A stretch of 64,000 nucleotides of DNA from Candidatus Nitrososphaera gargensis Ga9.2 (GTDB lineage: Archaea; Thermoproteota; Nitrososphaeria; Nitrososphaerales; Nitrososphaeraceae), in NCBI RefSeq assembly GCF_000303155.1, contig NC_018719.1, positions 1,302,001 to 1,366,000 of the forward strand. Direction: 5' to 3'. The notes beneath the pieces are model-generated. The model ran no database searches. It had not been told where the DNA came from and saw only the letters and a program-made list of their open reading frames with translations. Positions 1 to 64,000 of this stretch are shown in pieces. Within the stretch, counting starts at the first letter, position 1. Each line of letters opens with the position of its first letter. The translations under genes and the position numbers were made by a program.

Positions 1-229
1 TCTTTGGTCCGAGCTCTCTGATGATATCAGTGCAGACCCCGAAATACTTGCGATCGGCTGGGTGGCCGGGGCCCGGAGATATCACTATCCCATCCGGGTT
101 CATTTCCTTGACCTGCTCAAGCGTTATCTTGTCGTTTCTGACCACCACCGGCTCTGCTCCAAGTTCGCCAAGTATCTGCGCAATATTGTATACGAACGAG
201 TCATAGTTATCAATTACAAGGATTTTCAT
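1..229 (-). CDS. trpG: Anthranilate synthase component II (glutamine amidotransferase), 5' part
   Basis: The minus strand from ATG at 229 reads as the start of a class I glutamine amidotransferase: MKILVIDNYDSFVYNIAQIL, then VISPGPGHP at about residues 50-58. The DNYDSF and SPGPG motifs are those of TrpG/PabA, which supplies ammonia from glutamine to anthranilate (or aminodeoxychorismate) synthase. Only about 76 residues are present; the catalytic Cys and His lie beyond the window edge. TrpG and PabA cannot be told apart from this part; TrpG is the more usual in archaea. Confidence 0.85.
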   Translation of the reverse strand, partial: MKILVIDNYDSFVYNIAQILGELGAEPVVVRNDKITLEQVKEMNPDGIVISPGPGHPADRKYFGVCTDIIRELGPK

Positions 230-435
230 TCAGAACCCCACTTGAGAGTAGATTGTCAGCCGGAACGTGCCAGTCGGCGCCAAAAATGACCGCCTCTTTG
301 CATTGCTCTCCATATTTTTACATGCTTGCACCGTATTTAAGTTTAGTGCACTGTCTCGGGAAAAATACAGTCAAAATTTAGGAATCTATATAATGCATGG
401 AAACTATTGACAGCATGTTCGCATTTCAGGTGTGA

Positions 436-1485
436 TTGGTTTTGGTCAGAGTCTTCATAAATGGTTACGGAAACATAGGCCGGCGTCTTGCCAGCGCGCT
501 CTCTGTCGATAAAGAGATCCAGTTCATCGGGGTGGCAAAATATACAGTAGACGACAAGGTCAAGGAAGCGCTTGACAACCACTACAACGTTTTTGTCCCA
601 AAGGAGATGATAGGCGCGTTCAAGGACAAGGGCTACAACGTGACAGGCGCTGTTGAAGAAGCCGTAAAGCAGAGCGACATTGTGGTGGACGCCGCAAAGG
701 AAGGAGGAGGCTACGACAATAAAAAGAGCCTGTACGAGCCGATGAACAAGCCGGCGATATTTCAGGGCGGCGAAGACCGCCACGGCGAGCATGCAGTGGC
801 AGACATGATCCACAATTCACGTGTAAACTATTCCAAAGCCGCAGGCAAGACCTACGTCATACAGGGCAGCTGCAACGTCTCCGGCATGGGCAGGATAATG
901 CAGCCGCTGATTGAAAAGTTTGGCAACCGAATAAAGCGCTATGACGTTGAGCTCATAAGGAGGTGGGCAGACCTTGAGGACACCAAACCCGTCAAGGACT
1001 CGATCGAGTGGGATAGGAACCCGCACCACCAAGAAGACGTCAAGGACTTTATCCCGTCTGCGAATCTTTATGTTGATGCTTTCAAGGTGCCATCCCGCAT
1101 GATGCACTTGCACCAGATGTTTATCCGGTTCAGCGACCGCGCGCCAACAAAGGACGAAATACTGGAATGCTTTAGAAACGAGTTTGGAGTCGCTATAATC
1201 AGCTCCGCCAAGGGCACCGGCGATGTCAGGAAGAAGGCCCTTGAGCTTGGGTTTGCGCACGGCGACACCAACATGGTGCACATACACCAAGACATCATAA
1301 GAGTGCAGGACGACGTAGTCAAGATCGGCTATTCTGACGACCAGACTGGCATGGTGATACCGGAAAACCACATGCTGCTCCAGTCCATGGTCTTCAAGCG
1401 TCCAAGGGAAGAAGCTCTCAAGAGGACTGACAACCTCTTTCAGGTTTCCAAAAAGCGCAAGATTCTAGAAGAGGAATTCAAGTGA
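436..1485 (+). CDS. gap: Type II glyceraldehyde-3-phosphate dehydrogenase
   Basis: A 349-residue protein with the archaeal type II GAPDH pattern. It has an N-terminal Rossmann motif FINGYGNIGRR (about residues 7-17) and the catalytic Cys in QGSCNVSGMGR (Cys146). It interconverts glyceraldehyde 3-phosphate and 1,3-bisphosphoglycerate in gluconeogenesis/glycolysis in the cytoplasm. The start is not ATG: TTG at 436 or TTG at 442 both fit. A TATA-like box CTATATAAT lies at 386-394, consistent with a short leader. It is transcribed divergently from trpG, with about 200 bases between them that hold the promoters and nothing else I can see. Confidence 0.95.
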   Translation: MVLVRVFINGYGNIGRRLASALSVDKEIQFIGVAKYTVDDKVKEALDNHYNVFVPKEMIGAFKDKGYNVTGAVEEAVKQSDIVVDAAKEGGGYDNKKSLYEPMNKPAIFQGGEDRHGEHAVADMIHNSRVNYSKAAGKTYVIQGSCNVSGMGRIMQPLIEKFGNRIKRYDVELIRRWADLEDTKPVKDSIEWDRNPHHQEDVKDFIPSANLYVDAFKVPSRMMHLHQMFIRFSDRAPTKDEILECFRNEFGVAIISSAKGTGDVRKKALELGFAHGDTNMVHIHQDIIRVQDDVVKIGYSDDQTGMVIPENHMLLQSMVFKRPREEALKRTDNLFQVSKKRKILEEEFK

Positions 1486-1638
1486 CGCAGGCATCAAGGA
1501 ACTCGCAACTTTCTGTTATGAATTGATTGATGTCCTGTAAAGACAGGTACACGAGCTACAGCGTAAAGTCCAGCAGCTGCACCATGGACACTAATCAATC
1601 ATATCTCGTGGAGCTTGTCAAATAAAAAGGAAGAAAGG

Positions 1639-1815
1639 CTAGGGATGGAAGCAACGTCCCTTGCTTGCATTAAGCGCCGGAGCACTGTGTGGTAACCCAT
1701 TTTGGCATCCTGCCGCTTCTGCTTCTGGGGCCGTTGCAGCACTCATGATGACAACAACTCCAAGAATTCCTAACGCTGCCGCCAATGCTACAATAACAAT
1801 TGCCGTCTGATTCAT
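1639..1815 (-). CDS. Small secreted or membrane-anchored protein (58 aa)
   Basis: ATG at 1815 opens a 58-residue frame on the minus strand. The first 27 or so residues are a hydrophobic signal/anchor segment (IVIVALAAALGILGVVVIM), followed by an Ala/Glu stretch (ATAPEAEAAG) that could hold a signal-peptidase site. A short tail with two Cys ends in RCFHP. Tiny signal-peptide proteins of this build are frequent in Nitrososphaera-like genomes. No function can be assigned. Just upstream on the plus strand (1530-1625) is a 31-codon frame with two Cys that I cannot support as a gene. Confidence 0.55.
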   Translation of the reverse strand: MNQTAIVIVALAAALGILGVVVIMSAATAPEAEAAGCQNGLPHSAPALNASKGRCFHP

Positions 1816-1992
1816 TAGTTGTAGGACGGAGCGATTCCTGATTAAGTAGATGTTGGTGTTATCGCGTAGAAAAAAATTATGAAGTCACTATTACTTCAAA
1901 ATTCTCTCTCTATTTTAATCCCTTGGTTTGTCCTTCCAGTTTTTACTATCACTGAACCTTTAATCTCCTCCTCTGAGCTGTTGTGTATTATA

Positions 1993-2205
1993 ATGGCAGC
2001 AGCAGAAACAGGGATCCACAATAACAAAGCCAAGAAGTCTGCTAGATCTGATGCAGCAAATGTGGAATATGTAGTAGATTGCATTTTGCTATTCTATCAC
2101 CACCGGAAAAATCATGTCAACTGGACCGGTGATCAAGTGGGAGAACTAGACCCTGACTGCCAGTTCTGCAAGCCACATATGGAATTGAAGACATCTGGAA
2201 AATGA
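1993..2205 (+). CDS. Hypothetical protein (70 aa)
   Basis: Chosen start ATG at 1993 (MAAAETGIHNNKAKKSARSD). The frame is open further upstream to 1879, but that extension is hydrophobic and of odd composition, so I left it out. The product ends with a Cys-x-x-Cys pair (DCQFCKPH) and contains HH/H residues, hinting at metal binding. I recognise no family. Composition is plausible for a real small gene, but the stretch is flanked by degraded genes. Confidence 0.3.
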   Translation: MAAAETGIHNNKAKKSARSDAANVEYVVDCILLFYHHRKNHVNWTGDQVGELDPDCQFCKPHMELKTSGK

Positions 2206-2306
2206 CATCCACAGAGATGGACAAGTCATAACTTTTTTAGAAATCGGTTTCTCTTTAAAAACAATAACCCTCATCTATTCTTCTTCCATCTTCTTCAATT
2301 GTCAAT

Positions 2307-2716
2307 ATGGCATTAGGAGAAAAGGCGTTTGAAGAAAGCGGCAACGTAGTAGGCTTCAAGGTAACAAAGGTGCACCCAATAGAAGGGACAACGATGGAAG
2401 TAAGTTTTGCATATGTGACATTAAGGGCACCATCGCAAGATTCTCAAGTGGCAAAAATGTTGTGGCTCTGTGGCACAATGACACACAATATATACCCACA
2501 CATCCACATGGCGCAATAGAGATGCAAGCAAGCTATCCATATATGGATTTTTTACGACAGCGGCTGAAGAGGGCGGAGGAGAAAGATCTCGGTTCATGTG
2601 GTGCGCTCATGAGAAGAGCAGGGTTTGAGAAGGTAGAAAGAGAAGAAGAGGTTTTTGGTGATGGTCAGCGGATATATATATTATACAAATTCGCAGAAAT
2701 TGTCATGAATGAATGA
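2307..2716 (+). pseudogene. Broken gene, conserved thaumarchaeal beta-sheet protein (frameshifted)
   Basis: The frame starting at ATG 2307 gives MALGEKAFEESGNVVGFKVT then KVHPIEGTTMEVSF. The homologous continuation shifts to the next frame (DIKGTIARFSSGKNVVALW), which continues through HNDTQYIPTHPHGAI. A third reading from about 2520 gives RFMWCAHEKSRV before a stop. I recognise these blocks as parts of one roughly 150-residue family seen in Nitrososphaera (pattern VHPIEGTTMEVSF, SGKN, PHG, FMWWAHEKSRV). At least two frameshifts and terminal decay make a functional product unlikely. Confidence 0.7.
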
Positions 2717-2971
2717 CCTTATTTTTGCATTGGAATCAGAGATTTTGACTCACCTATGACACAGTGATTCAGAACAACGGCATACGAATGGAAGTAGAAG
2801 CCAAGCCCTACTTGCCCGGAGATTGATAGCCGATACTTTGAGCTTTTGGGCTTGGTGTGTGTGCATAAGCCTGTGCCCTTGTTCACTAATAGGTCAGTAT
2901 CGTTGTTATTTGGTATTCAGGCTTGTTACCCTTAAAAGTTAAAAAACTGATAATACGAATTAGAAAGGTGA

Positions 2972-3324
2972 ATTGAAACTCAATAATAAGCCCGGCCACC
3001 ACCGTATATGATGATGAGGATGCACCTAATAGCGGCGACCTGGCGAGTCAGATTGTTCAGATCTTCCGTAGCGTATACGACAATCGACTAAATATAACCG
3101 GTTTGGAATCTCGTCCTCTCAAATAATTCTGAAATGCAAGTCCTGCTCATGGACTCCTGCCGCCAACCACATGATATATTATCAGTGTCATTCCCGGACG
3201 GCGACTTGCGGCTGCAGATAGAAGACTAATTGTCAACATGAATATGAAGACTTGGAAAGTGGATAGCCAAGCACAAGTAGCTATTGTATCCAAAATACCG
3301 ACGAGTCGACAGAACCCTCAATAG
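2972..3324 (+). pseudogene. Possible decayed gene with zinc-ribbon-like cysteines
   Basis: Two overlapping plus-strand frames without start codons have coding-like composition. The first (to the stop at 3124-3126) reads VYDDEDAPNSGDLASQIVQ. The second, in another frame up to the stop at 3322-3324, has a Cys cluster CKSCSW...QCHSRTATCGC. They could be one gene split by a frameshift near 3080. The rest of 2717-3337 shows nothing I can name. Confidence 0.25.
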
Positions 3325-3337
3325 ATCCAAAAGGATG

Positions 3338-4279
3338 CTAGCGGTGAAAGATTACATGCCTCTCTCCGCTAGAATATGCCAATTCAAACTTTACACAAAA
3401 GCCAAATGATTCAAGAAAATTCTTTATCCTGTCATAATGCTGCGGATCATCATCTATATTATGAACTTCTATGAGAATGGAGAGGCCGGGGTTATTTGCC
3501 ATTATTTGCGTCGCCCCTTTAATCACTTCAAACTCGGCGCCCTCTACGTCTATCTTTATCCAGTCTACCCTGCTGATGCCAATTAAATGGAGTATCTTAT
3601 TCAGCGTGCAAGCATCGACGTCTACATATGCATTCTTGCTGTGAGCTCTGGATGACATGACTGTGTTGTAAATTTCTGAAGAGGTCACTTTGTAAAGCCG
3701 CAATCTTGTATCCTCAGAGTAAGCAGCGTAATTGAGTGGCAAAACGTTCGTCAATTCATTTAATTCAATATTGTAATTCAAAATTTTGAAATTGTCCGGA
3801 TCAGCCTCGATGGCAACGACCCTGCCCATTGGGCCTACTGCTTTTGAGCTGACAATGGTGTATCTGCCGATGTGCGCGCCGACATCTACTACTACATCTC
3901 CGCTGCTTGGAGTAAACTTTTGCAGAACTTCTAGCTCTCTGCTTGGAGTATAGTCGCCACTGTTGATCCTGCATAGGTAGCTGTAGCCATACTTTGGGAC
4001 GCGTACCTTTATCAGTTTGTTTCTATTTTTGCGATGATACAATCTCAATAGATGATAGGATGGGCTTTCGTAATCTGCAAGCCAAAATCGCTGCAGGAAT
4101 TTTATCTTGTCCCTCCTTTTTTGGCCTAAAAGCAGACGCGCCGATCTCCTTGATGTAAGAAAGATGGCTTTTGGAAGGAACATGATCGCTCTATCGATTT
4201 CTGGAACATAGCCTTCTACGTATTCTCCCGTTAGCCAAGAAAGAAAGTGGTAGTGGTGGCCGCTACTGCCTTTTGCCAA
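3338..4279 (-). CDS. FkbM family SAM-dependent methyltransferase
   Basis: 313 residues; the C-terminal 200 carry an FkbM-type Rossmann methyltransferase. SAM-binding motif is DVVVDVGAHIGRYTI (about 134-148), with the acidic post-II residue in VVAIEADPDN. The FkbM hallmark is DWIKIDVEGAEFEVIKGA (about 242-259). FkbM enzymes usually O-methylate sugars or polyketides. Here the neighbours are another FkbM enzyme and three GT4 glycosyltransferases, so methylation of a surface glycan is the likely role (inference). The N-terminal 100 or so residues are specific to this branch. Confidence 0.88.
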   Translation of the reverse strand: MAKGSSGHHYHFLSWLTGEYVEGYVPEIDRAIMFLPKAIFLTSRRSARLLLGQKRRDKIKFLQRFWLADYESPSYHLLRLYHRKNRNKLIKVRVPKYGYSYLCRINSGDYTPSRELEVLQKFTPSSGDVVVDVGAHIGRYTIVSSKAVGPMGRVVAIEADPDNFKILNYNIELNELTNVLPLNYAAYSEDTRLRLYKVTSSEIYNTVMSSRAHSKNAYVDVDACTLNKILHLIGISRVDWIKIDVEGAEFEVIKGATQIMANNPGLSILIEVHNIDDDPQHYDRIKNFLESFGFCVKFELAYSSGERHVIFHR

Positions 4280-4370
4280 TGCGAAACAGAATCGCTCACT
4301 TTATTTATTTAGGTGCCCATGCCAAAGAATAATCAGGCACTCAAGCTGCCTATAATAACTAATAAAACAA

Positions 4371-5522
4371 TCATGTCCTAAACGGGCGCCCTCCTTTCCT
4401 TGCAAGTATGTGCTTCTCGCCGTTATCATATGTCCTTTCAAATTCGATTTCAAATGCATGCGATCTGAGCAGCTCCAGCACCGGCCTGTAGGTCTCCCTG
4501 CCGTGGACTTCAATAAGAAGTGAAATATCCTTGCTTGCTGCAAGTATCTGGCTGCTGCCTTTAAGGACCTCATATTCTGCCCCCTCAACGTCTATCTTTA
4601 GCCAGTTGATCCTGTCGTGCCCCACCCCTGAGGTTTTGACAATGTAGTCTAGTGTGTGTGCCTGAACCTCGATGTACCTCTTTTCCGCTGCCTCGTGATA
4701 TTTCGATACAAGGTAACCGGCCATCAAACTGTGGTGCATCGTGTATCCGAGCTGCTCGTCTGGTAGGTACAGCCTGAGCCCTGACTTCTCTTCAGAGAAT
4801 GCGGCGCAGTTTAGCGCAATTACGTTTGATACGCCATTGAGCTCGATATTCCTGCACAGCATTTTGTAATTGTATGGATGGGCCTCGACGGCTATCACCC
4901 TTCCATCCCTGCCTGTGCTTTTTGCAGCCGTTAGCGTGTATCTCCCCATGTGCGCCCCCACGTCTACGACTACGTCGCCGCTTCTCGGACGAAAAACTTG
5001 GCGCAATATGTCATCTTCATGCTTGGTCATGACTACAAAGTCTTCCTTGTTGAGCGGGCAGTACGCCCTGTATTTGTCATGGTTGTGAACAGGTATTTCG
5101 AGCAGCAGCAACAGCTTGCCGTTGTCCAGCCCAAACAGCCTGATCGAGTGGAACAAGAAATCCTTGAAGTTGATCTGCTTTTCAATAAAGAGCGAGTCCC
5201 TCTTTGCCCTTCCAAGCAGAACCCTGAGCGATACCCTAGTCCCGAGGTAGGCCGCCCTTAGCAAATTTATGACAGCCCTGTCGAAAAGGCGAGCGCCTCT
5301 GACCTCTTTAAGCCACCATGCGTTGCTCCCGATGTGTTCCAAGCCTCTGTCGACGGTATGCGCGTTAGAACCCACTGCTGATGATCTATCCATATGCATC
5401 CCACATAATGTGGCGCTTTTTGCCGCAGCTTCATGATAGTCAACTAAGCTTAAGTGGATTTCCTCAAGATGTTCAGGTATATGCGGGCTTGCTTGTTTTT
5501 TCTTGGGCAGCAAAAAGTACAT
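4371..5522 (-). CDS. FkbM family SAM-dependent methyltransferase
   Basis: ATG at 5522 follows the stop of the upstream glycosyltransferase gene by one base (TAGGATG), so the two are translationally coupled. The 383-residue product has DVVVDVGAHMGRYTL (SAM-binding) and NWLKIDVEGAEYEVLKGSSQ (FkbM signature). It is a paralogue of the gene at 3338-4279 with an N-terminal extension that includes a basic stretch. The frame is open 90 bases further upstream, inside the glycosyltransferase gene; I prefer the coupled start. Confidence 0.87.
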   Translation of the reverse strand: MYFLLPKKKQASPHIPEHLEEIHLSLVDYHEAAAKSATLCGMHMDRSSAVGSNAHTVDRGLEHIGSNAWWLKEVRGARLFDRAVINLLRAAYLGTRVSLRVLLGRAKRDSLFIEKQINFKDFLFHSIRLFGLDNGKLLLLLEIPVHNHDKYRAYCPLNKEDFVVMTKHEDDILRQVFRPRSGDVVVDVGAHMGRYTLTAAKSTGRDGRVIAVEAHPYNYKMLCRNIELNGVSNVIALNCAAFSEEKSGLRLYLPDEQLGYTMHHSLMAGYLVSKYHEAAEKRYIEVQAHTLDYIVKTSGVGHDRINWLKIDVEGAEYEVLKGSSQILAASKDISLLIEVHGRETYRPVLELLRSHAFEIEFERTYDNGEKHILARKGGRPFRT

Positions 5523-5523
5523 C

Positions 5524-6744
5524 CTATTGGATTTGCGCTTGCGTCTTCTTTTTTCCTTTAATAATGCCTTTTCCTGCCTCTTCATAGATCTGCATGTGCT
5601 GCCTAGCCACATGCTCCCATCGCAGCTTTTGCCGGAATTGTTCTACATTACTAGAATACTTTCCATAGTTCCTGTCCAGTTTGGACAATGCCTTGACAAA
5701 TGACTTTTGATCTCTGTGCGTGATAATGCCAAGCCCCATTTTGGCAAATTCTTTAAAGAATTCCAGATCTGACGCCACAAATGGAAGGCCGTGCGCCAGA
5801 GCATCAAACATCACGCCAGATCCTGACGCAATCTTGTACGGAAGCAGGACTGCGTCGCATGCGAGCATCAATGTCGACAGGTCTTCGTCGCTTAGGAATC
5901 CTCTCTGCAGGTCTATGACGTCGCTCCTGCCGGCAAAAAATCCTGTTGTTTCAAGGTTTTCGTTGTTGTAATGGCTTCTTGATGAATTGATCACAAGCGC
6001 CCAGCCCTCTGGCATTCGCATCTTTTCAAGGATGTCCCATCCTTTTGTCATAGTCCTAAAGCCAATGACGACAGCCAGCTTTTTCTCGTATGGCAGCGAC
6101 ATTCTGCTTCTGGCCTCCTTTTTGCCAGGGACTGGAGAAACGGTGGGCTCGGCTCCATGATAAACGATGTGCCCGCCGCCCAAGATCTTGGTCATGTAGT
6201 GTGAAAAGCATATCCCTGCCTGGCTCAGCGCGAGTTTTTCCTTGTTCAAATCATGAAAAGAATTGTAATGTAGTAGGCTCTTCCACATCCTCACTGCCAG
6301 TCGCACAGGGACGCCAAACTTGCCTGTTCTGCCAGTCCTCTTTACGAGAAGCGACTGTCCAACCCATTCCCTAAAAGTGTACGCAGAGTGAAATGTGGTC
6401 ACGATGGGTACTTTGCAATTTTCATAGAAAGAGTCGATGTACGTCGCGCTCTTCCTTGGATCTACGGCATCAAGAAACAATCCATAAAGTCCGGGCTCAA
6501 ACTGCACATGCACAATGTCTGGCTTTACGTCGTCGACGATCTTCAAAAGGTTATCCGAGTTTCTAGGGTTTGAAGGAGAAATAGAGCCAGCATAATCTCC
6601 CTTTCCCTTCTCGTCGCATACTACTATGACTTTATTAGACCCGTATTTTTCTAGCGCGCGGGTGAGGTTGGCGGCATAGCGGCCTACTCCGCCGGGCATC
6701 GGAGGGTATTCTGTCGAAACCATCAGTATTTTCTTCAATGTCAC
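5524..6744 (-). CDS. GT4 family glycosyltransferase
   Basis: 406 residues with a GT-B fold. The N-terminal acceptor domain begins KILMVSTEYPPMPGGVGRYA, the classical GT4 opening with a Gly-rich loop. The C-terminal donor domain has GFRTMTKGWDIL, then SGSGVMFDALAHGLPFVAS, where GT4 enzymes carry the E-x7-E region. It probably adds a sugar to a lipid-linked or surface glycan at the cytoplasmic face. It is closely related to the gene at 7552-8919 and shares with it an 89-bp block of identical DNA. The last 15 residues are Lys/Gln-rich. Confidence 0.9.
   Translation of the reverse strand: MTLKKILMVSTEYPPMPGGVGRYAANLTRALEKYGSNKVIVVCDEKGKGDYAGSISPSNPRNSDNLLKIVDDVKPDIVHVQFEPGLYGLFLDAVDPRKSATYIDSFYENCKVPIVTTFHSAYTFREWVGQSLLVKRTGRTGKFGVPVRLAVRMWKSLLHYNSFHDLNKEKLALSQAGICFSHYMTKILGGGHIVYHGAEPTVSPVPGKKEARSRMSLPYEKKLAVVIGFRTMTKGWDILEKMRMPEGWALVINSSRSHYNNENLETTGFFAGRSDVIDLQRGFLSDEDLSTLMLACDAVLLPYKIASGSGVMFDALAHGLPFVASDLEFFKEFAKMGLGIITHRDQKSFVKALSKLDRNYGKYSSNVEQFRQKLRWEHVARQHMQIYEEAGKGIIKGKKKTQAQIQ
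5726..5814. repeat. 89-bp identical block, copy 1 (inside glycosyltransferase gene)
   Basis: These 89 bases are identical to 7751-7839 in the paralogous glycosyltransferase gene, while the flanking coding sequence is clearly diverged. The block encodes the segment around LAHGLPFVASDLEFFKEFAK. Confidence 0.9.
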
Positions 6745-6925
6745 TTATTACTGCTACCTCCTGCGCTGGAGATTCTTCTCTGGCCTTTGAGCATATGTAT
6801 TTTGCAAACCTTCTAAACGAAACAAGAGCAACCTCTCCTTTTGCAGTTTAAGAAACATTTTTTATAATGCGGATTACTTGTTACGCGCTGCGCCTGTTCA
6901 TCGATAGAGCTCAACATGCTTGGTA

Positions 6926-7495
6926 TCATGCTAGAGCATTGTCCCTTTTTTCAACACCCTGCCGCGCAGTAGTGGTACTGGCGGCTGGAACTGCTCCAAT
7001 GGGCAGGCCCTGTGACAATTTCTTCAACTCATTCTTGAATGCGTCGATCTGCTTCTTCTTTTCGTCTGTCAGCATGTTGTTAGCTCTCAGGATCGCCTCC
7101 GTAGCATCCAGCTGCAGGATGCCCATCGGTATCATCAGGTCTCTCTCTTTTCCCGGGGCCGCCCTGTACAGGTACGGGTTTTCCTCGATGGCTACCGCCT
7201 GCTCTATCCTGAACTGTCTCTTTCTGTGGATATAGTGCCCTCCAAGTATGCTCAGGATAGTGAAAACTACCGTCGCTACAACAAGAAAGACCCATATGTT
7301 TGAGAACATTGCATTGAGGATAGGAATATTTTCAAGCAGCAGCCTGTATTGGATCGTTATCCAGTTGGATATTGCGATAAATAGCGCTATGTAGGCTGAA
7401 TAAAATTGCCTTGATTCCCAGAATCTCCTACCAATCCACTCCCCAAGGCTCATTTTGTTTCTAAAAATAGTTCTCGCTGTCATATTCCTGATCAT
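6926..7495 (-). CDS. Hypothetical membrane protein (2 TM segments)
   Basis: 189 residues. Two hydrophobic segments are visible, roughly residues 33-50 (YIALFIAISNWITIQY region) and 66-86 (IWVFLVVATVVFTILSIL), followed by a charged cytoplasmic-like tail with Lys/Glu-rich helix (DEKKKQIDAFKNELKKL). In-frame Met at 5 and 15 are alternative starts. It lies between two GT4 genes on the same strand, so it may belong to the glycan cluster, but I recognise no family. Confidence 0.7.
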   Translation of the reverse strand: MIRNMTARTIFRNKMSLGEWIGRRFWESRQFYSAYIALFIAISNWITIQYRLLLENIPILNAMFSNIWVFLVVATVVFTILSILGGHYIHRKRQFRIEQAVAIEENPYLYRAAPGKERDLMIPMGILQLDATEAILRANNMLTDEKKKQIDAFKNELKKLSQGLPIGAVPAASTTTARQGVEKRDNALA

Positions 7496-7551
7496 ATTAT
7501 CAGACAGACTCCGTATAACAGATTTTATGTAAGGGAATAGAAAACTTTAGC

Positions 7552-8919
7552 CTAAGAATTGTACATCTTTTTTGCTGAACCGTTTCCGTAGCAAGTGATG
7601 CACTTGGAATAAAATCTGGTATGCTCCTCCGCAATCCGATCCCACCTCAGCCTTGGCGCAAACTGCTCGACGTTCCTTTTGAATTTTCCATATTCTCCTG
7701 CAAGGGTGAAAAGCGCCTTGGCCAATGCAGCCGGGGTCCTTTCGCTCGTTATGCCAAGCCCCATTTTGGCAAATTCTTTAAAGAATTCCAGATCTGACGC
7801 CACAAATGGAAGGCCGTGCGCCAGAGCATCAAACATCACCCCGGAGAGCGAGACTACCCTATATGGAAATATGATCGCATCACAGGCAGATAGGAGTTTT
7901 GACATAGTGACATCATCCATGTATCCAAGATCAAGGCTGATCGTAGATTCTTTTTTCAGTGACAGCGGCTTTTCTACACCGCGTTCATGGCGCGTCTGCT
8001 TGACCACTATCGACCAACCCTCAGGCAGTTCCAGTCTGTCCAGCAAGTCAAAGCCTTTGTACGAGCCGACGTAGCCAAAGGCCAGCAAAAGCATCCTGTT
8101 GGTAGGCAGTCCAAACTGCTTTCTAAACTCCTCTTTGTTGTTTCTTGGCATGGCGGCAGTAGTGGTGCTGGTGATTGTAGTCTGTGCTGACACAGTTCTG
8201 ATGTTAGTGGTTGAATTGGAGGATGGCAGATGGGAACTCGCTTCTGATGACAAAAGGGCGGGCTCTGCACCATGATAAATGACGGTGCCCCGTTTGACTA
8301 CATTGTGAATCGTCTCTGCAGGACTTATTATCTCAGTAGAGAGGCGAACTACTTGCAGTAGCAGATCATATCTCCGCTCCATCACCCACTTCCTTATGGC
8401 TATCCGGAACGGGGTAGGCAGGAATCCAAACCTGCCCTCCTTTCTCCGCGCTCTTTCTTTTATGTAGCCCTGATATTCTTCATAAGGAAAGACCGTATGC
8501 AGCGTCGAGACGGTGGGTACGGGGCATGCCCTGTAAAATTTATCAAGTGTTGACCCGTGAAGTATCCTGTTTATGGTATGGCAGACAGTGGTATCGATTT
8601 CATAAAGGCCCCTCTCGTACTGTATGTTGACGATATCCGGTTTGAGCTCCTCGACCAACCTGAGCAGCCTATCTGAATTTCTCCTGTCCCCTTTTTTGAT
8701 TATGCCATATACTTTGTGGCCGTCAAGGCCGGGGTCGTTGACGCCATCGCCGCTACTGTTGCTGTTATTGTTAGCCAGCTTTTCAACAACGGTGCTGGTT
8801 GCGACCCACACCTGCTCGATATCCGCCCTCTTGCTCAGCGCCCGTACAAGGTTGCGTGTATACCTCGCAACTCCTCCTGTCATTGGCGGGTATTCGCCTG
8901 AAACCATCAGTATCTTCAA
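7552..8919 (-). CDS. GT4 family glycosyltransferase
   Basis: 455 residues, paralogue of the gene at 5524-6744: start KILMVSGEYPPMTGGVARYT, donor-domain segment FGYVGSYKGFDLL, and SLSGVMFDALAHGLPFVAS. A Ser/Thr/Asn-rich insertion of about 40 residues (around residues 215-260) separates the two Rossmann domains and is absent from the paralogue. Contains the second copy of an 89-bp identical block. Likely acts in the same glycan pathway. Confidence 0.9.
   Translation of the reverse strand: MKILMVSGEYPPMTGGVARYTRNLVRALSKRADIEQVWVATSTVVEKLANNNSNSSGDGVNDPGLDGHKVYGIIKKGDRRNSDRLLRLVEELKPDIVNIQYERGLYEIDTTVCHTINRILHGSTLDKFYRACPVPTVSTLHTVFPYEEYQGYIKERARRKEGRFGFLPTPFRIAIRKWVMERRYDLLLQVVRLSTEIISPAETIHNVVKRGTVIYHGAEPALLSSEASSHLPSSNSTTNIRTVSAQTTITSTTTAAMPRNNKEEFRKQFGLPTNRMLLLAFGYVGSYKGFDLLDRLELPEGWSIVVKQTRHERGVEKPLSLKKESTISLDLGYMDDVTMSKLLSACDAIIFPYRVVSLSGVMFDALAHGLPFVASDLEFFKEFAKMGLGITSERTPAALAKALFTLAGEYGKFKRNVEQFAPRLRWDRIAEEHTRFYSKCITCYGNGSAKKMYNS
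7751..7839. repeat. 89-bp identical block, copy 2
   Basis: Perfect match to 5726-5814; see that entry. Identity ends abruptly at both sides (A/T mismatch on the left, G/C on the right). Confidence 0.9.
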
Positions 8920-8964
8920 TTTTTTCTCTCACTCGCACATTCATGCGTACTTGCAATCTTCTTC

Positions 8965-10170
8965 TTATGCTGCCTCTGCTGGCTGCGACCTTTTGCCAGC
9001 CTCGATTGGCACGCTTTTGACCTGCTCTATGTACTTCTTGATCTCTTTTTTGAATTCCTTTGAAGAAAACCGCATTGCCATGTTGCGCATGCGCCGCCGT
9101 GCCGTCTTTGAATGATCGCCGCTATCAATAATTCTGGCTATGCGGTCTGCCGCCTCCCTTACTGTGCCGTATTGATACTCTGCTGGAACAATTTCGCTGC
9201 ATCCCCCATAGGACGGGACAACGGGCACGAGCCCAGCCGACATTGCCTCTACGATCGACATGCCAAAGTGCTCGCCTGCCATCGTATGAAGGTACACACT
9301 GCTTTTCGACATGGAATCCAAGAGCTCTTCGTTCGTGGCGTTTGGTTTCAGCCTGACCCTGTTGCCAAGGCCGTGCCGCTCTATCATGTTTTGAAGCGAC
9401 TTAAAATAGGAAGTGTTGGCCCGCATGAGCGCACCCGCGATTTCAAATCTCGTATCTGGCAAGAGAAGGGCAACCTTGATGGCGTTTTCAATCTGCTTCT
9501 CGGGTGAAAACCGGGACACCGTCAGAACCTGTGAGCCGTCTGCAATGTCCGAGTCGCAGGCGTTTGAGAACCTATCGGTATCTACGGGCGGATAGAGAAC
9601 GCGAACATCGATATCCGGGAAGACCTTTTTTATGGCGTTCTTGCTAAATGCAGAGTTGACAAGGACCAACCCTAGATTATTATTATTCCTCGCTGCGCGC
9701 TTTGCAAGAAAAGATGAAATGGATTGATACGGCTTGAAATATGCTCTCCAGAAGAGAGAGTTTTCGTACTTCCAATTCCTGAACTCCTCGGAACTTGTAA
9801 GCAGAAAGGCAGGAAAATGCACGTACGAAATCTGGCGTGAGCCTTCAATGTGGTAAGGTAAAAGGTCGCCGTGGGTGTTGAGTACGATGTCTGCGCCGTG
9901 AATGCGGCTTGATAGCAGGACCGTCATCAGCTTCTGGTACATGCCAAAATAGTTAGCCTTGAATGGCAGGAGTGATATCATGTGCTTGATTTGAAGGTCT
10001 TTGCCGTATGCCTTGGCAACGCGTTCTAGGTCGGGCGGCTGGACAGTGATAAGGTCGACCTCGTATCCAAGCTCGTGAAGCGACTCTATTGCGTCTATAG
10101 CGACGGTAGTTTCTCCACCAAGCGTATTGAGTGTATGGTGTATTACGGCAGCCTTCACAAACCATGTCAA
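8965..10170 (-). CDS. GT4 family glycosyltransferase (ALG11-like)
   Basis: 401 residues, GT-B fold. The donor domain shows VLTVSRFSPEKQIENAIKVA (the R-x4-K pair of GT4), SSVYLHTMAGEHFGMSIVEA and MSAGLVPVVP, close to the ALG11/mannosyltransferase type. The acceptor domain has SYVHFPAF, also typical of ALG11-like enzymes. Substrate not predictable; a mannosyl-type transfer in surface glycan or glycolipid assembly is likely. First of the minus-strand glycan genes. A GTG four codons downstream is an alternative start. Confidence 0.9.
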   Translation of the reverse strand: MTWFVKAAVIHHTLNTLGGETTVAIDAIESLHELGYEVDLITVQPPDLERVAKAYGKDLQIKHMISLLPFKANYFGMYQKLMTVLLSSRIHGADIVLNTHGDLLPYHIEGSRQISYVHFPAFLLTSSEEFRNWKYENSLFWRAYFKPYQSISSFLAKRAARNNNNLGLVLVNSAFSKNAIKKVFPDIDVRVLYPPVDTDRFSNACDSDIADGSQVLTVSRFSPEKQIENAIKVALLLPDTRFEIAGALMRANTSYFKSLQNMIERHGLGNRVRLKPNATNEELLDSMSKSSVYLHTMAGEHFGMSIVEAMSAGLVPVVPSYGGCSEIVPAEYQYGTVREAADRIARIIDSGDHSKTARRRMRNMAMRFSSKEFKKEIKKYIEQVKSVPIEAGKRSQPAEAA

Positions 10171-10329
10171 TCATAATATCGATATTACTACTTGCAAAAA
10201 TTCGTACATTATCTAATGCTATGAAATACTTCTATTTTGGCGACATTAGACATTCTACTGAAGAAGAATTCAAGCCGGATTCTGGTGCTGTGGTTGCTAG
10301 TTAAATAGCCATGATGTCATTGTATAGTT

Positions 10330-10446
10330 ATGAAAAAATTCAACAAAACACAGTCATACGGCAAGTGTGAATGCATCTGCCACAGAAGGCCAAACACCGA
10401 CTATTGTGGTTACTGCTCGCCTGCACATGTTAGAACGCAAGGATAA
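10330..10446 (+). CDS. Cys-rich miniprotein (38 aa)
   Basis: ATG at 10330. Cys pattern is C-x-C-x-C-H followed ten residues later by C-x-x-C (KCECICHRR...DYCGYC), consistent with a small zinc-binding fold. Begins MKKFNKTQSYG. Converges with the membrane-protein gene at 10466. Function unknown. Confidence 0.45.
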   Translation: MKKFNKTQSYGKCECICHRRPNTDYCGYCSPAHVRTQG

Positions 10447-10465
10447 AAGGGATTTTACAAATCTC

Positions 10466-11002
10466 TTAGTTGCTGTTATTGTCATCATCATTATACTTGA
10501 CGACACAGGACTTTGTTATTCTGCGGTGGGCCGAGTAATAGGCCAATACAAGCAGTCCGATCGCAAGCAGACGGAGCGGAAGCTGATAGTTTGACAGGAT
10601 GGTTGACGCGGCAACTCCTGCAGTGCCAAAGGTGGTCGCAAGGTAAAAGCCGACTGAAGAGCAGCCCGCGCACACGCTAGAGACAGTACCAAGGGCAGAG
10701 CCAGAAAAAAATGATGACGACGATCTGCTCGCTCCTGACTTGGAATTTCTGGCAATATAGACGTTCATGCTGACAATTATGCCAATTAGTGGCACGGTGA
10801 TGTTTGCCAGGACAAAGCCGGGGATTGCGTCCTGCGGTATTGGATAGTAAAAGTCTAAAGACGGCGAAAACAGCAGCAGGCCGTCCAAGGCGTTGAATAT
10901 TATCCAGAACCCAACCGTGACTGTGGCAGCCAGTGCTATGTATGGCTTTGAGAATACTATCCTTGCTGAGAGCCCGGCAGGCACCATATTGTTGTTGGGC
11001 AT
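10466..11002 (-). CDS. Hypothetical polytopic membrane protein
   Basis: 178 residues with about five hydrophobic segments: ALAATVTVGFWIIFNAL, GFVLANITVPLIGIIVSM, a Ser-rich linker, SVCAGCSSVGFYLATTFG, and LPLRLLAIGLLVLAYY. A CAGC motif sits at the start of the fourth segment. This arrangement recurs in thaumarchaeal membrane proteins of unknown role. The C-terminus is Asp/Asn-rich. Confidence 0.75.
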   Translation of the reverse strand: MPNNNMVPAGLSARIVFSKPYIALAATVTVGFWIIFNALDGLLLFSPSLDFYYPIPQDAIPGFVLANITVPLIGIIVSMNVYIARNSKSGASRSSSSFFSGSALGTVSSVCAGCSSVGFYLATTFGTAGVAASTILSNYQLPLRLLAIGLLVLAYYSAHRRITKSCVVKYNDDDNNSN

Positions 11003-11079
11003 GCTAAATGGCCCTACTCCTATTATTCTTTAAGTGGCATGGAAGAATTCAAATAGTGTTCTGAGCCATAGTAGGTTGC

Positions 11080-11214
11080 TTGGCACAACTACAGTCAAAG
11101 AAGGAATGTGCCCTCTGCGGTACGACTCTACCTGTTGGAAGCGAGGTCAGCATATGCAACGAGTGCATGAAGTGCGCCGACTGCTGCGTCGGTCTTGAAA
11201 AGTTGAAGGAATAA
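11080..11214 (+). CDS. Small zinc-ribbon protein (44 aa)
   Basis: TTG start at 11080 gives a 44-residue product with three Cys pairs: CALC, then CNEC and CADCC (pattern ECALCGTTLPVGSEVSICNE followed by CMKCADCC). Two zinc knuckles are likely. Divergent from the membrane protein gene that starts at 11002. No ATG in the frame; an upstream stop limits the start to TTG. Confidence 0.5.
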   Translation: MAQLQSKKECALCGTTLPVGSEVSICNECMKCADCCVGLEKLKE

Positions 11215-11390
11215 TACATACGTGCTTTGAGCTTATTCACGTTTCGCACCCGGCTACAAATTATGCAACAAAAAATTCCAAAGCAAAAGGCAAGACACCA
11301 TCTTCTCCTATATGATGTTATAGAAATATCTTCAAAATTTATATACAATAGAAAACGAACAGTTCGAATAGAAAATATTCTGTGAGGAAT

Positions 11391-12584
11391 GGTTAAGATT
11401 ACAAACCATTTTTCTGCTCTTGATGGCATTGGCCAGCGGCTTTGCCGGCTTGATATCGCCATCGTTGTTTTCTGTGCAGGATTGCCTATGCAGCATCTTT
11501 TACTATAGATGACACTCCGGCCAACTGCGAAGCAATACCACTTAACGGCGGCACTAGCAACGTCATGTCGATTACCGCCATCAATACATGGCAGATAGAG
11601 ACGGCATCCTATCACTTGGTTCGGCTGACTCGCTCACTGTCAATTCAGGCATAAATCTGAGAATAATGTCTACTACCGGCACCATCGACAATGACGGCAG
11701 CATCAATATCATCCAGTGCAACTGAATATTCACTGGATCAGTAACAAGTGGTAACGCTCTGGCGGATGCCTGCGCGCCCGTAGCAACCACCGCGTCTATC
11801 TCTATAAATGAAGACAACGCTGTGGCGTTTACACTTAACGGCATAAACCCAGACGCCCAGCCAAGCTTTGCAGCCGTGTCGCTACAGTTTTCAGTGGTGT
11901 CGGGGCCCTTTAGCGGCACCCTCTCTGGAACTACGCCTAACCTGACCTGTACTCCGAATGCAGGTTTCTCCAGCACTGACAGCTTTACTTTCGGGGTAAA
12001 CGATGGCGCCAGCAATAGCACGGCTGCCACTGCGTCGATAACCGTCTCTACCAATTCTGGAAGCAGCAGCGACAGTGAAGGAAGTGGAGGGAGCGGCAAT
12101 GGCAGCAGCCGCAAAGTGATATTGAATCCGCAGACTGGCAAGCCTTCCACCATCACCACTACTACATATCCAGAGAGCTACTTTGAAGAGAACCCGCTTG
12201 ATAAGATTCAGATACTCTACATTCCTTGACCTGTCTGGAGTCAGCATTTCTCAATCAATCATATGATAGGAGGTAATCATAACTGCTACCCTTGCCAACC
12301 CTCAGCAAGTATCTCAAGACCATGCGTTCATTGTACAGATAACCAACAAGCAGGACATTATCTTTTACATAGGCTGGCAGCAAGGGACTGTTGCAAGCGA
12401 CCAGACTGCAGACGTTTTCGTGTCTTGGAAGTCGGATGCTGCGGGCAGCTATAATGCCAAGATGTTTGTACTGGACTATATTGGCGATACGCCAATGATT
12501 CCATCAGAGCGACATCAAAAAGATATAAGTAACATAGCATACCGCGATGCACCATCAATAATCCTCATCTGCAAGGCTGATTGA
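11391..12584 (+). pseudogene. Decayed gene for a secreted Ig/cadherin-like repeat protein
   Basis: Pieces in three frames join into one secreted protein. They are: a signal peptide (LLLMALASGFAGLISP, then AYA|ASFTIDD after a shift); a segment GILSLGSADSLTVNSGINLR; an intact frame from about 11726 to 12229 with a tandem-Big/cadherin-type repeat (ASISINEDNAVAFTLNGINP ... LTCTPNAGFSSTDSFTFGVN), a Ser/Gly linker and a KVILNPQTGKPS tail; and a final segment (HAFIVQITNKQDIIFYIGWQ ... VFVSWKSDAAGSYNAKMFVL) ending at 12584. At least four frameshifts or stops separate them. The original was probably a cell-surface adhesin-like protein. Confidence 0.75.
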
Positions 12585-12671
12585 ACTCAACCTAGAACTA
12601 GTTCTTTAATAGCAAGTCTAATACACTCTCTCATCGTTGTCAGCCAACGGCAGTTTGCGACAAAGCAACAG

Positions 12672-12806
12672 TGGAATAATTTTTTGTGGAATATATTCCA
12701 AGTCGTGCTCAAATTATTCCAAAACTGGAATAATTTGGAATATTAATCCAATGTAGTATTCCAATCCAAGCGTGCAAGATGGAATAAAATATTCATGTAT
12801 ATTCCA
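12672..12806. repeat. Cluster of nine TGGAATA/TATTCCA heptamers
   Basis: Exact heptamers occur at 12672 (+), 12687 (+), 12694 (-), 12715 (-), 12726 (+), 12736 (+), 12757 (-), 12780 (+) and 12800 (-). Two are joined as the perfect 14-bp palindrome TGGAATATATTCCA (12687-12700). Two more form TTATTCCA-AAAC-TGGAATAA (12714-12733). The cluster lies in the gap between the broken secreted-protein gene and the 3' end of the HTH-CBS gene. It holds no open frame. It looks like a multi-site protein-binding region. Confidence 0.75.
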
Positions 12807-12856
12807 AAAAATGCTGGACTGGAAACGCGCGTACGCATGTGTGTATTATGTGGCTA

Positions 12857-13411
12857 CTACTCTACCATCTTGAGCGTGTCAGTTATCGTGACTATCCCGA
12901 TTACATTGCCCTTTTCGCTTACCAATATGCACTTTGCAAACCTTACAAGCGGGATCAGAGCCTTGGCAGGAGTCGACACGTCAACGATCGGGGGCGGCGG
13001 TTCCATCACCTGCGCCACGTGCATGTTCTTGAGGTCCTCCTCTTCCTTCTCCACCATCACCTTGGCAAGGCCGTCCTCGGTCAGTATGCCCACAACTCGC
13101 GAAGAATCAAAGACAGGGATCTGACTTATCGAGTTGTCACGCATGACGTCTATGGCCTTGTGCAGCTTTTCGTCCCTTTGGACAGATATCAGGCGGCGGC
13201 TGCAGATGTCGCCGGCCTTCATCGAAGTGCGCCCTTCAAGCGAGCCCAGTATTTCAAAGATTTTCCTTGCAGTATCGTAGCTTGGTTTGCACCTGCCAGA
13301 CTCGATCTGGTTTATCATGGAGGTGCTGACGCCCGTCAGGGCGGCAAGCTTTCTCTGGGTAATCCCAAGCCTGATTCTGGCCTGCTTAATGTATTCGAGC
13401 CTTGGCAGCAT
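12857..13411 (-). CDS. XRE-type HTH protein with two CBS domains
   Basis: Start ATG at 13411 (MLPRLEYIKQARIRLGITQR) gives 184 residues. Residues 5-65 form a Cro/CI-type helix-turn-helix (ITQRKLAALTGVSTSMINQI). Residues 70-184 form a CBS pair: MKAGDICSRRLISVQRDEKL, QIPVFDSSRVVGILTEDGLA, then VAQVMEPPPP and GNVIGIVTITDTL. CBS pairs usually sense adenosine nucleotides or SAM, so this is probably a ligand-controlled regulator, a type conserved in thaumarchaea. The frame extends upstream 51 bases but with atypical Cys/Lys content. Confidence 0.9.
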   Translation of the reverse strand: MLPRLEYIKQARIRLGITQRKLAALTGVSTSMINQIESGRCKPSYDTARKIFEILGSLEGRTSMKAGDICSRRLISVQRDEKLHKAIDVMRDNSISQIPVFDSSRVVGILTEDGLAKVMVEKEEEDLKNMHVAQVMEPPPPIVDVSTPAKALIPLVRFAKCILVSEKGNVIGIVTITDTLKMVE

Positions 13412-13533
13412 GCGACTTTTACATTCCCGACTTCCGCACTTATAAGCTTGGGTGCCACACAAGATTTTTTGATAGCCTTATCTCATCAGAAGCTTAAACA
13501 GAAATCTTATCTATAAGAGGTAGGTAGACTCCT

Positions 13534-15351
13534 ATGTCATTTGAATTAGCACATCAAAATAACAAGACCAGCGATGGCAATAGATCGATGATTATCAACC
13601 CTTGGGAATCGTCGGGATAATAATCATTTGAAAGATGCCTCTAACGATTTTGTTGATTATCTAGAACAAGACATCAGTAACTCTGCAGTGCAGCAATTTG
13701 TATAGCCCCATTATCCAATGAGGTTTGCAAAAATTGGAATACGACCAAAGCTGAAAGTGAGCCAGCAGGGAGACGCGTATGAGCAAGAAGCAGACTACAT
13801 AGCAAGCAAAGTAGTTGCGGAGCCTGCGTCCGTTCAATCATACCAGAATCTCTCAGATAGAAACCATCGCGTTCAGTATCTTCTTCAGTAACAAACAGAG
13901 CACAAGAACATGATACAGGCGAGATGGTAGATGATGATAATATGTTGGGAGCCAAATCATCTTCTATAGGATCTATCGATGCAGCAACAGGAAGATTCAT
14001 GAAAGAACGCCTTGGATTTAACTTTGACAATGTACGAATTCACACAGACGAAGCAGCAGCCAAATCCGCCGAATCTATAGGAGCTCAAGCCTACACAGTT
14101 GGCAGAGACATTTTCTTTGGTCGGAATATGTACGAACCGGGTACAATACGCGGAAAAGAATTACTTGCTTACGAACTGGTACATGTCATACTACAAGCTC
14201 AGAGTACAGAAATTAAACCTCATCGCAATTTTGCGAACAGCTCTACAGATAGTCTTAGAGCCGAAGTTTCTCATTCTGCTCCTGCAGATGAAGTGCATTT
14301 GAGGCCCGTGACTTTCAACAGGCGTACATTTGAAGTCAGAGATGTAATTCTCAATGCAGCTGCCTCAAGGGATGTTAGAACACATGGAAATCTTTGTGCC
14401 TGGCCCAGATCAGGCTCATATTATAATTACAGGAAGTCGGGAACTTGGATATAAAACCACACATAACACTCCCGATGATCCTTTTCGATGACAGTGGCTG
14501 AAGGATATAGTAGACAACGGTCATGTCGAAATCAATGCAATAAGCATGACTCAAGATTTTCCGGTTAAGGAAGTAACGGCGGGAACGAACACAGTCCAAA
14601 GAAATCTTATGGTGCTTGGAGCATCAGGAATCATTCTTCCGCGTCTCTCTGTGGCGCAATCGATTAAACACTACTGCTATGACCTTTGTAGTTAGCACGA
14701 ATACAACGAGAGATCAAATCGAGACTGGCGTACAAGGACGGGGAGTACTTGGAAGCAAGTCTTTGGCGCACGAGTTGTTCGGACATCTCGTTATCTATGA
14801 AAGAGGACCCTGGCAACATGGCAGGCAACTTACAGCACAATATCTGAGACCCCACGGGCAGACAGTATGTTGGTCGAGTCGACCAATTTATCAGCTCGTT
14901 TGTAGGGGCATCGAATACCGCCTTCCAATCTCTCACCCAGCGGGTTAGCATGCTCATCTGAACGATGCCTTGACGTGGATGATGAATAATGGTGCAAATC
15001 ATCTGAGCTTGAACAATATGGGCATCGGCTCGGTGACTAGCGATTTTGCATTACGATGGGAAACCGTAAGTGGGAATTACGACGTTCTGCGCGTAGGCAC
15101 CCAAGTCCTGCGGCTCCATCATTGCAATCCGCTTGCGGAATCGTCAATTGGTTCGTAGGCTGGTATAGCGGACTTGCGCCTGACAAAGGACTTTTACCAG
15201 CATTTTGTCAGGCATTACAACAAGTTTCTCTAGCAGAAATAGAAGACAGCTAGCTGTTGATGTGCTGAATGCAATACGTGCTAACAATAAAAGGCTTCAG
15301 AACCAGCCTCAAACTCCACCACAATCAAACCCACCGCATCCTACCCTATGA
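13534..15351 (+). pseudogene. Decayed DUF4157 (eCIS-core-type) metallopeptidase-like gene
   Basis: Plus-strand fragments in different frames follow the order of one protein. MSFELAHQNNKTSDGNRSMI starts at 13534. KLKVSQQGDAYEQEADYIAS is at about 13766-13825. The intact frame 13924-14454 holds the DUF4157 core (RLGFNFDNVRIHTDEAAAKS, AYTVGRDIFFGRNMYEPGTI, LLAYELVHVILQ). Further on are a second HExxGH-like site AHELFGHLVIYERG near 14770 and a C-terminal piece SGLAPDKGLLPAF to the final stop at 15349-15351. Stops and shifts lie between them. In the first motif the usual HELTH reads YELVH. DUF4157 domains are known from proteins linked to contractile injection systems. Confidence 0.75.
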
Positions 15352-15566
15352 AATCAACGTATTTTTTGTTCTCTAGAAATTCTCTACTCTTCAATATCTT
15401 GTTATTTTTCTTTCCATACAGAAAGCAGCTCTCTCGCCCACCACACTACCTGTGTGTGCCTAAAACCTCAGCACCCGAAAAACGAATTATTCTTGTTTTA
15501 TATAGAAAATCATAGTTCAAAGCCTTATATTATGTGCGCGCGAATTTTTCTTTGTTCTAGTCTGCA

Positions 15567-16847
15567 ATGGTCAATAACAATAACAATGGCGATGGCAAGT
15601 GGGATTCGGTCAAGCGGTACAAGCTTACAAAGATGATAAACGAACTGTCAAGTATATCTGGCCATGGCACAGAGCTTGTCACCGTTTACATTCCGCCCCG
15701 GCGACCGATATTTGATGTCATTGCGCAGCTACGCAACGAGTCCGGCACAGCCTCAAACATCAAGTCAGATCTTACTAGAACCCATGTGCAAGACGCGCTC
15801 AGCAGGACGATTGAGCAGCTGAAACTTTTCAAGGAGACGCCTGAGAATGGGCTTGTGATATTTTGCGGAGCCATCCCAAACGACAAAGGGATTGGGAAGG
15901 AAAAGATAGAGATATACCCTGTGATCCCTCCTAAGCCGATCCAAATCAGCCTGTACAGGTGCGACGACCACTTTTGGACGGACCACCTGAAAGAAATGAT
16001 GAAGGACGACAAGGTCATTGGCATACTTTCCATAGATACGCAGGAGACAGGCATCGGCATACTGACGGGCGACCGGTGGGAAGTAGTCGATACCATTACG
16101 TCGGGCGTCGCAGGTAAGCACCGGCAGGGAGGCCAGTCTGCGAGGAGGTTCGAAAGATTAAGGGAAAACGAGCTGAACGAGTACTACCACAGGGTAGCCG
16201 ACCACGTAAAGAAGGTATTTATCGACCAGTACAATGTCAAGGGCATAATACTCGGGGGCCCAGGCCCAACAAAGGAGAATTTCCTGAAGGAAGAATACCT
16301 CGATTACAGATTGCAAAAGAGCGTCATAGCCACCATTGACTCGTCGTACTCTGGCGAGGAGGGCGTGCGCGAATTGATAGAAAAGGCGCAAAAAGACGGC
16401 ATCCTGCAAGAGTACCGTGTAATGGAAGAAAAGCAGCTGGTCAAGAAGTTCATGAGCGAGGTGCACTCGGGCAGGGGCCTTGGCATTTATGGCGTACATG
16501 ACGTCGTCAGGGCTCTTGAGGGCGGCGTGGCCGATCTTGTCATAGTTACAGATGACATCAGCCACGTCCGGCTAGAGTTCAAGTGCAAGGCTTGCAAGAA
16601 CGTGCAGACAAAGATAGTCGAACGGGCGCAGGTCATAGCCACGAAGCAAGAGTACTTGACAAAGCCGTGCCCGTCGTGCCACGCCACCGACATTGAACCT
16701 GTTGAAAAAGACATTGTTGACTACCTGAACGAGCTTGCAACAATGACTGGTGCCCGGCTTGAAGTCATTTCCAGCAAGACAGAAGAAGGGTCACAGCTTG
16801 CCAGCCTTGGCAAAATAGGCGCGATTTTGCGTTATAAGCCTATGTAG
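15567..16847 (+). CDS. prf1: Peptide chain release factor aRF1
   Basis: 426 residues, the normal archaeal length. The NIKS stop-codon recognition motif is at 64-67 (TASNIKSDLT) and the GGQ peptidyl-hydrolysis motif at 188-190 (AGKHRQGGQSARRFERLR). Domain 3 carries a zinc ribbon CKACKN...CPSC near the C-terminus. It ends translation at all three stop codons on the ribosome. The ATG at 15567 is followed by an Asn-rich start (MVNNNNNGDGK). The 215 bases upstream hold only AT-rich promoter sequence. Confidence 0.97.
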   Translation: MVNNNNNGDGKWDSVKRYKLTKMINELSSISGHGTELVTVYIPPRRPIFDVIAQLRNESGTASNIKSDLTRTHVQDALSRTIEQLKLFKETPENGLVIFCGAIPNDKGIGKEKIEIYPVIPPKPIQISLYRCDDHFWTDHLKEMMKDDKVIGILSIDTQETGIGILTGDRWEVVDTITSGVAGKHRQGGQSARRFERLRENELNEYYHRVADHVKKVFIDQYNVKGIILGGPGPTKENFLKEEYLDYRLQKSVIATIDSSYSGEEGVRELIEKAQKDGILQEYRVMEEKQLVKKFMSEVHSGRGLGIYGVHDVVRALEGGVADLVIVTDDISHVRLEFKCKACKNVQTKIVERAQVIATKQEYLTKPCPSCHATDIEPVEKDIVDYLNELATMTGARLEVISSKTEEGSQLASLGKIGAILRYKPM

Positions 16848-16968
16848 GCTTGCACGAGCATTCATCTATGCCCTTGAAGCAGCCAGTGCATACTACAAAC
16901 ATGTTGCACCCCATTGGAGTGCATGCCTCAAAGGTCCTCGAATCCCTGCCGCAACTACACTTGTGCAT
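16840..16968 (-). CDS. Cys-rich miniprotein (42 aa), tail-to-tail overlap with prf1
   Basis: ATG at 16968 on the minus strand gives MHKCSCGRDSRTFEACTPMG then CNMFVVCTGCFKGIDECSCK. Eight Cys in 42 residues are arranged as C-x-C, single C's, C-x-x-C and C-x-C. That density is not expected from chance and suggests one or two bound metals. It overlaps the last 8 bases of prf1 on the other strand. Function unknown. Confidence 0.5.
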   Translation of the reverse strand: MHKCSCGRDSRTFEACTPMGCNMFVVCTGCFKGIDECSCKPT

Positions 16969-17064
16969 GCACAATCTGTTACATCTAAACAATATCTAGC
17001 TTGCGGAAAAACGACTAGTCGTTTTTTCTATTCTTCTTAATTACTATTTTGTACGAGTGCCGGC

Positions 17065-17340
17065 ATGGCAAAGAACGAGATGTTTTTCATTGTTGGTGGC
17101 ATAGCGGCTGGTGCCGTGATAGCAGGGTCGTTGTTTTTGTTATACCCTGACACGATGTTCCAGAACACCAGCTTTCAGGCACAACAAAGTGGCGAGCTTC
17201 CAGATCTTGGCGGGCCTACAACAACCACTACTGCAAGCGCGGGTACCAACAACGGCACAAACAACTCTACTACGACTGGAAGCACTGACGCCGGAGGAGT
17301 GCCGGGATCATCAGCACCACACACAGGGTCGCCATATTAG
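17065..17340 (+). CDS. Membrane-anchored low-complexity protein (91 aa)
   Basis: One N-terminal transmembrane segment (FFIVGGIAAGAVIAGSLFLL, about residues 7-26) is followed by an extracytoplasmic Thr/Asn/Gly/Ser-rich tail (TTTTTASAGTNNGTNNS...). The tail would be a good glycosylation substrate. Begins MAKNEM. No family recognised; the build is common in thaumarchaeal surface proteins. Confidence 0.65.
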   Translation: MAKNEMFFIVGGIAAGAVIAGSLFLLYPDTMFQNTSFQAQQSGELPDLGGPTTTTTASAGTNNGTNNSTTTGSTDAGGVPGSSAPHTGSPY

Positions 17341-17531
17341 CCTGTGGGGCATAATTGTGCATCCGCGTAAATAGTAAGACACAAAGAGGCGCGCATGGAA
17401 ATTCCTGCACGATTACAAACATTCGCACGGCAGCAGCTGACTTCTCTCTTGCTGCCACTCTTTTGATAAACTAGTCAAGATTAATTTGACAAGTATTAAA
17501 TAAAGGTAAAGAAATATCAGCACTTGAGAGA

Positions 17532-19166
17532 ATGCCTACTGAACTAAAAGTTCACCCATCGTTTTTCAAGGAATTTGCCACCAAGACTTGGGTCTCGCCG
17601 ACAGAGATTGTCAAGGAGCTTGTAGAGAATGCATTTGATGAGGATGCCACAAGAGTTCTTGTCACCGTTCTGAACAACGGATCTATTGCTGTCGAAGATG
17701 ACGCAGGAATGGATCAAAACGGGATGGAAAAGTTTCTGCTTTTGGGCTCGCCGCACAAAAAGGTCGAATCGATTTCTCCAAAACTGAAAAGGATAAGGAC
17801 GGGCAGGTACGGCACTGGAAGGCTATCATTTCTGACATCGTTTGAAAGCATGAAAATAAGGACAAAGCGCGGCAATTTCGCCAAGGCGATTGTCATTGAC
17901 GCAGACGTTCTAGATAAACTGTACACCGGCAATGCCAAGCTTGACGAACTGAAAGAGCCGGCCCTAAAGCGCGATGGCACCGAGCTTGTCATGACCGGCG
18001 CCAAGATAGCTGTCGATATGTTCAGGATCATGAAGGAGATCCGCAAGCTGGCAGTGCTGAGGCAACCGATGTTTGAGGTTTATATTAAGACTGCTGACAA
18101 GTTCAAGGAATGGAACTTTGACGGCGCACAGGTGATACGTGCGCCCGACATCCAAGGCCACAGGATACCTGTCAACCTTGATGGTGGCAGGATAACTGGC
18201 GAAATCATTATTGCAAGGAGGCCGCTGTCAGATGAAGAGCGCGGCATTGCAGTGATGGTTGGGAACCACATCGTAACACACAGTAACTTTGGTTTTGACA
18301 CAAAGCTTAACCGCGTCACCGGCTTTGTCAGGTGCGACACCCTAACGACAAGGTTCGCCGACAAGTCTGCAATCATTGAAGACGAGGAATACGCTAAGTT
18401 CAACCAGCTAATGAAGACATTTGTAATTGATACTGTCATCCCCGGCCTCACAGAGTACGAGGACGTGTTGATAACCCGGGAAGAATCCAAGATCTATCGT
18501 GAGATAGACAAGGTGCTTGGGCAGGCCATGGTAGAGACGCTAGAGCTTGAAGAGGAAGTGCAAGGCTACGAGATGGTGGAGGTAAAGGAGCGCGTCAGGA
18601 CGCGCAAAGAAGAGGGAGGCAAGCACGAGCACAGGGCACATGCTCATGCGAGCCGCCAGGTGGCTGATTATGAAGAGATCAAGCCGCTCCCTCCGGCCAG
18701 CTCTGGTATTTCAAAGGCAGATCATGCGCGGCAGCACACGGTAAGCGAATCTGGCATCATCTATGAAGAAGGAACCGCTCCCGAAATCGCCGGCGAGGTC
18801 GTCGAGACAGTGGACGAGGCTCAGGCTGATGGGACAGTAATCAGGACAAGAACAGTGAGAAAGCCGATACTGAAAAAGACGTTTGCGCTCAAGAGGATCG
18901 GCTACAAGGTCATACCGTACGAGGACGAGACCGATTCCCGCTATAGCTTTACCACAGACAACATTGTGTTTGTGAACAAGGCCAACCCGACCTATAAAGC
19001 AGAGGCCGCAAGGGGAGACGAGTTCCTGATGAGACACGTCATCAGCATCGTCGCCGAGGCGGTGGCGCAAGAAAAGCATCCGGAGGGCAAGGAAGCACTT
19101 GAGCTCCAGAACCGGCTCGTTTCAGAAGCGATAAGGATACACGATACTAACGTGCTAAAGCGCTAA
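17532..19166 (+). CDS. GHKL (Bergerat-fold) ATPase of unknown role, beside proteasome beta
   Basis: 544 residues. The N-terminal 200 form a GHKL ATPase: N-box EIVKELVENAFDEDAT (25-40, with Glu29 and Asn33), G1 box DDAGMD (56-61), G2 box RTGRYGTGRLS (89-99). The middle resembles the transducer region of Hsp90/MutL/MORC-type proteins. A charged His/Glu-rich linker (about 360-420) leads to a C-terminal domain with a helical end. No DNA-gyrase or histidine-kinase domain is visible. It ends about 100 bases before a proteasome beta gene on the same strand, so a link to protein quality control is possible (inference). Confidence 0.85.
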   Translation: MPTELKVHPSFFKEFATKTWVSPTEIVKELVENAFDEDATRVLVTVLNNGSIAVEDDAGMDQNGMEKFLLLGSPHKKVESISPKLKRIRTGRYGTGRLSFLTSFESMKIRTKRGNFAKAIVIDADVLDKLYTGNAKLDELKEPALKRDGTELVMTGAKIAVDMFRIMKEIRKLAVLRQPMFEVYIKTADKFKEWNFDGAQVIRAPDIQGHRIPVNLDGGRITGEIIIARRPLSDEERGIAVMVGNHIVTHSNFGFDTKLNRVTGFVRCDTLTTRFADKSAIIEDEEYAKFNQLMKTFVIDTVIPGLTEYEDVLITREESKIYREIDKVLGQAMVETLELEEEVQGYEMVEVKERVRTRKEEGGKHEHRAHAHASRQVADYEEIKPLPPASSGISKADHARQHTVSESGIIYEEGTAPEIAGEVVETVDEAQADGTVIRTRTVRKPILKKTFALKRIGYKVIPYEDETDSRYSFTTDNIVFVNKANPTYKAEAARGDEFLMRHVISIVAEAVAQEKHPEGKEALELQNRLVSEAIRIHDTNVLKR

Positions 19167-19268
19167 GCAGAACATATTCGAGTCTGCCCGCAAGCAATTT
19201 TCTTTTCCTCCTCCTCTTCTTTTTCCAATAGAAACGACTAAATCTAACTGGCATCTCGATTTACATAT

Positions 19269-19874
19269 ATGGCCTTTGAATTCATGCCCGGAGCGACAGT
19301 AGTCGGCATATCGTACAATAATGGCGTTATTCTGGCTGCAGAAAAGAGGGTGTCGTTCGGCAACTTTGTTGTGAACAAGAACATCAAAAAGACATTTTCA
19401 GTCACAGATCATGTTGGCGCTGCATGCGCCGGCATGGTGGCAGACATGCAGGTGCTCGTAAGGCAGGTCGAGGCTCTGGCCAAGATTCGCAAGCTTGAGA
19501 CCAGACGCGACGTGGCGCCAAACTCTATCGCTAAGCTGATGTCTGTCATAATGTTTGAGCGAAGGTACTTTCCGCTGTTGACGCAGGTGATCGTAGGCGG
19601 CATTAACACAAAGCCTGAAATCTACACGCTTGACCCGCTAGGCTCTGTCCTGCCTGACGATTATGCCGCCGTTGGCACTGGCGCGGAGATGGCGCTTGGC
19701 ATCATGGATGCCGAGTTCAAGCCCAACATGACTGAAGAAAAGGCCAAGGAGCTGGCCGTCAGGGCGATCAGGTCAGCAATCCAGCGTGACGCGGCAAGCG
19801 GAGACGGAATCGACGTGCTGGTCGTATCAAGGACAGGCCACCGTGAAGAAACAATACCGATCCGCAACGCCTAG
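19269..19874 (+). CDS. psmB: Proteasome beta-type subunit, predicted non-catalytic
   Basis: 201 residues with the beta-subunit Ntn-hydrolase fold: NNGVILAAEKRVSFGNFVVN, GMVADMQVLVRQVEALAKIR, QVIVGGINTKPEIYTLDPLG, RDAASGDGIDVLVVSR. Aligned with the Thermoplasma beta subunit around TTTVG, the residue at the mature Thr1 position is Ala9 (GATVVG); Glu17 and Lys33 equivalents are kept. A functional propeptide cut and peptidase activity are therefore unlikely, as for the inactive beta partner known in some crenarchaea. A second, active beta subunit must be encoded elsewhere. The alpha subunit gene is at 43906. Confidence 0.92.
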   Translation: MAFEFMPGATVVGISYNNGVILAAEKRVSFGNFVVNKNIKKTFSVTDHVGAACAGMVADMQVLVRQVEALAKIRKLETRRDVAPNSIAKLMSVIMFERRYFPLLTQVIVGGINTKPEIYTLDPLGSVLPDDYAAVGTGAEMALGIMDAEFKPNMTEEKAKELAVRAIRSAIQRDAASGDGIDVLVVSRTGHREETIPIRNA

Positions 19875-20392
19875 ATTTCTTTGTAGGCTTCCCACATTTT
19901 GTCGCTGATGTAATGCAGGTTCTCAACGACATAGCCTTTTGCCATAGCTTTTGCTGATTCACTGTCCTCCAAGGCGACCCCGACTGCAAGAGCCTTGCCG
20001 TGCGTCTGGTCCTTTACCACCACGATATCACCCTTTTTGAAAGAATCAAAGTTAGTAATACCTGGCCGCATAACCTTGGCGCCGTTGCATACAAATTTCA
20101 CGGCCCCCATGTCAACGGTCACGGACGGAAAGCGCTGGAGCACTTCTGGCTTGCTCCCGAGGAACGGCACGATGCTGTCCTGCACTTGCACGGCAACTGT
20201 CTCATCAGCGATCAGCAGGCGCCTGCCCTCTTCAACCTCATATATCTTAATGCTCTTAACCTTCGGCACGACACCCTGTGGCCATACAGAGCCCAGCTTA
20301 TCCAAGAGCTCGCCAGTTTCGCTTTTTGATAACACGAACGTCTTCAGGCTGATCAGAGCAATAATCCGGGCAATGGTATTAATTCGTTCCAT
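19871..20392 (-). CDS. PUA-domain RNA-binding protein (MCT-1-like)
   Basis: ATG at 20392 gives 173 residues. The N-terminal pre-PUA region includes VLSKSETGELLDKLGSVWPQ. The PUA domain covers about 85-155 (VDMGAVKFVCNGAKVMRPGI, FKKGDIVVVKDQTHGKALAV). Archaeal homologues are stand-alone PUA proteins related to MCT-1/eIF2D and thought to act in translation. The longer frame (to 20530) would run into the promoter and start of the divergent AIM24 gene; a TATA-like box about 25 bases before 20392 supports the shorter form. It overlaps the 3' end of psmB by 4 bases. Confidence 0.82.
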   Translation of the reverse strand: MERINTIARIIALISLKTFVLSKSETGELLDKLGSVWPQGVVPKVKSIKIYEVEEGRRLLIADETVAVQVQDSIVPFLGSKPEVLQRFPSVTVDMGAVKFVCNGAKVMRPGITNFDSFKKGDIVVVKDQTHGKALAVGVALEDSESAKAMAKGYVVENLHYISDKMWEAYKEI

Positions 20393-20442
20393 TGCTGTAC
20401 GAACCTTTATTGCAATTCTATACAACATAGTTCTGTGTATAT

Positions 20443-21157
20443 ATGCAGTATCAAATTCTGAAGGAGCCCATGACCATACTTGATGTGCAGATGAGCTCTG
20501 GCGAAAAGATAACCGCCGAGTCAGGTGCAACGGTCTACATAAAAGGTGACATCGAGATCAAGACTCGGACGTGCGAAGGCGGGCTCTTGAAAAAGCTCAA
20601 GGTCACAGCTCTTGGCAGTGAGTCATTCATTGTCAACAATTATATCGCGCAAGGCGATTGTTCCATAGGTGTCACTGGTCCTCCGCTTGGCGACATTGTG
20701 CGCCCAGATATCAAGCCTGGCAGTGACTTTATCGTGCAGTCAGGCTCGTACGTCGCATCCACCCAAGGTGTGCTGCTGGACACCAAGTGGCAGGGCTTTA
20801 CTAAGGGATTGTTTGGAAGTGAATTTTTCATGCTCAAGGCAATGGGTCAAGGCGACCTGTTCTTTAACGCATACGGCGGCATCATGCACAAGCAGCTGGC
20901 TGCGAGCGAGAGAATATGATCGACAATTACCACCTAGTCGCGCTCAGCGACCAGGCTGCCTACTGTGTGACCAAGGTCTGAGGCATGAAAACTACGATAC
21001 CTGGAGGCGAGGGCTTGCCACTGAAGTCACCGGGCCCGGATCGCTGTACTTCCAGACAAAGAACATCCGCGAATTAATTGACCTGCTTGGGATCAACCAA
21101 AGAGCAGAAAGGACATCAGGCTCTGGCGTATCGTTCGGTAGGTTCCGTATTGGCTAG
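20443..21157 (+). pseudogene. Broken AIM24/TIGR00266 family gene
   Basis: The first 158 codons read as an AIM24-family protein (ITAESGATVYIKGDIEIKTR, GDIVRPDIKPGSDFIVQSGS, GQGDLFFNAYGG), then stop at 20917-20919. The rest of the family sequence continues in shifted frames: IDNYHLVALSDQAAYCVTKV, an in-frame TGA where Gly is expected, GMKTTIPGGEGL, another one-base shift, and ATEVTGPGSLYFQTKNIREL to the family-like end FGRFRIG at 21157. Three independent lesions argue for a true pseudogene. The family is of unknown function; the intact gene encodes about 230 residues. Confidence 0.85.
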
Positions 21158-21158
21158 G

Positions 21159-21317
21159 TTAGGTGTTGGTATGGGTAATCGCCTGCCAACAGTCTAGGCA
21201 GTACTCGCCGTTTACTTGGAATATTTCAGCAGGCTTGCTCTTGCAGCGGTTGCATACAAATGCGTCGCCATCTGCAATTCCTTCCCTTTTTTCTGTCTCT
21301 ACGGTTAAAATTTGCAT
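21159..21317 (-). CDS. Small zinc-ribbon protein (52 aa)
   Basis: ATG at 21317 gives MQILTVETEKREGIADGDAF followed by VCNRCKSKPAEIFQVNGEYC and LDCWQAITHTNT. Two CxxC knuckles (CNRC, CLDC) 17 residues apart form a classical treble-clef/zinc ribbon. Tail-to-tail with the broken AIM24 gene. A stand-alone zinc ribbon of unknown partner. Confidence 0.6.
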   Translation of the reverse strand: MQILTVETEKREGIADGDAFVCNRCKSKPAEIFQVNGEYCLDCWQAITHTNT

Positions 21318-21444
21318 ATTTACCTTATAGAAATTTGATGGTAAGTTGCAATATTTATACCTATTTTTGTTCTGCTGAATTACACAGATTTTTATTTATA
21401 AAGAATGAAAACTGACTCTCCCAGCCCTTTAGGACCTTTTTGGT

Positions 21445-22452
21445 TCAGCTAAAGGTAGTATCGCGTATCTCTATCAGATCACGGAGCACTGCACTTGCAG
21501 TCTCCATCCCACCTGCGCCCCTGCCGATTATGGTTTGCTGGCCGGAATGCTCTGATGAAAACGTGACTGCATTGAGCGTGCCGTTGACGCATATCGGGTC
21601 TGTCTTGGCGACTTCGCTCGGCGTCACATCAAGCTGCCTGCTGTCGCACGCCGCTATGAGCTTGATCGCATTGCCGCGCTGTGCTGCCTTTTTCACATCG
21701 GTGACGGTCACCTTGGTGATGCCTGTACGCTTGACATCTTTCATAGTCACCTTCATGCCCATCACCCAGTTTGCCATGATGACCAGCTTTGCCGCGGCAT
21801 CAAAGCCGTCGACATCAAGTGAGGGGTTTGCTTCGGCATAGCCTTTTTTTGAGGCATCCTGCAGCGCGCTTTCATACGTCAGTCCTTCTTCCATCTTGCT
21901 CAGGATATAGTTCGTTGTCCCATTCAATATGCCCTTGAAGGACGTTATCCTGTCGCCCTTTAGGCAGCGCTTTGCAAATTCTAGAATGGGAGTTCCGCCT
22001 CCAACCGTCCCGCTGAAACGCAGCATTACTCCATTATAGTTTGCAAGCTCGATCAATGATGGGAATGCGAGGGCAAGCGGCCCCTTGTTCACACTGATCA
22101 CATGCTTGCCAGTCCTCATCGCTGTGATTATGTGTGAAGTTCCAGGCTCGCCGTCATTAAGGTTGGTCGGCGTGCACTCGAGCACCACTTCTGCCTCGAC
22201 GCTTTCGATCACCTGCAGCGGGCTGAATTTGCCTCCTCTTTCATAGGCACCCACAGTCCCCTTGGTCTTCTTTGCATCAAGCAGGCGCTGGAGGTCAAGG
22301 CCGGCAGGCGCTACCGCCGAGCCATCGTTGTCAACGCATGCCACTATGCGGGGCTTTATCCCATACTTGCTGTACAGGTCGGCTGATCTGGACAGCAGCA
22401 GCTTGGCAAAGCTCTGCCCTACGACTCCAAAGCCGACAACGATTACGCGCAA
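21445..22452 (-). CDS. hom: Homoserine dehydrogenase
   Basis: 335 residues, monofunctional without an ACT domain. NAD(P)-binding VVGFGVVGQSFAKLLL (5-20), catalytic Lys in HVISVNKGPLALAF, substrate-binding GILNGTTNYILSKMEEGLTY and the signature GYAEANPSLDVDGFDAAAKL. Reduces aspartate semialdehyde to homoserine for Thr, Met and Ile. Divergently transcribed from an Lrp-family regulator across 76 bases, a classical arrangement for local control. Confidence 0.95.
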   Translation of the reverse strand: MRVIVVGFGVVGQSFAKLLLSRSADLYSKYGIKPRIVACVDNDGSAVAPAGLDLQRLLDAKKTKGTVGAYERGGKFSPLQVIESVEAEVVLECTPTNLNDGEPGTSHIITAMRTGKHVISVNKGPLALAFPSLIELANYNGVMLRFSGTVGGGTPILEFAKRCLKGDRITSFKGILNGTTNYILSKMEEGLTYESALQDASKKGYAEANPSLDVDGFDAAAKLVIMANWVMGMKVTMKDVKRTGITKVTVTDVKKAAQRGNAIKLIAACDSRQLDVTPSEVAKTDPICVNGTLNAVTFSSEHSGQQTIIGRGAGGMETASAVLRDLIEIRDTTFS

Positions 22453-22528
22453 TCTAGCTACCGACTTTTAACATCTTGTGTGGGGTTAATAAAACTATAA
22501 AACTGAATGCGAGAAACCCTGACACGCA

Positions 22529-22960
22529 TTGAAAATAGATGAGATGGACTTAAGGCTCTTGAACCTCTTGCAAAAAGACAGCTCTGTCCCGCTTGTGAGA
22601 ATGGCAAGCAGCCTGCGCGTGACAGAGGGAACGGTCAGGAACAGGATAAAGAGGCTCCGCAGGACCGGCGTGATAAGGAAATTCACAATCTCTGTTGACT
22701 CGACGGCCATAGGCCAGAATGTAGTAGCGTTCATACTCCTCAATGCTGCGCCGGGCAGGCTGGCCGATGTTGCAAAAAGGCTCTCAACGATCGACGCAAT
22801 ATCTGAGGTGTACGAGACTCATACCTACAGTGACATGCTCCTCAAGGTGAGGGCAAAGAACTCAAGCGACCTCGCTGATATTATCGCAAACAGGATCAAA
22901 ACAGTAGGCGGGGTCGTAGGCACTCAAGTGATAACTGTGCTCAATGCATGGAAAGAATGA
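22529..22960 (+). CDS. Lrp/AsnC family transcriptional regulator; its 3' end is the integration site
   Basis: 143 residues from TTG at 22529. N-terminal wHTH (DLRLLNLLQKDSSVPLVRMA, VTEGTVRNRIKRLRRTGVIR) and a C-terminal RAM ligand domain (YETHTYSDMLLKVRAKNSSD). Possibly regulates the divergent hom gene. The last codons (AAT GCA TGG AAA GAA TGA) contain the attachment core shared with 36364-36377, so the stop TGA comes from the integrated element; the original end at the right boundary reads TAA. The protein is unchanged by integration. Confidence 0.93.
   Translation: MKIDEMDLRLLNLLQKDSSVPLVRMASSLRVTEGTVRNRIKRLRRTGVIRKFTISVDSTAIGQNVVAFILLNAAPGRLADVAKRLSTIDAISEVYETHTYSDMLLKVRAKNSSDLADIIANRIKTVGGVVGTQVITVLNAWKE
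22945..22958. other. Left attachment site core (attL)
   Basis: TGCATGGAAAGAAT, identical to 36364-36377; part of the last codons of the Lrp gene. Confidence 0.85.
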
Positions 22961-23011
22961 CTTATACTATCCTTAACACTATTCTTATATATAAGCACAT
23001 TCTGTAAAGAG

Positions 23012-24226
23012 ATGTTGGAAAAGTGCTATCGTAATTTCATCGACACCTGCAAGTCGCCGGTAACCAAGGCAAACTATGACCTCCATCTCTCGCAATTCAA
23101 GGACTGGATGAAGGCAAAGAAATACTCTGATCTTTTGAAGTACAAACCAAAGCCCTTGCAGGAAAAAATAATCGACTACATCAACTACATGAAGAAACAA
23201 AAGCAGTCGCCAGCGTCGATTTATGCCAAGCTCTCAGGTATCCGTCACTTCTATGTTATGAACGACCTTGTTTTGAACTGGCCTAGAATCAAGAAGTTTG
23301 TTGGTGCAAGTACAAAGGTCAAGGTAACTCAGGACCGCATTTACACAAAGGAAGAGATAAGGAAGATCCTTGAAAAGTGCGACGAGCGCAAGCGCGTCCT
23401 AGTGTTTCTAATGCTTGCGGGTCTTCGCATTGGAGCGTTGCCGGGATTGAAGATAAAACATCTAACAAAGTGGAAGGAATTCAAGCCAGAAGGTGCAGAG
23501 AAGCCAATCCCTCTCAATGTGTATCAGATCATTGTTTATGCTGGCGAGCCTGAGGAATATACCACTTTTACAACAGTTGAAGGTGCACAGGCTATCGACT
23601 CTTATCTCGATTATAGGCGCCGGTACGGTGAAGAGATCAAGCCAGACGCGCCGCTTATTCGAGAGCAGTTCAAGCCAGAAAATGCAAAAGAGCCAAGGCC
23701 GTTATCGCTGCATGCCGTGAAATTCTTACTTGAGAGAGCACTGCTTGACGCCGGGGTACGACAGCGCGGCAAGGACTACACAAAGCGGCAGGAGGTCATG
23801 AGGTTTCACGGTTTTAGAAAATACTTTAACACGATGCTGCAAAAGGCAGGATGCAAGCCCGCGATAAAAGAGATGTTGATGGGCCACAAGATGGGGTTAG
23901 AAGATAGTTATCTCAGGCCAGACGATGAAGAGCTGCTCACCGAGTTCTTGAAGGCGCTCGATCTATTGACAATCAGTGAAGAGAAGTTGTTAAAACATGA
24001 GGTTGAAAAATTGAAAGCGGCAACGGCAGACCTTGACACAATGAAAAAGGGCTATATCGACATAAAGTTGGAGCTTGAGAAAAAGGAGAAGGAGATGGAA
24101 AAGCGATTAGAGGAGCAAGACAAAAAGCACAAAGAGGATCTCGATAAGAGAGTTGCAGAGGCTGTTGAGAAGTATATTCAAACAGTATCAGGAAGGGTTG
24201 ACTTTAGCAAGCTCAGGAGCCAGTAG
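23012..24226 (+). CDS. int: Tyrosine recombinase (integrase)
   Basis: 404 residues. The N-terminal SAM-like core-binding domain (about 1-100) is followed by a catalytic domain with Arg in FLMLAGLRIGALPGLKIKHL, His-x-x-Arg in MRFHGFRKYFNTML, and GHKMGLEDSYLRP with the nucleophilic Tyr. After the catalytic domain is a 70-residue coiled coil (KKEKEMEKRLEEQDKKHKED). It would cut and join at the 14-bp core in the Lrp gene. A TATA-like CTTATATATA lies about 25 bases upstream of ATG. The gene is not split by integration, unlike SSV-type integrases. Confidence 0.95.
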   Translation: MLEKCYRNFIDTCKSPVTKANYDLHLSQFKDWMKAKKYSDLLKYKPKPLQEKIIDYINYMKKQKQSPASIYAKLSGIRHFYVMNDLVLNWPRIKKFVGASTKVKVTQDRIYTKEEIRKILEKCDERKRVLVFLMLAGLRIGALPGLKIKHLTKWKEFKPEGAEKPIPLNVYQIIVYAGEPEEYTTFTTVEGAQAIDSYLDYRRRYGEEIKPDAPLIREQFKPENAKEPRPLSLHAVKFLLERALLDAGVRQRGKDYTKRQEVMRFHGFRKYFNTMLQKAGCKPAIKEMLMGHKMGLEDSYLRPDDEELLTEFLKALDLLTISEEKLLKHEVEKLKAATADLDTMKKGYIDIKLELEKKEKEMEKRLEEQDKKHKEDLDKRVAEAVEKYIQTVSGRVDFSKLRSQ

Positions 24227-25117
24227 ATAGCTTACATCATCCTTCTTGTTCTTTTTCTGACTATCTACAAAATACAGCATAGCGCGCCCAAGCTCGTCTC
24301 TTATCTCGCCAAGAACAGTCATGAATTTGCGATCTTGTCTTAACAAAGAGCCTTTCTTATGACCTAATGACCGGATAGCTTCAATCTCTGATCTGACCTG
24401 ATATCGTTCTAGATTCTTATCCTTCCATTTGCCCAGTATTGAAAATGATACTGGTTCCCTACCCATGAATAATATTTCTTCTAAAATGAACATCTTGGCT
24501 CTGTATCGTACTCTTGCTTTAAAGAATTCCTCAGAGAATCGTATGCTTTGCAGATCTGATATGAGATCTCGACAGCATTTTTCGAGATACGGTTGAAACG
24601 ACCCAGGTGACAAATATTCGTCAATCACATAGGTAGAATGTATGAGACTTTGAACTGTTTTTTTCTCAAAATATGGCTGAATAAATGCTTCAACAATAGG
24701 ATCTGAATCATATCTTTCTTTTAGAATTTCAAAATAGCTCCTGAATGGTATCCGCAGCATTGCCCAGAAATATAGCCAGCCTAACGGTGAGATTTTAAAA
24801 GGTCTTGCTCTGGCATGAGGTAGCAATTTATCCTCGACCTTGACGATCAACCCTGCATTTGCCAATTCTTTAAAATGCTTGTTAACATGCGGATGCTTCA
24901 TTGCCTTTCTTTTCTGAACATAGTGGATCATCTCTTCCTTAGATCGTTTCCGCTTCAGATATCGTTCAATCTCTCGTGCATAGAATATTTCATTGTTTAG
25001 TGCATATTCTGTAAGATGTCTGAAGAAATCCTTGTCACTGGGTCTTATGTCAAATGCTAGTCGCTTCTGCAGTACACCCTTTCTCTCAAGCTCTGCAATG
25101 TACCTAAATAGATGCAA
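24188..25117 (-). CDS. Hypothetical protein with winged-helix region
   Basis: 309 residues; overlaps the 3' end of the integrase by 39 bases tail to tail. Residues 25-125 look like a helical bundle plus winged helix (HVNKHFKELANAGLIVKVED ... RPFKISPLGWLYFWAML), resembling archaeal DNA-binding regulators. The rest is helical and charged, with no known motif. Position beside the integrase suggests a role in element control. Function unassigned. Confidence 0.7.
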   Translation of the reverse strand: MHLFRYIAELERKGVLQKRLAFDIRPSDKDFFRHLTEYALNNEIFYAREIERYLKRKRSKEEMIHYVQKRKAMKHPHVNKHFKELANAGLIVKVEDKLLPHARARPFKISPLGWLYFWAMLRIPFRSYFEILKERYDSDPIVEAFIQPYFEKKTVQSLIHSTYVIDEYLSPGSFQPYLEKCCRDLISDLQSIRFSEEFFKARVRYRAKMFILEEILFMGREPVSFSILGKWKDKNLERYQVRSEIEAIRSLGHKKGSLLRQDRKFMTVLGEIRDELGRAMLYFVDSQKKNKKDDVSYLLAPELAKVNPS

Positions 25118-25167
25118 TAGCGTACATACTTACACATCTTATTAATAAAAACTTCTATACCTTATTT

Positions 25168-25386
25168 ATGTCACAAAAGACTGTATTCGCTATCCAGCCA
25201 TTTGAGATGGGTGGAGGTGGGACACCGCATAGATCGCTAGTCATCGTTATTCCTGCGGCCGTAGTCAAGGCTCTTACACTTTCCAAATCTAGCATTTTAG
25301 AGCTTAGACTCGATTCAGAATTAAAGAAGATAACACTACAACCACTGAATACACCAGAGGTGATCGAGGAAAATGCAAGTCCTTGA
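25168..25386 (+). CDS. AbrB/SpoVT-like small protein (72 aa)
   Basis: MSQKTVFAIQPFEMGGGGTP, then HRSLVIVIPAAVVKALTLSK and SILELRLDSELKKITLQPL. The order beta strand, VIPaaVVKaL helix, and a strand pair fits the swapped-hairpin AbrB fold used in DNA-binding regulators and antitoxins. First of four AbrB-like genes in the element. The next gene starts inside its last codons. Confidence 0.6.
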   Translation: MSQKTVFAIQPFEMGGGGTPHRSLVIVIPAAVVKALTLSKSSILELRLDSELKKITLQPLNTPEVIEENASP

Positions 25387-25525
25387 AACTTGTGCTGGCA
25401 AAGGGTGCAATAAGCTCGGCACTATACCTCTCACACTACGCTATCTTAATCTGAGCGGCTATTTCTGCGATGAATGTGCGGATTCGCTAGTAAAAGACGG
25501 GCTTGCGGTGGAGGCCGCTAAATAA
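25373..25525 (+). CDS. Small zinc-binding protein (50 aa)
   Basis: ATG at 25373 overlaps the end of the AbrB-like gene by 14 bases in another frame. Product: MQVLETCAGKGCNKLGTIPL ... LSGYFCDECADSLVKDG. The CAGKGC and CDEC pairs suggest one zinc site. Overlap implies translational coupling with the AbrB-like gene. Confidence 0.55.
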   Translation: MQVLETCAGKGCNKLGTIPLTLRYLNLSGYFCDECADSLVKDGLAVEAAK

Positions 25526-25570
25526 AAAAGGCGATGTGCTACGCCTGCCAGGGCACAACACATCACTGAG

Positions 25571-25813
25571 GTGTACAAAATGGAATACTCTAGACTAAAT
25601 AATAAACTCATTGATAACAACCACCAGAAGAAAGTATTCAACGCGTTTGCAGATTTAGCGAGAGAAATTGAGCGACAAACAGCTAGACAAACACATCTCA
25701 TTGATGCTAAAATCGGACGAGCAAGGTATCTAGTTGATCAGAAAAAGCGGCTGCAGAAAAAATTAGCTGATGTCGATGCGGAGCTAGATTCAATGCGAGG
25801 AGATATTACTTGA
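25571..25813 (+). CDS. Coiled-coil protein (80 aa)
   Basis: GTG start at 25571 after a GAG-rich leader; ATG at 25580 is the alternative. Strongly helical and charged (FADLAREIERQTARQTHLID, QKKRLQKKLADVDAELDSMR), with heptad-like spacing in the second half. Probably an oligomerising accessory protein of the replication genes downstream. Its stop overlaps the next start. Confidence 0.55.
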   Translation: MYKMEYSRLNNKLIDNNHQKKVFNAFADLAREIERQTARQTHLIDAKIGRARYLVDQKKRLQKKLADVDAELDSMRGDIT

Positions 25814-26043
25814 GTCCTTTGAAGTCGGTTCTTCTGGTTAATCGCACGCTTTTTCTTGATAATGATCCTAGATGCAACTATCTGTTACCTCTCACAAATG
25901 GCATAACGGTCAACGAATTTGCCTCGGAAATCATGAGAGCATGCGCAAATTACGATAAGTCCGTTACTTGGGAAGGTGCAAAATTTCTGGCTCGTGAACT
26001 TCTCGAGAGTGATACAAAAGGAGTTGAAATGCCTTGGGTATGA
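25810..26043 (+). CDS. Hypothetical protein (77 aa) upstream of helicase
   Basis: TTG start overlapping the preceding stop (ACTTGAG). Contains a hydrophobic start (LKSVLLVNRTLFLDND) and a helical end (EFASEIMRACANYDKSVTWE). The ATGA at 26040-26043 couples it to the MCM-like gene. It may be a helicase partner, but no family is recognised. Confidence 0.5.
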   Translation: MSPLKSVLLVNRTLFLDNDPRCNYLLPLTNGITVNEFASEIMRACANYDKSVTWEGAKFLARELLESDTKGVEMPWV

Positions 26044-27989
26044 CTGGAAAAGAGGCCAGACTGCCAGATTCCATGATACCAGAAGATGCGAGAGCCGTCA
26101 AGTCGCTTGACAACTTGCTCGATATCGAGACACCTGGTTTATCTGGTCAAGAGGTACAGGTTCCGGCAACCATTGCCAGCAACAGCATCTCATATACCAT
26201 ACCTGTTATAATGAAGGTAAAATGCTTGAACCATGATGACAAACACACATGCGAGAAGGAAGCCTCATTTGCTGTAGATCTAAAGGATTATCCAAAATTC
26301 ACTGAAGTGTCTGATTTTGTGAGAGAGCGCATCCTGATCAACCTCTTCAAAAATTCAGAAAACACCGGCTTTAATCATAAATGCAGTCTTGTAGTGAAGG
26401 ACCCTCAAACAACCACCATAAAGCGAATCCGAGCTAGGCCAGTAGTCAAGAATCTTCTCAGCAAAGATGGCAAGTTTTACGATAGCATGGGCCGCGAATG
26501 GAAATCAATAGACATTTTCGTACTGCAAAACGGACTGGCTACTCAACCCGGCAAACACATCGAGCTTACAGGGCTTGTCCTGCCTGATCCACGTTCTTCA
26601 AGAATCACCATGATGGCGCGGCATGTCAATGAGGCACAAGAGGCATCAGCTGACATCGAAGAGATGAACCGACTTGCCAAATTATTTGAGAATTGGACAG
26701 TCGAGCAAAGAATGGATTGGATCATCAAAAATGTTGCCACCTATGCAAAAGTTGTGAAGCGTGAGAATGTTATCCACGGTGCCTTGCTTTGCTTTTTCTC
26801 GCCTCTATACCTGAATTTCAACGGGGAAAAGATCAAGGGATGGATGAAGATAGTAATCATTGGCGATTCTACGGCTGGCAAGTCAAAGACTGTGAGAACT
26901 GTAATTAACGAACTGTTCGGTCTTGGGCAGATCATAAGCGGTGAAATGGCTTCGATGGCCGGACTTGCCGCCGCCAACATGCAGGCGTCATCTGGACAAT
27001 GGATGATAGAATACGGTCCCTTTGTTCTCATGGATGCAAAACTTCTCGCTGTCGATGGTGCTCACAAGGTAAGCGCTAGCGACTGGGCTGCTATTGGTGA
27101 AGCTGAAAGAGATGGTATACTAAGAGTTACAAAAGCAGGCAAGGCCGAAGCGAATGCAAGAACTCGCTTAATACTGATCTACAATCCTGTAACTGAAGAT
27201 AGGCGTTTCACAAGAGCAATGGACACCTTCCGGCGGGGAGCTCAAGCGATTGAGACGGTGATGGATGCGACAAGCATAGCAAGAACTGATCTAGCCATAT
27301 TTGTGAATGCTTCAGATGTTACGCCTGAAGATATCCACATTGTCCATAAAGGAACTACGGATCCAGAGCTACAATGCTTAACATCGCTATGCAGACACGT
27401 ATGGACAGGAAAGTACGAGACAATTTTTGAAGATAAAGCCCTTGAGAAGATACTATCTGAAGCAACACGGATTCAAAAGAAGTATTACCTCACTAGGATC
27501 CCTCTTGCCAGCCCAGATATTGACAAGAAATTAGCCAGACTATCTGCATCACTCGCCGCGCTCACCTGTAGCTTTTCATCCGATTGGTCAACACTGACAG
27601 TCAAGCAAGAACATGTGGATTATGTTGTAAACCTCCTAGAAAGTGAATACGAGAATGCTGGACTTGGCTCATTGGCGATGGATGACAGGCAAGAAGTGAC
27701 ACCTGATGAAGCAGCTACCCTTATTCAAAATATGCAGACAGCGCTCGGACAAAAGGCCCTAGATGATAAGGTAATTCATGAGATGATTAACTGGATTTCC
27801 GGAAAGGAAAAGTTCACTCGTGAAGATATGATGCACAAATTCCGGCTATCAGACAAAGAACAACTGCGACCTTTGGTTCACCAAATGAAGGAAGATGGAC
27901 TCTTAAAACAAGGCAATCGGGGATTCACGGCAACATTGAAGCTCACCAAACTTTCGAAGGTAATAGGTGACAAGAACAATGCTTCATAG
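26040..27989 (+). CDS. MCM-like replicative helicase of the element
   Basis: ATG at 26040 overlaps the upstream stop (ATGA) and gives 649 residues; TTG at 26034 is possible. The N-terminal half has an OB-like region with Cys/His (CLNHDDKHTCEKE). The AAA+ core has Walker A GDSTAGKSKT (about 275-284), sensor 1 LIYNP and the Arg-finger-like SIARTDLAIFV. The Walker B position reads LLAVDGAHK, where cellular MCM has a DE pair. The C-terminus has a winged helix (EKFTREDMMHKFRLSDKEQL). It probably unwinds the element's origin. Loss of the catalytic Glu is notable. Confidence 0.88.
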   Translation: MTGKEARLPDSMIPEDARAVKSLDNLLDIETPGLSGQEVQVPATIASNSISYTIPVIMKVKCLNHDDKHTCEKEASFAVDLKDYPKFTEVSDFVRERILINLFKNSENTGFNHKCSLVVKDPQTTTIKRIRARPVVKNLLSKDGKFYDSMGREWKSIDIFVLQNGLATQPGKHIELTGLVLPDPRSSRITMMARHVNEAQEASADIEEMNRLAKLFENWTVEQRMDWIIKNVATYAKVVKRENVIHGALLCFFSPLYLNFNGEKIKGWMKIVIIGDSTAGKSKTVRTVINELFGLGQIISGEMASMAGLAAANMQASSGQWMIEYGPFVLMDAKLLAVDGAHKVSASDWAAIGEAERDGILRVTKAGKAEANARTRLILIYNPVTEDRRFTRAMDTFRRGAQAIETVMDATSIARTDLAIFVNASDVTPEDIHIVHKGTTDPELQCLTSLCRHVWTGKYETIFEDKALEKILSEATRIQKKYYLTRIPLASPDIDKKLARLSASLAALTCSFSSDWSTLTVKQEHVDYVVNLLESEYENAGLGSLAMDDRQEVTPDEAATLIQNMQTALGQKALDDKVIHEMINWISGKEKFTREDMMHKFRLSDKEQLRPLVHQMKEDGLLKQGNRGFTATLKLTKLSKVIGDKNNAS

Positions 27990-28000
27990 GGGTATCTTTT

Positions 28001-28060
28001 TTGGCCTTGGTAGAGTCGGCAGAGTTGGCAAAACGCCACCAAGTCTGCCAAGTCTACCAA
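28001..28060. repeat. Large imperfect hairpin downstream of the helicase gene
   Basis: TTGGTAGA...GTTGG (left arm 28007-28028) and its near-complement CCAAGTC...CTACCAA (right arm 28039-28060) pair over 22 bp with three mismatches and a 10-base loop. Each arm is itself made of a repeated 9-10-base unit (TAGAGTCGG/CAGAGTTGG; CCAAGTCTG/CCAAGTCTA). It may be a terminator, an iteron set or a nick site. Confidence 0.65.
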
Positions 28061-28154
28061 CCCTAGAAATGATATCCCCCTCTATGACCACATGGCAAAG
28101 CCTCCTCGTGGCGTGGTCGGGTAACGCGAATTTGCCAAGGAAAAGAGAAAAAAC

Positions 28155-28814
28155 ATGAGTCAAACAACAACCGCGATCGAAACAGCAGCCGAAGGTACAG
28201 CAGCGATGATGTTGATAGAGCCAGCGGCAGAGATTGAAGAGCTGAAACACCACTGGCAGAAAATACAGGAGCTAAAGAGGAGCATCCTTGACAAGTCAGA
28301 CATTCAGGAAATAAGCGGCAAAGCGTACGTCAAGCGCTCAGGCTGGCGCAAGCTGCAAAGTGCGTTCGCTATCTCTGACAGGATAGTAAGCAAGGAACGC
28401 GAAGATCAGGACGACGGCCACTTTCTGTGGCGCGTTGAAGTCGAAGCCTATCATGTCAGAACTGGGCGCTCAGCCATGGGAATAGGGACCTGCAGCACGA
28501 AAGAGAGGAAGTTTGCACACCCTGACCATGACATACTGGCGACAGCTCATACCAGAGCGAAAAACAGAGCTATAAGCGATCTCATAGGGTTAGGTGAGCT
28601 TTCTTTTGAAGAAATAGACGCTAATCCTGAGCCGGTGGCAAGCCAGCATCAGCCGCCCGCAGCACCAGCACCGACTATCAAGAAGGAAGAGATGTGCAGT
28701 TGCGGCCATAGCAGACCTTTACATATCAGCGACGGCAAAGCCCTGTACTGCATGCAATGCGTGAGAGAAGGAAAAGAAGACGTAAAATGCAACCTTCCGA
28801 TCGTTGGAAGGTAG
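28155..28814 (+). CDS. Putative recombination / single-strand annealing-type protein with zinc ribbon
   Basis: 219 residues. The central domain (about 50-160) reads AYVKRSGWRKLQSAFAISDR ... FLWRVEVEAYHVRTGRSAMG ... HPDHDILATAHTRAKNRAIS. I recall this pattern from archaeal plasmid and virus proteins thought to resemble Rad52/Erf-like annealing proteins, but I cannot confirm it. The C-terminus has a zinc ribbon (CSCGHSRPLHISDGKALYCM, then QC). It follows the helicase and may help element replication or recombination. Confidence 0.55.
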   Translation: MSQTTTAIETAAEGTAAMMLIEPAAEIEELKHHWQKIQELKRSILDKSDIQEISGKAYVKRSGWRKLQSAFAISDRIVSKEREDQDDGHFLWRVEVEAYHVRTGRSAMGIGTCSTKERKFAHPDHDILATAHTRAKNRAISDLIGLGELSFEEIDANPEPVASQHQPPAAPAPTIKKEEMCSCGHSRPLHISDGKALYCMQCVREGKEDVKCNLPIVGR

Positions 28815-28949
28815 CTAACCTTTCATTTTTTCAATAATGTGGCATGGCTCACAAGCCTTGCAGCTCTCGCATACCGTCGCCGTACTCCTGCCGCATGACT
28901 TGCAGTTCTGGTAATCGCGGTGCAGGACACCAATGTAAGGGTGATTCAC
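28815..28949 (-). CDS. Cys-rich zinc miniprotein (44 aa)
   Basis: GTG start at 28949 on the minus strand; a stop three codons upstream limits the frame. Sequence VNHPYIGVLHRDYQNCKSCG ... TVCESCKACEPCHIIEKMKG has four CxxC-type elements. Its stop abuts the stop of the preceding plus-strand gene. Zinc binding likely; function unknown. Confidence 0.5.
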   Translation of the reverse strand: MNHPYIGVLHRDYQNCKSCGRSTATVCESCKACEPCHIIEKMKG

Positions 28950-29029
28950 GTATGAAAATTATCGTAAATCCAACCGTCAAGTCTACTGACTCGACTTGTA
29001 CAGCCACATGGATAGACATATCATGAGGA

Positions 29030-29245
29030 CTATACTGCCGTCAATTTGTCGGCTGGTTTTTTCTTCCGCACAATGACAGTCACTTTGTTGTCCTTGATGT
29101 TTGCTAACCATTCCAGAACATCGCCTGGCTGTAGCTGTAAAAAGTCCACGACATCCTGCGGTACGGTACTCCGAAGGGAAGGACTTCCTTTTGTTGCCTG
29201 GAAAATGACCGTTTCAGACTTGAACCATAGGCCATCTATTGACAT
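29030..29245 (-). CDS. AbrB/SpoVT-like small protein (71 aa)
   Basis: Contains SPSLRSTVPQDVVDFLQLQP and GDVLEWLANIKDNKVTVIVR, the strand-helix-strand order of an AbrB swapped hairpin with the LqpGD turn typical of the family. Probably a DNA-binding regulator of the element. Confidence 0.7.
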   Translation of the reverse strand: MSIDGLWFKSETVIFQATKGSPSLRSTVPQDVVDFLQLQPGDVLEWLANIKDNKVTVIVRKKKPADKLTAV

Positions 29246-29314
29246 GATAGAAAATTATAGTAGTCATCGGCACATGTCTATTGTGCCATAGTTTCTGTGG
29301 CAATTTTAGAGTAT

Positions 29315-29527
29315 ATGAGTGAACTCGCGCCACAACCACAGCAGCCTGATCAGCCAGTTACAGCGACAGAAGAGCAGCTGCAAGAGCCGATGCAGCAATT
29401 CAACATTATCCTAGCCTGCAGGCCGTGTAGCGTAAAAATGAATTTCACTTATCGTAATCCAGATCGCAAGCCTTCCCGGTGCATCTATTGCGGGCGGCGT
29501 GCCGAAGAGATGATAGAGAGCGGCTAA
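29315..29527 (+). CDS. Zinc-ribbon protein with Gln/Pro-rich N-terminus (70 aa)
   Basis: ATG at 29315 (MSELAPQPQQPDQPVTATEE); GTG at 29297 is the alternative. The C-terminal half is a zinc ribbon: ILACRPCSVKMNFTYRNPDR then CIYCGRRAEEM. Its stop overlaps the stop of the next, convergent gene by four bases. Confidence 0.6.
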   Translation: MSELAPQPQQPDQPVTATEEQLQEPMQQFNIILACRPCSVKMNFTYRNPDRKPSRCIYCGRRAEEMIESG

Positions 29528-29706
29528 TCTTCTTTCTTTTCTATCTTTTCGATACACAGTTTGTTTTTCTCTAGTCTGAAACGAATCTTTTCACCCGGCT
29601 TCAATGCCATGCCACGCTGAACAGGTTTTGGAATCACAACGCCGAGAGAGTTACCCCACTTGACAAGAGTTCCTTCAAAGATTGCCGACATTTCTTCTAT
29701 AGCCAT
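29524..29706 (-). CDS. AbrB/MazE-like small DNA-binding protein (60 aa)
   Basis: MAIEEMSAIFEGTLVKWGNS then LGVVIPKPVQRGMALKPGEK and IRFRLEKNKLCIEKIEKKE. The KWGNSLGVVIPK motif is diagnostic of the AbrB/MazE antitoxin fold. No toxin gene is adjacent. It is divergent from the gene at 29813, and the gap between them contains an inverted repeat likely to be its operator. Confidence 0.8.
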   Translation of the reverse strand: MAIEEMSAIFEGTLVKWGNSLGVVIPKPVQRGMALKPGEKIRFRLEKNKLCIEKIEKKED

Positions 29707-29721
29707 CGCTGTATATACACA

Positions 29722-29748
29722 CGTCTATTATATTTATATGTATAGACG
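29722..29748. promoter_or_regulatory. Inverted repeat CGTCTAT-N13-ATAGACG between divergent genes
   Basis: Perfect 7-bp arms at 29722-29728 and 29742-29748, 16 bases upstream of the AbrB/MazE-like start and 65 bases upstream of the gene at 29813. The stretch is AT-rich with TATA-like sequence in the spacer. A good candidate for autoregulation by the AbrB-like protein. Confidence 0.55.
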
Positions 29749-29812
29749 GTTAACTAATGGTGAACATATACGTATATATAGACATAAATAGTACCATTTC
29801 CCATATTGACGC

Positions 29813-30331
29813 ATGGCAAAACAAGCCAGCACGGCCGTTAGCAGCGGTCAAAAAACCCAAACAGCACGAGAAGACAACGGAAAATCAAAATCCAAAGAAA
29901 AGCTGCATTGGACAAAGGTTACCTTGGACCTGACAACTGAAGAGCTAGAAATCTACAAGCAGATAGCAGATCGCTTCGATACACCACTAGCAGACTACTT
30001 GGTAAATGAGATTAGGGATTCTAGCAGGGGCTTATGCGAGCCTGAATTTGTAGGCGCTCCATTTGCCCACACATCTAAATCGCGCCTGAAAGCGATAATA
30101 GAATTGGCAGAGAAGCAAAAGCCAGACACCGATGATATCGTTACTCTAAGCATCAAGGTGAATAGAAAGCACTGGGATCGTTTTATGAAGTTGCCCGAAC
30201 CTGTCAGACAGGCATATCTTGAAAGAGTAGTTGATGACACCGTTGAAGAAATCTTTAAGGATCCAAAGATGCTAGGTTACTATATGAATGAATACACTAA
30301 GGAGAAGGGCGACCTAAAGAGCTTGGCTTGA
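29813..30331 (+). CDS. Hypothetical protein with two ribbon-helix-helix-like segments
   Basis: 172 residues. The first 35 are Lys/Ser/Thr-rich. Two similar segments follow: WTKVTLDLTTEELEIYKQIA ... LADYLVNEI and IVTLSIKVNRKHWDRFMKLP ... AYLERVVDD. Each has a short strand and two helices, as in RHH DNA-binding proteins; this is a structural guess. It is the last gene before the repeat-rich non-coding stretch, a place often held by copy-control or initiator-accessory genes. Confidence 0.6.
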   Translation: MAKQASTAVSSGQKTQTAREDNGKSKSKEKLHWTKVTLDLTTEELEIYKQIADRFDTPLADYLVNEIRDSSRGLCEPEFVGAPFAHTSKSRLKAIIELAEKQKPDTDDIVTLSIKVNRKHWDRFMKLPEPVRQAYLERVVDDTVEEIFKDPKMLGYYMNEYTKEKGDLKSLA

Positions 30332-30944
30332 TACAACCTGTCTGCTGACCCTTTCCTTCTTCTCTTTTTTCAAAACTATATACACGCGTCTTGTGATAGT
30401 AGTTGATTTATTGTACTAGAGTGAGCATAATAATGGTCAAATGAGCGAGCGAGCGAATCAAAAAGACAGAATCATTCGGTCTGTAAATCCTGCTCGGTCC
30501 ATGCTCTCATTGACCGAATCGAATCATTAACCCCTGTCTTTTGCAATTCTGATTCGGTGTTCCAGAGAGGTGACAAGAGGTGCCCTATAACAGTACTATA
30601 AGGGGCAGGGTTTGTCAAGCATAACATAACAAAAATAACAAAATGGTTATGGTTTTAGTTACTGTTATGTTATATTGTCTCAACCCTAAGAATATAACAG
30701 ATCCATGCCTAAAACGGCTTATTGTCTGTTGGCTGCATTGCTGATCTATTTCTCGCGTGTAGCGCGCTAAGGGGTGGGGGGTACTATTATTAACATCTTT
30801 GTTACGGCAACGATTTTAACGGTAACAGGTAACAGAACCATAGACTTTGTTACCAGCTGTTACCGTTGCTGTTACCCCGTCTCATGCCAGCAGCACAGAG
30901 TTACAGGCATGTTGCAACTGTTACTTGTGACCGAGTTAAAGAAG
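30332..30944. other. Gene-free, repeat-rich stretch: candidate replication origin of the element
   Basis: No gene is seen in 613 bases. Three repeat sets are present. (1) ATTCGGT-type: 30474, inverted at 30512, 30552, plus CTCGGTC at 30493. (2) A perfect 10-bp inverted repeat ATAACATAAC (30621-30630) / GTTATGTTAT (30664-30673). (3) GTTAC/GTAAC pentamers at 30658, 30801, 30822, 30829, 30849, 30859, 30871, 30900 and 30920, eight of them within 124 bases. A G-rich run (GGGGTGGGGGG) ends near 30781. Iteron-like repeats next to AT-rich DNA are typical of origins. Confidence 0.5.
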
Positions 30945-31529
30945 TCACTGGTCAACTGTCTTGATATCGACTCGGTTAGGGTTAGCTATCCATGTCCTGA
31001 CGTCCTTTGCCAGCGGCGCTTTTAGAGCCATGTCTGTTTTTTGCGCGTGCTCGGACCTCATTTGCAGGATGTACGCAAGCTGGTTAAGTTCATCTTCGCT
31101 CAGCGGGCTATCCTCCATCGCTATCATGTTTTGCAGGCGCTCGTTTGTAATGCCTATCTCATCTAAGAACTCGCGGAAACCTTCAATCTGCTCCTTTTCT
31201 TTCAGGCCTATATCAAGCTCGGGATGCTTGCGCTTTAAATCGAGCAGCGCTTCTTCTGGCTCCAAAGTTCTGTCTATCCAATCTGGATCAAATATGTCAG
31301 GGTTCAGCTTTTCAAGTTTTTTTACAAAGTTGGAATACAATAAGGGATTTTCAAGCGTTGACAGGCGGGCGCGCTCGGCCCGTGTAAAAATGCGTTGACG
31401 CCGCGTCGTTTCATGGCGATGCAAGCCTCTATAGGCTTCCAGACTCATACCGGGATTGCCGCGAACCGTGATAGAACGTCTGCTGCTCTTGGGATAGAAT
31501 CTACCATCTTTGCGTCTGCCGAATTGCAT
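30945..31529 (-). CDS. Hypothetical element protein (194 aa)
   Basis: Basic N-terminus (MQFGRRKDGRFYPKSSRRSI, then TVRGNPG), an Arg-rich helix (HRHETTRRQRIFTRAERARL) and a long acidic helical C-terminal part. The start resembles DNA-binding tails. No family recognised. Flanks the possible origin. Confidence 0.55.
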   Translation of the reverse strand: MQFGRRKDGRFYPKSSRRSITVRGNPGMSLEAYRGLHRHETTRRQRIFTRAERARLSTLENPLLYSNFVKKLEKLNPDIFDPDWIDRTLEPEEALLDLKRKHPELDIGLKEKEQIEGFREFLDEIGITNERLQNMIAMEDSPLSEDELNQLAYILQMRSEHAQKTDMALKAPLAKDVRTWIANPNRVDIKTVDQ

Positions 31530-31638
31530 AAAAGAAAATTACACTAAGAAGCAGGACGCGGCGGGCTGCTACCGCGCCCTGCTGCAATGCAGGAGGGTCA
31601 TAAAGCGACTGGCAGCCCAGTATGGCAACTTACAGCAT

Positions 31639-31866
31639 ATGAAACTGGAGCATGATCAAAGGAAAATTCAATTTTCAAACATGGCCTTTTTAACCAAGAT
31701 ATACCTGATTTTTACTTTCATCGTAGTTGGATCTGTTGGCTATTACGCATGGAATAACAAGCAGGCCGATGTTGTGATCTTTGTATTTGTCCTACTCTAT
31801 GGCATAATTTCAACGGTAATTTTCAGCTCCTGGCGCAAGCGCGGCAGGGCAGCAACTACTCCTTAA
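31639..31866 (+). CDS. Small membrane protein, two TM segments (75 aa)
   Basis: ATG at 31639 (MKLEHDQRKIQFSNMAFLTK) chosen; the frame is open back to a TTG at 31510 that would overlap the divergent gene. Two membrane helices: IYLIFTFIVVGSVGYYAW and VVIFVFVLLYGIISTVIF, then a basic end WRKRGRAA. Function unknown. Confidence 0.5.
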   Translation: MKLEHDQRKIQFSNMAFLTKIYLIFTFIVVGSVGYYAWNNKQADVVIFVFVLLYGIISTVIFSSWRKRGRAATTP

Positions 31867-31878
31867 TTTTACTGTAGA

Positions 31879-32631
31879 ATGCGCCGCGAAGTTGTACCCG
31901 AGCTAAATGCCAAGTGGATGCAAAAATTACACATAGCGCCATTGGCCTTAGATGCCGACCTGATGGATCTATCGCAAGGGTTCCGCGCTAGGCTGTACGA
32001 GTCGCTACTAACACATGGGTGGGACCAAAGTCAAAGTTTGGTTCTGGCCTCTTCAGACGATCACCGGCTTGACAACCAGATAATTCAGGGCAGACATCGC
32101 GTTGTTCTGATATCAAAGATAATAGAAGATGGTCACAAATTTGATATCTCCAAGATCCTGATAAGGCGAGAGCCGGTTGATAGCATCGACCAGCTAAGAG
32201 CCTTGAGAGCCGCCTATGAGACAACGGCCTCCCTGACCAAAGACCCCAGAATGTCTAAAAAGTGGATTGAATCTAACCTCAAGCCCATCATAAAGAACAG
32301 GGTGCAAGAGGGCCAGACAAAGATCCTCTCTTATCTTCATGATTGCGGCTTTTATAATGACTCTATAGCAGCCGAATTGATAGAGCGTGAGCTTGAGCAG
32401 CTTGAAAAGAAGAGGGTAAAGAAAACAAAACAGCAGCCACAGTCAAGGATTCCAGAGCATATCAAAAATCAATCATGGAATGGACCTGCGCCAAGGACGG
32501 TCGATAATGCAACGTCATATATCAGGGAACTTAAGTTCAATTGCGATCATTGTGGAAAGGAGAACAAAAGGAAGGTTCACATAGTGTGCAGCCATGGCGG
32601 CGATCTGATGTCTCTTGAGCCCGCAACATAA
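31879..32631 (+). CDS. ParB-like protein
   Basis: 250 residues. The N-terminal part has a ParB/Srx-type core: SDDHRLDNQIIQGRHRVVLI, where ParB proteins have IvdGhHRl. A helical middle with HTH potential (GFYNDSIAAELIERELEQLE) follows, and a C-terminal zinc-finger-like CDHCGKENKRKVHIVC. ParB-like proteins act in plasmid partition or in gene control. No ParA is seen nearby. Confidence 0.6.
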   Translation: MRREVVPELNAKWMQKLHIAPLALDADLMDLSQGFRARLYESLLTHGWDQSQSLVLASSDDHRLDNQIIQGRHRVVLISKIIEDGHKFDISKILIRREPVDSIDQLRALRAAYETTASLTKDPRMSKKWIESNLKPIIKNRVQEGQTKILSYLHDCGFYNDSIAAELIERELEQLEKKRVKKTKQQPQSRIPEHIKNQSWNGPAPRTVDNATSYIRELKFNCDHCGKENKRKVHIVCSHGGDLMSLEPAT

Positions 32632-32645
32632 GGTTTTAGATTAAC

Positions 32646-33377
32646 ATGGAGCGAGCAAAAGTTATGGAGCAGGGACAAGATCATGACTGCAGCGTCTTTT
32701 CTGCTACTGATTTTGAAACAGGCGAGCAAGTTTGCATAAAGTGCGGCATGGTTACTCAAGAAGCAGACAACCGCGATATCTATGTATCAGACCTAGAAGG
32801 CCGCATGATGAATGCAACCTCAAGCTATGCGGGGAACGGCCTGTTAAACTCTGAAACTGAGAACATGGATTATGTCAGCAAAAAGAACCCCGGTCTGGCC
32901 TACAAGATCAACCGCGGCGGCAAGGATTTTCAAGGCAGGAGGGTCAAAACATCGCTAAATGATGCTTATCGTTCTGGCTGTATCGCTGGCGGCAAGGAGA
33001 TGATTGTAAAACAAGATCCCCTCACCGGCGAAGTTTCCCTTAAATTCAATGGCTATGACAAACCCATGCTGCGAATGGTCAAAGAGCGCGCCATGTCTGA
33101 GCTTTCCAGATACAATCTCGATACTGTAGAAATGACTATAGTTGCCAAAGAATGCAAGCGAATAGTTAGCCAGCTATTCTTTGGTCCAATGCTAGAATAT
33201 GCCTGGATGGCCGCCGCTATTAACGCTGGAGTACTAAAAAAGAGGGATGCACTTGCCATTGAAAAAGCCATGTATGACCTGATGGAGCCAATTAGGGTAC
33301 TGCTGCTGTCGCACGGCGACAAGACTTTAGCGGCTGAACTGACCAAGCCAGCGCAGCCCATTGAAGCAAAGTCATAA
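32646..33377 (+). CDS. TFB-like protein with zinc-ribbon N-terminus
   Basis: 243 residues. The beginning resembles a TFIIB/TFB zinc ribbon: DCSVFSATDFETGEQVCIKC then GMVTQE. The first metal pair lacks one Cys (C-x-x-F). A B-finger-like and linker region follows. The C-terminal half is helical, but a pair of canonical cyclin folds is not obvious. It may be a highly diverged TFB that redirects transcription or blocks host promoters (inference). Confidence 0.6.
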   Translation: MERAKVMEQGQDHDCSVFSATDFETGEQVCIKCGMVTQEADNRDIYVSDLEGRMMNATSSYAGNGLLNSETENMDYVSKKNPGLAYKINRGGKDFQGRRVKTSLNDAYRSGCIAGGKEMIVKQDPLTGEVSLKFNGYDKPMLRMVKERAMSELSRYNLDTVEMTIVAKECKRIVSQLFFGPMLEYAWMAAAINAGVLKKRDALAIEKAMYDLMEPIRVLLLSHGDKTLAAELTKPAQPIEAKS

Positions 33378-33394
33378 AGCAATAATTTTCCTTC

Positions 33395-33901
33395 ATGACT
33401 GAAGTATCTGGCTCTCTTACTGTTACGTTCAATGTGAAAAATGCAGGCGACTTGCAGCGGATTCTTGACATTTGCAAGGAATTTGATGGTAGTTTCAACG
33501 GTAGCTTTGCACAACCAATGCCGCATGAGCCACAAATAAGACAGCAGCAGCCTAATCCTAGCCCTTCTATTTCAAAAGAAGAAACCTATGACAGGATTAT
33601 CAAGCTGCTCAAGTCTACATTCCCTAGAGATGGCTTTGCCATGCGTGATGCTGCGACTCTAGTAGCTGAAAAGCTGCACTACCAAAGGACAACTGTAAGA
33701 AACGCCATAACATGGGCCAGAAATAAAGGCGAGCTCTTGAAACAGGGCCATGGGTACTATTTTAGAGACTTTATTCAGCAGCAAGTTGCAGCCAAGATCC
33801 AAGAACAACAACAATCGCCACCACCAGCAGCAAATAGCAGCAATGACAATGCTGCCGCCGATGGCAATTTTCCAGTTTTACCAATTGGTGAATCGTCATA
33901 A
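33395..33901 (+). CDS. Winged-helix protein (168 aa)
   Basis: A beta-rich start (SGSLTVTFNVKNAGDLQRIL) is followed by a Pro/Gln linker and a winged helix (TYDRIIKLLKSTFPRDGFAM ... TTVRNAITWARNKGELLKQG). The C-terminus is Gln/Asn-rich low complexity. The gene is coupled to the next by TAATG. Confidence 0.6.
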   Translation: MTEVSGSLTVTFNVKNAGDLQRILDICKEFDGSFNGSFAQPMPHEPQIRQQQPNPSPSISKEETYDRIIKLLKSTFPRDGFAMRDAATLVAEKLHYQRTTVRNAITWARNKGELLKQGHGYYFRDFIQQQVAAKIQEQQQSPPPAANSSNDNAAADGNFPVLPIGESS

Positions 33902-34122
33902 TGGCATGCCGGGGTATATGCGCGCAGCTAGTCAAGAATAATCCTGTCTGGGAGCAATGGACACCGCGCTATATGAGCGGCTTTAAACGCTGCCATGAGT
34001 GTGAGGTGTTCCTGTTTACCGGGGCTCTTAGATGCCCATGCTGCAATTATAGGCTGAGATGTTCGCCAAGAAACAGAGCACATAAACAAAAGTTCATTAT
34101 GGCTACATGCCGCCGTATCTAA
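33901..34122 (+). CDS. Conserved thaumarchaeal zinc protein (MACRGIC family, 73 aa)
   Basis: Starts MACRGICAQLVKNNPVWEQW; then RYMSGFKRCHECEVFLFTGA and LRCPCCNYRLRCSPRNRAHK. The MACRGIC start and the C-x2-C ... CPCC-x-YRLR core match a family I recognise from Nitrososphaera-type genomes, where many copies occur. It has at least two zinc sites. Function unknown. Confidence 0.75.
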   Translation: MACRGICAQLVKNNPVWEQWTPRYMSGFKRCHECEVFLFTGALRCPCCNYRLRCSPRNRAHKQKFIMATCRRI

Positions 34123-34256
34123 TCAATCACACAATAGTCAAAAAAAGGGCGGCATATAACTAGAAAGGCGGTAAAAGTGGCAATTCTGCCATTTGGTGTT
34201 TTGGCGGACTAGCGCATTTACGGGAAAAGTTGTAACACGAATAATTTTATCTCAAT

Positions 34257-34307
34257 ATGGCATGTCGCGGGCTATGCGCGAGATATGAGCAGAGAGCGCC
34301 TCTATAA
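34257..34307 (+). pseudogene. Truncated copy of the MACRGIC zinc-protein gene
   Basis: ATG at 34257 gives MACRGLCARYEQRAPL then stop. The first ten residues and the surrounding bases match the start of the family at 33901, but the frame stops after 16 codons and the CPCC part is missing. Probably a decayed second copy. Confidence 0.6.
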
Positions 34308-34373
34308 GCGTAATTTCTTGGTGGCTTATCTTGATGTGGATTGGTGCATTATTGCACCTATTAATTTTGATTT

Positions 34374-34547
34374 ATGGGCACCAAAAAGCATAGAATGACA
34401 GTAGGGTTTGACAAGGGCGACATTGACTTTTTGCAGGAGCTTGGGATCTTTAAATCGACCGGCGATGGCATCAGGTTTGCTGTCAAGCTTATGCGGCTGT
34501 ATTCTATACCCACGCTCAAGGCCATAAAAGAAAAGGAGTTGTCATAA
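34374..34547 (+). CDS. Small ribbon-helix-helix-like protein (57 aa)
   Basis: MGTKKHRMTVGFDKGDIDFL, then QELGIFKSTGDGIRFAVKLM and RLYSIPTLKAIKEKELS. One strand (RMTVGF) and two helices separated by a Gly-containing turn fit a CopG/RHH fold. Could be a transcriptional repressor of the element. Confidence 0.55.
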   Translation: MGTKKHRMTVGFDKGDIDFLQELGIFKSTGDGIRFAVKLMRLYSIPTLKAIKEKELS

Positions 34548-34669
34548 TCCTTGGTTTGACAAAAGCTTATAATGAAAGCGTAAGCTTTACCATCATCACT
34601 TTCTTCTTTAGAAAAGAGAATGATGCCCCTCCCTCTCCTTGAGGTGCATCTTTGAATATATGAGATGTC

Positions 34670-35425
34670 GTGAATGACAATTTTACCAAGGAGAAAGTAT
34701 TAAAGGTGATAATCCCAAGGGATGGAGTGATGGGGACCGCCGACGGAGCGCAGGGTCTTGTGCTCACTGTCGAAGAGCTTCTGGGTCGACCTTTAAACGA
34801 TATTGAAAAGAAATACGCTCCCAAAATCCTTTACGTCAAAGGATCAATGCGAATTCCTTTACCAAGACCCAGAGTGTCGATAGTGGGTTCTAGGAAGGCA
34901 TCCGAAGAGGGACTTCATGCGGCCAACAGAATCGCGAGCACCCTAGTAAAAGATGGAGTTGTGATTGTCAGCGGTCTTGCAGAAGGAATCGATACTTCTG
35001 CCCACCAAGCAGCCCTAGAATCGCATGGACGAACGATCGCAGTTATTGGCACGCCGCTGAACAAGGTCTTTCCTGCAAAGAATTATCAGCTTCAACAAGA
35101 AATTATGAATAACCATCTAGTCATTTCACAATTTCCCATCGGGCATCCAACACGTCCGAAGGATTTTGTTCTAAGAAATCGGACTATGGCACTGATTTCT
35201 GACGCCACAATTATTGTGGAAGCTGGTGAGTTTAGCGGCTCTTTACATCAGGGTTGGGAAGCACTCAGGCTTGGCCGCTCATTGTTCATTTGGAAATCTA
35301 TATTGGAAAATAAAAAACTCACTTGGCCGAGGAAGATGATGCAGTATGGCGCGATGGAGCTTTCCAATCCAGAAGATGTCCTTGAAGTTTTGCCATCAGA
35401 TTTACAGATGCCTTTATTCCAGTAA
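34670..35425 (+). CDS. DprA/Smf-like Rossmann-fold protein
   Basis: 251 residues from GTG at 34670. The DprA/SMF core is clear: VSIVGSRKASEEGLHAANRI, VIVSGLAEGIDTSAHQAALE, GRTIAVIGTPLNKVFPAKNY, VLRNRTMALISDATIIVEAG. No SAM or winged-helix extension. In bacteria DprA loads RecA on incoming DNA; archaea do not normally use it. It is followed after 5 bases by a phosphoribosyltransferase gene. DprA-like plus PRTase pairings occur in bacterial PsyrTA/RqlHI-type systems, so this may be a toxin-antitoxin or defence module. Confidence 0.9.
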   Translation: MNDNFTKEKVLKVIIPRDGVMGTADGAQGLVLTVEELLGRPLNDIEKKYAPKILYVKGSMRIPLPRPRVSIVGSRKASEEGLHAANRIASTLVKDGVVIVSGLAEGIDTSAHQAALESHGRTIAVIGTPLNKVFPAKNYQLQQEIMNNHLVISQFPIGHPTRPKDFVLRNRTMALISDATIIVEAGEFSGSLHQGWEALRLGRSLFIWKSILENKKLTWPRKMMQYGAMELSNPEDVLEVLPSDLQMPLFQ

Positions 35426-35430
35426 CTATA

Positions 35431-36075
35431 ATGCGCATCACTAAAATTGAATTCGGTTCATACCTGACATATTCGCCAAAGTGCGATTCAGATGCAGCTA
35501 AAGCATCAAGAAACGCCATGAGAGCGTTAAAGGACGACGAAGTTCTTCCAAACTCTCAAATTCTGACATCTGAATTCATTGCGAATCTGATCAGAGATAA
35601 TCTCAATAGCTTGCCCTTTTCAAATTTCTTTAAAGCCAAGCCTATTCTAGTTCCCACTCCGCGCAGCTCCCTAATTCGACCAGGCACTCTCTGGGTTCCA
35701 CAACGACTAGCCAATGCACTTGCGCAAAGAGGACTAGGAAAGAATGTTGAGCCTTGTCTTAACCGCTTCAAGGCTGTAAGGAAATCTGCAACAAGTCAAG
35801 GAGACAGGCCAAAGGCATTCGAACATTACAATTCGATGGAAGTGCAAAAAATCTTTCCTGAACCCTCAGAAATTCTTTTGATAGATGATATTGTAACGCG
35901 AGGTGCCACCCTCTTGGGCGCAGCTAACAAATTGGCAGATGCCTTTCCTAGAGCGCACATTCGTGTATTTGCTGCGATGCGAACGATAAGCCCACCGGAT
36001 GTTTTTAGATCACTGTTTGATCCGTGCGTAGGTAATATCGAGTTGAGAGGCATCGATACATTTCGACGACCCTAG
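35431..36075 (+). CDS. ComF-like phosphoribosyltransferase
   Basis: 214 residues with a type I PRTase fold. The PRPP-binding loop is EILLIDDIVTRGATLLGAAN (about 149-168). Upstream are PILVPTPRSSLIRPG and a flexible-loop region rich in Arg/Lys. No N-terminal zinc finger as in ComF. It forms an operon with the DprA-like gene, and its 3' end overlaps the convergent AbrB-like gene by 4 bases. Substrate base unknown. Confidence 0.88.
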   Translation: MRITKIEFGSYLTYSPKCDSDAAKASRNAMRALKDDEVLPNSQILTSEFIANLIRDNLNSLPFSNFFKAKPILVPTPRSSLIRPGTLWVPQRLANALAQRGLGKNVEPCLNRFKAVRKSATSQGDRPKAFEHYNSMEVQKIFPEPSEILLIDDIVTRGATLLGAANKLADAFPRAHIRVFAAMRTISPPDVFRSLFDPCVGNIELRGIDTFRRP

Positions 36076-36266
36076 CTGTCGACCCTTCTAATCTCAATGA
36101 CGGGTTTCTCGTTCCTCTTAACATATTCAAATTCTACAAGCTCTCCGCCCTTGAGCTCCCATTGCTTTACGATTCTGACAGGAATGGTCACAAATAAGCT
36201 TGAGGGATGGTCCTGCCGCTTTCTTACTATGGATCTTGGGTGCTTGGCAAACTTTATCTTGCTCAT
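36072..36266 (-). CDS. AbrB/SpoVT-like protein at the right end of the element
   Basis: ATG at 36266 (MSKIKFAKHPRSIVRKRQDH) gives 64 residues; the frame is open back to 36323. The core is SLFVTIPVRIVKQWELKGGE then LVEFEYVKRNEKPVIEIRR, an AbrB swapped hairpin. It converges on the PRTase gene and is the last gene before the right attachment site. Fourth AbrB-like gene in the element. Confidence 0.7.
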   Translation of the reverse strand: MSKIKFAKHPRSIVRKRQDHPSSLFVTIPVRIVKQWELKGGELVEFEYVKRNEKPVIEIRRVDS

Positions 36267-36363
36267 ATGTGTACCAAAATTGCTTTTTGGAGTCCATAAC
36301 AGGGACTTTTGACCTCTTTTCACTTGAAAATTGCCTCATAAGGATAGTTTAACATACGCATAC

Positions 36364-36377
36364 TGCATGGAAAGAAT
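36364..36377. other. Right attachment site core (attR)
   Basis: TGCATGGAAAGAAT, identical to 22945-22958. Followed by AATAG, which restores an Lrp end with stop TAA, so the sequence to the right is the original downstream flank of the Lrp gene. Confidence 0.85.
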
Positions 36378-36447
36378 AATAGCTATTGCAAAGGAATTTT
36401 ACCCTCCCCGGTTATAACACTGAACCCATAAAGGATGCAGTATTGTC

Positions 36448-37218
36448 GTGCTAGACCCAATCACCACTATAGTAGTTCTCATTGCAGTTGGCCTTGGGGC
36501 CGGAACCTTGGGTTCGATGATAGGGGTGGGCGGCGGCATCATAATGGTGCCGGCTCTTACATTCTTGGGCTTGCCGCCTGCCCAAGCGGCAAGCACGAGC
36601 CTAATTGCGGTGACCTCTACAAGCGTGTCGTCGACTATAGAATATTCCAGACAAAAGAGGATCGACTACCGGCTTGGGCTCACAATGTCTGCATTTGCAG
36701 TACCTGGCGCAGTGCTGGGCGCCATCCTTTCTGAATCCGTGTCAGTAGAGTCGTTCAAGCTGTACTTTGGCATCTTGCTGATGTTCGCCGGCATCTATGT
36801 GCTTTACAAGAATTCAATTCTAAAAGATAGCGCCGCCAAAAAGCGCTCGATGGCCTATGCCGCAGTGTTTCCGGCAACTTTTGGAGCAGGCATCATAGCA
36901 AGCTTATTTGGCGTAGGCGGCGGGATAATATTTGTGCCACTGATGCTGCTCGTGCTTGGCCTGACTATGCCGCGTGCCGTGCCAACATCTCAGCTGACGC
37001 TCATGACGACTTCGATTGCAGGCATCTTTGCGCACGGTCTCTTGGGGCATCCTGACTACCTGCAGGCAGCCGCTCTGTCAGCAGGCGCGTTTGCTGGTGC
37101 ACAGATAGGGGCAAGGATATCGCGTACTACAAAAGACGTGCTGCTTCAACGTTTGCTGGGCTTGGCACTGATAGCAGTGGCCATCGAGTTTGTCATCGAC
37201 TGGTTCGCCTCAAGGTAG
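36448..37218 (+). CDS. TauE/SafE (TSUP) family permease
   Basis: 256 residues from GTG, about eight membrane helices in two repeats. Each repeat carries the family signature: GSMIGVGGGIIMVPALTFLG near the start and ASLFGVGGGIIFVPLMLLVL in the middle. TSUP proteins export or import sulfite, sulfonates or related anions; the substrate is not predictable. Before integration of the element it was the next gene after the Lrp regulator. Confidence 0.9.
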   Translation: MLDPITTIVVLIAVGLGAGTLGSMIGVGGGIIMVPALTFLGLPPAQAASTSLIAVTSTSVSSTIEYSRQKRIDYRLGLTMSAFAVPGAVLGAILSESVSVESFKLYFGILLMFAGIYVLYKNSILKDSAAKKRSMAYAAVFPATFGAGIIASLFGVGGGIIFVPLMLLVLGLTMPRAVPTSQLTLMTTSIAGIFAHGLLGHPDYLQAAALSAGAFAGAQIGARISRTTKDVLLQRLLGLALIAVAIEFVIDWFASR

Positions 37219-37261
37219 TTTGGCTTGTTTTTTGGCAGCCCTAATTTTTGTGGATATATCT

Positions 37262-39079
37262 TTACTTTCTTGCTTCGTCGACATAGAATATCGCTTCGTT
37301 TCTTTTGAGCGCGACGCCAGCTGCCAGGTTCAGGATTGAATTGTGCAGCCTTGCAGCATCAGGCTCTGATCCTTCGCTATTGCCGGCGAGCACAAGATGC
37401 AGCTTGATACTTGAGCCAAGGACATCACCCAGCTCTTGGTTCACTGTCGCTGTGTACGGCCGCAGCGCGCCGCGGAAGACATCAGCCCTTGCTCTTAGGA
37501 CGCCAGAGATCTTTTTGCCCACAGGCGCGTCCGGCCCAACGATTACGACTGTGCCCTTAGAGTCCTTGTACTTTGCAGGCTCTTCTACCGCGCCTTGCGG
37601 TGCCATCGCGTTTACCGCTTCCTTTGTGATCAGCCCTGGAATGTAGATAAAGTTGTTGACCAGTGCGTCCCACTGGCTTCTTGAAAGCGAGCTGAATGCG
37701 GCATTGTAGTCATAGTCGCCGGTAAAATGAATGACAGAATCGATCTTGCCAAACTTTGTCCTTGCGGTGTTAAAGATGCGCCTCACACTCTCTTCGTCCA
37801 GCATGTTTATGGCGTGGTTGTGGAAATCTCGGTATTCTTGCATGTCGCTCTGGTTGTTGGCAAGGACTATTACCTGCTTTGCGCCAGCGCCTTGCGCAAG
37901 TCTTGCGACCTGCTTGACCCGCTCGATGTCTTTTTTGGCTGAAGAGCTGGTGGTCAGGATGATGACCTTGTCCTTCAAGTCGGGCTGTGCTGGTCCGTCG
38001 ACTGAGGTTCCAACTATCGGCTTGACAGGGTAGAACACGCGGTCGTTTGGGATCACCCTGCCGTTTATCAGCTTGCTTATCTTCTCGTCGCAGAGGTTCA
38101 TGACCATCTCTGCCACGTCCTCCTGCGTCAAGAACTCGCCGTCAACTATCATCTTGCTAGTGTTATTCTGTATCTTTTCGGCAATTTCCTGCATCTTGGC
38201 AAGAGCGCCTGCAACGGTTTCCGAAAGTTTCTTTATGTTTTCTTCAGATTCTTCTTGCCCACGCGCCTTGGCAATCTCGACCGCCACCTGTCGGCAGCCG
38301 TTTGCGACAACTTCGTCCTGCTCGCCCAGCAGAGGGAGCGCGCCCGCAGTGACCTTCTCGACCTCTATAGAGCTAAGCCCAGGGTAGCCGCCTATGCGCA
38401 GAAATTCGGCGGCAGCCTTTGGATAGACTGTCTTGTATATCCTGTCAGAGTGCACCGGCCCAGGGTTGGTGGATATCGAGCGAATGTCGCGCTCTACCAG
38501 CTCCCACGCAAGGGCCTCTGCAAGGCGGTTCTTGGCTCCCTGTGCCGCCGTGTATGGAGTCCGAAATCTGTAGGGCCTCTGCTCGTAGCGGTTCTCCTCT
38601 GTGAAAAATGTCGCAATCGTGATTATCTTGCCGCCCCTTTCCATCGCGCTCAGACCGCTGACAGAGGTCCAGAACGTGCCTGTCAGGTGGATGGCAACAG
38701 CTTCGCGGAACTCTTTGACGCTTGCATTTGTAAAAGTCTTGACAGGTCCTGAAACACCTGCATTGTTGACAATGATGTCGACCTTGCCAAACTGATTCTT
38801 CAGGCTCGCAAACATGGCGTTTATGCCGGCTTCATCTGCGACATCAACTCTGGGGAAAACCACGACCTTGCCAGAAGATCCGGCAGAAGCGATTATCTTG
38901 TTCAGCATGCTAGCTGTCTGGTCAAGAGGCTCCTTTCTCCTGCCCATGATGACAATGTTGGCACCGTTCTCGGCAAACTTTTTTGCTATTGCCTGCCCGA
39001 TGCCTGTCCCGCTGCCAGTAATAACAACAGTTTTACCGCTAAATTTCAGATTAGATTTGAGAGAAGACTGCTTTTCCAC
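37262..39079 (-). CDS. Tandem SDR-fold reductase, malonyl-CoA-reductase-like
   Basis: 605 residues with two Rossmann units. The first (15-260) has TGSGTGIG (21-28), NNAG (105-108) and YTAAQ at 176-180, so the usual YxxxK Lys is Gln. The second (about 370-600) has lost the Gly-rich loop. The region between them (about 255-345) is helical. The layout and blocks such as STNPGPVHSDRI resemble halves of the bifunctional Chloroflexus malonyl-CoA reductase, built of SDR pairs. A role in the thaumarchaeal 3-hydroxypropionate/4-hydroxybutyrate cycle is attractive but unproven. Confidence 0.75.
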   Translation of the reverse strand: MEKQSSLKSNLKFSGKTVVITGSGTGIGQAIAKKFAENGANIVIMGRRKEPLDQTASMLNKIIASAGSSGKVVVFPRVDVADEAGINAMFASLKNQFGKVDIIVNNAGVSGPVKTFTNASVKEFREAVAIHLTGTFWTSVSGLSAMERGGKIITIATFFTEENRYEQRPYRFRTPYTAAQGAKNRLAEALAWELVERDIRSISTNPGPVHSDRIYKTVYPKAAAEFLRIGGYPGLSSIEVEKVTAGALPLLGEQDEVVANGCRQVAVEIAKARGQEESEENIKKLSETVAGALAKMQEIAEKIQNNTSKMIVDGEFLTQEDVAEMVMNLCDEKISKLINGRVIPNDRVFYPVKPIVGTSVDGPAQPDLKDKVIILTTSSSAKKDIERVKQVARLAQGAGAKQVIVLANNQSDMQEYRDFHNHAINMLDEESVRRIFNTARTKFGKIDSVIHFTGDYDYNAAFSSLSRSQWDALVNNFIYIPGLITKEAVNAMAPQGAVEEPAKYKDSKGTVVIVGPDAPVGKKISGVLRARADVFRGALRPYTATVNQELGDVLGSSIKLHLVLAGNSEGSEPDAARLHNSILNLAAGVALKRNEAIFYVDEARK

Positions 39080-39154
39080 AAAATTGCAACTTTTTCAGGA
39101 CTATTAAAGGTAACTTCATGTCCGGCATTAGTTATGAACACCTTTGTGGAATTG

Positions 39155-39562
39155 CTAGGGCGTTGGTTTGTTGAGTATATGCAGCCGAGTTTTAATGTGC
39201 CCCGCAATCCTGTCAGCGATTTCCAGCATGGCCTGGTTGAAAGCAAACGAGTCTTCGTGAATCCATTTGCCATAAATCCTGATGTGGTCGTCCAAGGGGT
39301 CAACCCTTATCTCGCCTTCGCGCAGCATGACTTCCTTTAGCATCTCAATCAGCTTGGCGTCCTCTTGCAATACCTCGGCAAACTCGTCCGCGCCAGTCCA
39401 CCTGACGCCGACTACTTGCTTGTTGCCAAAATGGCCCTTTGTTATGGGCTCACACCTTGCAAGAAAATTGCCGTTCTCTCCGCTTTCTACCTTCAAGATA
39501 TAGTGTACTTGATAATATTGCAACAGGCCATACGGCAACGGGGTTGGGTCTTGCTTTGGCAT
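39155..39562 (-). CDS. Conserved hypothetical protein (135 aa)
   Basis: MPKQDPTPLPYGLLQYYQVH start; a beta-rich first half (YILKVESGENGNFLARCEPI) and helical second half (AFNQAMLEIADRIAGHIKTR). I recognise no domain. It is followed after 6 bases by nothing on its strand, and its start is about 7 bases below the end of the next minus-strand gene, suggesting an operon with 39569-39871. Confidence 0.7.
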   Translation of the reverse strand: MPKQDPTPLPYGLLQYYQVHYILKVESGENGNFLARCEPITKGHFGNKQVVGVRWTGADEFAEVLQEDAKLIEMLKEVMLREGEIRVDPLDDHIRIYGKWIHEDSFAFNQAMLEIADRIAGHIKTRLHILNKPTP

Positions 39563-39568
39563 ATTCTC

Positions 39569-39871
39569 TCAATTCCTCTGCAACACTTGGACAAAGTCGA
39601 TATTTTTGCCGTTTACTTTTATCAGGCCCTTGTTAGTCACTAGTCTGGACGACAGCGCAAAGCCGTGGCTGTAGTAGGCTTCTTTGTGCTCTAGCTGGTG
39701 CGATCCGTATGGAAGCGCATCGCAATCAATCCCACTTTTCTTCATTTCCTGCGCCAGCTTTTGGTGCGCAGCCACCCTCTTTATGACGATCGGCTCGGCA
39801 TCACCATGACCACCGTGTTCTTCCTCTTCCTCGTGCGATTGAGCGTGAGAAGAATGATGTGTATGCTCCAC
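39569..39871 (-). CDS. Hypothetical His/Glu-rich protein (100 aa)
   Basis: GTG at 39871 gives EHTHHSSHAQSHEEEEEHGG, a His-rich start that may bind metal; the frame is open a further 27 bases. The rest (IVIKRVAAHQKLAQEMKKSG ... GKNIDFVQVLQR) shows no known motif. The ending LIKVNGKNIDFVQVL resembles a small S4-like or beta module but is too short to be sure. Confidence 0.6.
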   Translation of the reverse strand: MEHTHHSSHAQSHEEEEEHGGHGDAEPIVIKRVAAHQKLAQEMKKSGIDCDALPYGSHQLEHKEAYYSHGFALSSRLVTNKGLIKVNGKNIDFVQVLQRN

Positions 39872-39905
39872 GGCAACAGATAGGATTGCCGCCCACAAAT
39901 AAATT

Positions 39906-40427
39906 CTACTGCAATCTTTTCAGGTATCTCTTGACGCCTGATTTCTCAAGTATACCTGCCTTTTTCAGCACGCTGGATTCTAGGTCGCGCTTGTATTTTT
40001 CGACCTTTCTGGCTATGTCTTGGTGCTTTATCGCCAGAATCTGGCACGCAAGTATACCTGCGTTCTTGGCGCCGTTTACCGCGACAGTGGCTACAGGAAC
40101 GCCGGGTGGCATCTGCGCTATTGACAGAAGCGAATCCAAGCCGTCAAGGCTCTTTGTCCTGACTGGAACACCGATTACGGGCAGAGGCGTCAGCGATGCC
40201 ACCATGCCAGGCAAGTGAGCAGCGCCTCCGGCCCCTGCAATAATGACCTCCATACCTCTCTTCTTCGCACCAGAAGCGTAATCGACCATCCTCCTCGTGG
40301 TGCGGTGCGCAGACACTATCGTGATCTCATTTGGAATGCCAAACGAGTCGAGAACCTCTTTTGCCTCTTTCATTACAGGCAGATCAGAGTCGCTTCCCAT
40401 TATGATGCCGACAAGAGCTTTTTTCAT
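39906..40427 (-). CDS. purE: N5-carboxyaminoimidazole ribonucleotide mutase
   Basis: 173 residues. Class I PurE motifs: [54 protein letters not shown]. Converts N5-CAIR to CAIR in purine synthesis. Its ATG overlaps the purK stop (ATGA), so the two genes are coupled; class I PurE with PurK is the bacterial-type two-step route. Confidence 0.96.
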
Positions 40428-41605
40428 TCTGCTCCACCCGTAGGGATAAGCTCGACCGCCTTTCTAGCCTTTGCGGCGCGCGCAAGCGCCTCCTTTACAG
40501 TCCTGCCTGTAGCAGTGATATGGCCCAGCTTGCGCTGCGGCTTGGCAGTTTTCTTGCCATATATGTACAGCTTTGCGCCGGGCACTCTGAGCATCTTTGT
40601 CAGGCCCTTTACAGCGTATGGCCCGTTTGAATTTTCAGCGCCAAGTATGTTGATCATGACCGCAGGCGATAGCAGCTCTGGTTTTGATAGTGGCAGGTCG
40701 AGCACCGCCCGCAGGTGCTGCTCAAACTGCGAGACGGAGCACGCCTCGTTAGTATAGTGGCCTGAATTGTGCGGCCTTGGGGCGATCTCATTTACCAACA
40801 CGTCGCCCTTTTTTGTTACAAACATTTCAATGCCAAATATCCCGGCGCCGTGCAGCACTTGCATGGTTCTTTCTGCCATCTTTTTTGCTTTTAACTCCAC
40901 TTTGCGATCAATTCTCGCCGGCACTATAGTGGTGTCAAGGATGCTGTTCTTATGTATGTTTTCCGCCACCGGGAACGACTCTATCTGGCCGCTTGGGTTG
41001 CGGGCGACCATTATGGATATCTCTTTTGTGAACGGCACGAACTTCTCCAGCATGCATTCCCTGCCTGCAAAGTAGTTGAAGGCTTCATGCATTTTGTTTT
41101 TTGAGGTTATCAGAAAGTTGCCCCTGCCATCGTACGAGTCCTCGCATGCTTTGAGCATGGCAGGGAATCCAAACTGCTCGCATAGTTCGTGCAGGTGCTC
41201 TTCAGATCGCACAAGCGCAAAATCCGGCACGGCGATCTTGTGATCTTTCAGAAACGACTTTTGCCGGTATTTGTTCTGTATTATACGCAGGGTCTCCGGC
41301 GCCGGCCTGACAGGATAGCTCTTTGCTTCAAGCTCTTTGAGCGCTGCAGAATTCGCCAGCTCGATTTCATAGGTCAGAATGTCGCACTTTTCCGCCAGTT
41401 TCATTATCGCGTTTTCGTCCTTAAAGTCGGCAACTATCTGCTCGTCTGCCACTCCAGAAGCTGGGCATCCTTCAGTAGGATCAAGCACGATAACCTTAAG
41501 CGACATCCGCCTTGCCTCATGCGCAATCATTTTTCCGAGTTGACCTCCGCCGATAATACCTACGCAGATTGGTCGGCCTATGGCAAGGAGGTCATTGCTA
41601 ACCAT
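40424..41605 (-). CDS. purK: N5-carboxyaminoimidazole ribonucleotide synthetase
   Basis: 393 residues, ATP-grasp. [20 protein letters not shown] near the start, ATP-binding [20 protein letters not shown], and the metal/substrate segment [20 protein letters not shown]. Uses ATP and bicarbonate on AIR to form N5-CAIR for PurE. Divergent from purC over about 90 bases. Confidence 0.96.
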
Positions 41606-41693
41606 TAACTTGGTATTAGCTGGTTAGTAGCAGTGTTAAAAATCTTTCAATCATAGATAGATTTTTTATTGCATGCACATAGTAGGCATTGCA

Positions 41694-42530
41694 ATGATGA
41701 GGCTCCTACGCAAGGGCAAGGTCAAGGACATTTACGAGCTTGATAACGGCAACATCTTGTTTCACTTTTCAGACCGTGTTTCTGCCTTTGATGTCAATAT
41801 GGCCACTCCCATCCCAAGGAAGGGTGAGGTTCTCTGCAGGTTCGGCCAGTTTTGGTTTGATACGCTTCAAACTCCGCATCACATGGTAAGGATAGTCGAA
41901 AAGGACAAGATGGAGGTAAAGAAGCTCAAAATGGTACCTGTGGAATGCGTGGTACGGGGATACTTTTATGGTAGCTTTGTCGACCGATACAAAGGTCATC
42001 TTGGCAAGGGTCTGCCATTGGACTTCAAGCCTATTCTGGCAGGTAAACTGCCGCGGCCCATTTTCGACCCTACGACAAAGTCTGAGGAGCATGACACGCC
42101 AATAACCAGGCAGCAAGCAATCTTCTCAGGCATTTTGTCTGAAAAGGACTTTGATTACTTGGAAAAAACATCAATATCGCTATATGAGAAAATGAGCAAG
42201 ATTGTGGAGCGGGCAGGTTTTATCATTGCAGACGTCAAGTTCGAATTTGGCAGGAATGAACAGGGCGACATTGTCCTTGGGGACTCGCTTGGTCCCGACG
42301 AGTACAGGCTGTGGCTCAAGACCGACCACCAGCCCGGCAAGGTTCAAGAAAGCTATGACAAGCAACTTTTGCGCGACTGGCTTGCCAAGATAGGGTTCAA
42401 GGACAAGGTAGACAGTCTTGCCAAGGAGGGCAAAAAACCTGAATCTCCTGAAGTGGCGCCCGAAGTGGCAAACGAGCTTAGCCGGCGATACATTCTGGCC
42501 TACGAGCGCATAAGCGGCCGCAAATTATAG
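41694..42530 (+). CDS. purC: SAICAR synthetase
   Basis: Motifs: LLRKGKVKDIYELDNGNILF, SDRVSAFDVNMATPIPRKGE, VECVVRGYFYGS, DVKFEFGRNEQGDIVLGDSL. Joins aspartate to CAIR. ATG at 41673 would add seven residues. I chose 41694 because the TATA-like TTTTTTATT (41662-41670) lies about 27 bases upstream, giving a leaderless transcript beginning MMRLLRKGK; ATG at 41697 is equally possible. The shared promoter region with purK suggests co-regulation. Confidence 0.93.
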   Translation: MMRLLRKGKVKDIYELDNGNILFHFSDRVSAFDVNMATPIPRKGEVLCRFGQFWFDTLQTPHHMVRIVEKDKMEVKKLKMVPVECVVRGYFYGSFVDRYKGHLGKGLPLDFKPILAGKLPRPIFDPTTKSEEHDTPITRQQAIFSGILSEKDFDYLEKTSISLYEKMSKIVERAGFIIADVKFEFGRNEQGDIVLGDSLGPDEYRLWLKTDHQPGKVQESYDKQLLRDWLAKIGFKDKVDSLAKEGKKPESPEVAPEVANELSRRYILAYERISGRKL

Positions 42531-42638
42531 CTCAATTTCAGACCTGCTTTTTGCCAGTTTTTGACCAGTATGCATGCTCATAACGACCGCACAGGCTAGC
42601 ATGTCTGCCCTGCGGCGACTATCTACCATACTTATTAA

Positions 42639-42664
42639 ATTGCTATGATAGATATCATAGCAAT
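42639..42664. promoter_or_regulatory. 26-bp palindrome between purC and an ArsR-like regulator
   Basis: Two 12-bp arms, ATTGCTATGATA and TATCATAGCAAT, with GA between. It lies 109 bases after the purC stop and about 150 bases before the regulator gene. There is no T-run behind it, so an operator is more likely than a terminator. The rest of 42531-42811 is AT-rich with no gene. Confidence 0.6.
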
Positions 42665-42811
42665 AGTATTAGTATATTAATATTGTATTAATAATCGTTA
42701 CGTATAGCTATATGTTGGACCGACATGGCAATAGTCATAACATTTAACAATCAGGGCAACAATTACTGATATAACTGCCTTTTACTATGTACGTTCGATT
42801 CTGATGCTACA

Positions 42812-43378
42812 ATGGCCGAAACCCTGTTCCAGAAAGATGTCAGGATAAAAAGAGTGACTACACTTGGCTATTCTGCCGCACAGGCACTAAATGACCCCGT
42901 CAGGATAAAAATCCTTGAAATCTTGAGCCACAAGCAAATGTCTGCCGATGAAATCGCCAAGGCGCTTGGCAGCTCGGGTTATAAAAAAGCAACAACTACC
43001 ATCCGGCACCATCTGGACACTCTGAAAAGTGCCGGCCTGATTGAAGCCACCAAGATGGTCGAGGTGAGAGGCGCCGTGATGAAATATTATGCACCAACCC
43101 TCCGCGCATTCAGCTATGATGTGCCAGACCTCGAAAAGCATGCCAAGCTTGTTGATGACACAGGCACTAGGCTGCTAAAGGTTTTGAAAAGCGTGCTTGA
43201 AGACAAGAAATTTGTCGCGGCGTTTGCAGGAAAGGATGATGTTTGCAGCCAGTGCAAGGGCGACCATTACAAAGAATATGCTGCGCTGGAAATATTAAAC
43301 GCAGCACTGGCAAAAGCTATGGGAAGAAAAGAGTACGTAGAAATGATTGTTGCAGGAAAAGAGCAACCAAAAAAGTAG
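42812..43378 (+). CDS. ArsR-like winged-helix regulator with C-terminal Cys pair
   Basis: 188 residues. Winged helix at about 20-90: ALNDPVRIKILEILSHKQMS, ADEIAKALGSSGYKKATTTI, RHHLDTLKSAGLIEATKMVE. The C-terminal part has CSQCKGDHYKEY, a possible metal or redox site. Such regulators are conserved in thaumarchaea; target unknown. The 26-bp palindrome upstream may be its own operator. Confidence 0.85.
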   Translation: MAETLFQKDVRIKRVTTLGYSAAQALNDPVRIKILEILSHKQMSADEIAKALGSSGYKKATTTIRHHLDTLKSAGLIEATKMVEVRGAVMKYYAPTLRAFSYDVPDLEKHAKLVDDTGTRLLKVLKSVLEDKKFVAAFAGKDDVCSQCKGDHYKEYAALEILNAALAKAMGRKEYVEMIVAGKEQPKK

Positions 43379-43798
43379 CTATTCGATAGTGATCCTGAAT
43401 ATACCCTTTGCGTCCTTATCCTGCAACATTTTGACAATCTTTCTTGGTACGTCAGAAGAAGCCTTGTCGCACCTGACTGACAATGTGCGCGGGCAGACAA
43501 AGTTCGTCTTGCGTATCACGATGTCGTGAGGGTTTTGTAGGCTAATCCGTTCGTCGCCTCTGCCATTTATGACAAAGGTCTCGCTGCCCACCATTATCTC
43601 TATGCTCACGACAGAGTCGTTTGATGCCAGCCTGCGCTTTAAGGTCTCGTCTAGGTCGGCGCAAGCCTTGCTCGCCCGCACCCCTATTATGCAGTCACCC
43701 CTTAGCGTAAGATGTTCATCCTTGGTTATCTCAACCGTCTTGCCATGCAGCGACTGGACATTTGGGTGACCATAGAATATCACTTCGTCCTGAACCAT
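43379..43798 (-). CDS. DUF371 family protein
   Basis: ATG at 43798 (MVQDEVIFYGHPNVQSLHGK) gives 139 residues and the family's usual start; the frame is open a further 36 bases. Typical blocks: KTVEITKDEHLTLRGDCIIG and LASNDSVVSIEIMVGSE. Archaeal family of unknown function. The stop abuts that of the convergent regulator gene. Confidence 0.88.
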   Translation of the reverse strand: MVQDEVIFYGHPNVQSLHGKTVEITKDEHLTLRGDCIIGVRASKACADLDETLKRRLASNDSVVSIEIMVGSETFVINGRGDERISLQNPHDIVIRKTNFVCPRTLSVRCDKASSDVPRKIVKMLQDKDAKGIFRITIE

Positions 43799-43905
43799 AC
43801 GGGAATCACTTGGCCGGTACGATATTAAAATCAAGCTTGCGTTTGCTTTTGTGCCGAGCCCTCATAGTTAGGCTTAAATGGAACATTACAAAAATCTAGA
43901 TTGAA

Positions 43906-44643
43906 TTGTTACCAGCAGCAGCGGGCTATGACCGAGCCATTACCGTATTTTCGCCAGACGGTAGGCTTTACCAAGTGGAATATGCGATTGAAACTGTCAG
44001 ACGCGGGACACTGGCTATAGGCATCAAGAGCAAGGACGGCGTAATACTTGCAGTAGAAGAAAAGGCAAGAAAGCTTCAGATATCAAATGTAACCCAAAAG
44101 ATCTTTCAGGTTGACGATCACATTGGCGTTGCAGCAGCAGGCTATATTCCTGACGCGCGCACTCAAGTAGATCACGCGCGCTTTTTTGCCCAGAGCAATA
44201 GGCTGATCTATGACGAGCCGGTAGATGTCGAGGGCGTTGCCAAGAATATTGCAGACATGGCCCAGCAGTTCACGCAATACGCTGGCGTGAGGCCATTTGG
44301 CGTTGCGCTCATACTTGCAGGCGTTGACAAGAATGGTTCTGCTCTATTCCTGACAGACCCGAGCGGCACATACATCGGCTATGATGCAGTGGCGATAGGC
44401 GCCGGTAGCGATCAGGTGACAGAATTTCTTGAAAAGAGCTACAAAGCCGACATTAGCCTTGACGAAGGCGCTGCGCTTGCAATCGAATCCATCTATCTGG
44501 TGAGCGAGGAAAAGACTGGCACAAGACACCTAAAGATGGCCATAATTGACAACAAGACAAAGACAATGCGCAAGGTAGAGGACGAGGAGATAGAGAGATA
44601 CGCTTCAATGGCACGAGACAGGACCTCGAAGCGGGGCACCTGA
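43906..44643 (+). CDS. psmA: Proteasome alpha subunit
   Basis: 245 residues from TTG at 43906 (LPAAAGYDRAITVFSPDGRL). The alpha-subunit N-terminal signature YDRAITVFSPDGRLYQVEYA is complete, followed by VEEKARKLQISNVTQKIFQV and FTQYAGVRPFGVALILAGVD. Forms the outer rings of the 20S core and the gate. Partner of the beta-type subunit at 19269, though the genes are 24 kb apart. Confidence 0.96.
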   Translation: MLPAAAGYDRAITVFSPDGRLYQVEYAIETVRRGTLAIGIKSKDGVILAVEEKARKLQISNVTQKIFQVDDHIGVAAAGYIPDARTQVDHARFFAQSNRLIYDEPVDVEGVAKNIADMAQQFTQYAGVRPFGVALILAGVDKNGSALFLTDPSGTYIGYDAVAIGAGSDQVTEFLEKSYKADISLDEGAALAIESIYLVSEEKTGTRHLKMAIIDNKTKTMRKVEDEEIERYASMARDRTSKRGT

Positions 44644-44681
44644 TAAAATTATAAGGAATAACTGCCCAGCTGAATTGCGTA

Positions 44682-45347
44682 ATGGTAGCGAAAATAGGTG
44701 CCAAGGCACCCAACCTTCAAATTTCAAGATGGGTTCAGGGCAAGCCCACAAACATTGACAAGGAAAAAGGCAATGTTGTTCTGGTCGAAGTTTTTCAGGT
44801 CAACTGCCCCGGCTGCTTTCTCTATGGAATCCCGGAAGCAATAGACATTTACAAAAAGTACAAGGATCAAGGGCTGACCGTCCTTGGCATGGCGACCGCT
44901 TTTGAGGATTATGATAAAAACACGCTTGAGAATCTGCAAAAGCTGGTCATGACCGGCGAAGTCATTGGCGAGACATACCGTGCGCTGGCGCAGTACGGCC
45001 AGCTAATGGATGGCAACAAGATACCATACAAGATACCATTTCCAGTTGGCATGGACATGCTAAAGAAAGAATCCGGCCAGATGATGACCGACAGCAAGGT
45101 AATGGACTTTATCGAGGCCAACATCCCCGACTTTAGATCATATTCCGAAAAGGACAGACATTTGCTGGTTGAGAGGGTAAAGCAATACTTGAGGTCAAAG
45201 GAATACAGCGCCAAGACCTTTGAAGAGTATGCCCTGCGCGGGACTCCGTCGAGCATACTGGTCGACAGGAAGGGCATACTGCGCTCCACGTTCTTTGGAT
45301 CAAACGGCTTTTTAGAAGGCGCAGTTGAAGAGCTGCTGAAAGAATAA
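44682..45347 (+). CDS. Thioredoxin-fold protein with CPGC active site
   Basis: 221 residues, redoxin/TlpA-like fold: KGNVVLVEVFQVNCPGCFLY (Cys42 and Cys45), then GLTVLGMATAFEDYDKNTLE, and a cis-Pro region LRGTPSSILVDRKGILRSTF. A helical insertion of about 80 residues lies between the two halves. No signal peptide, so a cytoplasmic thiol oxidoreductase or peroxiredoxin-like reductant is likely. Its stop overlaps the next start by one base. Confidence 0.8.
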   Translation: MVAKIGAKAPNLQISRWVQGKPTNIDKEKGNVVLVEVFQVNCPGCFLYGIPEAIDIYKKYKDQGLTVLGMATAFEDYDKNTLENLQKLVMTGEVIGETYRALAQYGQLMDGNKIPYKIPFPVGMDMLKKESGQMMTDSKVMDFIEANIPDFRSYSEKDRHLLVERVKQYLRSKEYSAKTFEEYALRGTPSSILVDRKGILRSTFFGSNGFLEGAVEELLKE

Positions 45348-46189
45348 TGCCCAATCTCTGGGTCGCGATACCTGATTCTTCGCTTTCAGACGAGCAGACA
45401 AGGCGCGACAAGAGCATCAAGATTGCGCAGTTTGCGCGCGCCTGCGCCATCTTCCAAGTAAAGAGGATATACATCTACCATGACTCGCTGTCCCAGTTTG
45501 AAAGGGACGATCCAAATCTGCTCAAAACGATCCTGCGCTACCTTGACACTCCACAGTATCTGCGCAAGGCCTTGTATCCTAGGATGCACCAGCTGGAATA
45601 TGCAGGAATACTGCACCCGATCAAGGCGCCGCATCACAAGCCTCCTGAAGACATCAAGCGCGTGAGAGCCGGCGACGTGCGCACAGGAGTCATCACTAAG
45701 GTCAAAGGGCAGCTGTTTGTTGAGGCTGGACTTGGGTCTCTCGTGCCGTTTGTCGGTCAAGGCTTTGAAGGCAAGAAGGTAAATGTCAAGTTCATCTCAC
45801 CGTACCCCAACCTGAAGGCGATCGAGGCTTCTGAGGAGGACATTTTCGAGTACTGGGGATATGAGGTAAAGGAAGTACCGTCGCTTGGCAAGCTGCTGCT
45901 TGCAAGCGCAGAAAACACCGAAGTCGTCATCACGTCAAGGAAGGGCAGCTACTTCAAAAATGTAGAAGCCAAGCTTATCGAACGGGCCAAAAACGCGCAA
46001 AATATTCTAGTTGTATTTGGAGCGCCAAAACACGGCGTGTACGATATCCTTGCAAAGGAGGGAGCAAGCATTAAGCCTTACGAATTTGTCGTCAACATGT
46101 TCCCAAACCAAGGCACAGAGACAGTAAGACTGGAAGAAGCTGTGCTTGGAACTCTTGCCATTCTGAATCATTCTATCGGCAAAAGATAA
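45347..46189 (+). CDS. SPOUT-class RNA methyltransferase (DUF171 family)
   Basis: 280 residues. The SPOUT alpha/beta knot is split by an OB-like insert: MPNLWVAIPDSSLSDEQTRR, then QVKRIYIYHDSL, insert VRAGDVRTGVITKVKGQLFV, and C-terminal NILVVFGAPKHGVYDIL with VVNMFPNQGTETVRLEEAVL. Homologous to C9orf114/DUF171 proteins, which are putative rRNA methyltransferases. Archaea often have this gene just before rpl3, as here (with one gene between on the other strand), supporting a ribosome role. Confidence 0.9.
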   Translation: MPNLWVAIPDSSLSDEQTRRDKSIKIAQFARACAIFQVKRIYIYHDSLSQFERDDPNLLKTILRYLDTPQYLRKALYPRMHQLEYAGILHPIKAPHHKPPEDIKRVRAGDVRTGVITKVKGQLFVEAGLGSLVPFVGQGFEGKKVNVKFISPYPNLKAIEASEEDIFEYWGYEVKEVPSLGKLLLASAENTEVVITSRKGSYFKNVEAKLIERAKNAQNILVVFGAPKHGVYDILAKEGASIKPYEFVVNMFPNQGTETVRLEEAVLGTLAILNHSIGKR

Positions 46190-46215
46190 TAAAAGGAGAA
46201 GAGAGGAGGGAGTTC

Positions 46216-46241
46216 GAGGACGCCTGTTGTGACGGCGTCTC
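46216..46241. terminator. Hairpin between convergent genes
   Basis: GAGGACGCC and GGCGTCTC can pair (8 bp with one bulged G) around a 9-base loop. It lies in the 67-base gap between the SPOUT methyltransferase stop and the SIMPL protein stop, so it may end transcription from both sides. Confidence 0.5.
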
Positions 46242-46256
46242 TCACACTATGTGTCT

Positions 46257-47114
46257 CTATTGCGCTACCGCTATGTCCGGCATGTAGAATACGACAGTTA
46301 CACTTGTGGACACTTGCTGTTCGCCAGGCATGATGGGTGTTGATGATACTGCGCTTTCTGACAATGCGCTGCGGCCATAGAAGATCGGGAAGTTCACATC
46401 GTTCAGGTGTATTGATTGGACGCCAGATATGGTGTATCCCAACGCCGAGGCTGCCACTTCTGCCCTGTACTTTGCGCTGTCTATTGCTTCCTTGATCAGG
46501 CTGTCGCGGACTTCTTCTTGTCTTTCATCTGACAGGAAGAAGTATATTCCGTTGACGTTGTTGGCACCTGCTTCGATTGCTGTGTCGATTACCTCGCCGG
46601 CATCGATTTCGCCATCTACGTCAAGCGTTACGGTGATGCTGTTTACTGCCCTGTAGCCAACAATTTCCTGCCCTGGCTGGCATTTAGGAGGTGGTGGGTA
46701 GATCATTATGCACACTTCAGCTGGCTCTTTGTGTTGGTAAACAGGAAACACATTGTAGTTGCTTGTGCCTATCTGATCTTCGGTGATGCCAAGTTCCTTG
46801 AGGGCAGCTATGATCTGGGCTATCAGGTCAGCGTTCTTGGAAGCTGCTTCTTCTGCAGATGTTCCATTCGTCTCAACGCCAACGGCGATAGATACTTTGT
46901 CTGGCTTTACAGAAGTTGTTGCAGTACCTGTGGCAGAGACTATGGACGTGTTGTTATGAAGTACTGGGTGCTGCAGACCGGATTCTTGTGCGGCAGCTCC
47001 TCTGCTTGTCAGCGGGAAGCTCCCGACCAAGACAGCTACCAAAAGTCCTACTGCAAGTATGCCTGCGAATAGGGCTATCTTTGTGTTTTTGTTTACGTTC
47101 TGATTTGACGACAT
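46257..47114 (-). CDS. Secreted or anchored SIMPL (DUF541) domain protein
   Basis: 285 residues. N-terminal signal anchor IALFAGILAVGLLVAVLVGS (12-31). The SIMPL domain follows: GTATTSVKPDKVSIAVGVET, ELGITEDQIGTSNYNVFPVY, AVNSITVTLDVDGEIDAGEV, SLIKEAIDSAKYRAEVAASA. Probably extracytoplasmic; the function of the family is unclear. An internal Pro/Cys insertion (CIMIYPPPPKC) may form a disulfide. Confidence 0.9.
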   Translation of the reverse strand: MSSNQNVNKNTKIALFAGILAVGLLVAVLVGSFPLTSRGAAAQESGLQHPVLHNNTSIVSATGTATTSVKPDKVSIAVGVETNGTSAEEAASKNADLIAQIIAALKELGITEDQIGTSNYNVFPVYQHKEPAEVCIMIYPPPPKCQPGQEIVGYRAVNSITVTLDVDGEIDAGEVIDTAIEAGANNVNGIYFFLSDERQEEVRDSLIKEAIDSAKYRAEVAASALGYTISGVQSIHLNDVNFPIFYGRSALSESAVSSTPIMPGEQQVSTSVTVVFYMPDIAVAQ

Positions 47115-47161
47115 ATCTTAGGCTTACTAAAGGGTGGCAGATTAGGTAAACCTTGATTTTA

Positions 47162-47198
47162 GAACGTGTTTCACGTTCCGTTCTACGTTTCAGAACGG
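47162..47198. promoter_or_regulatory. Two abutting inverted repeats upstream of the SIMPL gene
   Basis: GAACGTG-TTT-CACGTTC (47162-47178) is followed by CCGTTCT-ACGTTTC-AGAACGG (47178-47198). All arms are perfect 7-mers built on GAACG/CGTTC. It lies 48-84 bases upstream of the SIMPL start and about 150 bases before rpl3. Likely operator pair or a structured leader. Confidence 0.55.
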
Positions 47199-47345
47199 CC
47201 ACATATCTTCGACGATAGTGCATATAGATGAACGGATTCCCTAGAGCTTTTTCCTGCCAGTCATGCCTAGGAATTTCTATTTCTTTCAAGGTTTCCCATA
47301 TTGCGGTTAACTTATTAAAGGGACAGGCAGAGTCATGCAGTATCT

Positions 47346-48344
47346 ATGGGTCATCGCAAGTATAGCGCCCCGAGGAGGGGTAGTGTTGCCTTTAGACCAA
47401 GGGCAAGGGCCAGGAGCCTTGAGGCAAGAGTTAGAACTTGGCCTCAGCTCGCAGCAGAAAAAAGCTCTCTTTTAGGGTTTGCAGGTTTCAAAGCTGGCTG
47501 TATTCACGTACTGACAATTGATGACAGGGAAAAGACACCAAACTTTGGCAAGCAGCTGCTCAACCCGGCAACTGTAATCGTGACACCGCCCATCAGGGTT
47601 ATTGGCATCCGCGGCTACAAGAAAGACATCTACGGCCAGCATGCTATCTTTGACGTTTATGCCAAGGATCTGCCAAAAGAGCTGTCGCGCAAATTTGACG
47701 CCAAGTCCAGCGATGAAGCCTTTGCAAAGGCAGAAGGCATGCTTGGCAGCGCAAGCGCCATCATGGCGATAGTTGCGGTCTCTCCAAATTCTATTGGCCT
47801 TTCTCAAAAGACTCCGTTTGTTTTTGAAATGGCAGTTTCCGGCAAGGACGCAAAATCACAATATGACTATGTAAAAAGCGTCCTTGGCAGAGAGGTTAAG
47901 GTAAGCGACATTTTCCAAGTGGGACAAAACATCGACGTTTTTGGCATAACACGCGGCAAGGGCATTGAAGGCCCAGTCACAAGGTTTGGGATCAAGAGAA
48001 AGCAGCACAAGTCGAGAAAGAGCGTCCGCGCTGTGGGAACACTCGGCCCGATCTCGCCTGCGGTGGTCATGTACACAGTCGCAAGGCAGGGCCAGAGGGG
48101 ATTCCACCAGAGGACCGAATACAACAAGCGCATACTCGTCATGTCAAACACTGAAAAAGACGGGCAGAATTCAATAAACCCATCAGGCGGCTTCAAGCAT
48201 TTCGGGCTCGTCAAGGGCGACTACATCATAGTCAGGGGCTCCGTTCCGGGCGTTCCAAAGCGCCTGATAAAGATGAGGCAGCCAATACGCAATGTATCTA
48301 AGAAGGTGCTCGAGCCAAAGGTTTTGGAGGTTGTAGTTGAATAA
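47346..48344 (+). CDS. rpl3: Ribosomal protein uL3
   Basis: 332 residues, normal archaeal length. Begins MGHRKYSAPRRGSVAFRPRA; contains the uL3 core with GFAGFKAGCIHVLTIDD and the near-invariant RQGQRGFHQRTEYNKRIL. It binds 23S rRNA near the peptidyl-transferase centre. First gene of the operon that runs to uL6; its stop shares one base with the rpl4 start. Confidence 0.97.
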   Translation: MGHRKYSAPRRGSVAFRPRARARSLEARVRTWPQLAAEKSSLLGFAGFKAGCIHVLTIDDREKTPNFGKQLLNPATVIVTPPIRVIGIRGYKKDIYGQHAIFDVYAKDLPKELSRKFDAKSSDEAFAKAEGMLGSASAIMAIVAVSPNSIGLSQKTPFVFEMAVSGKDAKSQYDYVKSVLGREVKVSDIFQVGQNIDVFGITRGKGIEGPVTRFGIKRKQHKSRKSVRAVGTLGPISPAVVMYTVARQGQRGFHQRTEYNKRILVMSNTEKDGQNSINPSGGFKHFGLVKGDYIIVRGSVPGVPKRLIKMRQPIRNVSKKVLEPKVLEVVVE

Positions 48345-49156
48345 TGAAGGCCAAAGTAGTTGCAGTAAGCGGCAAGGAAACAGGCGAAATCGAGCTGCCT
48401 GTAGTCTTTGATACGCCGTACAGGCCAGAAGTCATTCACAAAGTCTATGTGAACCTGCTGTCACACTCGTACCAGAGGCAGGGTCGCTATCCCGCTGCAG
48501 GTGAAATGGTAAGTGCCGAGTCCCGCAACACTGGCCTTGGCATTGCGAGGCTTGCAAGGGCCAGAGGAGAAGGTTTCCCGAGGGCAGGTCAGGCGGCAGG
48601 TGTAGCAGGCGTCAGGCACGGAAGAGTTGCCCACCCACCAGAATCGTGGAAGATAATCTACAAGAAAATCAACCACAAGGAAAAGCAGCTTGGGCTTTGC
48701 TCTGCAATAGCTGCAACTACCAGAAAGGAGCTTGTGCAGCAGCGCGGCCACAAGATAGGCGACAATGTAAAACTCCCGATAATCGTTTCAAACGACATCG
48801 AATCAATCGCCAAGACCAAGGACCTGAAAAAGGCACTGCTGGACCTTGGCCTTGGCGATGACATTGCACGAGCAAGCATGACGAGAAAGGCGCAATCCGG
48901 CACCGCAAGACGCAGAGGTAGACCTGCAAGATCAGGCACGAGCGCCCTCATTGTAGTAGGCAACAACTCAAAGCTGGTCGCGCTTTCGCGGTCCATATCC
49001 GGAGTTGATATCAAACATGCAAAGGACGTAAGCGTAATTGACCTAGCACCGGGTTCAAAGCCAATAAGACTGACAATATTTTCGCAAAGTGCAATTGACG
49101 AGCTGAAGAGCCTGCAGGCACCAATGCACAAAGTAATGGAGCTGATCAACAAATGA
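48344..49156 (+). CDS. rpl4: Ribosomal protein uL4
   Basis: 270 residues. Archaeal/eukaryotic type: VFDTPYRPEVIHKVYVNLLS, RHGRVAHPPESWKIIYKKIN, RRGRPARSGTSALIVVGNNS. The basic loop lining the exit tunnel is present. Overlaps rpl23 by ATGA. Confidence 0.97.
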   Translation: MKAKVVAVSGKETGEIELPVVFDTPYRPEVIHKVYVNLLSHSYQRQGRYPAAGEMVSAESRNTGLGIARLARARGEGFPRAGQAAGVAGVRHGRVAHPPESWKIIYKKINHKEKQLGLCSAIAATTRKELVQQRGHKIGDNVKLPIIVSNDIESIAKTKDLKKALLDLGLGDDIARASMTRKAQSGTARRRGRPARSGTSALIVVGNNSKLVALSRSISGVDIKHAKDVSVIDLAPGSKPIRLTIFSQSAIDELKSLQAPMHKVMELINK

Positions 49157-49521
49157 GCAAAGAAACAACAACAAAGGCAGCAGCATCAGCGGCAGAGCCC
49201 AAGAAGGAAGCGCCAAAGAAAGAGGCCAATGCGACGGCGGCACCAACAATTAGTATGACAGCAGAAGAAGCAACATCCTTGATAATCGCGCCTTATGTAA
49301 CTGAAAAGACGTTCAACCAGATAGAGAAGGAGAACAAATTGGCTTTCATTGTCGCAGAGAAGGCAAGCAAGAAGGAGATAATCGAAGCCATCCAGATCCT
49401 CTACGAGGCTGAAGCGACAGAGGTTAACACTACTAGGACGATCAGAGGCAAGAAGGCGTTTGTGAGATTCAAGGCGCCTGAAGGTGCAAGAGATCTGGCA
49501 ACAAAGCTGGGGCTGGTGTAA
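49153..49521 (+). CDS. rpl23: Ribosomal protein uL23
   Basis: 122 residues. The core IIAPYVTEKTFNQIEKENKL ... VNTTRTIRGKKAFVRFKAPE matches uL23, which forms the tunnel-exit docking site. The first 35 residues are an Ala/Lys/Glu-rich extension not present in most archaea. In most archaea rpl2 would follow; here it does not. Confidence 0.96.
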   Translation: MSKETTTKAAASAAEPKKEAPKKEANATAAPTISMTAEEATSLIIAPYVTEKTFNQIEKENKLAFIVAEKASKKEIIEAIQILYEAEATEVNTTRTIRGKKAFVRFKAPEGARDLATKLGLV

Positions 49522-49587
49522 TAGTAGCAGCATGATTTTCTCGTTAGATTTAAAAGTGGTCCCTCGAACAAGGAGTGAATGATCTAG

Positions 49588-49995
49588 TTGGTACGTGAGT
49601 TCAAGTTCAAAGGTTACACCCATGAGCAGCTTCAATCGCTGTCGATAGAGAACCTACTGCCGCTTCTTAATTCAAGGCAGCGCAGGTCGCTTGACAAGCG
49701 CGTCAGCACTTATATGAATGACGACAAGAGGAAGTTGCGCGAAAAGGTCAAGCTCGCCAGAGAGGGCAAGATGAAGGGCAACATAAGGACACATGCCCGA
49801 GATATGATTATTCTTCCAGACATGGTAGGTCTCACTATTCATGTTCATAACGGCAAAGAGTTTGCGCAGGTTAACATCAAGCCGGAAATGATCGGACACT
49901 ACCTTGGCGAATACGCGATAACAAACAAGCGTGTGCAGCACGGCGCGCCAGGTGTCGGAGCTTCCAGGTCAAGCCTGTATGTCCCATTGAAGTGA
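49588..49995 (+). CDS. rps19: Ribosomal protein uS19
   Basis: 135 residues from TTG at 49588 (VREFKFKGYTHEQLQSLSIE); no ATG or GTG start is available in the frame. Core: IRTHARDMIILPDMVGLTIH, VHNGKEFAQVNIKPEMIGHY, LGEYAITNKRVQHGAPGVGA. The 66-base gap before it has TATA-like ATTTAAAAG, so transcription may restart here. Confidence 0.95.
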   Translation: MVREFKFKGYTHEQLQSLSIENLLPLLNSRQRRSLDKRVSTYMNDDKRKLREKVKLAREGKMKGNIRTHARDMIILPDMVGLTIHVHNGKEFAQVNIKPEMIGHYLGEYAITNKRVQHGAPGVGASRSSLYVPLK

Positions 49996-50000
49996 TTGAC

Positions 50001-50477
50001 ATGCCACAGTTTGGTTACGCTTTTCAAAATTATGACAAAACAAAGCACGTGCGCGCTTCAATAAGGGAGAAAGACATCTCGCATAAGCACTCTAGGGAAA
50101 TTGCTGTCGCCATCAAGGGCATGTCGATTGAAAAGGCGCGCGAATTCCTTGAGAACGTCATCGCCCGCAAGGAAGCCGTCCCATACAGGCGCTACAACAT
50201 GGAGGTGGCCCACAGGTCAAACATCCGCGACGGATTTTTTGCCGGCAGGTTCCCGGAAAAGGCGGCCGGCGAATTTTTGAAACTTTTGGACAACCTCGAA
50301 TCAAATGCAGAATACAAGGGCATGGACCTTGATCGGTTGCGTATAGTGAGCGCCGCGGTGCACAAGGGCACAAAGCTCCAGCGTTTTCAGCCCCGCGCAA
50401 TGGGAAGATCAAGTCCAAAGTATGACACTCTGGTTCATGTCGAGCTTGTAGCACAAGAGGCAAGAGGCGAAGAATAA
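50001..50477 (+). CDS. rpl22: Ribosomal protein uL22
   Basis: ATG at 50001 (MPQFGYAFQNYDKTKHVRAS) fits the usual thaumarchaeal start; a GTG at 49992 overlapping the rps19 stop is an alternative. Core SHKHSREIAVAIKGMSIEKA and RPRAMGRSSPKYDT-type end (RFQPRAMGRSSPKYDTLVHV). Lines the exit tunnel. Confidence 0.95.
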   Translation: MPQFGYAFQNYDKTKHVRASIREKDISHKHSREIAVAIKGMSIEKAREFLENVIARKEAVPYRRYNMEVAHRSNIRDGFFAGRFPEKAAGEFLKLLDNLESNAEYKGMDLDRLRIVSAAVHKGTKLQRFQPRAMGRSSPKYDTLVHVELVAQEARGEE

Positions 50478-50479
50478 TA

Positions 50480-51190
50480 ATGAGCGCAGTCAAGAACGTC
50501 ATCAAGAACAACTTCCGCAACATGGAGCTTAATGAGTTCCTTGCCGATGCCCTCAAGGATGCTGGCTATGGCGGGGTCGAAGTGCAAAAGACTCCTGTTG
50601 GCGCCAGGATAACCATCTACGTCACAAGGCCGGGCCTTGTAATAGGCAGAAAAGGGACAGGCATCAAGGACCTTATGACAAAGATAGAGCAAAAATTCGG
50701 TCTTCAGAACCCCCAGATTTCAGTCCTTGAAGTAACCAACCCTGAGCTGAACCCGCACATCATGTGCAACAGAATTGCACAGCTCATTGAGCGCGGAACA
50801 GCTTTCAGGCGAGCAGCCATGTGGTCGCTTAACACGATAATGAACGCGGGTGCTCTTGGCGTTGAAGTCGTGATTTCTGGCAAGCTCCGAACAGAACGCG
50901 CTCACTTTGAAAAGCACACCATAGGCGTCGTGCCAAAGAGCGGCGACATTGCAGGCCAGATAGTGACGACTGGCGTGTCTCATGTTTTGACAAAGATGGG
51001 CTTAATGGGCATCCAGCTAAGAATTGCATCCAAGGCGGCATTACCGCAGGAATTTGAATTAAAGGACGGATCTGCTGCTGGCATGCAGGCTGCAGCAGCG
51101 CCTGTTCCCGAAACGCCAAGCGAAGTTGCAGAAGCAGCAACGGCTGTTGAACAACCAGAAGGAGGAGGCAAACAAGATGGCCAGGCTTAA
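50480..51190 (+). CDS. rps3: Ribosomal protein uS3
   Basis: 236 residues. KH domain with VTRPGLVIGRKGTGIKDLMT, then AAMWSLNTIMNAGALGVEVV and GVVPKSGDIAGQIVTTGVSH. An Ala/Glu/Pro-rich C-terminal tail of about 35 residues overlaps the rpl29 start. Part of the mRNA entry tunnel. Confidence 0.97.
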   Translation: MSAVKNVIKNNFRNMELNEFLADALKDAGYGGVEVQKTPVGARITIYVTRPGLVIGRKGTGIKDLMTKIEQKFGLQNPQISVLEVTNPELNPHIMCNRIAQLIERGTAFRRAAMWSLNTIMNAGALGVEVVISGKLRTERAHFEKHTIGVVPKSGDIAGQIVTTGVSHVLTKMGLMGIQLRIASKAALPQEFELKDGSAAGMQAAAAPVPETPSEVAEAATAVEQPEGGGKQDGQA

Positions 51191-51383
51191 GCTCAAGACT
51201 CTGCGCGAAATGAATGATCAGGATCTGGCCGATAAGCTCGCCGAGCTGAAAGCAGACCTTGCTAAGCTAAAGCTGGAACAGTCGAAAGGTACACTCAAGA
51301 AGCAGACAGGCAACATCAAATGGCTCCGGCGCGACATTGCACGCATGATGACTCTTCTTAACGAAAGGAAGGCCAAGAAATGA
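51177..51383 (+). CDS. rpl29: Ribosomal protein uL29
   Basis: ATG at 51177 (MARLKLKTLREMNDQDLADK), 68 residues, two helices with the conserved LKLEQSKGTLKKQTGNIKWL. A strong ribosome-binding sequence GGAGGAGG lies 10 bases upstream, inside the end of rps3. The longer frame from 51126 overlaps rps3 and lacks a matching start. Confidence 0.95.
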   Translation: MARLKLKTLREMNDQDLADKLAELKADLAKLKLEQSKGTLKKQTGNIKWLRRDIARMMTLLNERKAKK

Positions 51384-51658
51384 CGAGCCCTGAAAACGTG
51401 CTTGTACACGAGATCATCGGCCTTGACGCAAAGATAGTCGAGTCGACAGACCCGACGCTTGAGGGCGTCAGCGGCTCGATAGTCTTTGAAACTAAAAATA
51501 TGATATCGATAAGATCGGATTTGGATTCTTCAGTAAAACAAATAGCAAAAAGAGCGGCAAAAAAGATCGAGATCAAAACACACTTTGGCGTTTGCTTTAT
51601 AAGTGGTTCATCATTGATAGGAAGACCTGAGGACCGTATATCGCGATTGAATAATTAG
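51380..51658 (+). CDS. rnp1: RNase P protein component 1 (Rpp29/Pop4 homologue)
   Basis: 92 residues: VLVHEIIGLDAKIVESTDPT, LEGVSGSIVFETKNMISIRS and GSSLIGRPEDRISRLNN. The IGLDAKIV...GVSGSIV...L-x-GRPEDR pattern is that of archaeal Rnp1, which helps RNase P process tRNA 5' ends. Sits between rpl29 and rps17 as in many archaea; ATGA overlap with rpl29. Confidence 0.93.
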   Translation: MTSPENVLVHEIIGLDAKIVESTDPTLEGVSGSIVFETKNMISIRSDLDSSVKQIAKRAAKKIEIKTHFGVCFISGSSLIGRPEDRISRLNN

Positions 51659-51669
51659 TGTGATGGTTT

Positions 51670-52011
51670 ATGGTTAGAAATATCGGCGTTTCAGTTATAT
51701 CCCCGCGTAAAACATGCGAGGACGAACTCTGCCCGTTTCACGGCACCCTGTCGGTAAGGGGCAAGCTGCTGACCGGGATTGTATCAAGCGCCAAGGCGCC
51801 CAAGATGGTAGTCGTGTCAAGAGAATACCCGCGTCCTACCCCAAAGTTCAAGAGGTTCCAGAGGAGCAGGTCTAAAGTGCACGCATACCTTCCACCCTGC
51901 GTGGACGTGAAAGAGGGCGACGAGGTCAGGATAGCCGAGTGCAGGCCACTTTCAAAGACTGTATCATTTGTGGTGATTGAGGTGAACAACAAGGATGGCG
52001 ACAGGAGCTAA
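51670..52011 (+). CDS. rps17: Ribosomal protein uS17
   Basis: 113 residues, OB fold: CPFHGTLSVRGKLLTGIVSS, VVVSREYPRPTPKFKRFQRS, CVDVKEGDEVRIAECRPLSK. The N-terminal CEDELCPFHG segment is archaeal-type. Overlaps rpl14 by 17 bases. Confidence 0.96.
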   Translation: MVRNIGVSVISPRKTCEDELCPFHGTLSVRGKLLTGIVSSAKAPKMVVVSREYPRPTPKFKRFQRSRSKVHAYLPPCVDVKEGDEVRIAECRPLSKTVSFVVIEVNNKDGDRS

Positions 52012-52435
52012 GTCAAGAGCAGTTTCGGCAAAAGGTGTCGAAGAATTCCGCCCGTACATTACAAGGGCTCTTCCCGTCACGGCAGAGCTTGTATGTGCGG
52101 ACAACACTGGCGCGAAGGTCTTGCGCATTGCCATGGTAAACAGGTATAAGGGCAGGCACTCTAGGATGCCGGCAGCAGCAGTTGGAGATTTCGTTACAGT
52201 CACTGTCAAGAAGGGTCCGGCAGAGCTGCGCAAGCAGATTTTTGGCGCTGTAATTGTCAGGCAAAAGTACCCGATAAGGAGGCTCAACGGTGTGCGCGTT
52301 TCCTTTGAGGACAATGCCGCAGTACTTGTGACTCCTGAGGGCGAGATCAAGGGCACAGATATCAAGGGGCCAGTGGCGGCAGAAGCTGCAGAAAAGTGGC
52401 CAAGGATAGCCAACTTAGCAGGAATGATAGTGTAG
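51995..52435 (+). CDS. rpl14: Ribosomal protein uL14
   Basis: 146 residues; core ITRALPVTAELVCADNTGAK, RHSRMPAAAVGDFVTVTVKK, VIVRQKYPIRRLNGVRVSFE. Binds 23S rRNA and the subunit interface. N-terminal extension of about 15 residues relative to bacterial uL14. Confidence 0.96.
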   Translation: MATGAKSRAVSAKGVEEFRPYITRALPVTAELVCADNTGAKVLRIAMVNRYKGRHSRMPAAAVGDFVTVTVKKGPAELRKQIFGAVIVRQKYPIRRLNGVRVSFEDNAAVLVTPEGEIKGTDIKGPVAAEAAEKWPRIANLAGMIV

Positions 52436-52453
52436 TAGGTGGCAATAGTAATT

Positions 52454-52909
52454 ATGGCAGACATTAATCCGAAACTCATCCACGTTTCAAAGCACCGGCG
52501 CGACAAGATGCTCGGCGCATCGCTTGCGGACGAGCTGCGCGAGCAGTACAAAAAGAGAACCCTGCGCGTGGTAAAGGGTGATTCAGTCATGGTAGTGCGC
52601 GGCGAATACAAGGGACGCGGAGGCAAGGTCGAAGATGTGGACACTGAACACGGGACTCTGCATATTGAAGGCATGCAGAGAGAAAAGATCCGTGGAGGGC
52701 AGGTCAAGGTTCCCATTCATGCTTCAAACGTCAAGATAACAGCCCTGAACCTTGAGGACAAGTACAGGTCAAACAAGCTGCAGGGCGGCGGCAAGCCACA
52801 GGCAGCTGAAAAGAAGGAAGAAAAAGCGGAGAAAAATGAAATAACAGCAGCTGCTGCCAAGAAAACAACGAAGAAGGAAGAGAGAAAGAAAGAGGAGGCT
52901 AGCGAATAA
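52454..52909 (+). CDS. rpl24: Ribosomal protein uL24
   Basis: ATG at 52454 (MADINPKLIHVSKHRRDKML); a GTG at 52439 would add five residues. KOW motif VVKGDSVMVVRGEYKGRGGK and VPIHASNVKI. The last 40 residues form a Lys/Glu/Ala-rich tail. Coupled to rps4e by TAATG. Confidence 0.95.
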   Translation: MADINPKLIHVSKHRRDKMLGASLADELREQYKKRTLRVVKGDSVMVVRGEYKGRGGKVEDVDTEHGTLHIEGMQREKIRGGQVKVPIHASNVKITALNLEDKYRSNKLQGGGKPQAAEKKEEKAEKNEITAAAAKKTTKKEERKKEEASE

Positions 52910-53622
52910 TGGGCAAGAAAGGCGGTGACACTAGAGTAAAGAGGCAGATGGCTCCGACGTTCTGGGCAATCAAGAGAAAGCAGAGTCAATTTGTCCTGAG
53001 AGTCAAGCCCGGTCCCCATCCAAAGCACAGGGCGTATCCGCTTGGAATGGTGCTCCGCGACGTGCTCAAAGTGGCAAGCACGATGCATGAAGCTCAAAGA
53101 ATTTTGAACGCAGGCAAGGTCAAAGTTGACGGCACGGTAAGGCGCGACTCTAATCTTGCAGTGGGGCTCATGGACGTGGTAGAGCTTGCAACAGGCCAGG
53201 CATACCGCATGGTCCCAAAGAACTCGGCGCTCCTGGACTCTATCGCAATCGAACAATCTGAAAAAGGAGTGAAGCTGGTAAAGGTCACAAGCAAGGCAAC
53301 CATTAAGGGTAAAAAGATCCAGTACGGATTCCACGATGGCAAGACATTGATAAGCGACCAAAAGCTCAAGGTTGGCGATACATGCGTCATCGACCTTCCA
53401 AAGGTTCAGGTCAAAGATCACATTGTCTTTGAGAAGGGTGCCACCGCGCTCATTATCACCGGTGAAAATGCAGGCACAGTAGGCAAGATAGAAGACATCC
53501 AAGATGGCATATTCTCGCTTCCAAAGAGAGCGCTTGTTTCATTCGACGGCAAGTCGGTAGAACTTCCGGTTGAAATGGTTATGGTTGTCGGAAAGGACAA
53601 GCCAGTGATAAAGGTGAACTAG
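52909..53622 (+). CDS. rps4e: Ribosomal protein eS4
   Basis: 237 residues: APTFWAIKRKQSQFVLRVKP, S4 domain with VLRDVLKVASTMHEAQRILN, and C-terminal KOW-like ITGENAGTVGKIEDIQDGIF. Archaeal/eukaryotic-specific small-subunit protein. Confidence 0.96.
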   Translation: MGKKGGDTRVKRQMAPTFWAIKRKQSQFVLRVKPGPHPKHRAYPLGMVLRDVLKVASTMHEAQRILNAGKVKVDGTVRRDSNLAVGLMDVVELATGQAYRMVPKNSALLDSIAIEQSEKGVKLVKVTSKATIKGKKIQYGFHDGKTLISDQKLKVGDTCVIDLPKVQVKDHIVFEKGATALIITGENAGTVGKIEDIQDGIFSLPKRALVSFDGKSVELPVEMVMVVGKDKPVIKVN

Positions 53623-53623
53623 A

Positions 53624-54151
53624 TTGAGTCAGCAACTACAAGTACAACATGACATGAAAAAAATAAGCGTCGACAAAGTAGTGATAAACATCGGGGTAGG
53701 CAAGTCCGGCGAGCCTATTGAAAAGGCAAAGAAGGCGTTGCTAGAGCTTACTGGCCAGCAGCCAGCAGTCCGCGGTGCCAAAAAGACTGTCAGGGACTTT
53801 GGCATTCACAAGGGCGAGCCCATAGGCGTAGTCGTGACGCTGCGCAGGGATCCTGCAATAGAGTTCCTAAAGCGCGTCATTGCGGCCAAAAAGAACGTGC
53901 TGAAGTCCTCCTCGTTTGACAATTACGGAAACATTTCGCTTGGAATACACGAGCACATCGACATCCCTGGTACAAAGTACAACCCCGAAATCGGAATCTT
54001 TGGCATGGATGTCAACATTGTTCTCAGCAGGCCCGGATACAGGATCGCAAGGAAGAGCAGGAAAAGCGCAAAAATTGGCAAGGCCCACAGGATAAATAAG
54101 GATGATGCTGTTGCGTTCTTCAGACAGGAATATGGAGTAGAGGTGGAATAA
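53624..54151 (+). CDS. rpl5: Ribosomal protein uL5
   Basis: 175 residues from TTG two bases after the rps4e stop; ATG at 53654 ([20 protein letters not shown]) is an alternative. Core: [60 protein letters not shown]. Binds 5S rRNA. Confidence 0.95.
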
Positions 54152-54159
54152 CAGAGAAG

Positions 54160-54339
54160 ATGCCAAAGCCAAGAGAATACGAAGTGACTGGACGAAAGAA
54201 ACTTGCCCACGGCAAGGGCACAAGGTGGTGCAAACGGTGCGGTTCATATAACGGCCTCATCCGCAGTTATAACTTGATGCTTTGCAGACAGTGTTTTAGG
54301 GAAGTTGCAAACAGCATAGGGTTTGTGAAATACGAGTAG
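54160..54339 (+). CDS. rps14: Ribosomal protein uS14 (zinc type)
   Basis: 59 residues from ATG 54160: [20 protein letters not shown], then [20 protein letters not shown] and [19 protein letters not shown]. The CKRC...CRQC zinc knuckle is intact. Too short for many ORF callers but clear by sequence and by position between rpl5 and rps8. Confidence 0.96.
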
Positions 54340-54744
54340 GTGAAATATGAAGTGCCAGCACTAAACGTCCTATCAAATCTCTTTACAACTATTTACAATA
54401 ACGAGTCTAGAAGAAAGAGGGAATGTGTCATTGTCCCCGCAAGTAAGTTTGCAAGCGAAGTGCTGCGCGTAATGCAAAAGCATCGCTACATTGGCGAATT
54501 TGAGCAGGTGGACGACGGCAGGGCAGGCAAGTTCAGAGTTCAACTGCTTGCCAAGATAAACAAGTGCGGCATTATCACTCCGCGCTTTTCGGTCAAAAAG
54601 GATGCTTACTTTGGATGGGAAAGGCAGTTCCTGCCGGCATACAGCATGGGCATACTGCTCGTATCGACCAGCAAGGGGATAATGTCTCACCACGAAGCAA
54701 TATCAGAAGGACTGGGAGGAGTCTTAGTTGGCTACGTCTACTGA
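54340..54744 (+). CDS. rps8: Ribosomal protein uS8
   Basis: 134 residues, GTG start directly after the rps14 stop (TAGGTG). Core: NVLSNLFTTIYNNESRRKRE, VLRVMQKHRYIGEFEQVDDG, LPAYSMGILLVSTSKGIMSH, HHEAISEGLGGVLVGYVY. Overlaps rpl6 by 17 bases. Confidence 0.96.
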   Translation: MKYEVPALNVLSNLFTTIYNNESRRKRECVIVPASKFASEVLRVMQKHRYIGEFEQVDDGRAGKFRVQLLAKINKCGIITPRFSVKKDAYFGWERQFLPAYSMGILLVSTSKGIMSHHEAISEGLGGVLVGYVY

Positions 54745-55291
54745 TCAGGAGATGATAATGGCAGAAGTGGAAGCGCCTGCCAGCGTTAAGATTACAAAGG
54801 AAGGCAATGTCCTTTCGGTAAAGGGCAAGCTTGGTACGGTAAAGAAGGACTTTACAAAACTTCCCGCCACCATAACGGTCCAAGGCAACAAGGTAACGAT
54901 CAAGCCTTATGGCACGCGCAAGCGCGACCTTGCAGTGACGCACACAGCTCGCAGCATAATTGAGAGCATGATAAAAGGCGTTGAAAAAGGCTACACGTAC
55001 AAGCTAAAGATCATTTTCGCGCACTTTCCGATTTCTGTCAAGGTAAAGGGCAAAGAAGTCAATGTGGAGAACTTTTTTGGCGAAAGGTCACCCAGGGTCT
55101 CCAGAATAGTCGGTGACGCCACCAAGGTCCATGTGGTAGGAGAAGACGTGGTGGTACAAGGCCCGAGCCTTGAAGATGTTTCACAGACCGCTGCCAACAT
55201 TGAACTATCTACCAGAATAAAGGACAAGGATCAGCGTGTATTTCTAGACGGGCTATACGTCTACTCCCGCGAAGAAGGCATGCAACAGTAG
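54728..55291 (+). CDS. rpl6: Ribosomal protein uL6
   Basis: 187 residues from TTG at 54728; ATG at 54752 is an in-frame alternative. Core: NVLSVKGKLGTVKKDFTKLP, RSIIESMIKGVEKGYTYKLK, VENFFGERSPRVSRIVGDAT. The usual downstream archaeal genes (eL32, eL19, uL18, uS5) do not follow; the operon ends here at a tRNA gene. Confidence 0.96.
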   Translation: MATSTDQEMIMAEVEAPASVKITKEGNVLSVKGKLGTVKKDFTKLPATITVQGNKVTIKPYGTRKRDLAVTHTARSIIESMIKGVEKGYTYKLKIIFAHFPISVKVKGKEVNVENFFGERSPRVSRIVGDATKVHVVGEDVVVQGPSLEDVSQTAANIELSTRIKDKDQRVFLDGLYVYSREEGMQQ

Positions 55292-55340
55292 TAAGCGAGC
55301 CCAAAGATTTATTTTGTGCTCGGATTTGCTGTAATAGTGC

Positions 55341-55447
55341 GCCGCTGTAGCTCAGCATGGTAGAGCAATTTCGTAGCGCAATATTGTGCTTTGAAGCTCA
55401 ACTGGCTGTTAACCAGTGGGTCACCAGTTCGAGTCTGGTCAGCGGCG
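55341..55447 (+). tRNA. tRNA-Asn (GUU) with an intron near position 26-28
   Basis: Acceptor stem GCCGCTG/CAGCGGC, D-stem GCTC/GAGC, anticodon arm ACTGG-CTGTTAA-CCAGT (anticodon GTT at 55408-55410), variable loop GGGTC, T-arm ACCAG-TTCGAGT-CTGGT, discriminator G. Between the D-stem and anticodon stem are 33 extra bases. GAGC of the D-stem can pair with GCTC (55396-55399) leaving three-base bulges AAT and AAC, a bulge-helix-bulge-like form that would excise about 55369-55401. The insert itself folds (AGCGCA/TGTGCT). CCA is not encoded. Confidence 0.92.
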
Positions 55448-55516
55448 CTATCATATTTATTGAGAGGGGTTGCAATATGTTTTATAGTAAAATCATATAT
55501 TGGTGACTCGGCCGCC

Positions 55517-55984
55517 TTGACCAAAGACATCGAAACGCCTCCTCCAGACGACAGCAGCAAAAAGCTGCCAATTGAAGACCAGCTTAAGGGAAAAACCCTG
55601 CAGGTATACATGTACATGATAAAGAAGAAAGAGCCTGTGGGCGTCAGAGAGGTGCAGCGCGACCTTGGGTTTTCAAGCCCAAGCGTGGCAAACTACCACA
55701 TCGACAAGCTTGTAGAGATGACTCTTATCAGCCAGGACGAATATGGACGCTACTACGTAGTGCAAAAAGTACAAGTGGGCGTGCTCCAAGCTTTCGTCAA
55801 CATTGGCGGCCTGACGGTGCCACGCCTGTCATTCTTCGCGGCGTTCTTCACTACAGTGCTTATTGCATATGTTGTGTTGAACCTTGAAAATCTTGACATC
55901 TATGCGATCGGGTTTGCTCTTGCAGGAACCGTCGCATTCTGGTTTGAAACAATACGGGTGTGGATAAAAAGGCCCGTCACCTGA
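55517..55984 (+). CDS. Winged-helix regulator anchored by two TM segments
   Basis: TTG at 55517 gives 155 residues; the frame is open back into the tRNA gene, which cannot be coding. TATA-like TTTTATAG near 55480 fits a short leader. N-terminal winged helix: KKEPVGVREVQRDLGFSSPS, VANYHIDKLVEMTLISQDEY. C-terminal membrane part: LSFFAAFFTTVLIAYVVLNL and DIYAIGFALAGTVAFWFETI. A membrane-tethered DNA-binding protein of a kind common in thaumarchaea; target unknown. Confidence 0.78.
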   Translation: MTKDIETPPPDDSSKKLPIEDQLKGKTLQVYMYMIKKKEPVGVREVQRDLGFSSPSVANYHIDKLVEMTLISQDEYGRYYVVQKVQVGVLQAFVNIGGLTVPRLSFFAAFFTTVLIAYVVLNLENLDIYAIGFALAGTVAFWFETIRVWIKRPVT

Positions 55985-55990
55985 TGATAT

Positions 55991-56018
55991 ATATTTCAGA
56001 ACTCGAGTTTTGAAATAT
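55991..56018. repeat. 28-bp palindrome, copy 1
   Basis: Arms ATATTTCAGAACTC and GAGTTTTGAAATAT, complementary except for one base. It fills the 39-base gap between two convergent stops. 25 of 28 bases match a second copy at 63724-63751. Confidence 0.7.
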
Positions 56019-56023
56019 CATTA

Positions 56024-56383
56024 TTAGATCACAATGATGTCAAGCGCAATCGCGTCGGCAAGCAGGTCCAAATGATGGCTGGCAACCACATACCCGTTCT
56101 TGATGTCTGTTGATGCAAGCCACCGGTTTGACGAGCTGAACAACCGTTCTTTCTTTATCCTCCTTTCGATTTCTTCCACATCAAGCTCCTTTTCCTCAAC
56201 CTCCTCGGTTTCTGTGTGCTTGATGGTCAGGAGCACCTTCTTGACAAGTATTCTCTGGCCAAAGCGCTGGGAAAAATCGCGTGCGTTTTCGTCGATTTCG
56301 AGCAACTTTATCTTGATCTGGAGCCTGTTGAGCGCGTCCCTGCTTGTAAGGAGTCTCTCGTCAATGAACCGGTCGTAGCTCAT
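56024..56383 (-). CDS. Hypothetical protein (119 aa)
   Basis: ATG at 56383 (MSYDRFIDERLLTSRDALNR) chosen; the longer frame to 56476 overlaps the next gene and has unlike composition. Mixed helical protein with an acidic middle (HTETEEVEEKELDVEEIERR) and a hydrophobic end (HLDLLADAIALDIIVI). Family not recognised. Follows the DUF35 gene on the same strand. Confidence 0.65.
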   Translation of the reverse strand: MSYDRFIDERLLTSRDALNRLQIKIKLLEIDENARDFSQRFGQRILVKKVLLTIKHTETEEVEEKELDVEEIERRIKKERLFSSSNRWLASTDIKNGYVVASHHLDLLADAIALDIIVI

Positions 56384-56418
56384 ATGTGATTTTACTCCGG
56401 CCCCGAAGTATATTAATG

Positions 56419-56769
56419 TCAAGCCTTCGCCGGCGCAAAAGAGTAAAACGCGGTGCCGTCGGGCCTGACTCCACATCTAGTCATTTTTACCTTCATTCCT
56501 TCTTTCAGCTGTGGGGTCCCAAAAGATCCGATAAGCTTGATACCAGACATCTCGATCAAGCCAAAAACTCCTTCTTTGCCCTTGATGTGCGAGCTTGAAA
56601 ATTCCAAGAGAATTCCAGTTGTTTCTATTTTCTTTAATGACGTCTTTGACAGGCAGTATGGGCAGCGATGTGATGGCGGCCATACCTTGCTACCGCAGGA
56701 TATGCACGTAGGAACCATGAATTTGCCTTTCTTCAAGTGGTCGAGGAATTCCTGCAACCGATCAAGCAC
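56419..56769 (-). CDS. DUF35 zinc-ribbon/OB-fold protein, thiolase partner
   Basis: 116 residues. Rubredoxin-like zinc ribbon CISCGSKVWPPSHRCPYCLS (23-42), then an OB fold (ILLEFSSSHIKGKEGVFGLI, GTPQLKEGMKVKMTRCGVRP). DUF35 proteins form complexes with thiolases and act as acyl-CoA bridges in archaeal isoprenoid synthesis. It overlaps the thiolase gene by 8 bases, supporting such a complex. Confidence 0.92.
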   Translation of the reverse strand: MLDRLQEFLDHLKKGKFMVPTCISCGSKVWPPSHRCPYCLSKTSLKKIETTGILLEFSSSHIKGKEGVFGLIEMSGIKLIGSFGTPQLKEGMKVKMTRCGVRPDGTAFYSFAPAKA

Positions 56770-57865
56770 CCATAATGATTACAGTTGCTGAAGAGCCGGC
56801 AGCCGCCAAGTTGTGGACTAGGCCTGTCTTACATCCCTTTACCTGTCTTTTTCCTGCTTTTCCGGCAAGCTGAGACGCGATTTCTGCCACCTGCGCCACG
56901 CCTGTTGTCCCGACCGGATGGCCGCATCCAATGATCCCGCCCCTTGGGTTTATCGCTATTTGATTCTGGTCTACAAACCTGCCGCCTTCTCCTTTCTTTG
57001 CAAACCCGAGATCTTCGTACGCCAGTATTTCGAGGATCGTGAATGCATCATGCAACTCTGCAACATCTATCTGCGAAGGCTTTGCCTGGGACATTTCAAA
57101 GGCTTGACGCGCTGCGCGCTTGGCCGCCCCGATTGTTGTGAGGTCGCCAGTAGTAGTAGCATTGGCAAAGCTGGCCGAGTTTGTCTGCTGTCCTATGCCC
57201 TTTATCCATACGGGGTTGTCCAGCTTCTTTGCCTTTTCCTCTGAAACCAAGAGCACTGCAGACGCGCCATCGCACGGAGCAGAGCAATCAAGTAGCTTGA
57301 TCGGGTCAGCAATCTTTTTTGAATTTATTACTTCATTCAGGGTAACTTCCTTTCTGAAGAGCGCCTGCGGGTTTTTTGCAGCATTTTTGTGATTTTTGAC
57401 AGAGACCCTGGCCATCTGCTCTTCAGTTGTCCCGTACTTTCTCATGTGAGCCTTTGCAAATATCGCGGCCCAGTGCGCTGGAAACATGAACGATCCGCGC
57501 GTAATATCCCACAGCAACTTGTTGCCCGGGCTGTCTGCCTTTTCTGCGCCAACTACTAGCGCACTATCGCACAGCCCGGACGCAATCATTGCAAATGCAG
57601 AAGCAACTGCATTGGTGCCAGAGTTGCACAGGTTGTCTATCCTGTGAGAAATCCTTGGGTGCATGCCGAGCATTTCAGATATTATTGTCGAGCTGTACTG
57701 ATCGGTCGCGCAACTTGAAAACAGAACTGCGTCGATCTCTTTTCCAGAGATGTCATTCCTCTTCAGGATGTCTGCGCAGGGCTCGCATGCCAGCTCTAGC
57801 AGCGGCATCTTGGAATCCTTGGCAAACTTTGAGGTTGCCCACGAAGAGATAGCTACCCTGCGCAC
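56762..57865 (-). CDS. Thiolase (acetyl-CoA C-acetyltransferase family)
   Basis: 367 residues, GTG start. Nucleophile Cys80 in RIDNLCNSGTNAVASAFAMI; later motifs DVAELHDAFTILEILAYED and GGIIGCGHPVGTTGVAQVAE with catalytic His and Cys region. Archaeal SCP2-like thiolase that condenses acetyl-CoA for the mevalonate route or, in these organisms, could cleave acetoacetyl-CoA in the carbon-fixation cycle. Paired with DUF35; HMG-CoA synthase is not adjacent. Confidence 0.92.
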   Translation of the reverse strand: MRRVAISSWATSKFAKDSKMPLLELACEPCADILKRNDISGKEIDAVLFSSCATDQYSSTIISEMLGMHPRISHRIDNLCNSGTNAVASAFAMIASGLCDSALVVGAEKADSPGNKLLWDITRGSFMFPAHWAAIFAKAHMRKYGTTEEQMARVSVKNHKNAAKNPQALFRKEVTLNEVINSKKIADPIKLLDCSAPCDGASAVLLVSEEKAKKLDNPVWIKGIGQQTNSASFANATTTGDLTTIGAAKRAARQAFEMSQAKPSQIDVAELHDAFTILEILAYEDLGFAKKGEGGRFVDQNQIAINPRGGIIGCGHPVGTTGVAQVAEIASQLAGKAGKRQVKGCKTGLVHNLAAAGSSATVIIMGA

Positions 57866-57866
57866 T

Positions 57867-58850
57867 TCAAAAGGTTGACAACATCTCCCTAAATGAACTT
57901 TCTGAATCGCCCACAGGGTTCAGCTGGATTATCGGAAGCGTAACTCCTGCAGACACAAACTTTGTAAGCGATTTCCTGCATTCCTCTCCGCTGCCGCAGA
58001 TTGTAAGAGAATCAAGCATCCTGTCAGAAACAAATTTTGAAGCAGCATCTGCGCCGCCTCTGCCATATTCTGCGGTAATGCTCTCAACTTCATCCCTGAA
58101 CCCATTTTCTGATAGGAACTTGTTATAGTATTTACCGACTGCAACATAGAACGCAAGAGTCTTTGCGGCGCGCTCGCGGGCCTTTTCAGGCTCCTTGTTC
58201 GATAGCGCACAGATAAATGACGAGGCGACCTCAAAACTCTTTTTTCCCTTTGTATTCTGCTTAATGTCTGCCACAGTTTTTTTCAGCTCATCAAGCGGCC
58301 GCAAATACAACAGTACGCCGTCTGCCAGTTCGGACGCAAGCTTGACCATTCTCTTGTTGATAGCTGCCATAAAGACGGGGATCTGTTTTCTTTGCGGCTG
58401 GTATAGAATCTTGAAATTGTTCACCTTGAAAAATTTGCCACTATAGTTTACTTTTTCCCCGCTTGCCATCAGCTTCAGGCACTCTATGTATTCTCTCATC
58501 CTGCTGACCGGCCTTTCAAATTTCAGCCCGTGCCAGTTCTCTACGATGGCAGCCGTGCTTGCGCCTAGGCCGATGATTGTCCTGTTGCCTGAGAGCATGT
58601 CAAGCGTAGTTGCCGCCATTGCCACCGTCGCAGGAGTCCTTGCGTAAATGCTAATGATTGAAGTGCCAAGCTTGACCCTCTTTGTCACTTGGGATATCGC
58701 GCCAAGAGTAACAAAGGACTCGCGTCCCCAGGATTCCGGAACCCATATAGAATCGACGCTCTGATGCGAATCGGCCATCTTGGCGCATGCAAGAACTTCC
58801 TGCATCGACAGCAGTGGACCAAGGCTATAGCCTATGATTGTGGTGGTCAT
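57867..58850 (-). CDS. LLM-class (F420- or FMN-dependent) oxidoreductase
   Basis: 327 residues with a luciferase-like TIM barrel: DSIWVPESWGRESFVTLGAI, VKLGTSIISIYARTPATVAM, IIGLGASTAAIVENWHGLKF, PVFMAAINKRMVKLASELAD. Close in pattern to methylene-H4MPT-reductase-like archaeal proteins, which often use F420. Substrate unknown. One base separates it from the thiolase gene, and it overlaps the nucleotidyltransferase gene by 4 bases. Confidence 0.9.
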   Translation of the reverse strand: MTTTIIGYSLGPLLSMQEVLACAKMADSHQSVDSIWVPESWGRESFVTLGAISQVTKRVKLGTSIISIYARTPATVAMAATTLDMLSGNRTIIGLGASTAAIVENWHGLKFERPVSRMREYIECLKLMASGEKVNYSGKFFKVNNFKILYQPQRKQIPVFMAAINKRMVKLASELADGVLLYLRPLDELKKTVADIKQNTKGKKSFEVASSFICALSNKEPEKARERAAKTLAFYVAVGKYYNKFLSENGFRDEVESITAEYGRGGADAASKFVSDRMLDSLTICGSGEECRKSLTKFVSAGVTLPIIQLNPVGDSESSFREMLSTF

Positions 58851-59530
58851 GACATCCTTACGGCCTGCATTTCTTTGGCTGCTTCTTCAATGTCCTTGTG
58901 CGAATCGATCGAGCGCCAAAAAACGTTCTGGTATTTCACTGCCTTAAGCTTTCCCTCCTTTGCCAGCGCAGGCAGGGCGGTCACCTCTATGTTGCCGTTC
59001 TCCGGCAGGTACCTGAACACTTCCCGCGTAAAGTGGTACACACCTGCGTTGATCCACCTATCGAGTATTTCCGGCTTCTCAACAAAGCCGAGCACTTTGG
59101 AATCACTGTCAAGCTCTACCACGCCAAACGGGCTGCGAAGCGGCACAAGCGCGATAGTGTGCGAGCCGGCAAGATTCAACCTGTTCGGGTCAAGCTCTGT
59201 AAGGACATCGCCATTTAACATTAAAAATGACTCTTGGTCACTAAGAAGGTCTTGGGCATTTTTCAGCGCGCCGCCAGTTCCAAGAGGCTCCTCTTCAACT
59301 GAATATTTTATCTTGGCTCCGAACTTGCTTCCATCGCCAATGTGATCGAATATCTGCCCTCTCATGTATCCAACGCACAGGACGCAATCCTTGATGCCAA
59401 ACTTCCGAAGCCATCTTACCTGCCATTCAATAATTGGGACATTGAGGACCTCTATCATGGGCTTGGGCCTCTGGTCCGTTAGTGGCTTTAATCGCTTGCC
59501 AAAACCACCTGCAAGAATGACTGCTTTCAT
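58847..59530 (-). CDS. NDP-sugar nucleotidyltransferase
   Basis: ATG at 59530 (MKAVILAGGFGKRLKPLTDQ) gives 227 residues; a longer frame to 59740 runs through another small gene and is rejected. Motifs: LAGGFGKRLKPLT, KPMIEV, LGTGGALKNAQDLL, MLNGDVLTELD, FVEKPEI. Makes an activated sugar (GDP-mannose, UDP- or dTDP-glucose type) for glycan synthesis. Lacks a C-terminal left-handed beta-helix. Confidence 0.93.
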   Translation of the reverse strand: MKAVILAGGFGKRLKPLTDQRPKPMIEVLNVPIIEWQVRWLRKFGIKDCVLCVGYMRGQIFDHIGDGSKFGAKIKYSVEEEPLGTGGALKNAQDLLSDQESFLMLNGDVLTELDPNRLNLAGSHTIALVPLRSPFGVVELDSDSKVLGFVEKPEILDRWINAGVYHFTREVFRYLPENGNIEVTALPALAKEGKLKAVKYQNVFWRSIDSHKDIEEAAKEMQAVRMS

Positions 59531-59568
59531 GATATAACCAAGAGTCGTCCGGTTCGTATAAAACGTTA

Positions 59569-59709
59569 TCATGACAGCGTTTTCTTCTGTTCGCTGCTTG
59601 TGAGGAGCCAATGGATCTCTTGGTAGCATTCCTTGCACATATCCTTGCCCTCGGTGTGGTCGCATTGGTAGGCCTTGCCAGTGTCGATGCCACACAGGCT
59701 GCATTTCAT
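59569..59709 (-). CDS. Small zinc protein (46 aa)
   Basis: ATG at 59709 gives MKCSLCGIDTGKAYQCDHTE, then GKDMCKECYQEIHWLLTSSE. CSLC...CDH...CKEC forms a zinc ribbon. Its start overlaps the stop of the membrane protein gene upstream (ATGA), so it is translationally coupled to it. Confidence 0.65.
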   Translation of the reverse strand: MKCSLCGIDTGKAYQCDHTEGKDMCKECYQEIHWLLTSSEQKKTLS

Positions 59710-60134
59710 TTTTGAGCCTGCTCTTTGCCTTTTGCAGCAATTGTTCTCTTATCGATTGCTACTTTCCATGCGCCTAAGCCTATCAAGATAGCACCCATTG
59801 CCATCGTTGAGCCTATTGTGCGCATTGCGCCTGATGAGTCTTCAGATGCAAGCGCGCCCTGTGCAATCAGGGCAAGCATCCCTGCGATGATCAGGCCGCC
59901 GTTCACGAACAAAAGGGTTGAAACGATTGGTGCATGCTCTTTGCGCGCGATTACAAAGCCAATTATCGACATCACTACTGCGCCTCCTCCAAGCCCTGCT
60001 CCCCTTGCGGCCTCGTCAAGCGGCACAAATCCCATTCTGTCTGGGGACGATGCCGCAACTGCGGCGTCTGCGCCATAGATTATCAAAAGTATTAGCGAGG
60101 CGACAAGAAGACCTGTTGCGATTCCCTTGGCCAT
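59706..60134 (-). CDS. Membrane protein with four TM segments (142 aa)
   Basis: Hydrophobic segments: GLLVASLILLIIYGADAAVA, GGGAVVMSIIGFVIA, TLLFVNGGLIIAGMLALIAQ, MAMGAILIGLGAWKVAI. Gly-rich helices resemble small channel or proteolipid-like proteins, but the carboxylate of an ATP-synthase c subunit is not evident. Conserved-looking, function unknown. Coupled to the zinc miniprotein. Confidence 0.7.
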   Translation of the reverse strand: MAKGIATGLLVASLILLIIYGADAAVAASSPDRMGFVPLDEAARGAGLGGGAVVMSIIGFVIARKEHAPIVSTLLFVNGGLIIAGMLALIAQGALASEDSSGAMRTIGSTMAMGAILIGLGAWKVAIDKRTIAAKGKEQAQK

Positions 60135-60176
60135 ATGAGTAATAATTCATAATCAGATTTAATAAACGTATGCTGC

Positions 60177-60734
60177 TTGCAGTACTCTGTGCCTGCAGAC
60201 GTCAAGGACTTGCTGTATTCCGCCATAAACGAAATAGGTAAGGAAAAGATTCGGATGGATATTGCTTCTAATATGGATGTCTGCGAAAAATACTGTGTAG
60301 AAATTCTCGGCAAATGCCAAAGCAGGCTGGGCCCTGAAACAAATGATGAAACGCTTGCGACACTGTGTGAGGCGCTACTTCATTTCATGCTTACTGCATC
60401 CCTTTTACCGTCTGAGAGAAAGATCAACGTGCACGGAGTAGACCTTGACATCGTCATTCCCTCTACAAGGATGCTAGACAAGAGCCCGGACAAGTCGCTT
60501 GTAATACAGGTGGTAAGGGGAAGCGACCCTACTGCAAAGGTAAAGCAGGCCGAATCCGTGCAACAGCGTCACGAAAACATCTGGCTCATATCTGCAAAGC
60601 AGCTGCTGCATACCAGGTATAGAAACTACCACCTCGGCTCAGGTGGTCTTCCATATTCACAGATAATTTCTGACATCAGTGTGTTCCTATCTGAAAAGGG
60701 AGCTCGCGGGCTGAAACTGCTACACGGACAGTAG
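60177..60734 (+). CDS. Hypothetical protein (185 aa), possible nuclease fold
   Basis: TTG start at 60177 (QYSVPADVKDLLYSAINEIG). First half helical, with Cys residues. The second half has VHGVDLDIVIPSTRML ... SLVIQVVRGSDPTAKVKQAE and NIWLISAK, strands with Asp and Gln placed as in PD-(D/E)xK-like folds; this is a weak structural guess. Its 3' end overlaps the end of bioD by 15 bases. Confidence 0.6.
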   Translation: MQYSVPADVKDLLYSAINEIGKEKIRMDIASNMDVCEKYCVEILGKCQSRLGPETNDETLATLCEALLHFMLTASLLPSERKINVHGVDLDIVIPSTRMLDKSPDKSLVIQVVRGSDPTAKVKQAESVQQRHENIWLISAKQLLHTRYRNYHLGSGGLPYSQIISDISVFLSEKGARGLKLLHGQ

Positions 60735-61421
60735 CAGGCTATCGAGATCTATTATTTTTTCAAGGATTTTTCCGATAATGGTGTGATTCGCACTTTTTGA
60801 GAAGGGCAAGGTCCCAAGAACCCTGATGCCTGTTAGCCTTTCTATCATTTCTGGCGCTTTTTGCTCTGCAATGCTTGGCTTTTTTGGCATTTTGTTAACA
60901 ATGATACCCCTGATGTTGATGCCAAATTCCTTGCAGGCCATCACCGTAAGCAGAGTATGGTTGAGCGTTCCTATCACCGGCGTTGTGACGATTATGGCCG
61001 GCAGCCCCGCCCTCTTTGCAAAATCTGCGACAGACTCGTTTTCTGTCAGCGGCACCATTATCCCGCCGATGCCTTCGACTACCATGAAATCGTGCTTCTT
61101 TGCAAGATTCTGCAAAACCTGCAATGCGTTTTCTATACTGGTAGGAGGCTCGCGTCTTAGCTGCCAGGCAAGAAGAGGAGAGGCCGCTACCGAGTAAAAG
61201 AAAGGATTCAGCTCACTGTCAGGATCGTCCACACCGGCGGCCTCGGCAAGAATTGCTGTGTCTTGAGACCTGTATTTTTTTGAAAATGTCCTGTTTGCCG
61301 TGGCGAATGGCTTCATGACGCCTACATTGACTTTATGCCTTCTCAGGGCCCACACAAGCCCTGCAGATACTGCAGTCTTGCCAACTCCTGTCCCTGTGCC
61401 TGTTACGAATATGCCGCGCAT
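60720..61421 (-). CDS. bioD: Dethiobiotin synthetase
   Basis: ATG at 61421 (MRGIFVTGTGTGVGKTAVSA), 233 residues. P-loop GTGTGVGKT (8-16), MKPFATANRTFSKKYRSQDT, VEGIGGIMVPLTENESVADF. Closes the ureido ring with CO2 and ATP. The frame is open 219 bases further upstream but that part overlaps bioA and its promoter. Divergent from bioA over 42 bases. Confidence 0.95.
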   Translation of the reverse strand: MRGIFVTGTGTGVGKTAVSAGLVWALRRHKVNVGVMKPFATANRTFSKKYRSQDTAILAEAAGVDDPDSELNPFFYSVAASPLLAWQLRREPPTSIENALQVLQNLAKKHDFMVVEGIGGIMVPLTENESVADFAKRAGLPAIIVTTPVIGTLNHTLLTVMACKEFGINIRGIIVNKMPKKPSIAEQKAPEMIERLTGIRVLGTLPFSKSANHTIIGKILEKIIDLDSLLLSV

Positions 61422-61463
61422 GGAAATATTATTAGAGCCATGGCTGGCACCTATATTTAACTG

Positions 61464-62801
61464 ATGAACCTGAGAGATGCAGACAAAAAGTTCGTCTGGC
61501 ACCCGTATACTCAGATGAGCGACTGGAAAAAGTGGAACAACAGGGTAATAGTAAAGGGCGAGGGGTTTTACCTCGTCGATAGCGAGGGCACGAGGTATCT
61601 TGACGGCATTGCCAGCATGTGGTGCAATGTCTGGGGCCACGGCCAGAATAAAGTAGTCGAGGCAATGACAGAACAGCTAAAAAACCTGCAGCATTCAACG
61701 TTGTTCGGGCTTGCCAACGGCCCGTCGGCACAACTTGCCGAGGAGCTTGTGGTACGTGCAAAGGGCATGGACAGGGTATTCTATACAGACAATGGATCCA
61801 CCGCAATTGAAGCCGCCATGAAGATGGCACTCCAGTACTGGCGCAACAAGGGCAGGAACGCAAAGAAGGGATTCATCTCGCTAGAGCATGGATATCATGG
61901 CGACACGATTGGCACCATGTCTGTGGGCTACATCGAGAAATTTTTTGGCGCTTACAAGCCATTGCTGACCAGAGTGCACAGAGCCCCAAGTCCTCTCCTC
62001 TACGGAAGCCGGTTTGAGAATGAAAAAGATCTGGTAGATTGGTGCCTTGAGAAAACGGAAAAGCTTCTCAAAAAGCGTGGTGACAGGACAGCCGCGCTAG
62101 TTATGGAAAGCGGTGCCCAGATCGCTGGAGGTGCGATCATTTACCCTGACGGCTACCAGAGAAAGGTTGCCAGACTGTGCAGAGACTATGACGTATTGCT
62201 GGTGCTGGACGAAATTGCAACAGGGTTTGGCCGGCTCGGTAGCATGATCGAATACCTTGCCCAGAGATCAAAGCCAGACATAGTCTGCTTTGGAAAAGCT
62301 CTGACTGCAGGGTATTTCCCACTTGCAGTTACGCTTACCACTGATCGCATCTTTGACGCGTTCCTTGGCAAGTATTCTGAAAACAAGCATTTCTATCATG
62401 GACACACTTTTACGGGCCATCCTGTCGGCTGCGCAGCCGCATTGGCAAATATCGAACTTTACGAAAAACAGAATCTAATGCAACAAATCAATGAAAATGG
62501 CAAATACATAGCGTCAAGGCTGCGCGAATTTGTAAGATCGCCGATAGTGGCAGACATCCGGCACAAGGGACTGCTGGCAGGTATCGAACTGGCAAGGAAC
62601 AACAAGCCAATTGTCACGCTGAAAAATAAAGAGAGGATAAACTACTTTATCATGCAAGAGTCGTTGAAGATGGGCGTGCATCTGCGGCCGCTGGGCAACA
62701 TCATGATGGTGATCCCTCCGCTTGCGATCGGGAGAAAAGATCTTGAGAAGCTGCTTGATGTGCAGCTAGAGGTATTGAGAAAAGTGGAGAAGCTATCTTA
62801 G
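61464..62801 (+). CDS. bioA: Adenosylmethionine-8-amino-7-oxononanoate aminotransferase
   Basis: 445 residues, class III PLP aminotransferase. FVWHPYTQMSDWKKW start, YLDGIASMWCNVWGHGQNKV, VFYTDNGSTAIEAAMKMALQ, VLLVLDEIATGFGRLGSM, and PLP Lys278 in DIVCFGKALTAGYFPLAVTL. Makes 7,8-diaminopelargonate. Its 3' end overlaps the recombinase gene by 9 bases. Confidence 0.96.
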   Translation: MNLRDADKKFVWHPYTQMSDWKKWNNRVIVKGEGFYLVDSEGTRYLDGIASMWCNVWGHGQNKVVEAMTEQLKNLQHSTLFGLANGPSAQLAEELVVRAKGMDRVFYTDNGSTAIEAAMKMALQYWRNKGRNAKKGFISLEHGYHGDTIGTMSVGYIEKFFGAYKPLLTRVHRAPSPLLYGSRFENEKDLVDWCLEKTEKLLKKRGDRTAALVMESGAQIAGGAIIYPDGYQRKVARLCRDYDVLLVLDEIATGFGRLGSMIEYLAQRSKPDIVCFGKALTAGYFPLAVTLTTDRIFDAFLGKYSENKHFYHGHTFTGHPVGCAAALANIELYEKQNLMQQINENGKYIASRLREFVRSPIVADIRHKGLLAGIELARNNKPIVTLKNKERINYFIMQESLKMGVHLRPLGNIMMVIPPLAIGRKDLEKLLDVQLEVLRKVEKLS

Positions 62802-63386
62802 CTGCCTCAGCTCTTTGTACAGCGTAGCCTTTGAGACGCCCAAGTTCTTGGCTATTTTTGCCTTTGAGTGGTTCTCTGCCAGCAGTGTGATTAACTGGTT
62901 CTTGTCTATCACTTTTTGAGGTCTGCCAATTCCTTTGCCCGCAGCTCTAGCCCTCTCCATGCCGTCTTTTGTCCTCTGCACCAACATCTCGCGCTCTCTC
63001 TCGGCAACCCAGGTAAGGATGCCGATCATGAGTTTTCTGACGCTCGGTTCCGTCGTTTGCAGAAAAGATTCCCTCGGAGAACACGAGATTAAAGGAGCGT
63101 ACTGCTCTATCGCTTTTATGGCATCGAGGGTATCCCAGAAGGTTCTGCCTACGCGTGACAGCTCGTACACCAAGATTGCATCGACTCCTGCCGTTTTGAT
63201 AAGCTCGAGCATTTCCTGAAATCCGCGCCGCTGCGTAGCAGGGACCTTGCCACTGACAGCGGAATCTTCAAAAAAGTCAAGTATCTGGTAATTGTTTTCC
63301 TGCGCCCATTTTTCAAGAGCCAACTTTTGGTTCTGCACAGTCTGCTCTTCGGTGCTTACCCGGAGGTATGCAAAGGCGTATTTCAT
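62793..63386 (-). CDS. Serine recombinase (resolvase/invertase family)
   Basis: ATG at 63386 (MKYAFAYLRVSTEEQTVQNQ), 197 residues. Catalytic Ser11 with Arg9 in YLRVST, EDSAVSGKVPATQRRGFQEM, ILVYELSRVGRTFWDTLDAI, and the helix with MVQRTKDGMERARAAGKGIG. C-terminal HTH: KAKIAKNLGVSKATLYKELR. Standard small resolvase. It interrupts the biotin genes between bioA and bioB. The open frame upstream to 63659 has no sensible protein. No transposase accompanies it. Confidence 0.92.
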   Translation of the reverse strand: MKYAFAYLRVSTEEQTVQNQKLALEKWAQENNYQILDFFEDSAVSGKVPATQRRGFQEMLELIKTAGVDAILVYELSRVGRTFWDTLDAIKAIEQYAPLISCSPRESFLQTTEPSVRKLMIGILTWVAEREREMLVQRTKDGMERARAAGKGIGRPQKVIDKNQLITLLAENHSKAKIAKNLGVSKATLYKELRQLR

Positions 63387-63723
63387 AGATCCTGCTAGAT
63401 AAAACAGCTTAACAGGGACATTGTCAACAAAGTGCGATAAACCGTTCAAAAAGGGTGATGACAGTAAATGACCACCGAATGAGCAACCAAGCAAAATCAA
63501 AAGTAAAAAAACAGGGCATGTTTTTGACCAATCCAGAAACGGGTCCTTTTTTGAACGGCTTGGCAGTGATCGACAAAATGACGGTTTTCGCCATTTCTGT
63601 CCGCTGTCGACAGTCAAAAACGATCTAGCAACATTTTGGCGTTTTTGCACGCAAAACATTGGCTCCGGACGCTGTTTTTTGGCCAGTTATTGATAGATGG
63701 TTTTTACGCACGATTTCCAGCAT
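63387..63723. other. Gene-free stretch upstream of the recombinase with inverted repeats
   Basis: Non-coding. Notable is CCGTTCAAAAAGGG (63442-63455) and, about 95 bases on, the near-inverted CCTTTTTTGAACGG (63546-63559). Further GTTTTTG/GTTTTCG motifs follow (around 63580-63650). This could be the recombinase's own binding (res-like) site. Confidence 0.4.
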
Positions 63724-63751
63724 ATATTTCTAAACTCGAATTTTGAAATAT
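63724..63751. repeat. 28-bp palindrome, copy 2 (upstream of bioB)
   Basis: Arms ATATTTCTAAACTC and GAATTTTGAAATAT; differs from copy 1 (55991-56018) at three positions. Ends 16 bases before the BirA-type operator. Confidence 0.7.
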
Positions 63752-63766
63752 CATGCCCAAACAGCA

Positions 63767-63801
63767 GTTGTGAACCAAAGTTTTAATTACCAGTTTACAA
63801 C
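63767..63801. promoter_or_regulatory. BirA-type biotin operator in the bioB promoter
   Basis: TTGTGAACC (63768-63776), 15-base spacer, AGTTTACAA (63792-63800); with the flanking G and C the arms are 10 bp with two mismatches between them. The known BirA signal is TTGTAAACC-N14/15-GGTTTACAA. The TATA-like TTTTAATTA (63781-63789) lies inside the spacer, 25-33 bases before the bioB ATG, so binding would block initiation. Confidence 0.85.
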
Positions 63802-63813
63802 TCGACTGACCTG

Positions 63814-64000
63814 ATGATGGCCGATTCAGCATTTATCCGCAGTTGCACGAATAAAGTCCTTGCCGGCGGTTCCATTACATTTGAAGAAGCCGAGCGGCTA
63901 CTTGCAACTGATGATGTCATGACGCTTGCCGGCTGCGCCAACACCATAACCCGGACGTTTAATGGAGATACGGTGGATGTCGAAGCCCTGATAAACGCAA
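63814..64000 (+). CDS. bioB: Biotin synthase, N-terminal part (cut by window end)
   Basis: ATG at 63814 (or 63817): MMADSAFIRSCTNKVLAGGS, then ITFEEAERLLATDDVMTLAG and CANTITRTFNGDTVDVEALI. The order and motifs match the N-terminal segment of BioB before the radical-SAM CxxxCxxC, which lies beyond the window. It inserts sulfur into dethiobiotin. Leaderless transcription likely. Confidence 0.88.
   Translation, partial: MMADSAFIRSCTNKVLAGGSITFEEAERLLATDDVMTLAGCANTITRTFNGDTVDVEALINA

What the first reader, a model, noticed from the sequence alone, without database searches (positions are those of the whole stretch)
34670..36075. DprA-like plus phosphoribosyltransferase gene pair as a possible archaeal defence or toxin-antitoxin module
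Two genes 5 bases apart: a clean DprA/Smf Rossmann protein and a ComF-like PRTase with a full PRPP loop. Archaea rarely have DprA. In bacteria, PsyrTA/RqlHI-type systems combine a DprA-like protein with a PRTase domain (there fused to a RecQ-like helicase). Here the helicase is missing and the pair sits as cargo at the end of a mobile element, next to an AbrB-like gene.
Basis: partly seen in the sequence, partly recalled or inferred. Interest (0 to 1): 0.8.

Follow-up and report, generated by a model that had tools for sequence, protein, structure and literature searches.

The report
Compact archaeal ShosTA toxin-antitoxin pair
Two adjacent genes riding at the tip of a 13-kb mobile element in an ammonia-oxidising archaeon look like a stripped-down version of ShosTA, a known bacterial virus-defence pair in which one protein poisons the cell and a DprA-like partner holds it in check; similar pairs occur across several groups of archaea.

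Summary
ORFs at 34670-35425 (DprA/SLOG) and 35431-36075 (PRTase with a full PRPP loop) are 5 bases apart, at the right end of a 13.4-kb integrated element. I fixed the element's ends: a 14-bp att repeat found only twice in the genome, with the empty site present in relatives.

The PsyrTA/RqlHI analogy is close but not the best match. The helicase-free pair is already known as ShosTA. Both proteins hit PADLOC's ShosA (1e-77) and ShosT (8e-21). The AlphaFold model of the PRTase finds solved E. coli ShosT among its top three PDB matches, after ComF.

The archaeal pair is a compact variant: the PRTase lacks the HAD part of the tested E. coli ShosT, and the DprA lacks the N-terminal domain.

It is not a one-off. 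At 62 loci the PRTase is always paired with a DprA. Archaeal copies form a clade across Nitrososphaeria, Bathyarchaeia and Thermoplasmata. 22 of 398 sampled species of the phylum have the PRTase, 21 of them with a DprA. The PRTase is broken far more often than the DprA (13 loci to 2), as expected of a toxin. Toxicity and defence are untested for this variant. Novelty is moderate.

The parts
34670..35425 (+). ShosA-like DprA (SLOG Rossmann) protein, predicted antitoxin; start more likely ATG at 34730 (231 aa) than GTG 34670 (251 aa)
   Evidence: PF02481 2.5e-53; PADLOC ShosA 1.2e-77; AF2 pLDDT about 97-98 over residues 30-240, residues 1-24 disordered; homologue starts
35431..36075 (+). ShosT-like compact class-I (ComF-type) phosphoribosyltransferase, 214 aa, predicted toxin; no HAD domain
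   Evidence: PADLOC ShosT 8.2e-21; AF2 pLDDT 95.3; Foldseek top PDB hits ComF 7p0h and ShosT 8zvc/8zvd
35872..35910 (+). PRPP-binding loop ILLIDDIVTRGAT; D152, D153, T156, G158 invariant in 40 homologues
   Evidence: read from the sequence; alignment
22945..22958 (+). left attachment repeat TGCATGGAAAGAAT, 3' end of the AsnC/Lrp gene
36364..36377 (+). right attachment repeat TGCATGGAAAGAAT; end of the integrated element
   Evidence: sequence right of it continues the empty site seen in a relative (L043)
22529..22960 (+). AsnC/Lrp-family regulator, the integration target; its last codons overlap the left att copy
   Evidence: adjacent to the TauE gene in relatives without the element; AsnC gene AFU58629 listed as an integration target in PMC6563490
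23012..24226 (+). tyrosine recombinase (integrase) of the element
   Evidence: PF00589 1.6e-6
26034..27989 (+). MCM-like replicative helicase of the element
   Evidence: PF00493 7.5e-18
36072..36323 (-). AbrB/MazE-like swapped-hairpin protein at the element's right end; judged not part of the module
   Evidence: PF04014 9e-5, below the cut-off; no homologue in other loci

Best explanation
The pair is a compact, archaeal ShosTA-type toxin-antitoxin module carried as cargo by an integrated mobile element. ShosT (35431-36075) is a ComF-type class-I phosphoribosyltransferase that binds PRPP; when free it is expected to disturb the PRPP/purine nucleotide pool and stop or kill the cell. ShosA (DprA fold, encoded just before it and probably on the same transcript) is expected to bind DNA and keep ShosT harmless until infection or DNA stress shifts the balance, giving abortive defence for the cell and the element. 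SHOWN here: fold, intact PRPP loop, constant pairing, gene order, a deep archaeal clade, co-evolution, preferential decay of ShosT, exact placement inside the element. TAKEN from published work on E. coli ShosTA: toxicity through purine disturbance, DNA-binding antitoxin, phage defence. INFERRED: that the compact archaeal version does the same.
For: PADLOC ShosA/ShosT hits far above PsyrTA. Positive control: the E. coli P2-family pair that matches the solved ShosT and ShosA sequences scores on the same models. Foldseek of the ShosT model: ComF first, ShosT with PRPP-Mg second. ShosA model: DprA and E. coli ShosA. All 62 loci with a confident ShosT (a few near-identical) have a ShosA next to it on the same strand, 61 in the order A then T, mostly within 30 bases or overlapping. 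Independent sample: 22 of 398 genomes have ShosT, and 21 of those 22 are among the only 36 with any DprA. Trees: an archaeal clade (SH-aLRT 99 for ShosT) across Nitrososphaerota, Bathyarchaeota and Thermoplasmatota; distances of A and T correlate, r=0.71, 0 of 2000 permutations. ShosT is frameshifted or stopped with ShosA intact at 13 loci, the reverse at 2 (p=0.002), although loci were found mostly through ShosT. No recurring third gene. Context: one copy abuts a complete type I restriction operon; others sit on plasmids near integrases or transposases. Literature: DprA+PRTase protects against T7 and lambda (PMC9122126); ShosT PRTase/pyrophosphatase disturbs purines, ShosA binds DNA (review PMC12593503 on Pu et al. 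2025).
Against: No toxicity or defence test of any compact archaeal pair is known to me. Outside the PRPP loop, the compact ShosT profile does not align by sequence with the tested E. coli ShosT (hhalign probability 5%, 28 columns); the link rests on a PADLOC model that bridges both, on structure and on the DprA partner. TM-scores of the ShosT match are modest (0.45-0.48). The compact ShosT lacks the HAD part. Some DprAs of the compact type occur without a ShosT (L141, L142, L162). Part of the frameshifts may be assembly errors in metagenome-assembled genomes.
Confidence: 0.75

Rival explanations
1. Addiction module of the element: the same toxin-antitoxin chemistry, but its benefit is keeping the integrated element (and bacterial plasmids) from being lost rather than fighting viruses. 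Not exclusive of the best explanation.
For: Sits at the tip of an integrated element; relatives on plasmids near rep and par genes, integrases and transposons; patchy distribution.
Against: Many archaeal copies have no obvious mobile-element gene among the types searched (an incomplete search). The E. coli relative is a validated phage-defence system (PMC9122126).
Confidence: 0.3
2. A DNA-uptake or recombination helper like bacterial DprA plus ComF: DprA loads recombinase on single strands for the element, with the PRTase as an accessory.
For: DprA and ComF are competence proteins; the ShosT fold is closest to ComF; ComF-type PRTase and DprA are fused in some Thermoproteota.
Against: No ComEC (PF03772) in the genome. 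Patchy, mobile distribution. Preferential breakage of the PRTase. Strong ShosA/ShosT profile hits.
Confidence: 0.1
3. Nucleotide-salvage enzyme with a SLOG partner, moved around as a metabolic cargo.
For: Class-I PRTase fold; SLOG proteins bind nucleotides (LOG and Moco-carrier matches).
Against: Constant pairing with DprA, no recurring neighbour genes, only weak matches to APRT and OPRT families.
Confidence: 0.05

Closest known systems
ShosTA (shosT/shosA), e.g. E. coli P2-family prophage pair (424 + 349 aa; solved as 8zva-8zvd, 9vzo, 9w2p/9w2q)
   Same: DprA then PRTase, adjacent on one strand; PADLOC ShosA and ShosT profiles match both; solved ShosT is the second-best PDB match of our model
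   Different: E. coli ShosT has an N-terminal HAD-like domain, whose motif I reads FSIADVV rather than DxD; the archaeal ShosT is a bare 214-aa ComF-type PRTase and the archaeal ShosA lacks the N-terminal domain
Compact DprA+PRTase pairs on bacterial plasmids (Allochromatium, Sulfitobacter, Paracoccus, Chryseobacterium)
   Same: Same sizes, order and overlap; 30-35% identical PRTase, 46-55% identical DprA
   Different: Bacterial hosts; branch outside the archaeal clade
PsyrTA / RqlHI
   Same: DprA-like antitoxin of a PRTase toxin; in RqlH the toxicity maps to the PRTase domain and its PRPP-site aspartate (PMC4670107)
   Different: PRTase fused to a RecQ-like helicase there; no helicase here; PsyrA/PsyrT profile scores far lower
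ComFC (ComF) and canonical DprA of natural transformation
   Same: Folds: H. pylori ComF is the top PDB match of ShosT, S. pneumoniae DprA of ShosA
   Different: Scores below the NCBIfam cut-offs for both; no ComEC in the genome

Membership tests
ShosTA | DprA/SLOG protein matching ShosA | tested here: met
   PDLC03961 1.2e-77 over residues 41-242
ShosTA | PRTase matching ShosT | tested here: met
   PDLC03962 8.2e-21; structure match to 8zvc/8zvd
ShosTA | Two genes adjacent, same strand | tested here: met
   5-base gap; adjacent at all 62 loci
ShosTA | Intact PRPP-binding loop | tested here: met
   ILLIDDIVTRGAT; D152, D153, T156, G158 invariant
ShosTA | Domain architecture of the experimentally tested E. 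coli form (HAD-like part in ShosT, N-terminal domain in ShosA); a feature of that form, not required by the PADLOC models | tested here: not met
   E. coli ShosT hits HAD families and PRTase; ours is 214 aa with PRTase only; ShosA matches profile positions 90-294 of 303 only
ShosTA | Toxicity of T, neutralisation by A, virus resistance | not testable with these tools
   needs expression and infection assays; indirect: T decays more often than A
PsyrTA/RqlHI | RecQ-like helicase fused to the PRTase | tested here: not met
   214-aa protein, PRTase only
Competence ComF/DprA | Presence of the uptake channel ComEC | tested here: not met
   PF03772 absent from the genome, found in 10 of 14 control genomes

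The most novel reading that the evidence does not exclude
Archaea hold an old, minimal ShosTA lineage in which a bare ComF-type PRTase is the whole toxin. Together with the ComF-DprA fusion proteins seen in other Thermoproteota, this would mean that the competence pair (ComFC/DprA) and the defence pairs (ShosTA, PsyrTA) descend from one PRTase-DprA module, with HAD and RecQ parts added later.
Probability: 0.25. Interest if true: 0.6.

Novelty: new variant of a known kind. Interest (0 to 1): 0.4.

Why it matters
It extends a recently characterised phage-defence toxin-antitoxin system to a wide set of archaea, including ammonia oxidisers, whose defences are poorly known, and on a mobile element with exact ends. 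The compact form suggests which parts are dispensable (the HAD part of ShosT, the N-terminal domain of ShosA). That makes it a simple system for finding what the PRTase does with PRPP and how a DprA restrains it. The ComF-DprA fusions offer a route to ask whether competence and defence uses of these folds share an origin.

Tried and rejected
PsyrTA/RqlHI membership: rejected (no helicase, lower scores). Competence: rejected as the main reading (no ComEC). AbrB-like gene as a third component: rejected (no homologue at other loci). A second DprA in the host genome (1091568, 24.8 bits): not an intact gene; the stretch has a stop inside. A conserved larger operon: none; neighbours differ locus by locus. 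Programmed frameshift in ShosT: rejected, break positions differ between loci. Direct sequence search for ShosT in phage records: no match; by single sequence in PDB: nothing meaningful, found only by fold. Millman 2022, Kimelman 2012 and Pu 2025, which I recalled or found cited as the primary ShosTA papers, are not in the library; their content is cited through other papers.

Full report
WHAT IS THERE. The window lies in a complete 2,833,868-bp archaeal genome; the size, the relatives and the AsnC integration target agree with Candidatus Nitrososphaera gargensis as treated in PMC6563490 (the name is my inference). ORF1, 34670-35425 (+), is a DprA/SLOG protein (PF02481, 2.5e-53). ORF2, 35431-36075 (+), is a 214-aa class-I phosphoribosyltransferase whose PRPP loop reads ILLIDDIVTRGAT. 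They are 5 bases apart. The likely start of ORF1 is ATG 34730: many homologues start at the same place and the extra residues are disordered in the model.

THE ELEMENT. In four relatives (L037, L038, L039, L043) the run homoserine dehydrogenase - AsnC/Lrp - TauE is uninterrupted; in two more (L041, L042) dehydrogenase and TauE are neighbours with no Lrp gene detected; one (L040) shows only the TauE side. In the window 13.4 kb lie between Lrp and TauE. A 14-bp repeat, TGCATGGAAAGAAT, occurs at 22945-22958 (end of the Lrp gene) and 36364-36377, and nowhere else in the genome. L043 shows the unoccupied sequence running straight from this motif into the right flank. The element carries a tyrosine recombinase and an MCM-like helicase. 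Krupovic et al. 2019 (PMC6563490) name an AsnC-family gene as an integration target and an MCM-encoding cryptic element NitGar-E6; that this is that element is likely but was not checked by coordinates. GC of element and pair is 0.45-0.46 against 0.49-0.50 in the flanks.

FAMILY. PADLOC models: ShosA 1.2e-77 for ORF1 and ShosT 8.2e-21 for ORF2; PsyrA 2.6e-27 and PsyrT 3e-3 are much weaker. Positive control: the P2-family E. coli pair (L112) hits the same models, and its proteins match the solved ShosT along the whole length and the solved ShosA. AlphaFold with 36 homologues gives pLDDT 95.3 for ShosT and 90.5 overall for ShosA, about 97-98 in the folded part. Foldseek: ShosT model to H. pylori ComF (1.3e-4), then ShosT with PRPP-Mg 8zvc (1.7e-4) and 8zvd; ShosA model to S. 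pneumoniae DprA and, at rank 14, E. coli ShosA 8zva.

HOW IT DIFFERS. The E. coli ShosT (424 aa) has an N-terminal HAD-like part (PF00702, weak) before the PRTase. Its first HAD motif reads FSIADVV, lacking the usual first aspartate, so it may be catalytically dead (my reading of the sequence). The compact archaeal and plasmid ShosT has no such part, and the compact ShosA lacks the N-terminal domain. Apart from the PRPP loop, sequence alignment between compact and E. coli ShosT fails, so the relationship rests on the bridging PADLOC profile, the fold and the partner.

DISTRIBUTION AND PAIRING. Scans for ShosT in genome contigs, viral contigs and plasmids, and for ShosA in relatives, gave 62 loci with a confident ShosT, a few of them near-identical. 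Every one has a ShosA next to it on the same strand, 61 in the order A-T. One further ShosT (L082) runs off its contig. In an even sample of 398 genomes of the phylum, 22 have ShosT and 36 any DprA; 21 of the 22 are among the 36. Of the archaeal DprAs without a compact ShosT, several have another, more divergent PRTase beside them or fused to them; a few compact ones are alone (L141, L142, L162). Trees of A and T place 23-24 archaeal copies (Nitrososphaerota, Bathyarchaeota, Thermoplasmatota) in one clade, while the Aenigmatarchaeota and Nanoarchaeota copies fall outside it near bacteria. A and T distances correlate (r=0.71; 0 of 2000 permutations). This is an established archaeal lineage, with some exchange with bacteria.

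WHICH GENE IS COSTLY. Where one gene is broken by a frameshift or stop and the other is whole, ShosT is the broken one at 13 loci and ShosA at 2. With equal chance per base p=0.002. The loci were collected mostly through ShosT, which works against this result. Assembly errors should hit both genes alike, but remain a caveat, and the loci are not fully independent. The pattern fits a toxin whose loss is tolerated while the antitoxin stays.

MECHANISM. Shown for relatives: a DprA+PRTase pair of a P2-like phage protects E. coli against T7 and lambda (PMC9122126). In RqlHI the PRTase domain is the genotoxic part and its PRPP-site aspartate is needed (PMC4670107). For ShosTA, a review of Pu et al. 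2025 reports PRTase and pyrophosphatase activity of ShosT, disturbed purine metabolism, DNA-binding ShosA and T7 Gp0.7 as a trigger (PMC12593503; the original is not held). Inferred for this pair: ShosT consumes or misuses PRPP, ShosA restrains it, and infection or DNA stress releases it. The catalytic loop is intact and invariant.

CONTEXT. No third gene recurs. One Bathyarchaeota copy (L061) sits beside a complete type I restriction-modification operon, another (L088) near a type II methyltransferase, and DarT/DarG hits occur among neighbours. No background rate was measured, so this is suggestive only. Bacterial copies sit on plasmids with integrases, resolvases and transposases.

VERDICT. 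A real, intact, mobile two-gene module; a compact archaeal variant of the known ShosTA system. ShosTA has been reported in archaea before (PMC11291487), so presence in archaea is not the news. The compact architecture, the archaeal clade, the placement in a precisely bounded element and the ComF-DprA fusions are the parts that go beyond what I found written.

Noticed in passing
L166:1393-3249, L167:1-1488, L168:654-2309, L169:1677-3335: Single proteins of about 500-620 aa in other Thermoproteota that fuse a ComF-type PRTase (one with the RGFNQ motif and a Zn-finger) to a DprA domain: a direct physical link between the two activities.
   Followed up: partly
L056:4246-6143: A viral contig carries the pair in reverse order (403-aa PRTase protein first, DprA second).
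   Followed up: no
G059: L018, L019, L021: One genome holds three copies: one whole pair, one with a frameshifted PRTase, one DprA with no PRTase, a possible decay series.
   Followed up: partly
window 34374-34547: Small ORF (57 aa) just upstream of the pair, MGTKKHRMTVGFDKGDIDFLQELGI..., looks like a small DNA-binding regulator of ribbon-helix-helix type (by eye only).
   Followed up: no
L037:10913-11767 (G015:C1 about 1538909): In another species of the genus a different tyrosine recombinase sits on the other side of homoserine dehydrogenase, so this neighbourhood may be a repeated integration spot.
   Followed up: no
L022:2852-3844 (G005): A longer DprA (330 aa, ShosA profile 5e-52) with no compact ShosT found on its 9.3-kb contig.
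   Followed up: partly
L061:8681-15350: Complete type I restriction-modification operon directly beside a Bathyarchaeota ShosTA pair.
   Followed up: yes

Follow-up and report, generated by a model that had tools for sequence, protein, structure and literature searches.

Malonyl-CoA reductases and the archaeal gap

The bifunctional malonyl-CoA reductase (MCR; K14468) of Chloroflexus, Roseiflexus and Porphyrobacter is built from four SDR units in about 1220 aa and carries both of its activities in one chain. In the Roseiflexus enzyme (RfxMCR) the active site of SDR1, in the half MCR-N, consists of Thr165 and Tyr172-x2-Arg175-x2-Tyr178-x3-Lys182, and that of SDR3, in the half MCR-C, of Ser731 and Tyr743-x2-Arg746-x2-Tyr749-x3-Lys753 (PMC10470521); these residues were confirmed on a fetched Roseiflexus sequence. 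Tyr172 and Arg175 bind the carboxylate of malonic semialdehyde, and Tyr743 and Arg746 touch the malonyl end and are the proposed protonators of the leaving CoA. Mutation of Lys753 abolishes RfxMCR activity, the 2'-phosphate of NADPH is bound by Arg41 and Arg616, and Lys919 contacts CoA (PMC10470521).

The original prediction started from a missing reductase gene in the thaumarchaeal 3-hydroxypropionate/4-hydroxybutyrate cycle, and for malonyl-CoA the literature bears this out. In 2018 the genes for the malonyl-CoA, acryloyl-CoA, succinyl-CoA and succinic semialdehyde reductases of N. maritimus were listed as unidentified, the activities having been measured (PMC6038301). The malonyl-CoA reductase gene of ammonia-oxidizing archaea (AOA) was likewise stated to be unidentified in 2020 (PMC6964070), and a marker list from 2026 gives the AOA variant no marker for this enzyme (PMC12894919). 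The malonic semialdehyde reductase of N. maritimus is, according to papers citing Otte 2015, the iron-type alcohol dehydrogenase (Fe-ADH) Nmar_1110. Other papers or supplements may contain an earlier proposal.

Architecture and active site of the tandem SDR protein

The window analysed here, 64,000 nucleotides from the genome of Candidatus Nitrososphaera gargensis Ga9.2 (one contig of 2,833,868 bp), contains on its minus strand a GTG-initiated ORF at 37262-39079 encoding a 605-aa tandem SDR protein, the candidate malonyl-CoA reductase. The fusion of an intact-looking and a degenerate SDR unit that had been described for it proved to be real. Unit 1 (residues 12-229; 38393-39046, minus strand) is a Rossmann domain with an intact cofactor site, as seen in the AlphaFold2 model and in a Pfam adh_short match over residues ~12-212 (3e-40). 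Unit 2 (residues 365-605; 37265-37987, minus strand), delimited by the same model and by hhalign to a generic SDR profile, gave a weak SDR profile match of 22 bits at about residues 360-500 and lacks both the Gly-rich and the YxxxK motif. A helical insert between strands 6 and 7 of unit 1 (residues 206-341; 38057-38464, minus strand), located by DSSP of the model, motif-to-motif lengths and hhalign, lies at the place of the extra domain of MCR-C. Neither PF02774 (Semialdhyde_dh) nor PF00465 (Fe-ADH) is among the Pfam matches of the protein.

Conservation was followed in an alignment of 43 orthologs with 47-91% identity. The SDR motifs TGxxxGIG, here TGSGTGIG in mostly invariant columns (residues 21-28; 38996-39019, minus strand), and NNAG are present, with G22, G24, G26, I27, G28 and N105-G108 invariant. 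The invariant GRR at residues 46-48 occupies the 2'-phosphate-binding place of Arg41/Arg616 in RfxMCR, and NADPH is therefore the expected cofactor. Mean conservation peaks in the active-site stretch (residues 157-185; 38525-38611, minus strand), in which 20 of the 29 residues are invariant, and is lowest in unit 2 except for one helix (residues 526-553; 37421-37504, minus strand) with the conserved residues R529, F535, R540, P541, T545, Q548 and E549. This helix aligns with the part of SDR4 in MCR-C where Arg1164 lies.

The active-site residues T157, Y170, R173, Y176 and Q180, invariant in all 43 orthologs, are equivalent to Ser731/Thr165, Tyr743/Tyr172, Arg746/Arg175, Tyr749/Tyr178 and Lys753/Lys182 of RfxMCR. 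The archaeal motif reads Y-x2-R-x2-Y-x3-Q against Y-x2-R-x2-Y-x3-K in both MCR halves, and every position of [ST]...Y-x2-R-x2-Y-x3-K other than the Lys is matched in 43/43. The Lys-to-Gln replacement had been pointed out from the single sequence YTAAQ (residues 176-180), and it turned out to be general. The catalytic triad Ser/Thr-Tyr-Lys is incomplete in every ortholog, T157 and Y176 being kept and the Lys, four residues past the active-site Tyr, being Q180 (codon at 38540-38542, minus strand). Since Gln occurs in 43/43 orthologs and also in 92/92 copies from fetched loci, a partly redundant set, it is neither a sequencing slip nor chance. Membership of the SDR superfamily by fold stands, because the profile match does not depend on the Lys. 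The pattern Y..R..Y...[KQ] was found in 43/43 AOA proteins, 14/14 MCR-N and 19/19 MCR-C, but in 0/44 single SDRs and in 0/19 single SDRs among the 20 best Chloroflexota matches, the twentieth being an MCR; in total this gives 33/33 MCR halves and 0/63 single SDRs.

With MCR-C the archaeal protein shares the tandem of SDR units, of which the first carries a helical insert and the second is degenerate, the same rigid domain arrangement, the S/T...Y-x2-R-x2-Y motif, a basic residue for the 2'-phosphate of NADPH and a Lys, K302, at the position of the CoA-contacting Lys919; R213 is aligned with Arg785 (both by hhalign). It differs from MCR-C in its archaeal origin, an identity of 16-20%, the Gln in place of the catalytic Lys, a position equivalent to the CoA-binding Arg1164 of SDR4 that hhalign showed not to be conserved, and a shorter insert, with motif-to-motif lengths of mostly 123-135 (about 125) against 171-188 (one 242). 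With MCR-N it shares the fold, the signature and a PGP-x-x-SDRI stretch after strand 6, but it has Gln for Lys182, which is needed in aldehyde reduction, and a longer insert than the 66 residues of MCR-N; in single SDRs this length is mostly 44-54. At half the size of K14468, and standing alone, the protein is not filed under the bifunctional enzyme, because it has 605 aa and two SDR units. The bifunctional family as defined excludes it by its half size and lack of the Lys, and the best name is MCR-half homolog, one that may work like MCR-C.

The Sulfolobales malonyl-CoA/succinyl-CoA reductase (aspartate-semialdehyde-dehydrogenase-like, K15017) catalyses the same reaction as is proposed for the tandem SDR protein and has an unrelated fold. 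Unlike that type of enzyme, the tandem SDR protein is without PF02774, and AOA have only the usual two PF02774 proteins.

Predicted fold, phylogeny and distribution

The AlphaFold2 model, built on the 43-sequence alignment, had a mean pLDDT of 89 and a pTM of 0.90. In a Foldseek search of the PDB with this model, 25 of the 26 best matches (ranks 1-24 and 26; E 1e-25 to 2e-18) were MCR structures, either half or full-length, aligned along the full tandem length, and the next tandem SDR in the PDB, 2et6, superposed poorly (rmsd 18.9 A). The best structural Z in VIA-align was that to RfxMCR-N (Z 36.1, 490 residues, 2.7 A, 20% identity), and a bacterial MCR-C also matched (Z 34.9, 520 residues, 3.1 A); single SDRs matched about residues 10-350 only. 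The predicted structure confirms the proposed likeness to half of the Chloroflexus enzyme, and the model has the full-length fold of an MCR half, SDR-insert-degenerate SDR. The SDR-SDR arrangement of MCR halves may just reproduce ordinary SDR dimer geometry, so kinship cannot be concluded from the likeness in geometry alone.

Profile comparison with the MCR halves, the check originally suggested, went against the prediction: the generic SDR profile outscored the MCR profiles for both units, and sequence similarity alone would thus not single out MCR. For unit 2, hhalign scores were 34-38 against MCR SDR2/SDR4 and 113 against the generic SDR profile, with unit 2 colinear with the MCR second units in the full-length alignment; no specific kinship of unit 2 with SDR2/SDR4 emerged from these scores. 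In the Chloroflexota search some single SDRs matched the family profile better than MCR did. When the family profile was run on four MCR-bearing genomes, MCR SDR3 or SDR1 was the top match in three (Chloroflexus, a second Chloroflexota and an Erythrobacter), and in the fourth it was a 733-aa ORF fetched as an MCR relative. The top rank of MCR in raw phmmer and hmmsearch results was discounted, as one and the same part of the query is matched by two MCR units and the per-domain MCR scores of 65-88 bits are not above those of ordinary SDRs (up to 92). A tblastn search of MCR-C against plasmids gave no match.

Phylogeny, in which grouping with unrelated SDRs had been named as the outcome that would speak against the prediction, gave a different result. 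In a tree of 68 unit-1 domains, 39 of them single SDRs, the AOA proteins, MCR-N and MCR-C formed one clade apart from the single SDRs (support 99/93), with AOA as sister of both MCR halves (93/62). With the signature columns removed, a quick free tree search missed the clade of AOA and MCR, but the tree in which this clade was held was the best found (+7.7 log units, p-AU 0.667). By these trees unit 1 shares its descent with MCR SDR1/SDR3, apart from single SDRs.

Full-length or near-full-length orthologs were found in 144 of 200 genomes of the class, as a single copy in each. Across 201 genomes of the order, the gene and archaeal amoA were both present in 106 and both absent in 89, and the 6 discordant genomes are all fragmented or incomplete assemblies of AOA families. 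No full-length relative was found among the non-AOA genomes within a sample of 398 Thermoproteota, nor in the 350 Chloroflexota searched. The same pattern is expected of every gene that the AOA ancestor acquired, and co-occurrence with amoA alone cannot link this one to CO2 fixation.

The tandem SDR gene was not seen clustered with other genes of the cycle. In 6 of the 7 Nitrosopumilaceae neighbourhoods examined, a small MaoC-like ORF directly follows the tandem SDR gene on the same strand, a few bases apart (L183:7567-8010, L186:9754-10215 and four others). Its best PDB match was 1q6w (E 2e-4), it has no Pfam match, and its single-sequence structure prediction reached a pLDDT of 33; the two genes perhaps form an operon, and the neighbour is a weak hint at acyl-CoA metabolism. 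The copy in the window genome, outside the window (G000:C1:1039867-1040311), appears split into two neighbouring pieces that lie in different frames, and one of them contains an internal TAG; it is either a decayed gene or a sequence error. Upstream of the SDR gene, at 39155-39562 (minus strand), lies a gene for a conserved 135-aa protein with no Pfam match, which was present in the neighbourhood in 9 of 14 AOA regions compared. On the plus strand, at 34670-36075, PADLOC detected two adjoining genes, one DprA-like (a match to ShosA, E 1e-77) and one for a phosphoribosyltransferase (a match to ShosT, E 8e-21); this ammonia-oxidizing archaeon thus has matches to both parts of ShosTA, an anti-phage toxin-antitoxin system. 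Convergent to this putative pair is a small AbrB/MazE-like gene at 36072-36323.

Proposed reaction and competing readings

The protein is a strong and testable candidate because it is AOA-wide, absent from the non-AOA relatives searched, predicted to have the fold of an MCR half and equipped with the substrate-binding signature. We consider it probable, with moderate confidence, that it is the NADPH-dependent malonyl-CoA reductase (CoA-acylating) of the thaumarchaeal 3-hydroxypropionate/4-hydroxybutyrate cycle. The original prediction had offered malonyl-CoA and malonic semialdehyde as alternative substrates. Fold, active-site signature, phylogeny and distribution favour the first, and the second is less apt; as a malonic semialdehyde reductase is known in Nmar_1110, the conversion of malonyl-CoA to malonic semialdehyde is the step most likely filled.

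In the proposed mechanism NADPH would be bound by unit 1, and Y170 and R173 would grip the carboxylate of the malonyl group, the role that their Tyr/Arg counterparts have in MCR-C. Hydride would be transferred to the thioester carbon, with CoA released and malonic semialdehyde as product, in a CoA pocket closed by the helical insert and the degenerate unit 2. A Gln in place of the proton-relay Lys could be tolerable in thioester reduction, where the proposed protonators of CoA-S- are Tyr743-Arg746, and Gln180 might halt the enzyme at the aldehyde stage. In mesophilic AOA the aldehyde would then be converted to 3-hydroxypropionate by the Nmar_1110-type iron alcohol dehydrogenase, a member of an unrelated family acting in the same cycle.

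Three main cautions apply: the Lys has become Gln, the sequence is SDR-like in a general way, and Asd is a published rival. Against the MCR role stand the loss of RfxMCR activity on mutation of Lys753, the very position at which the archaeal protein has Gln, and the lack of conservation of the CoA-binding Arg1164. The more detailed picture, a stand-alone half-size archaeal MCR that branched off before the bacterial internal duplication, works with Gln and stops at malonic semialdehyde, is held only tentatively.

The loss of the Lys and the better match to the generic SDR profile would also suit another acyl/carboxylate SDR-derived enzyme, or a binding or scaffold protein disabled by the Gln, with Asd or GabD as the malonyl-CoA reductase of the cycle. 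Both are earlier candidates and rose under carbon limitation together with known cycle enzymes in the 2025 proteome of N. viennensis (PMC12542715). However, the 20 invariant residues of the active-site loop are unusual for a dead enzyme, and PF02774 proteins number exactly two in 22/22 AOA; of six non-AOA relatives, five likewise have two and one has none. As these relatives carry the same pair, Asd is a shared housekeeping gene and not an AOA-specific reductase, and we regard this reading as unlikely.

Reduction of succinyl-CoA, alone or together with malonyl-CoA as in the promiscuous Sulfolobales enzyme, is rather improbable. The succinyl-CoA reductase gene, too, is among the AOA genes listed as yet to be identified (PMC6038301), promiscuous enzymes are known in this cycle, and the same acyl-CoA and carboxylate chemistry would use the Y/R pair; but the solved relatives with the signature all act on malonyl-CoA or malonic semialdehyde, and succinyl-CoA, one carbon longer, would need a larger pocket.

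The distribution of Fe-ADH bears on the second reduction. Strong matches to the Nmar_1110 type were found in the AOA families f1 and f2 and none in Nitrosocaldus-like f3 or in f5, and eight f3 and f5 genomes carry amoA and the tandem SDR gene with no strong Fe-ADH match. Absence of Fe-ADH has been reported for Nitrosocaldaceae (PMC5797428), partly from which we infer that f3 is this family. Reduction of malonic semialdehyde by the tandem SDR protein, or of both steps through to 3-hydroxypropionate, would fit these Nitrosocaldus-like genomes and the aldehyde step performed by MCR SDR1 with the same signature, but it is improbable, as Lys182, which serves aldehyde reduction, is an invariant Gln here and a specific enzyme for malonic semialdehyde is already present in mesophilic AOA.

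For the preferred reading as malonyl-CoA reductase, the step concerned is the first reduction after the primary carboxylation, an activity measured in extracts. In the ocean and in soils, ammonia-oxidizing archaea rank with the most abundant autotrophs. Given a conserved candidate in single copy, one assay would suffice to close the cycle; such a candidate would connect archaeal and bacterial 3-hydroxypropionate chemistry and would provide a compact one-step enzyme and a marker gene.
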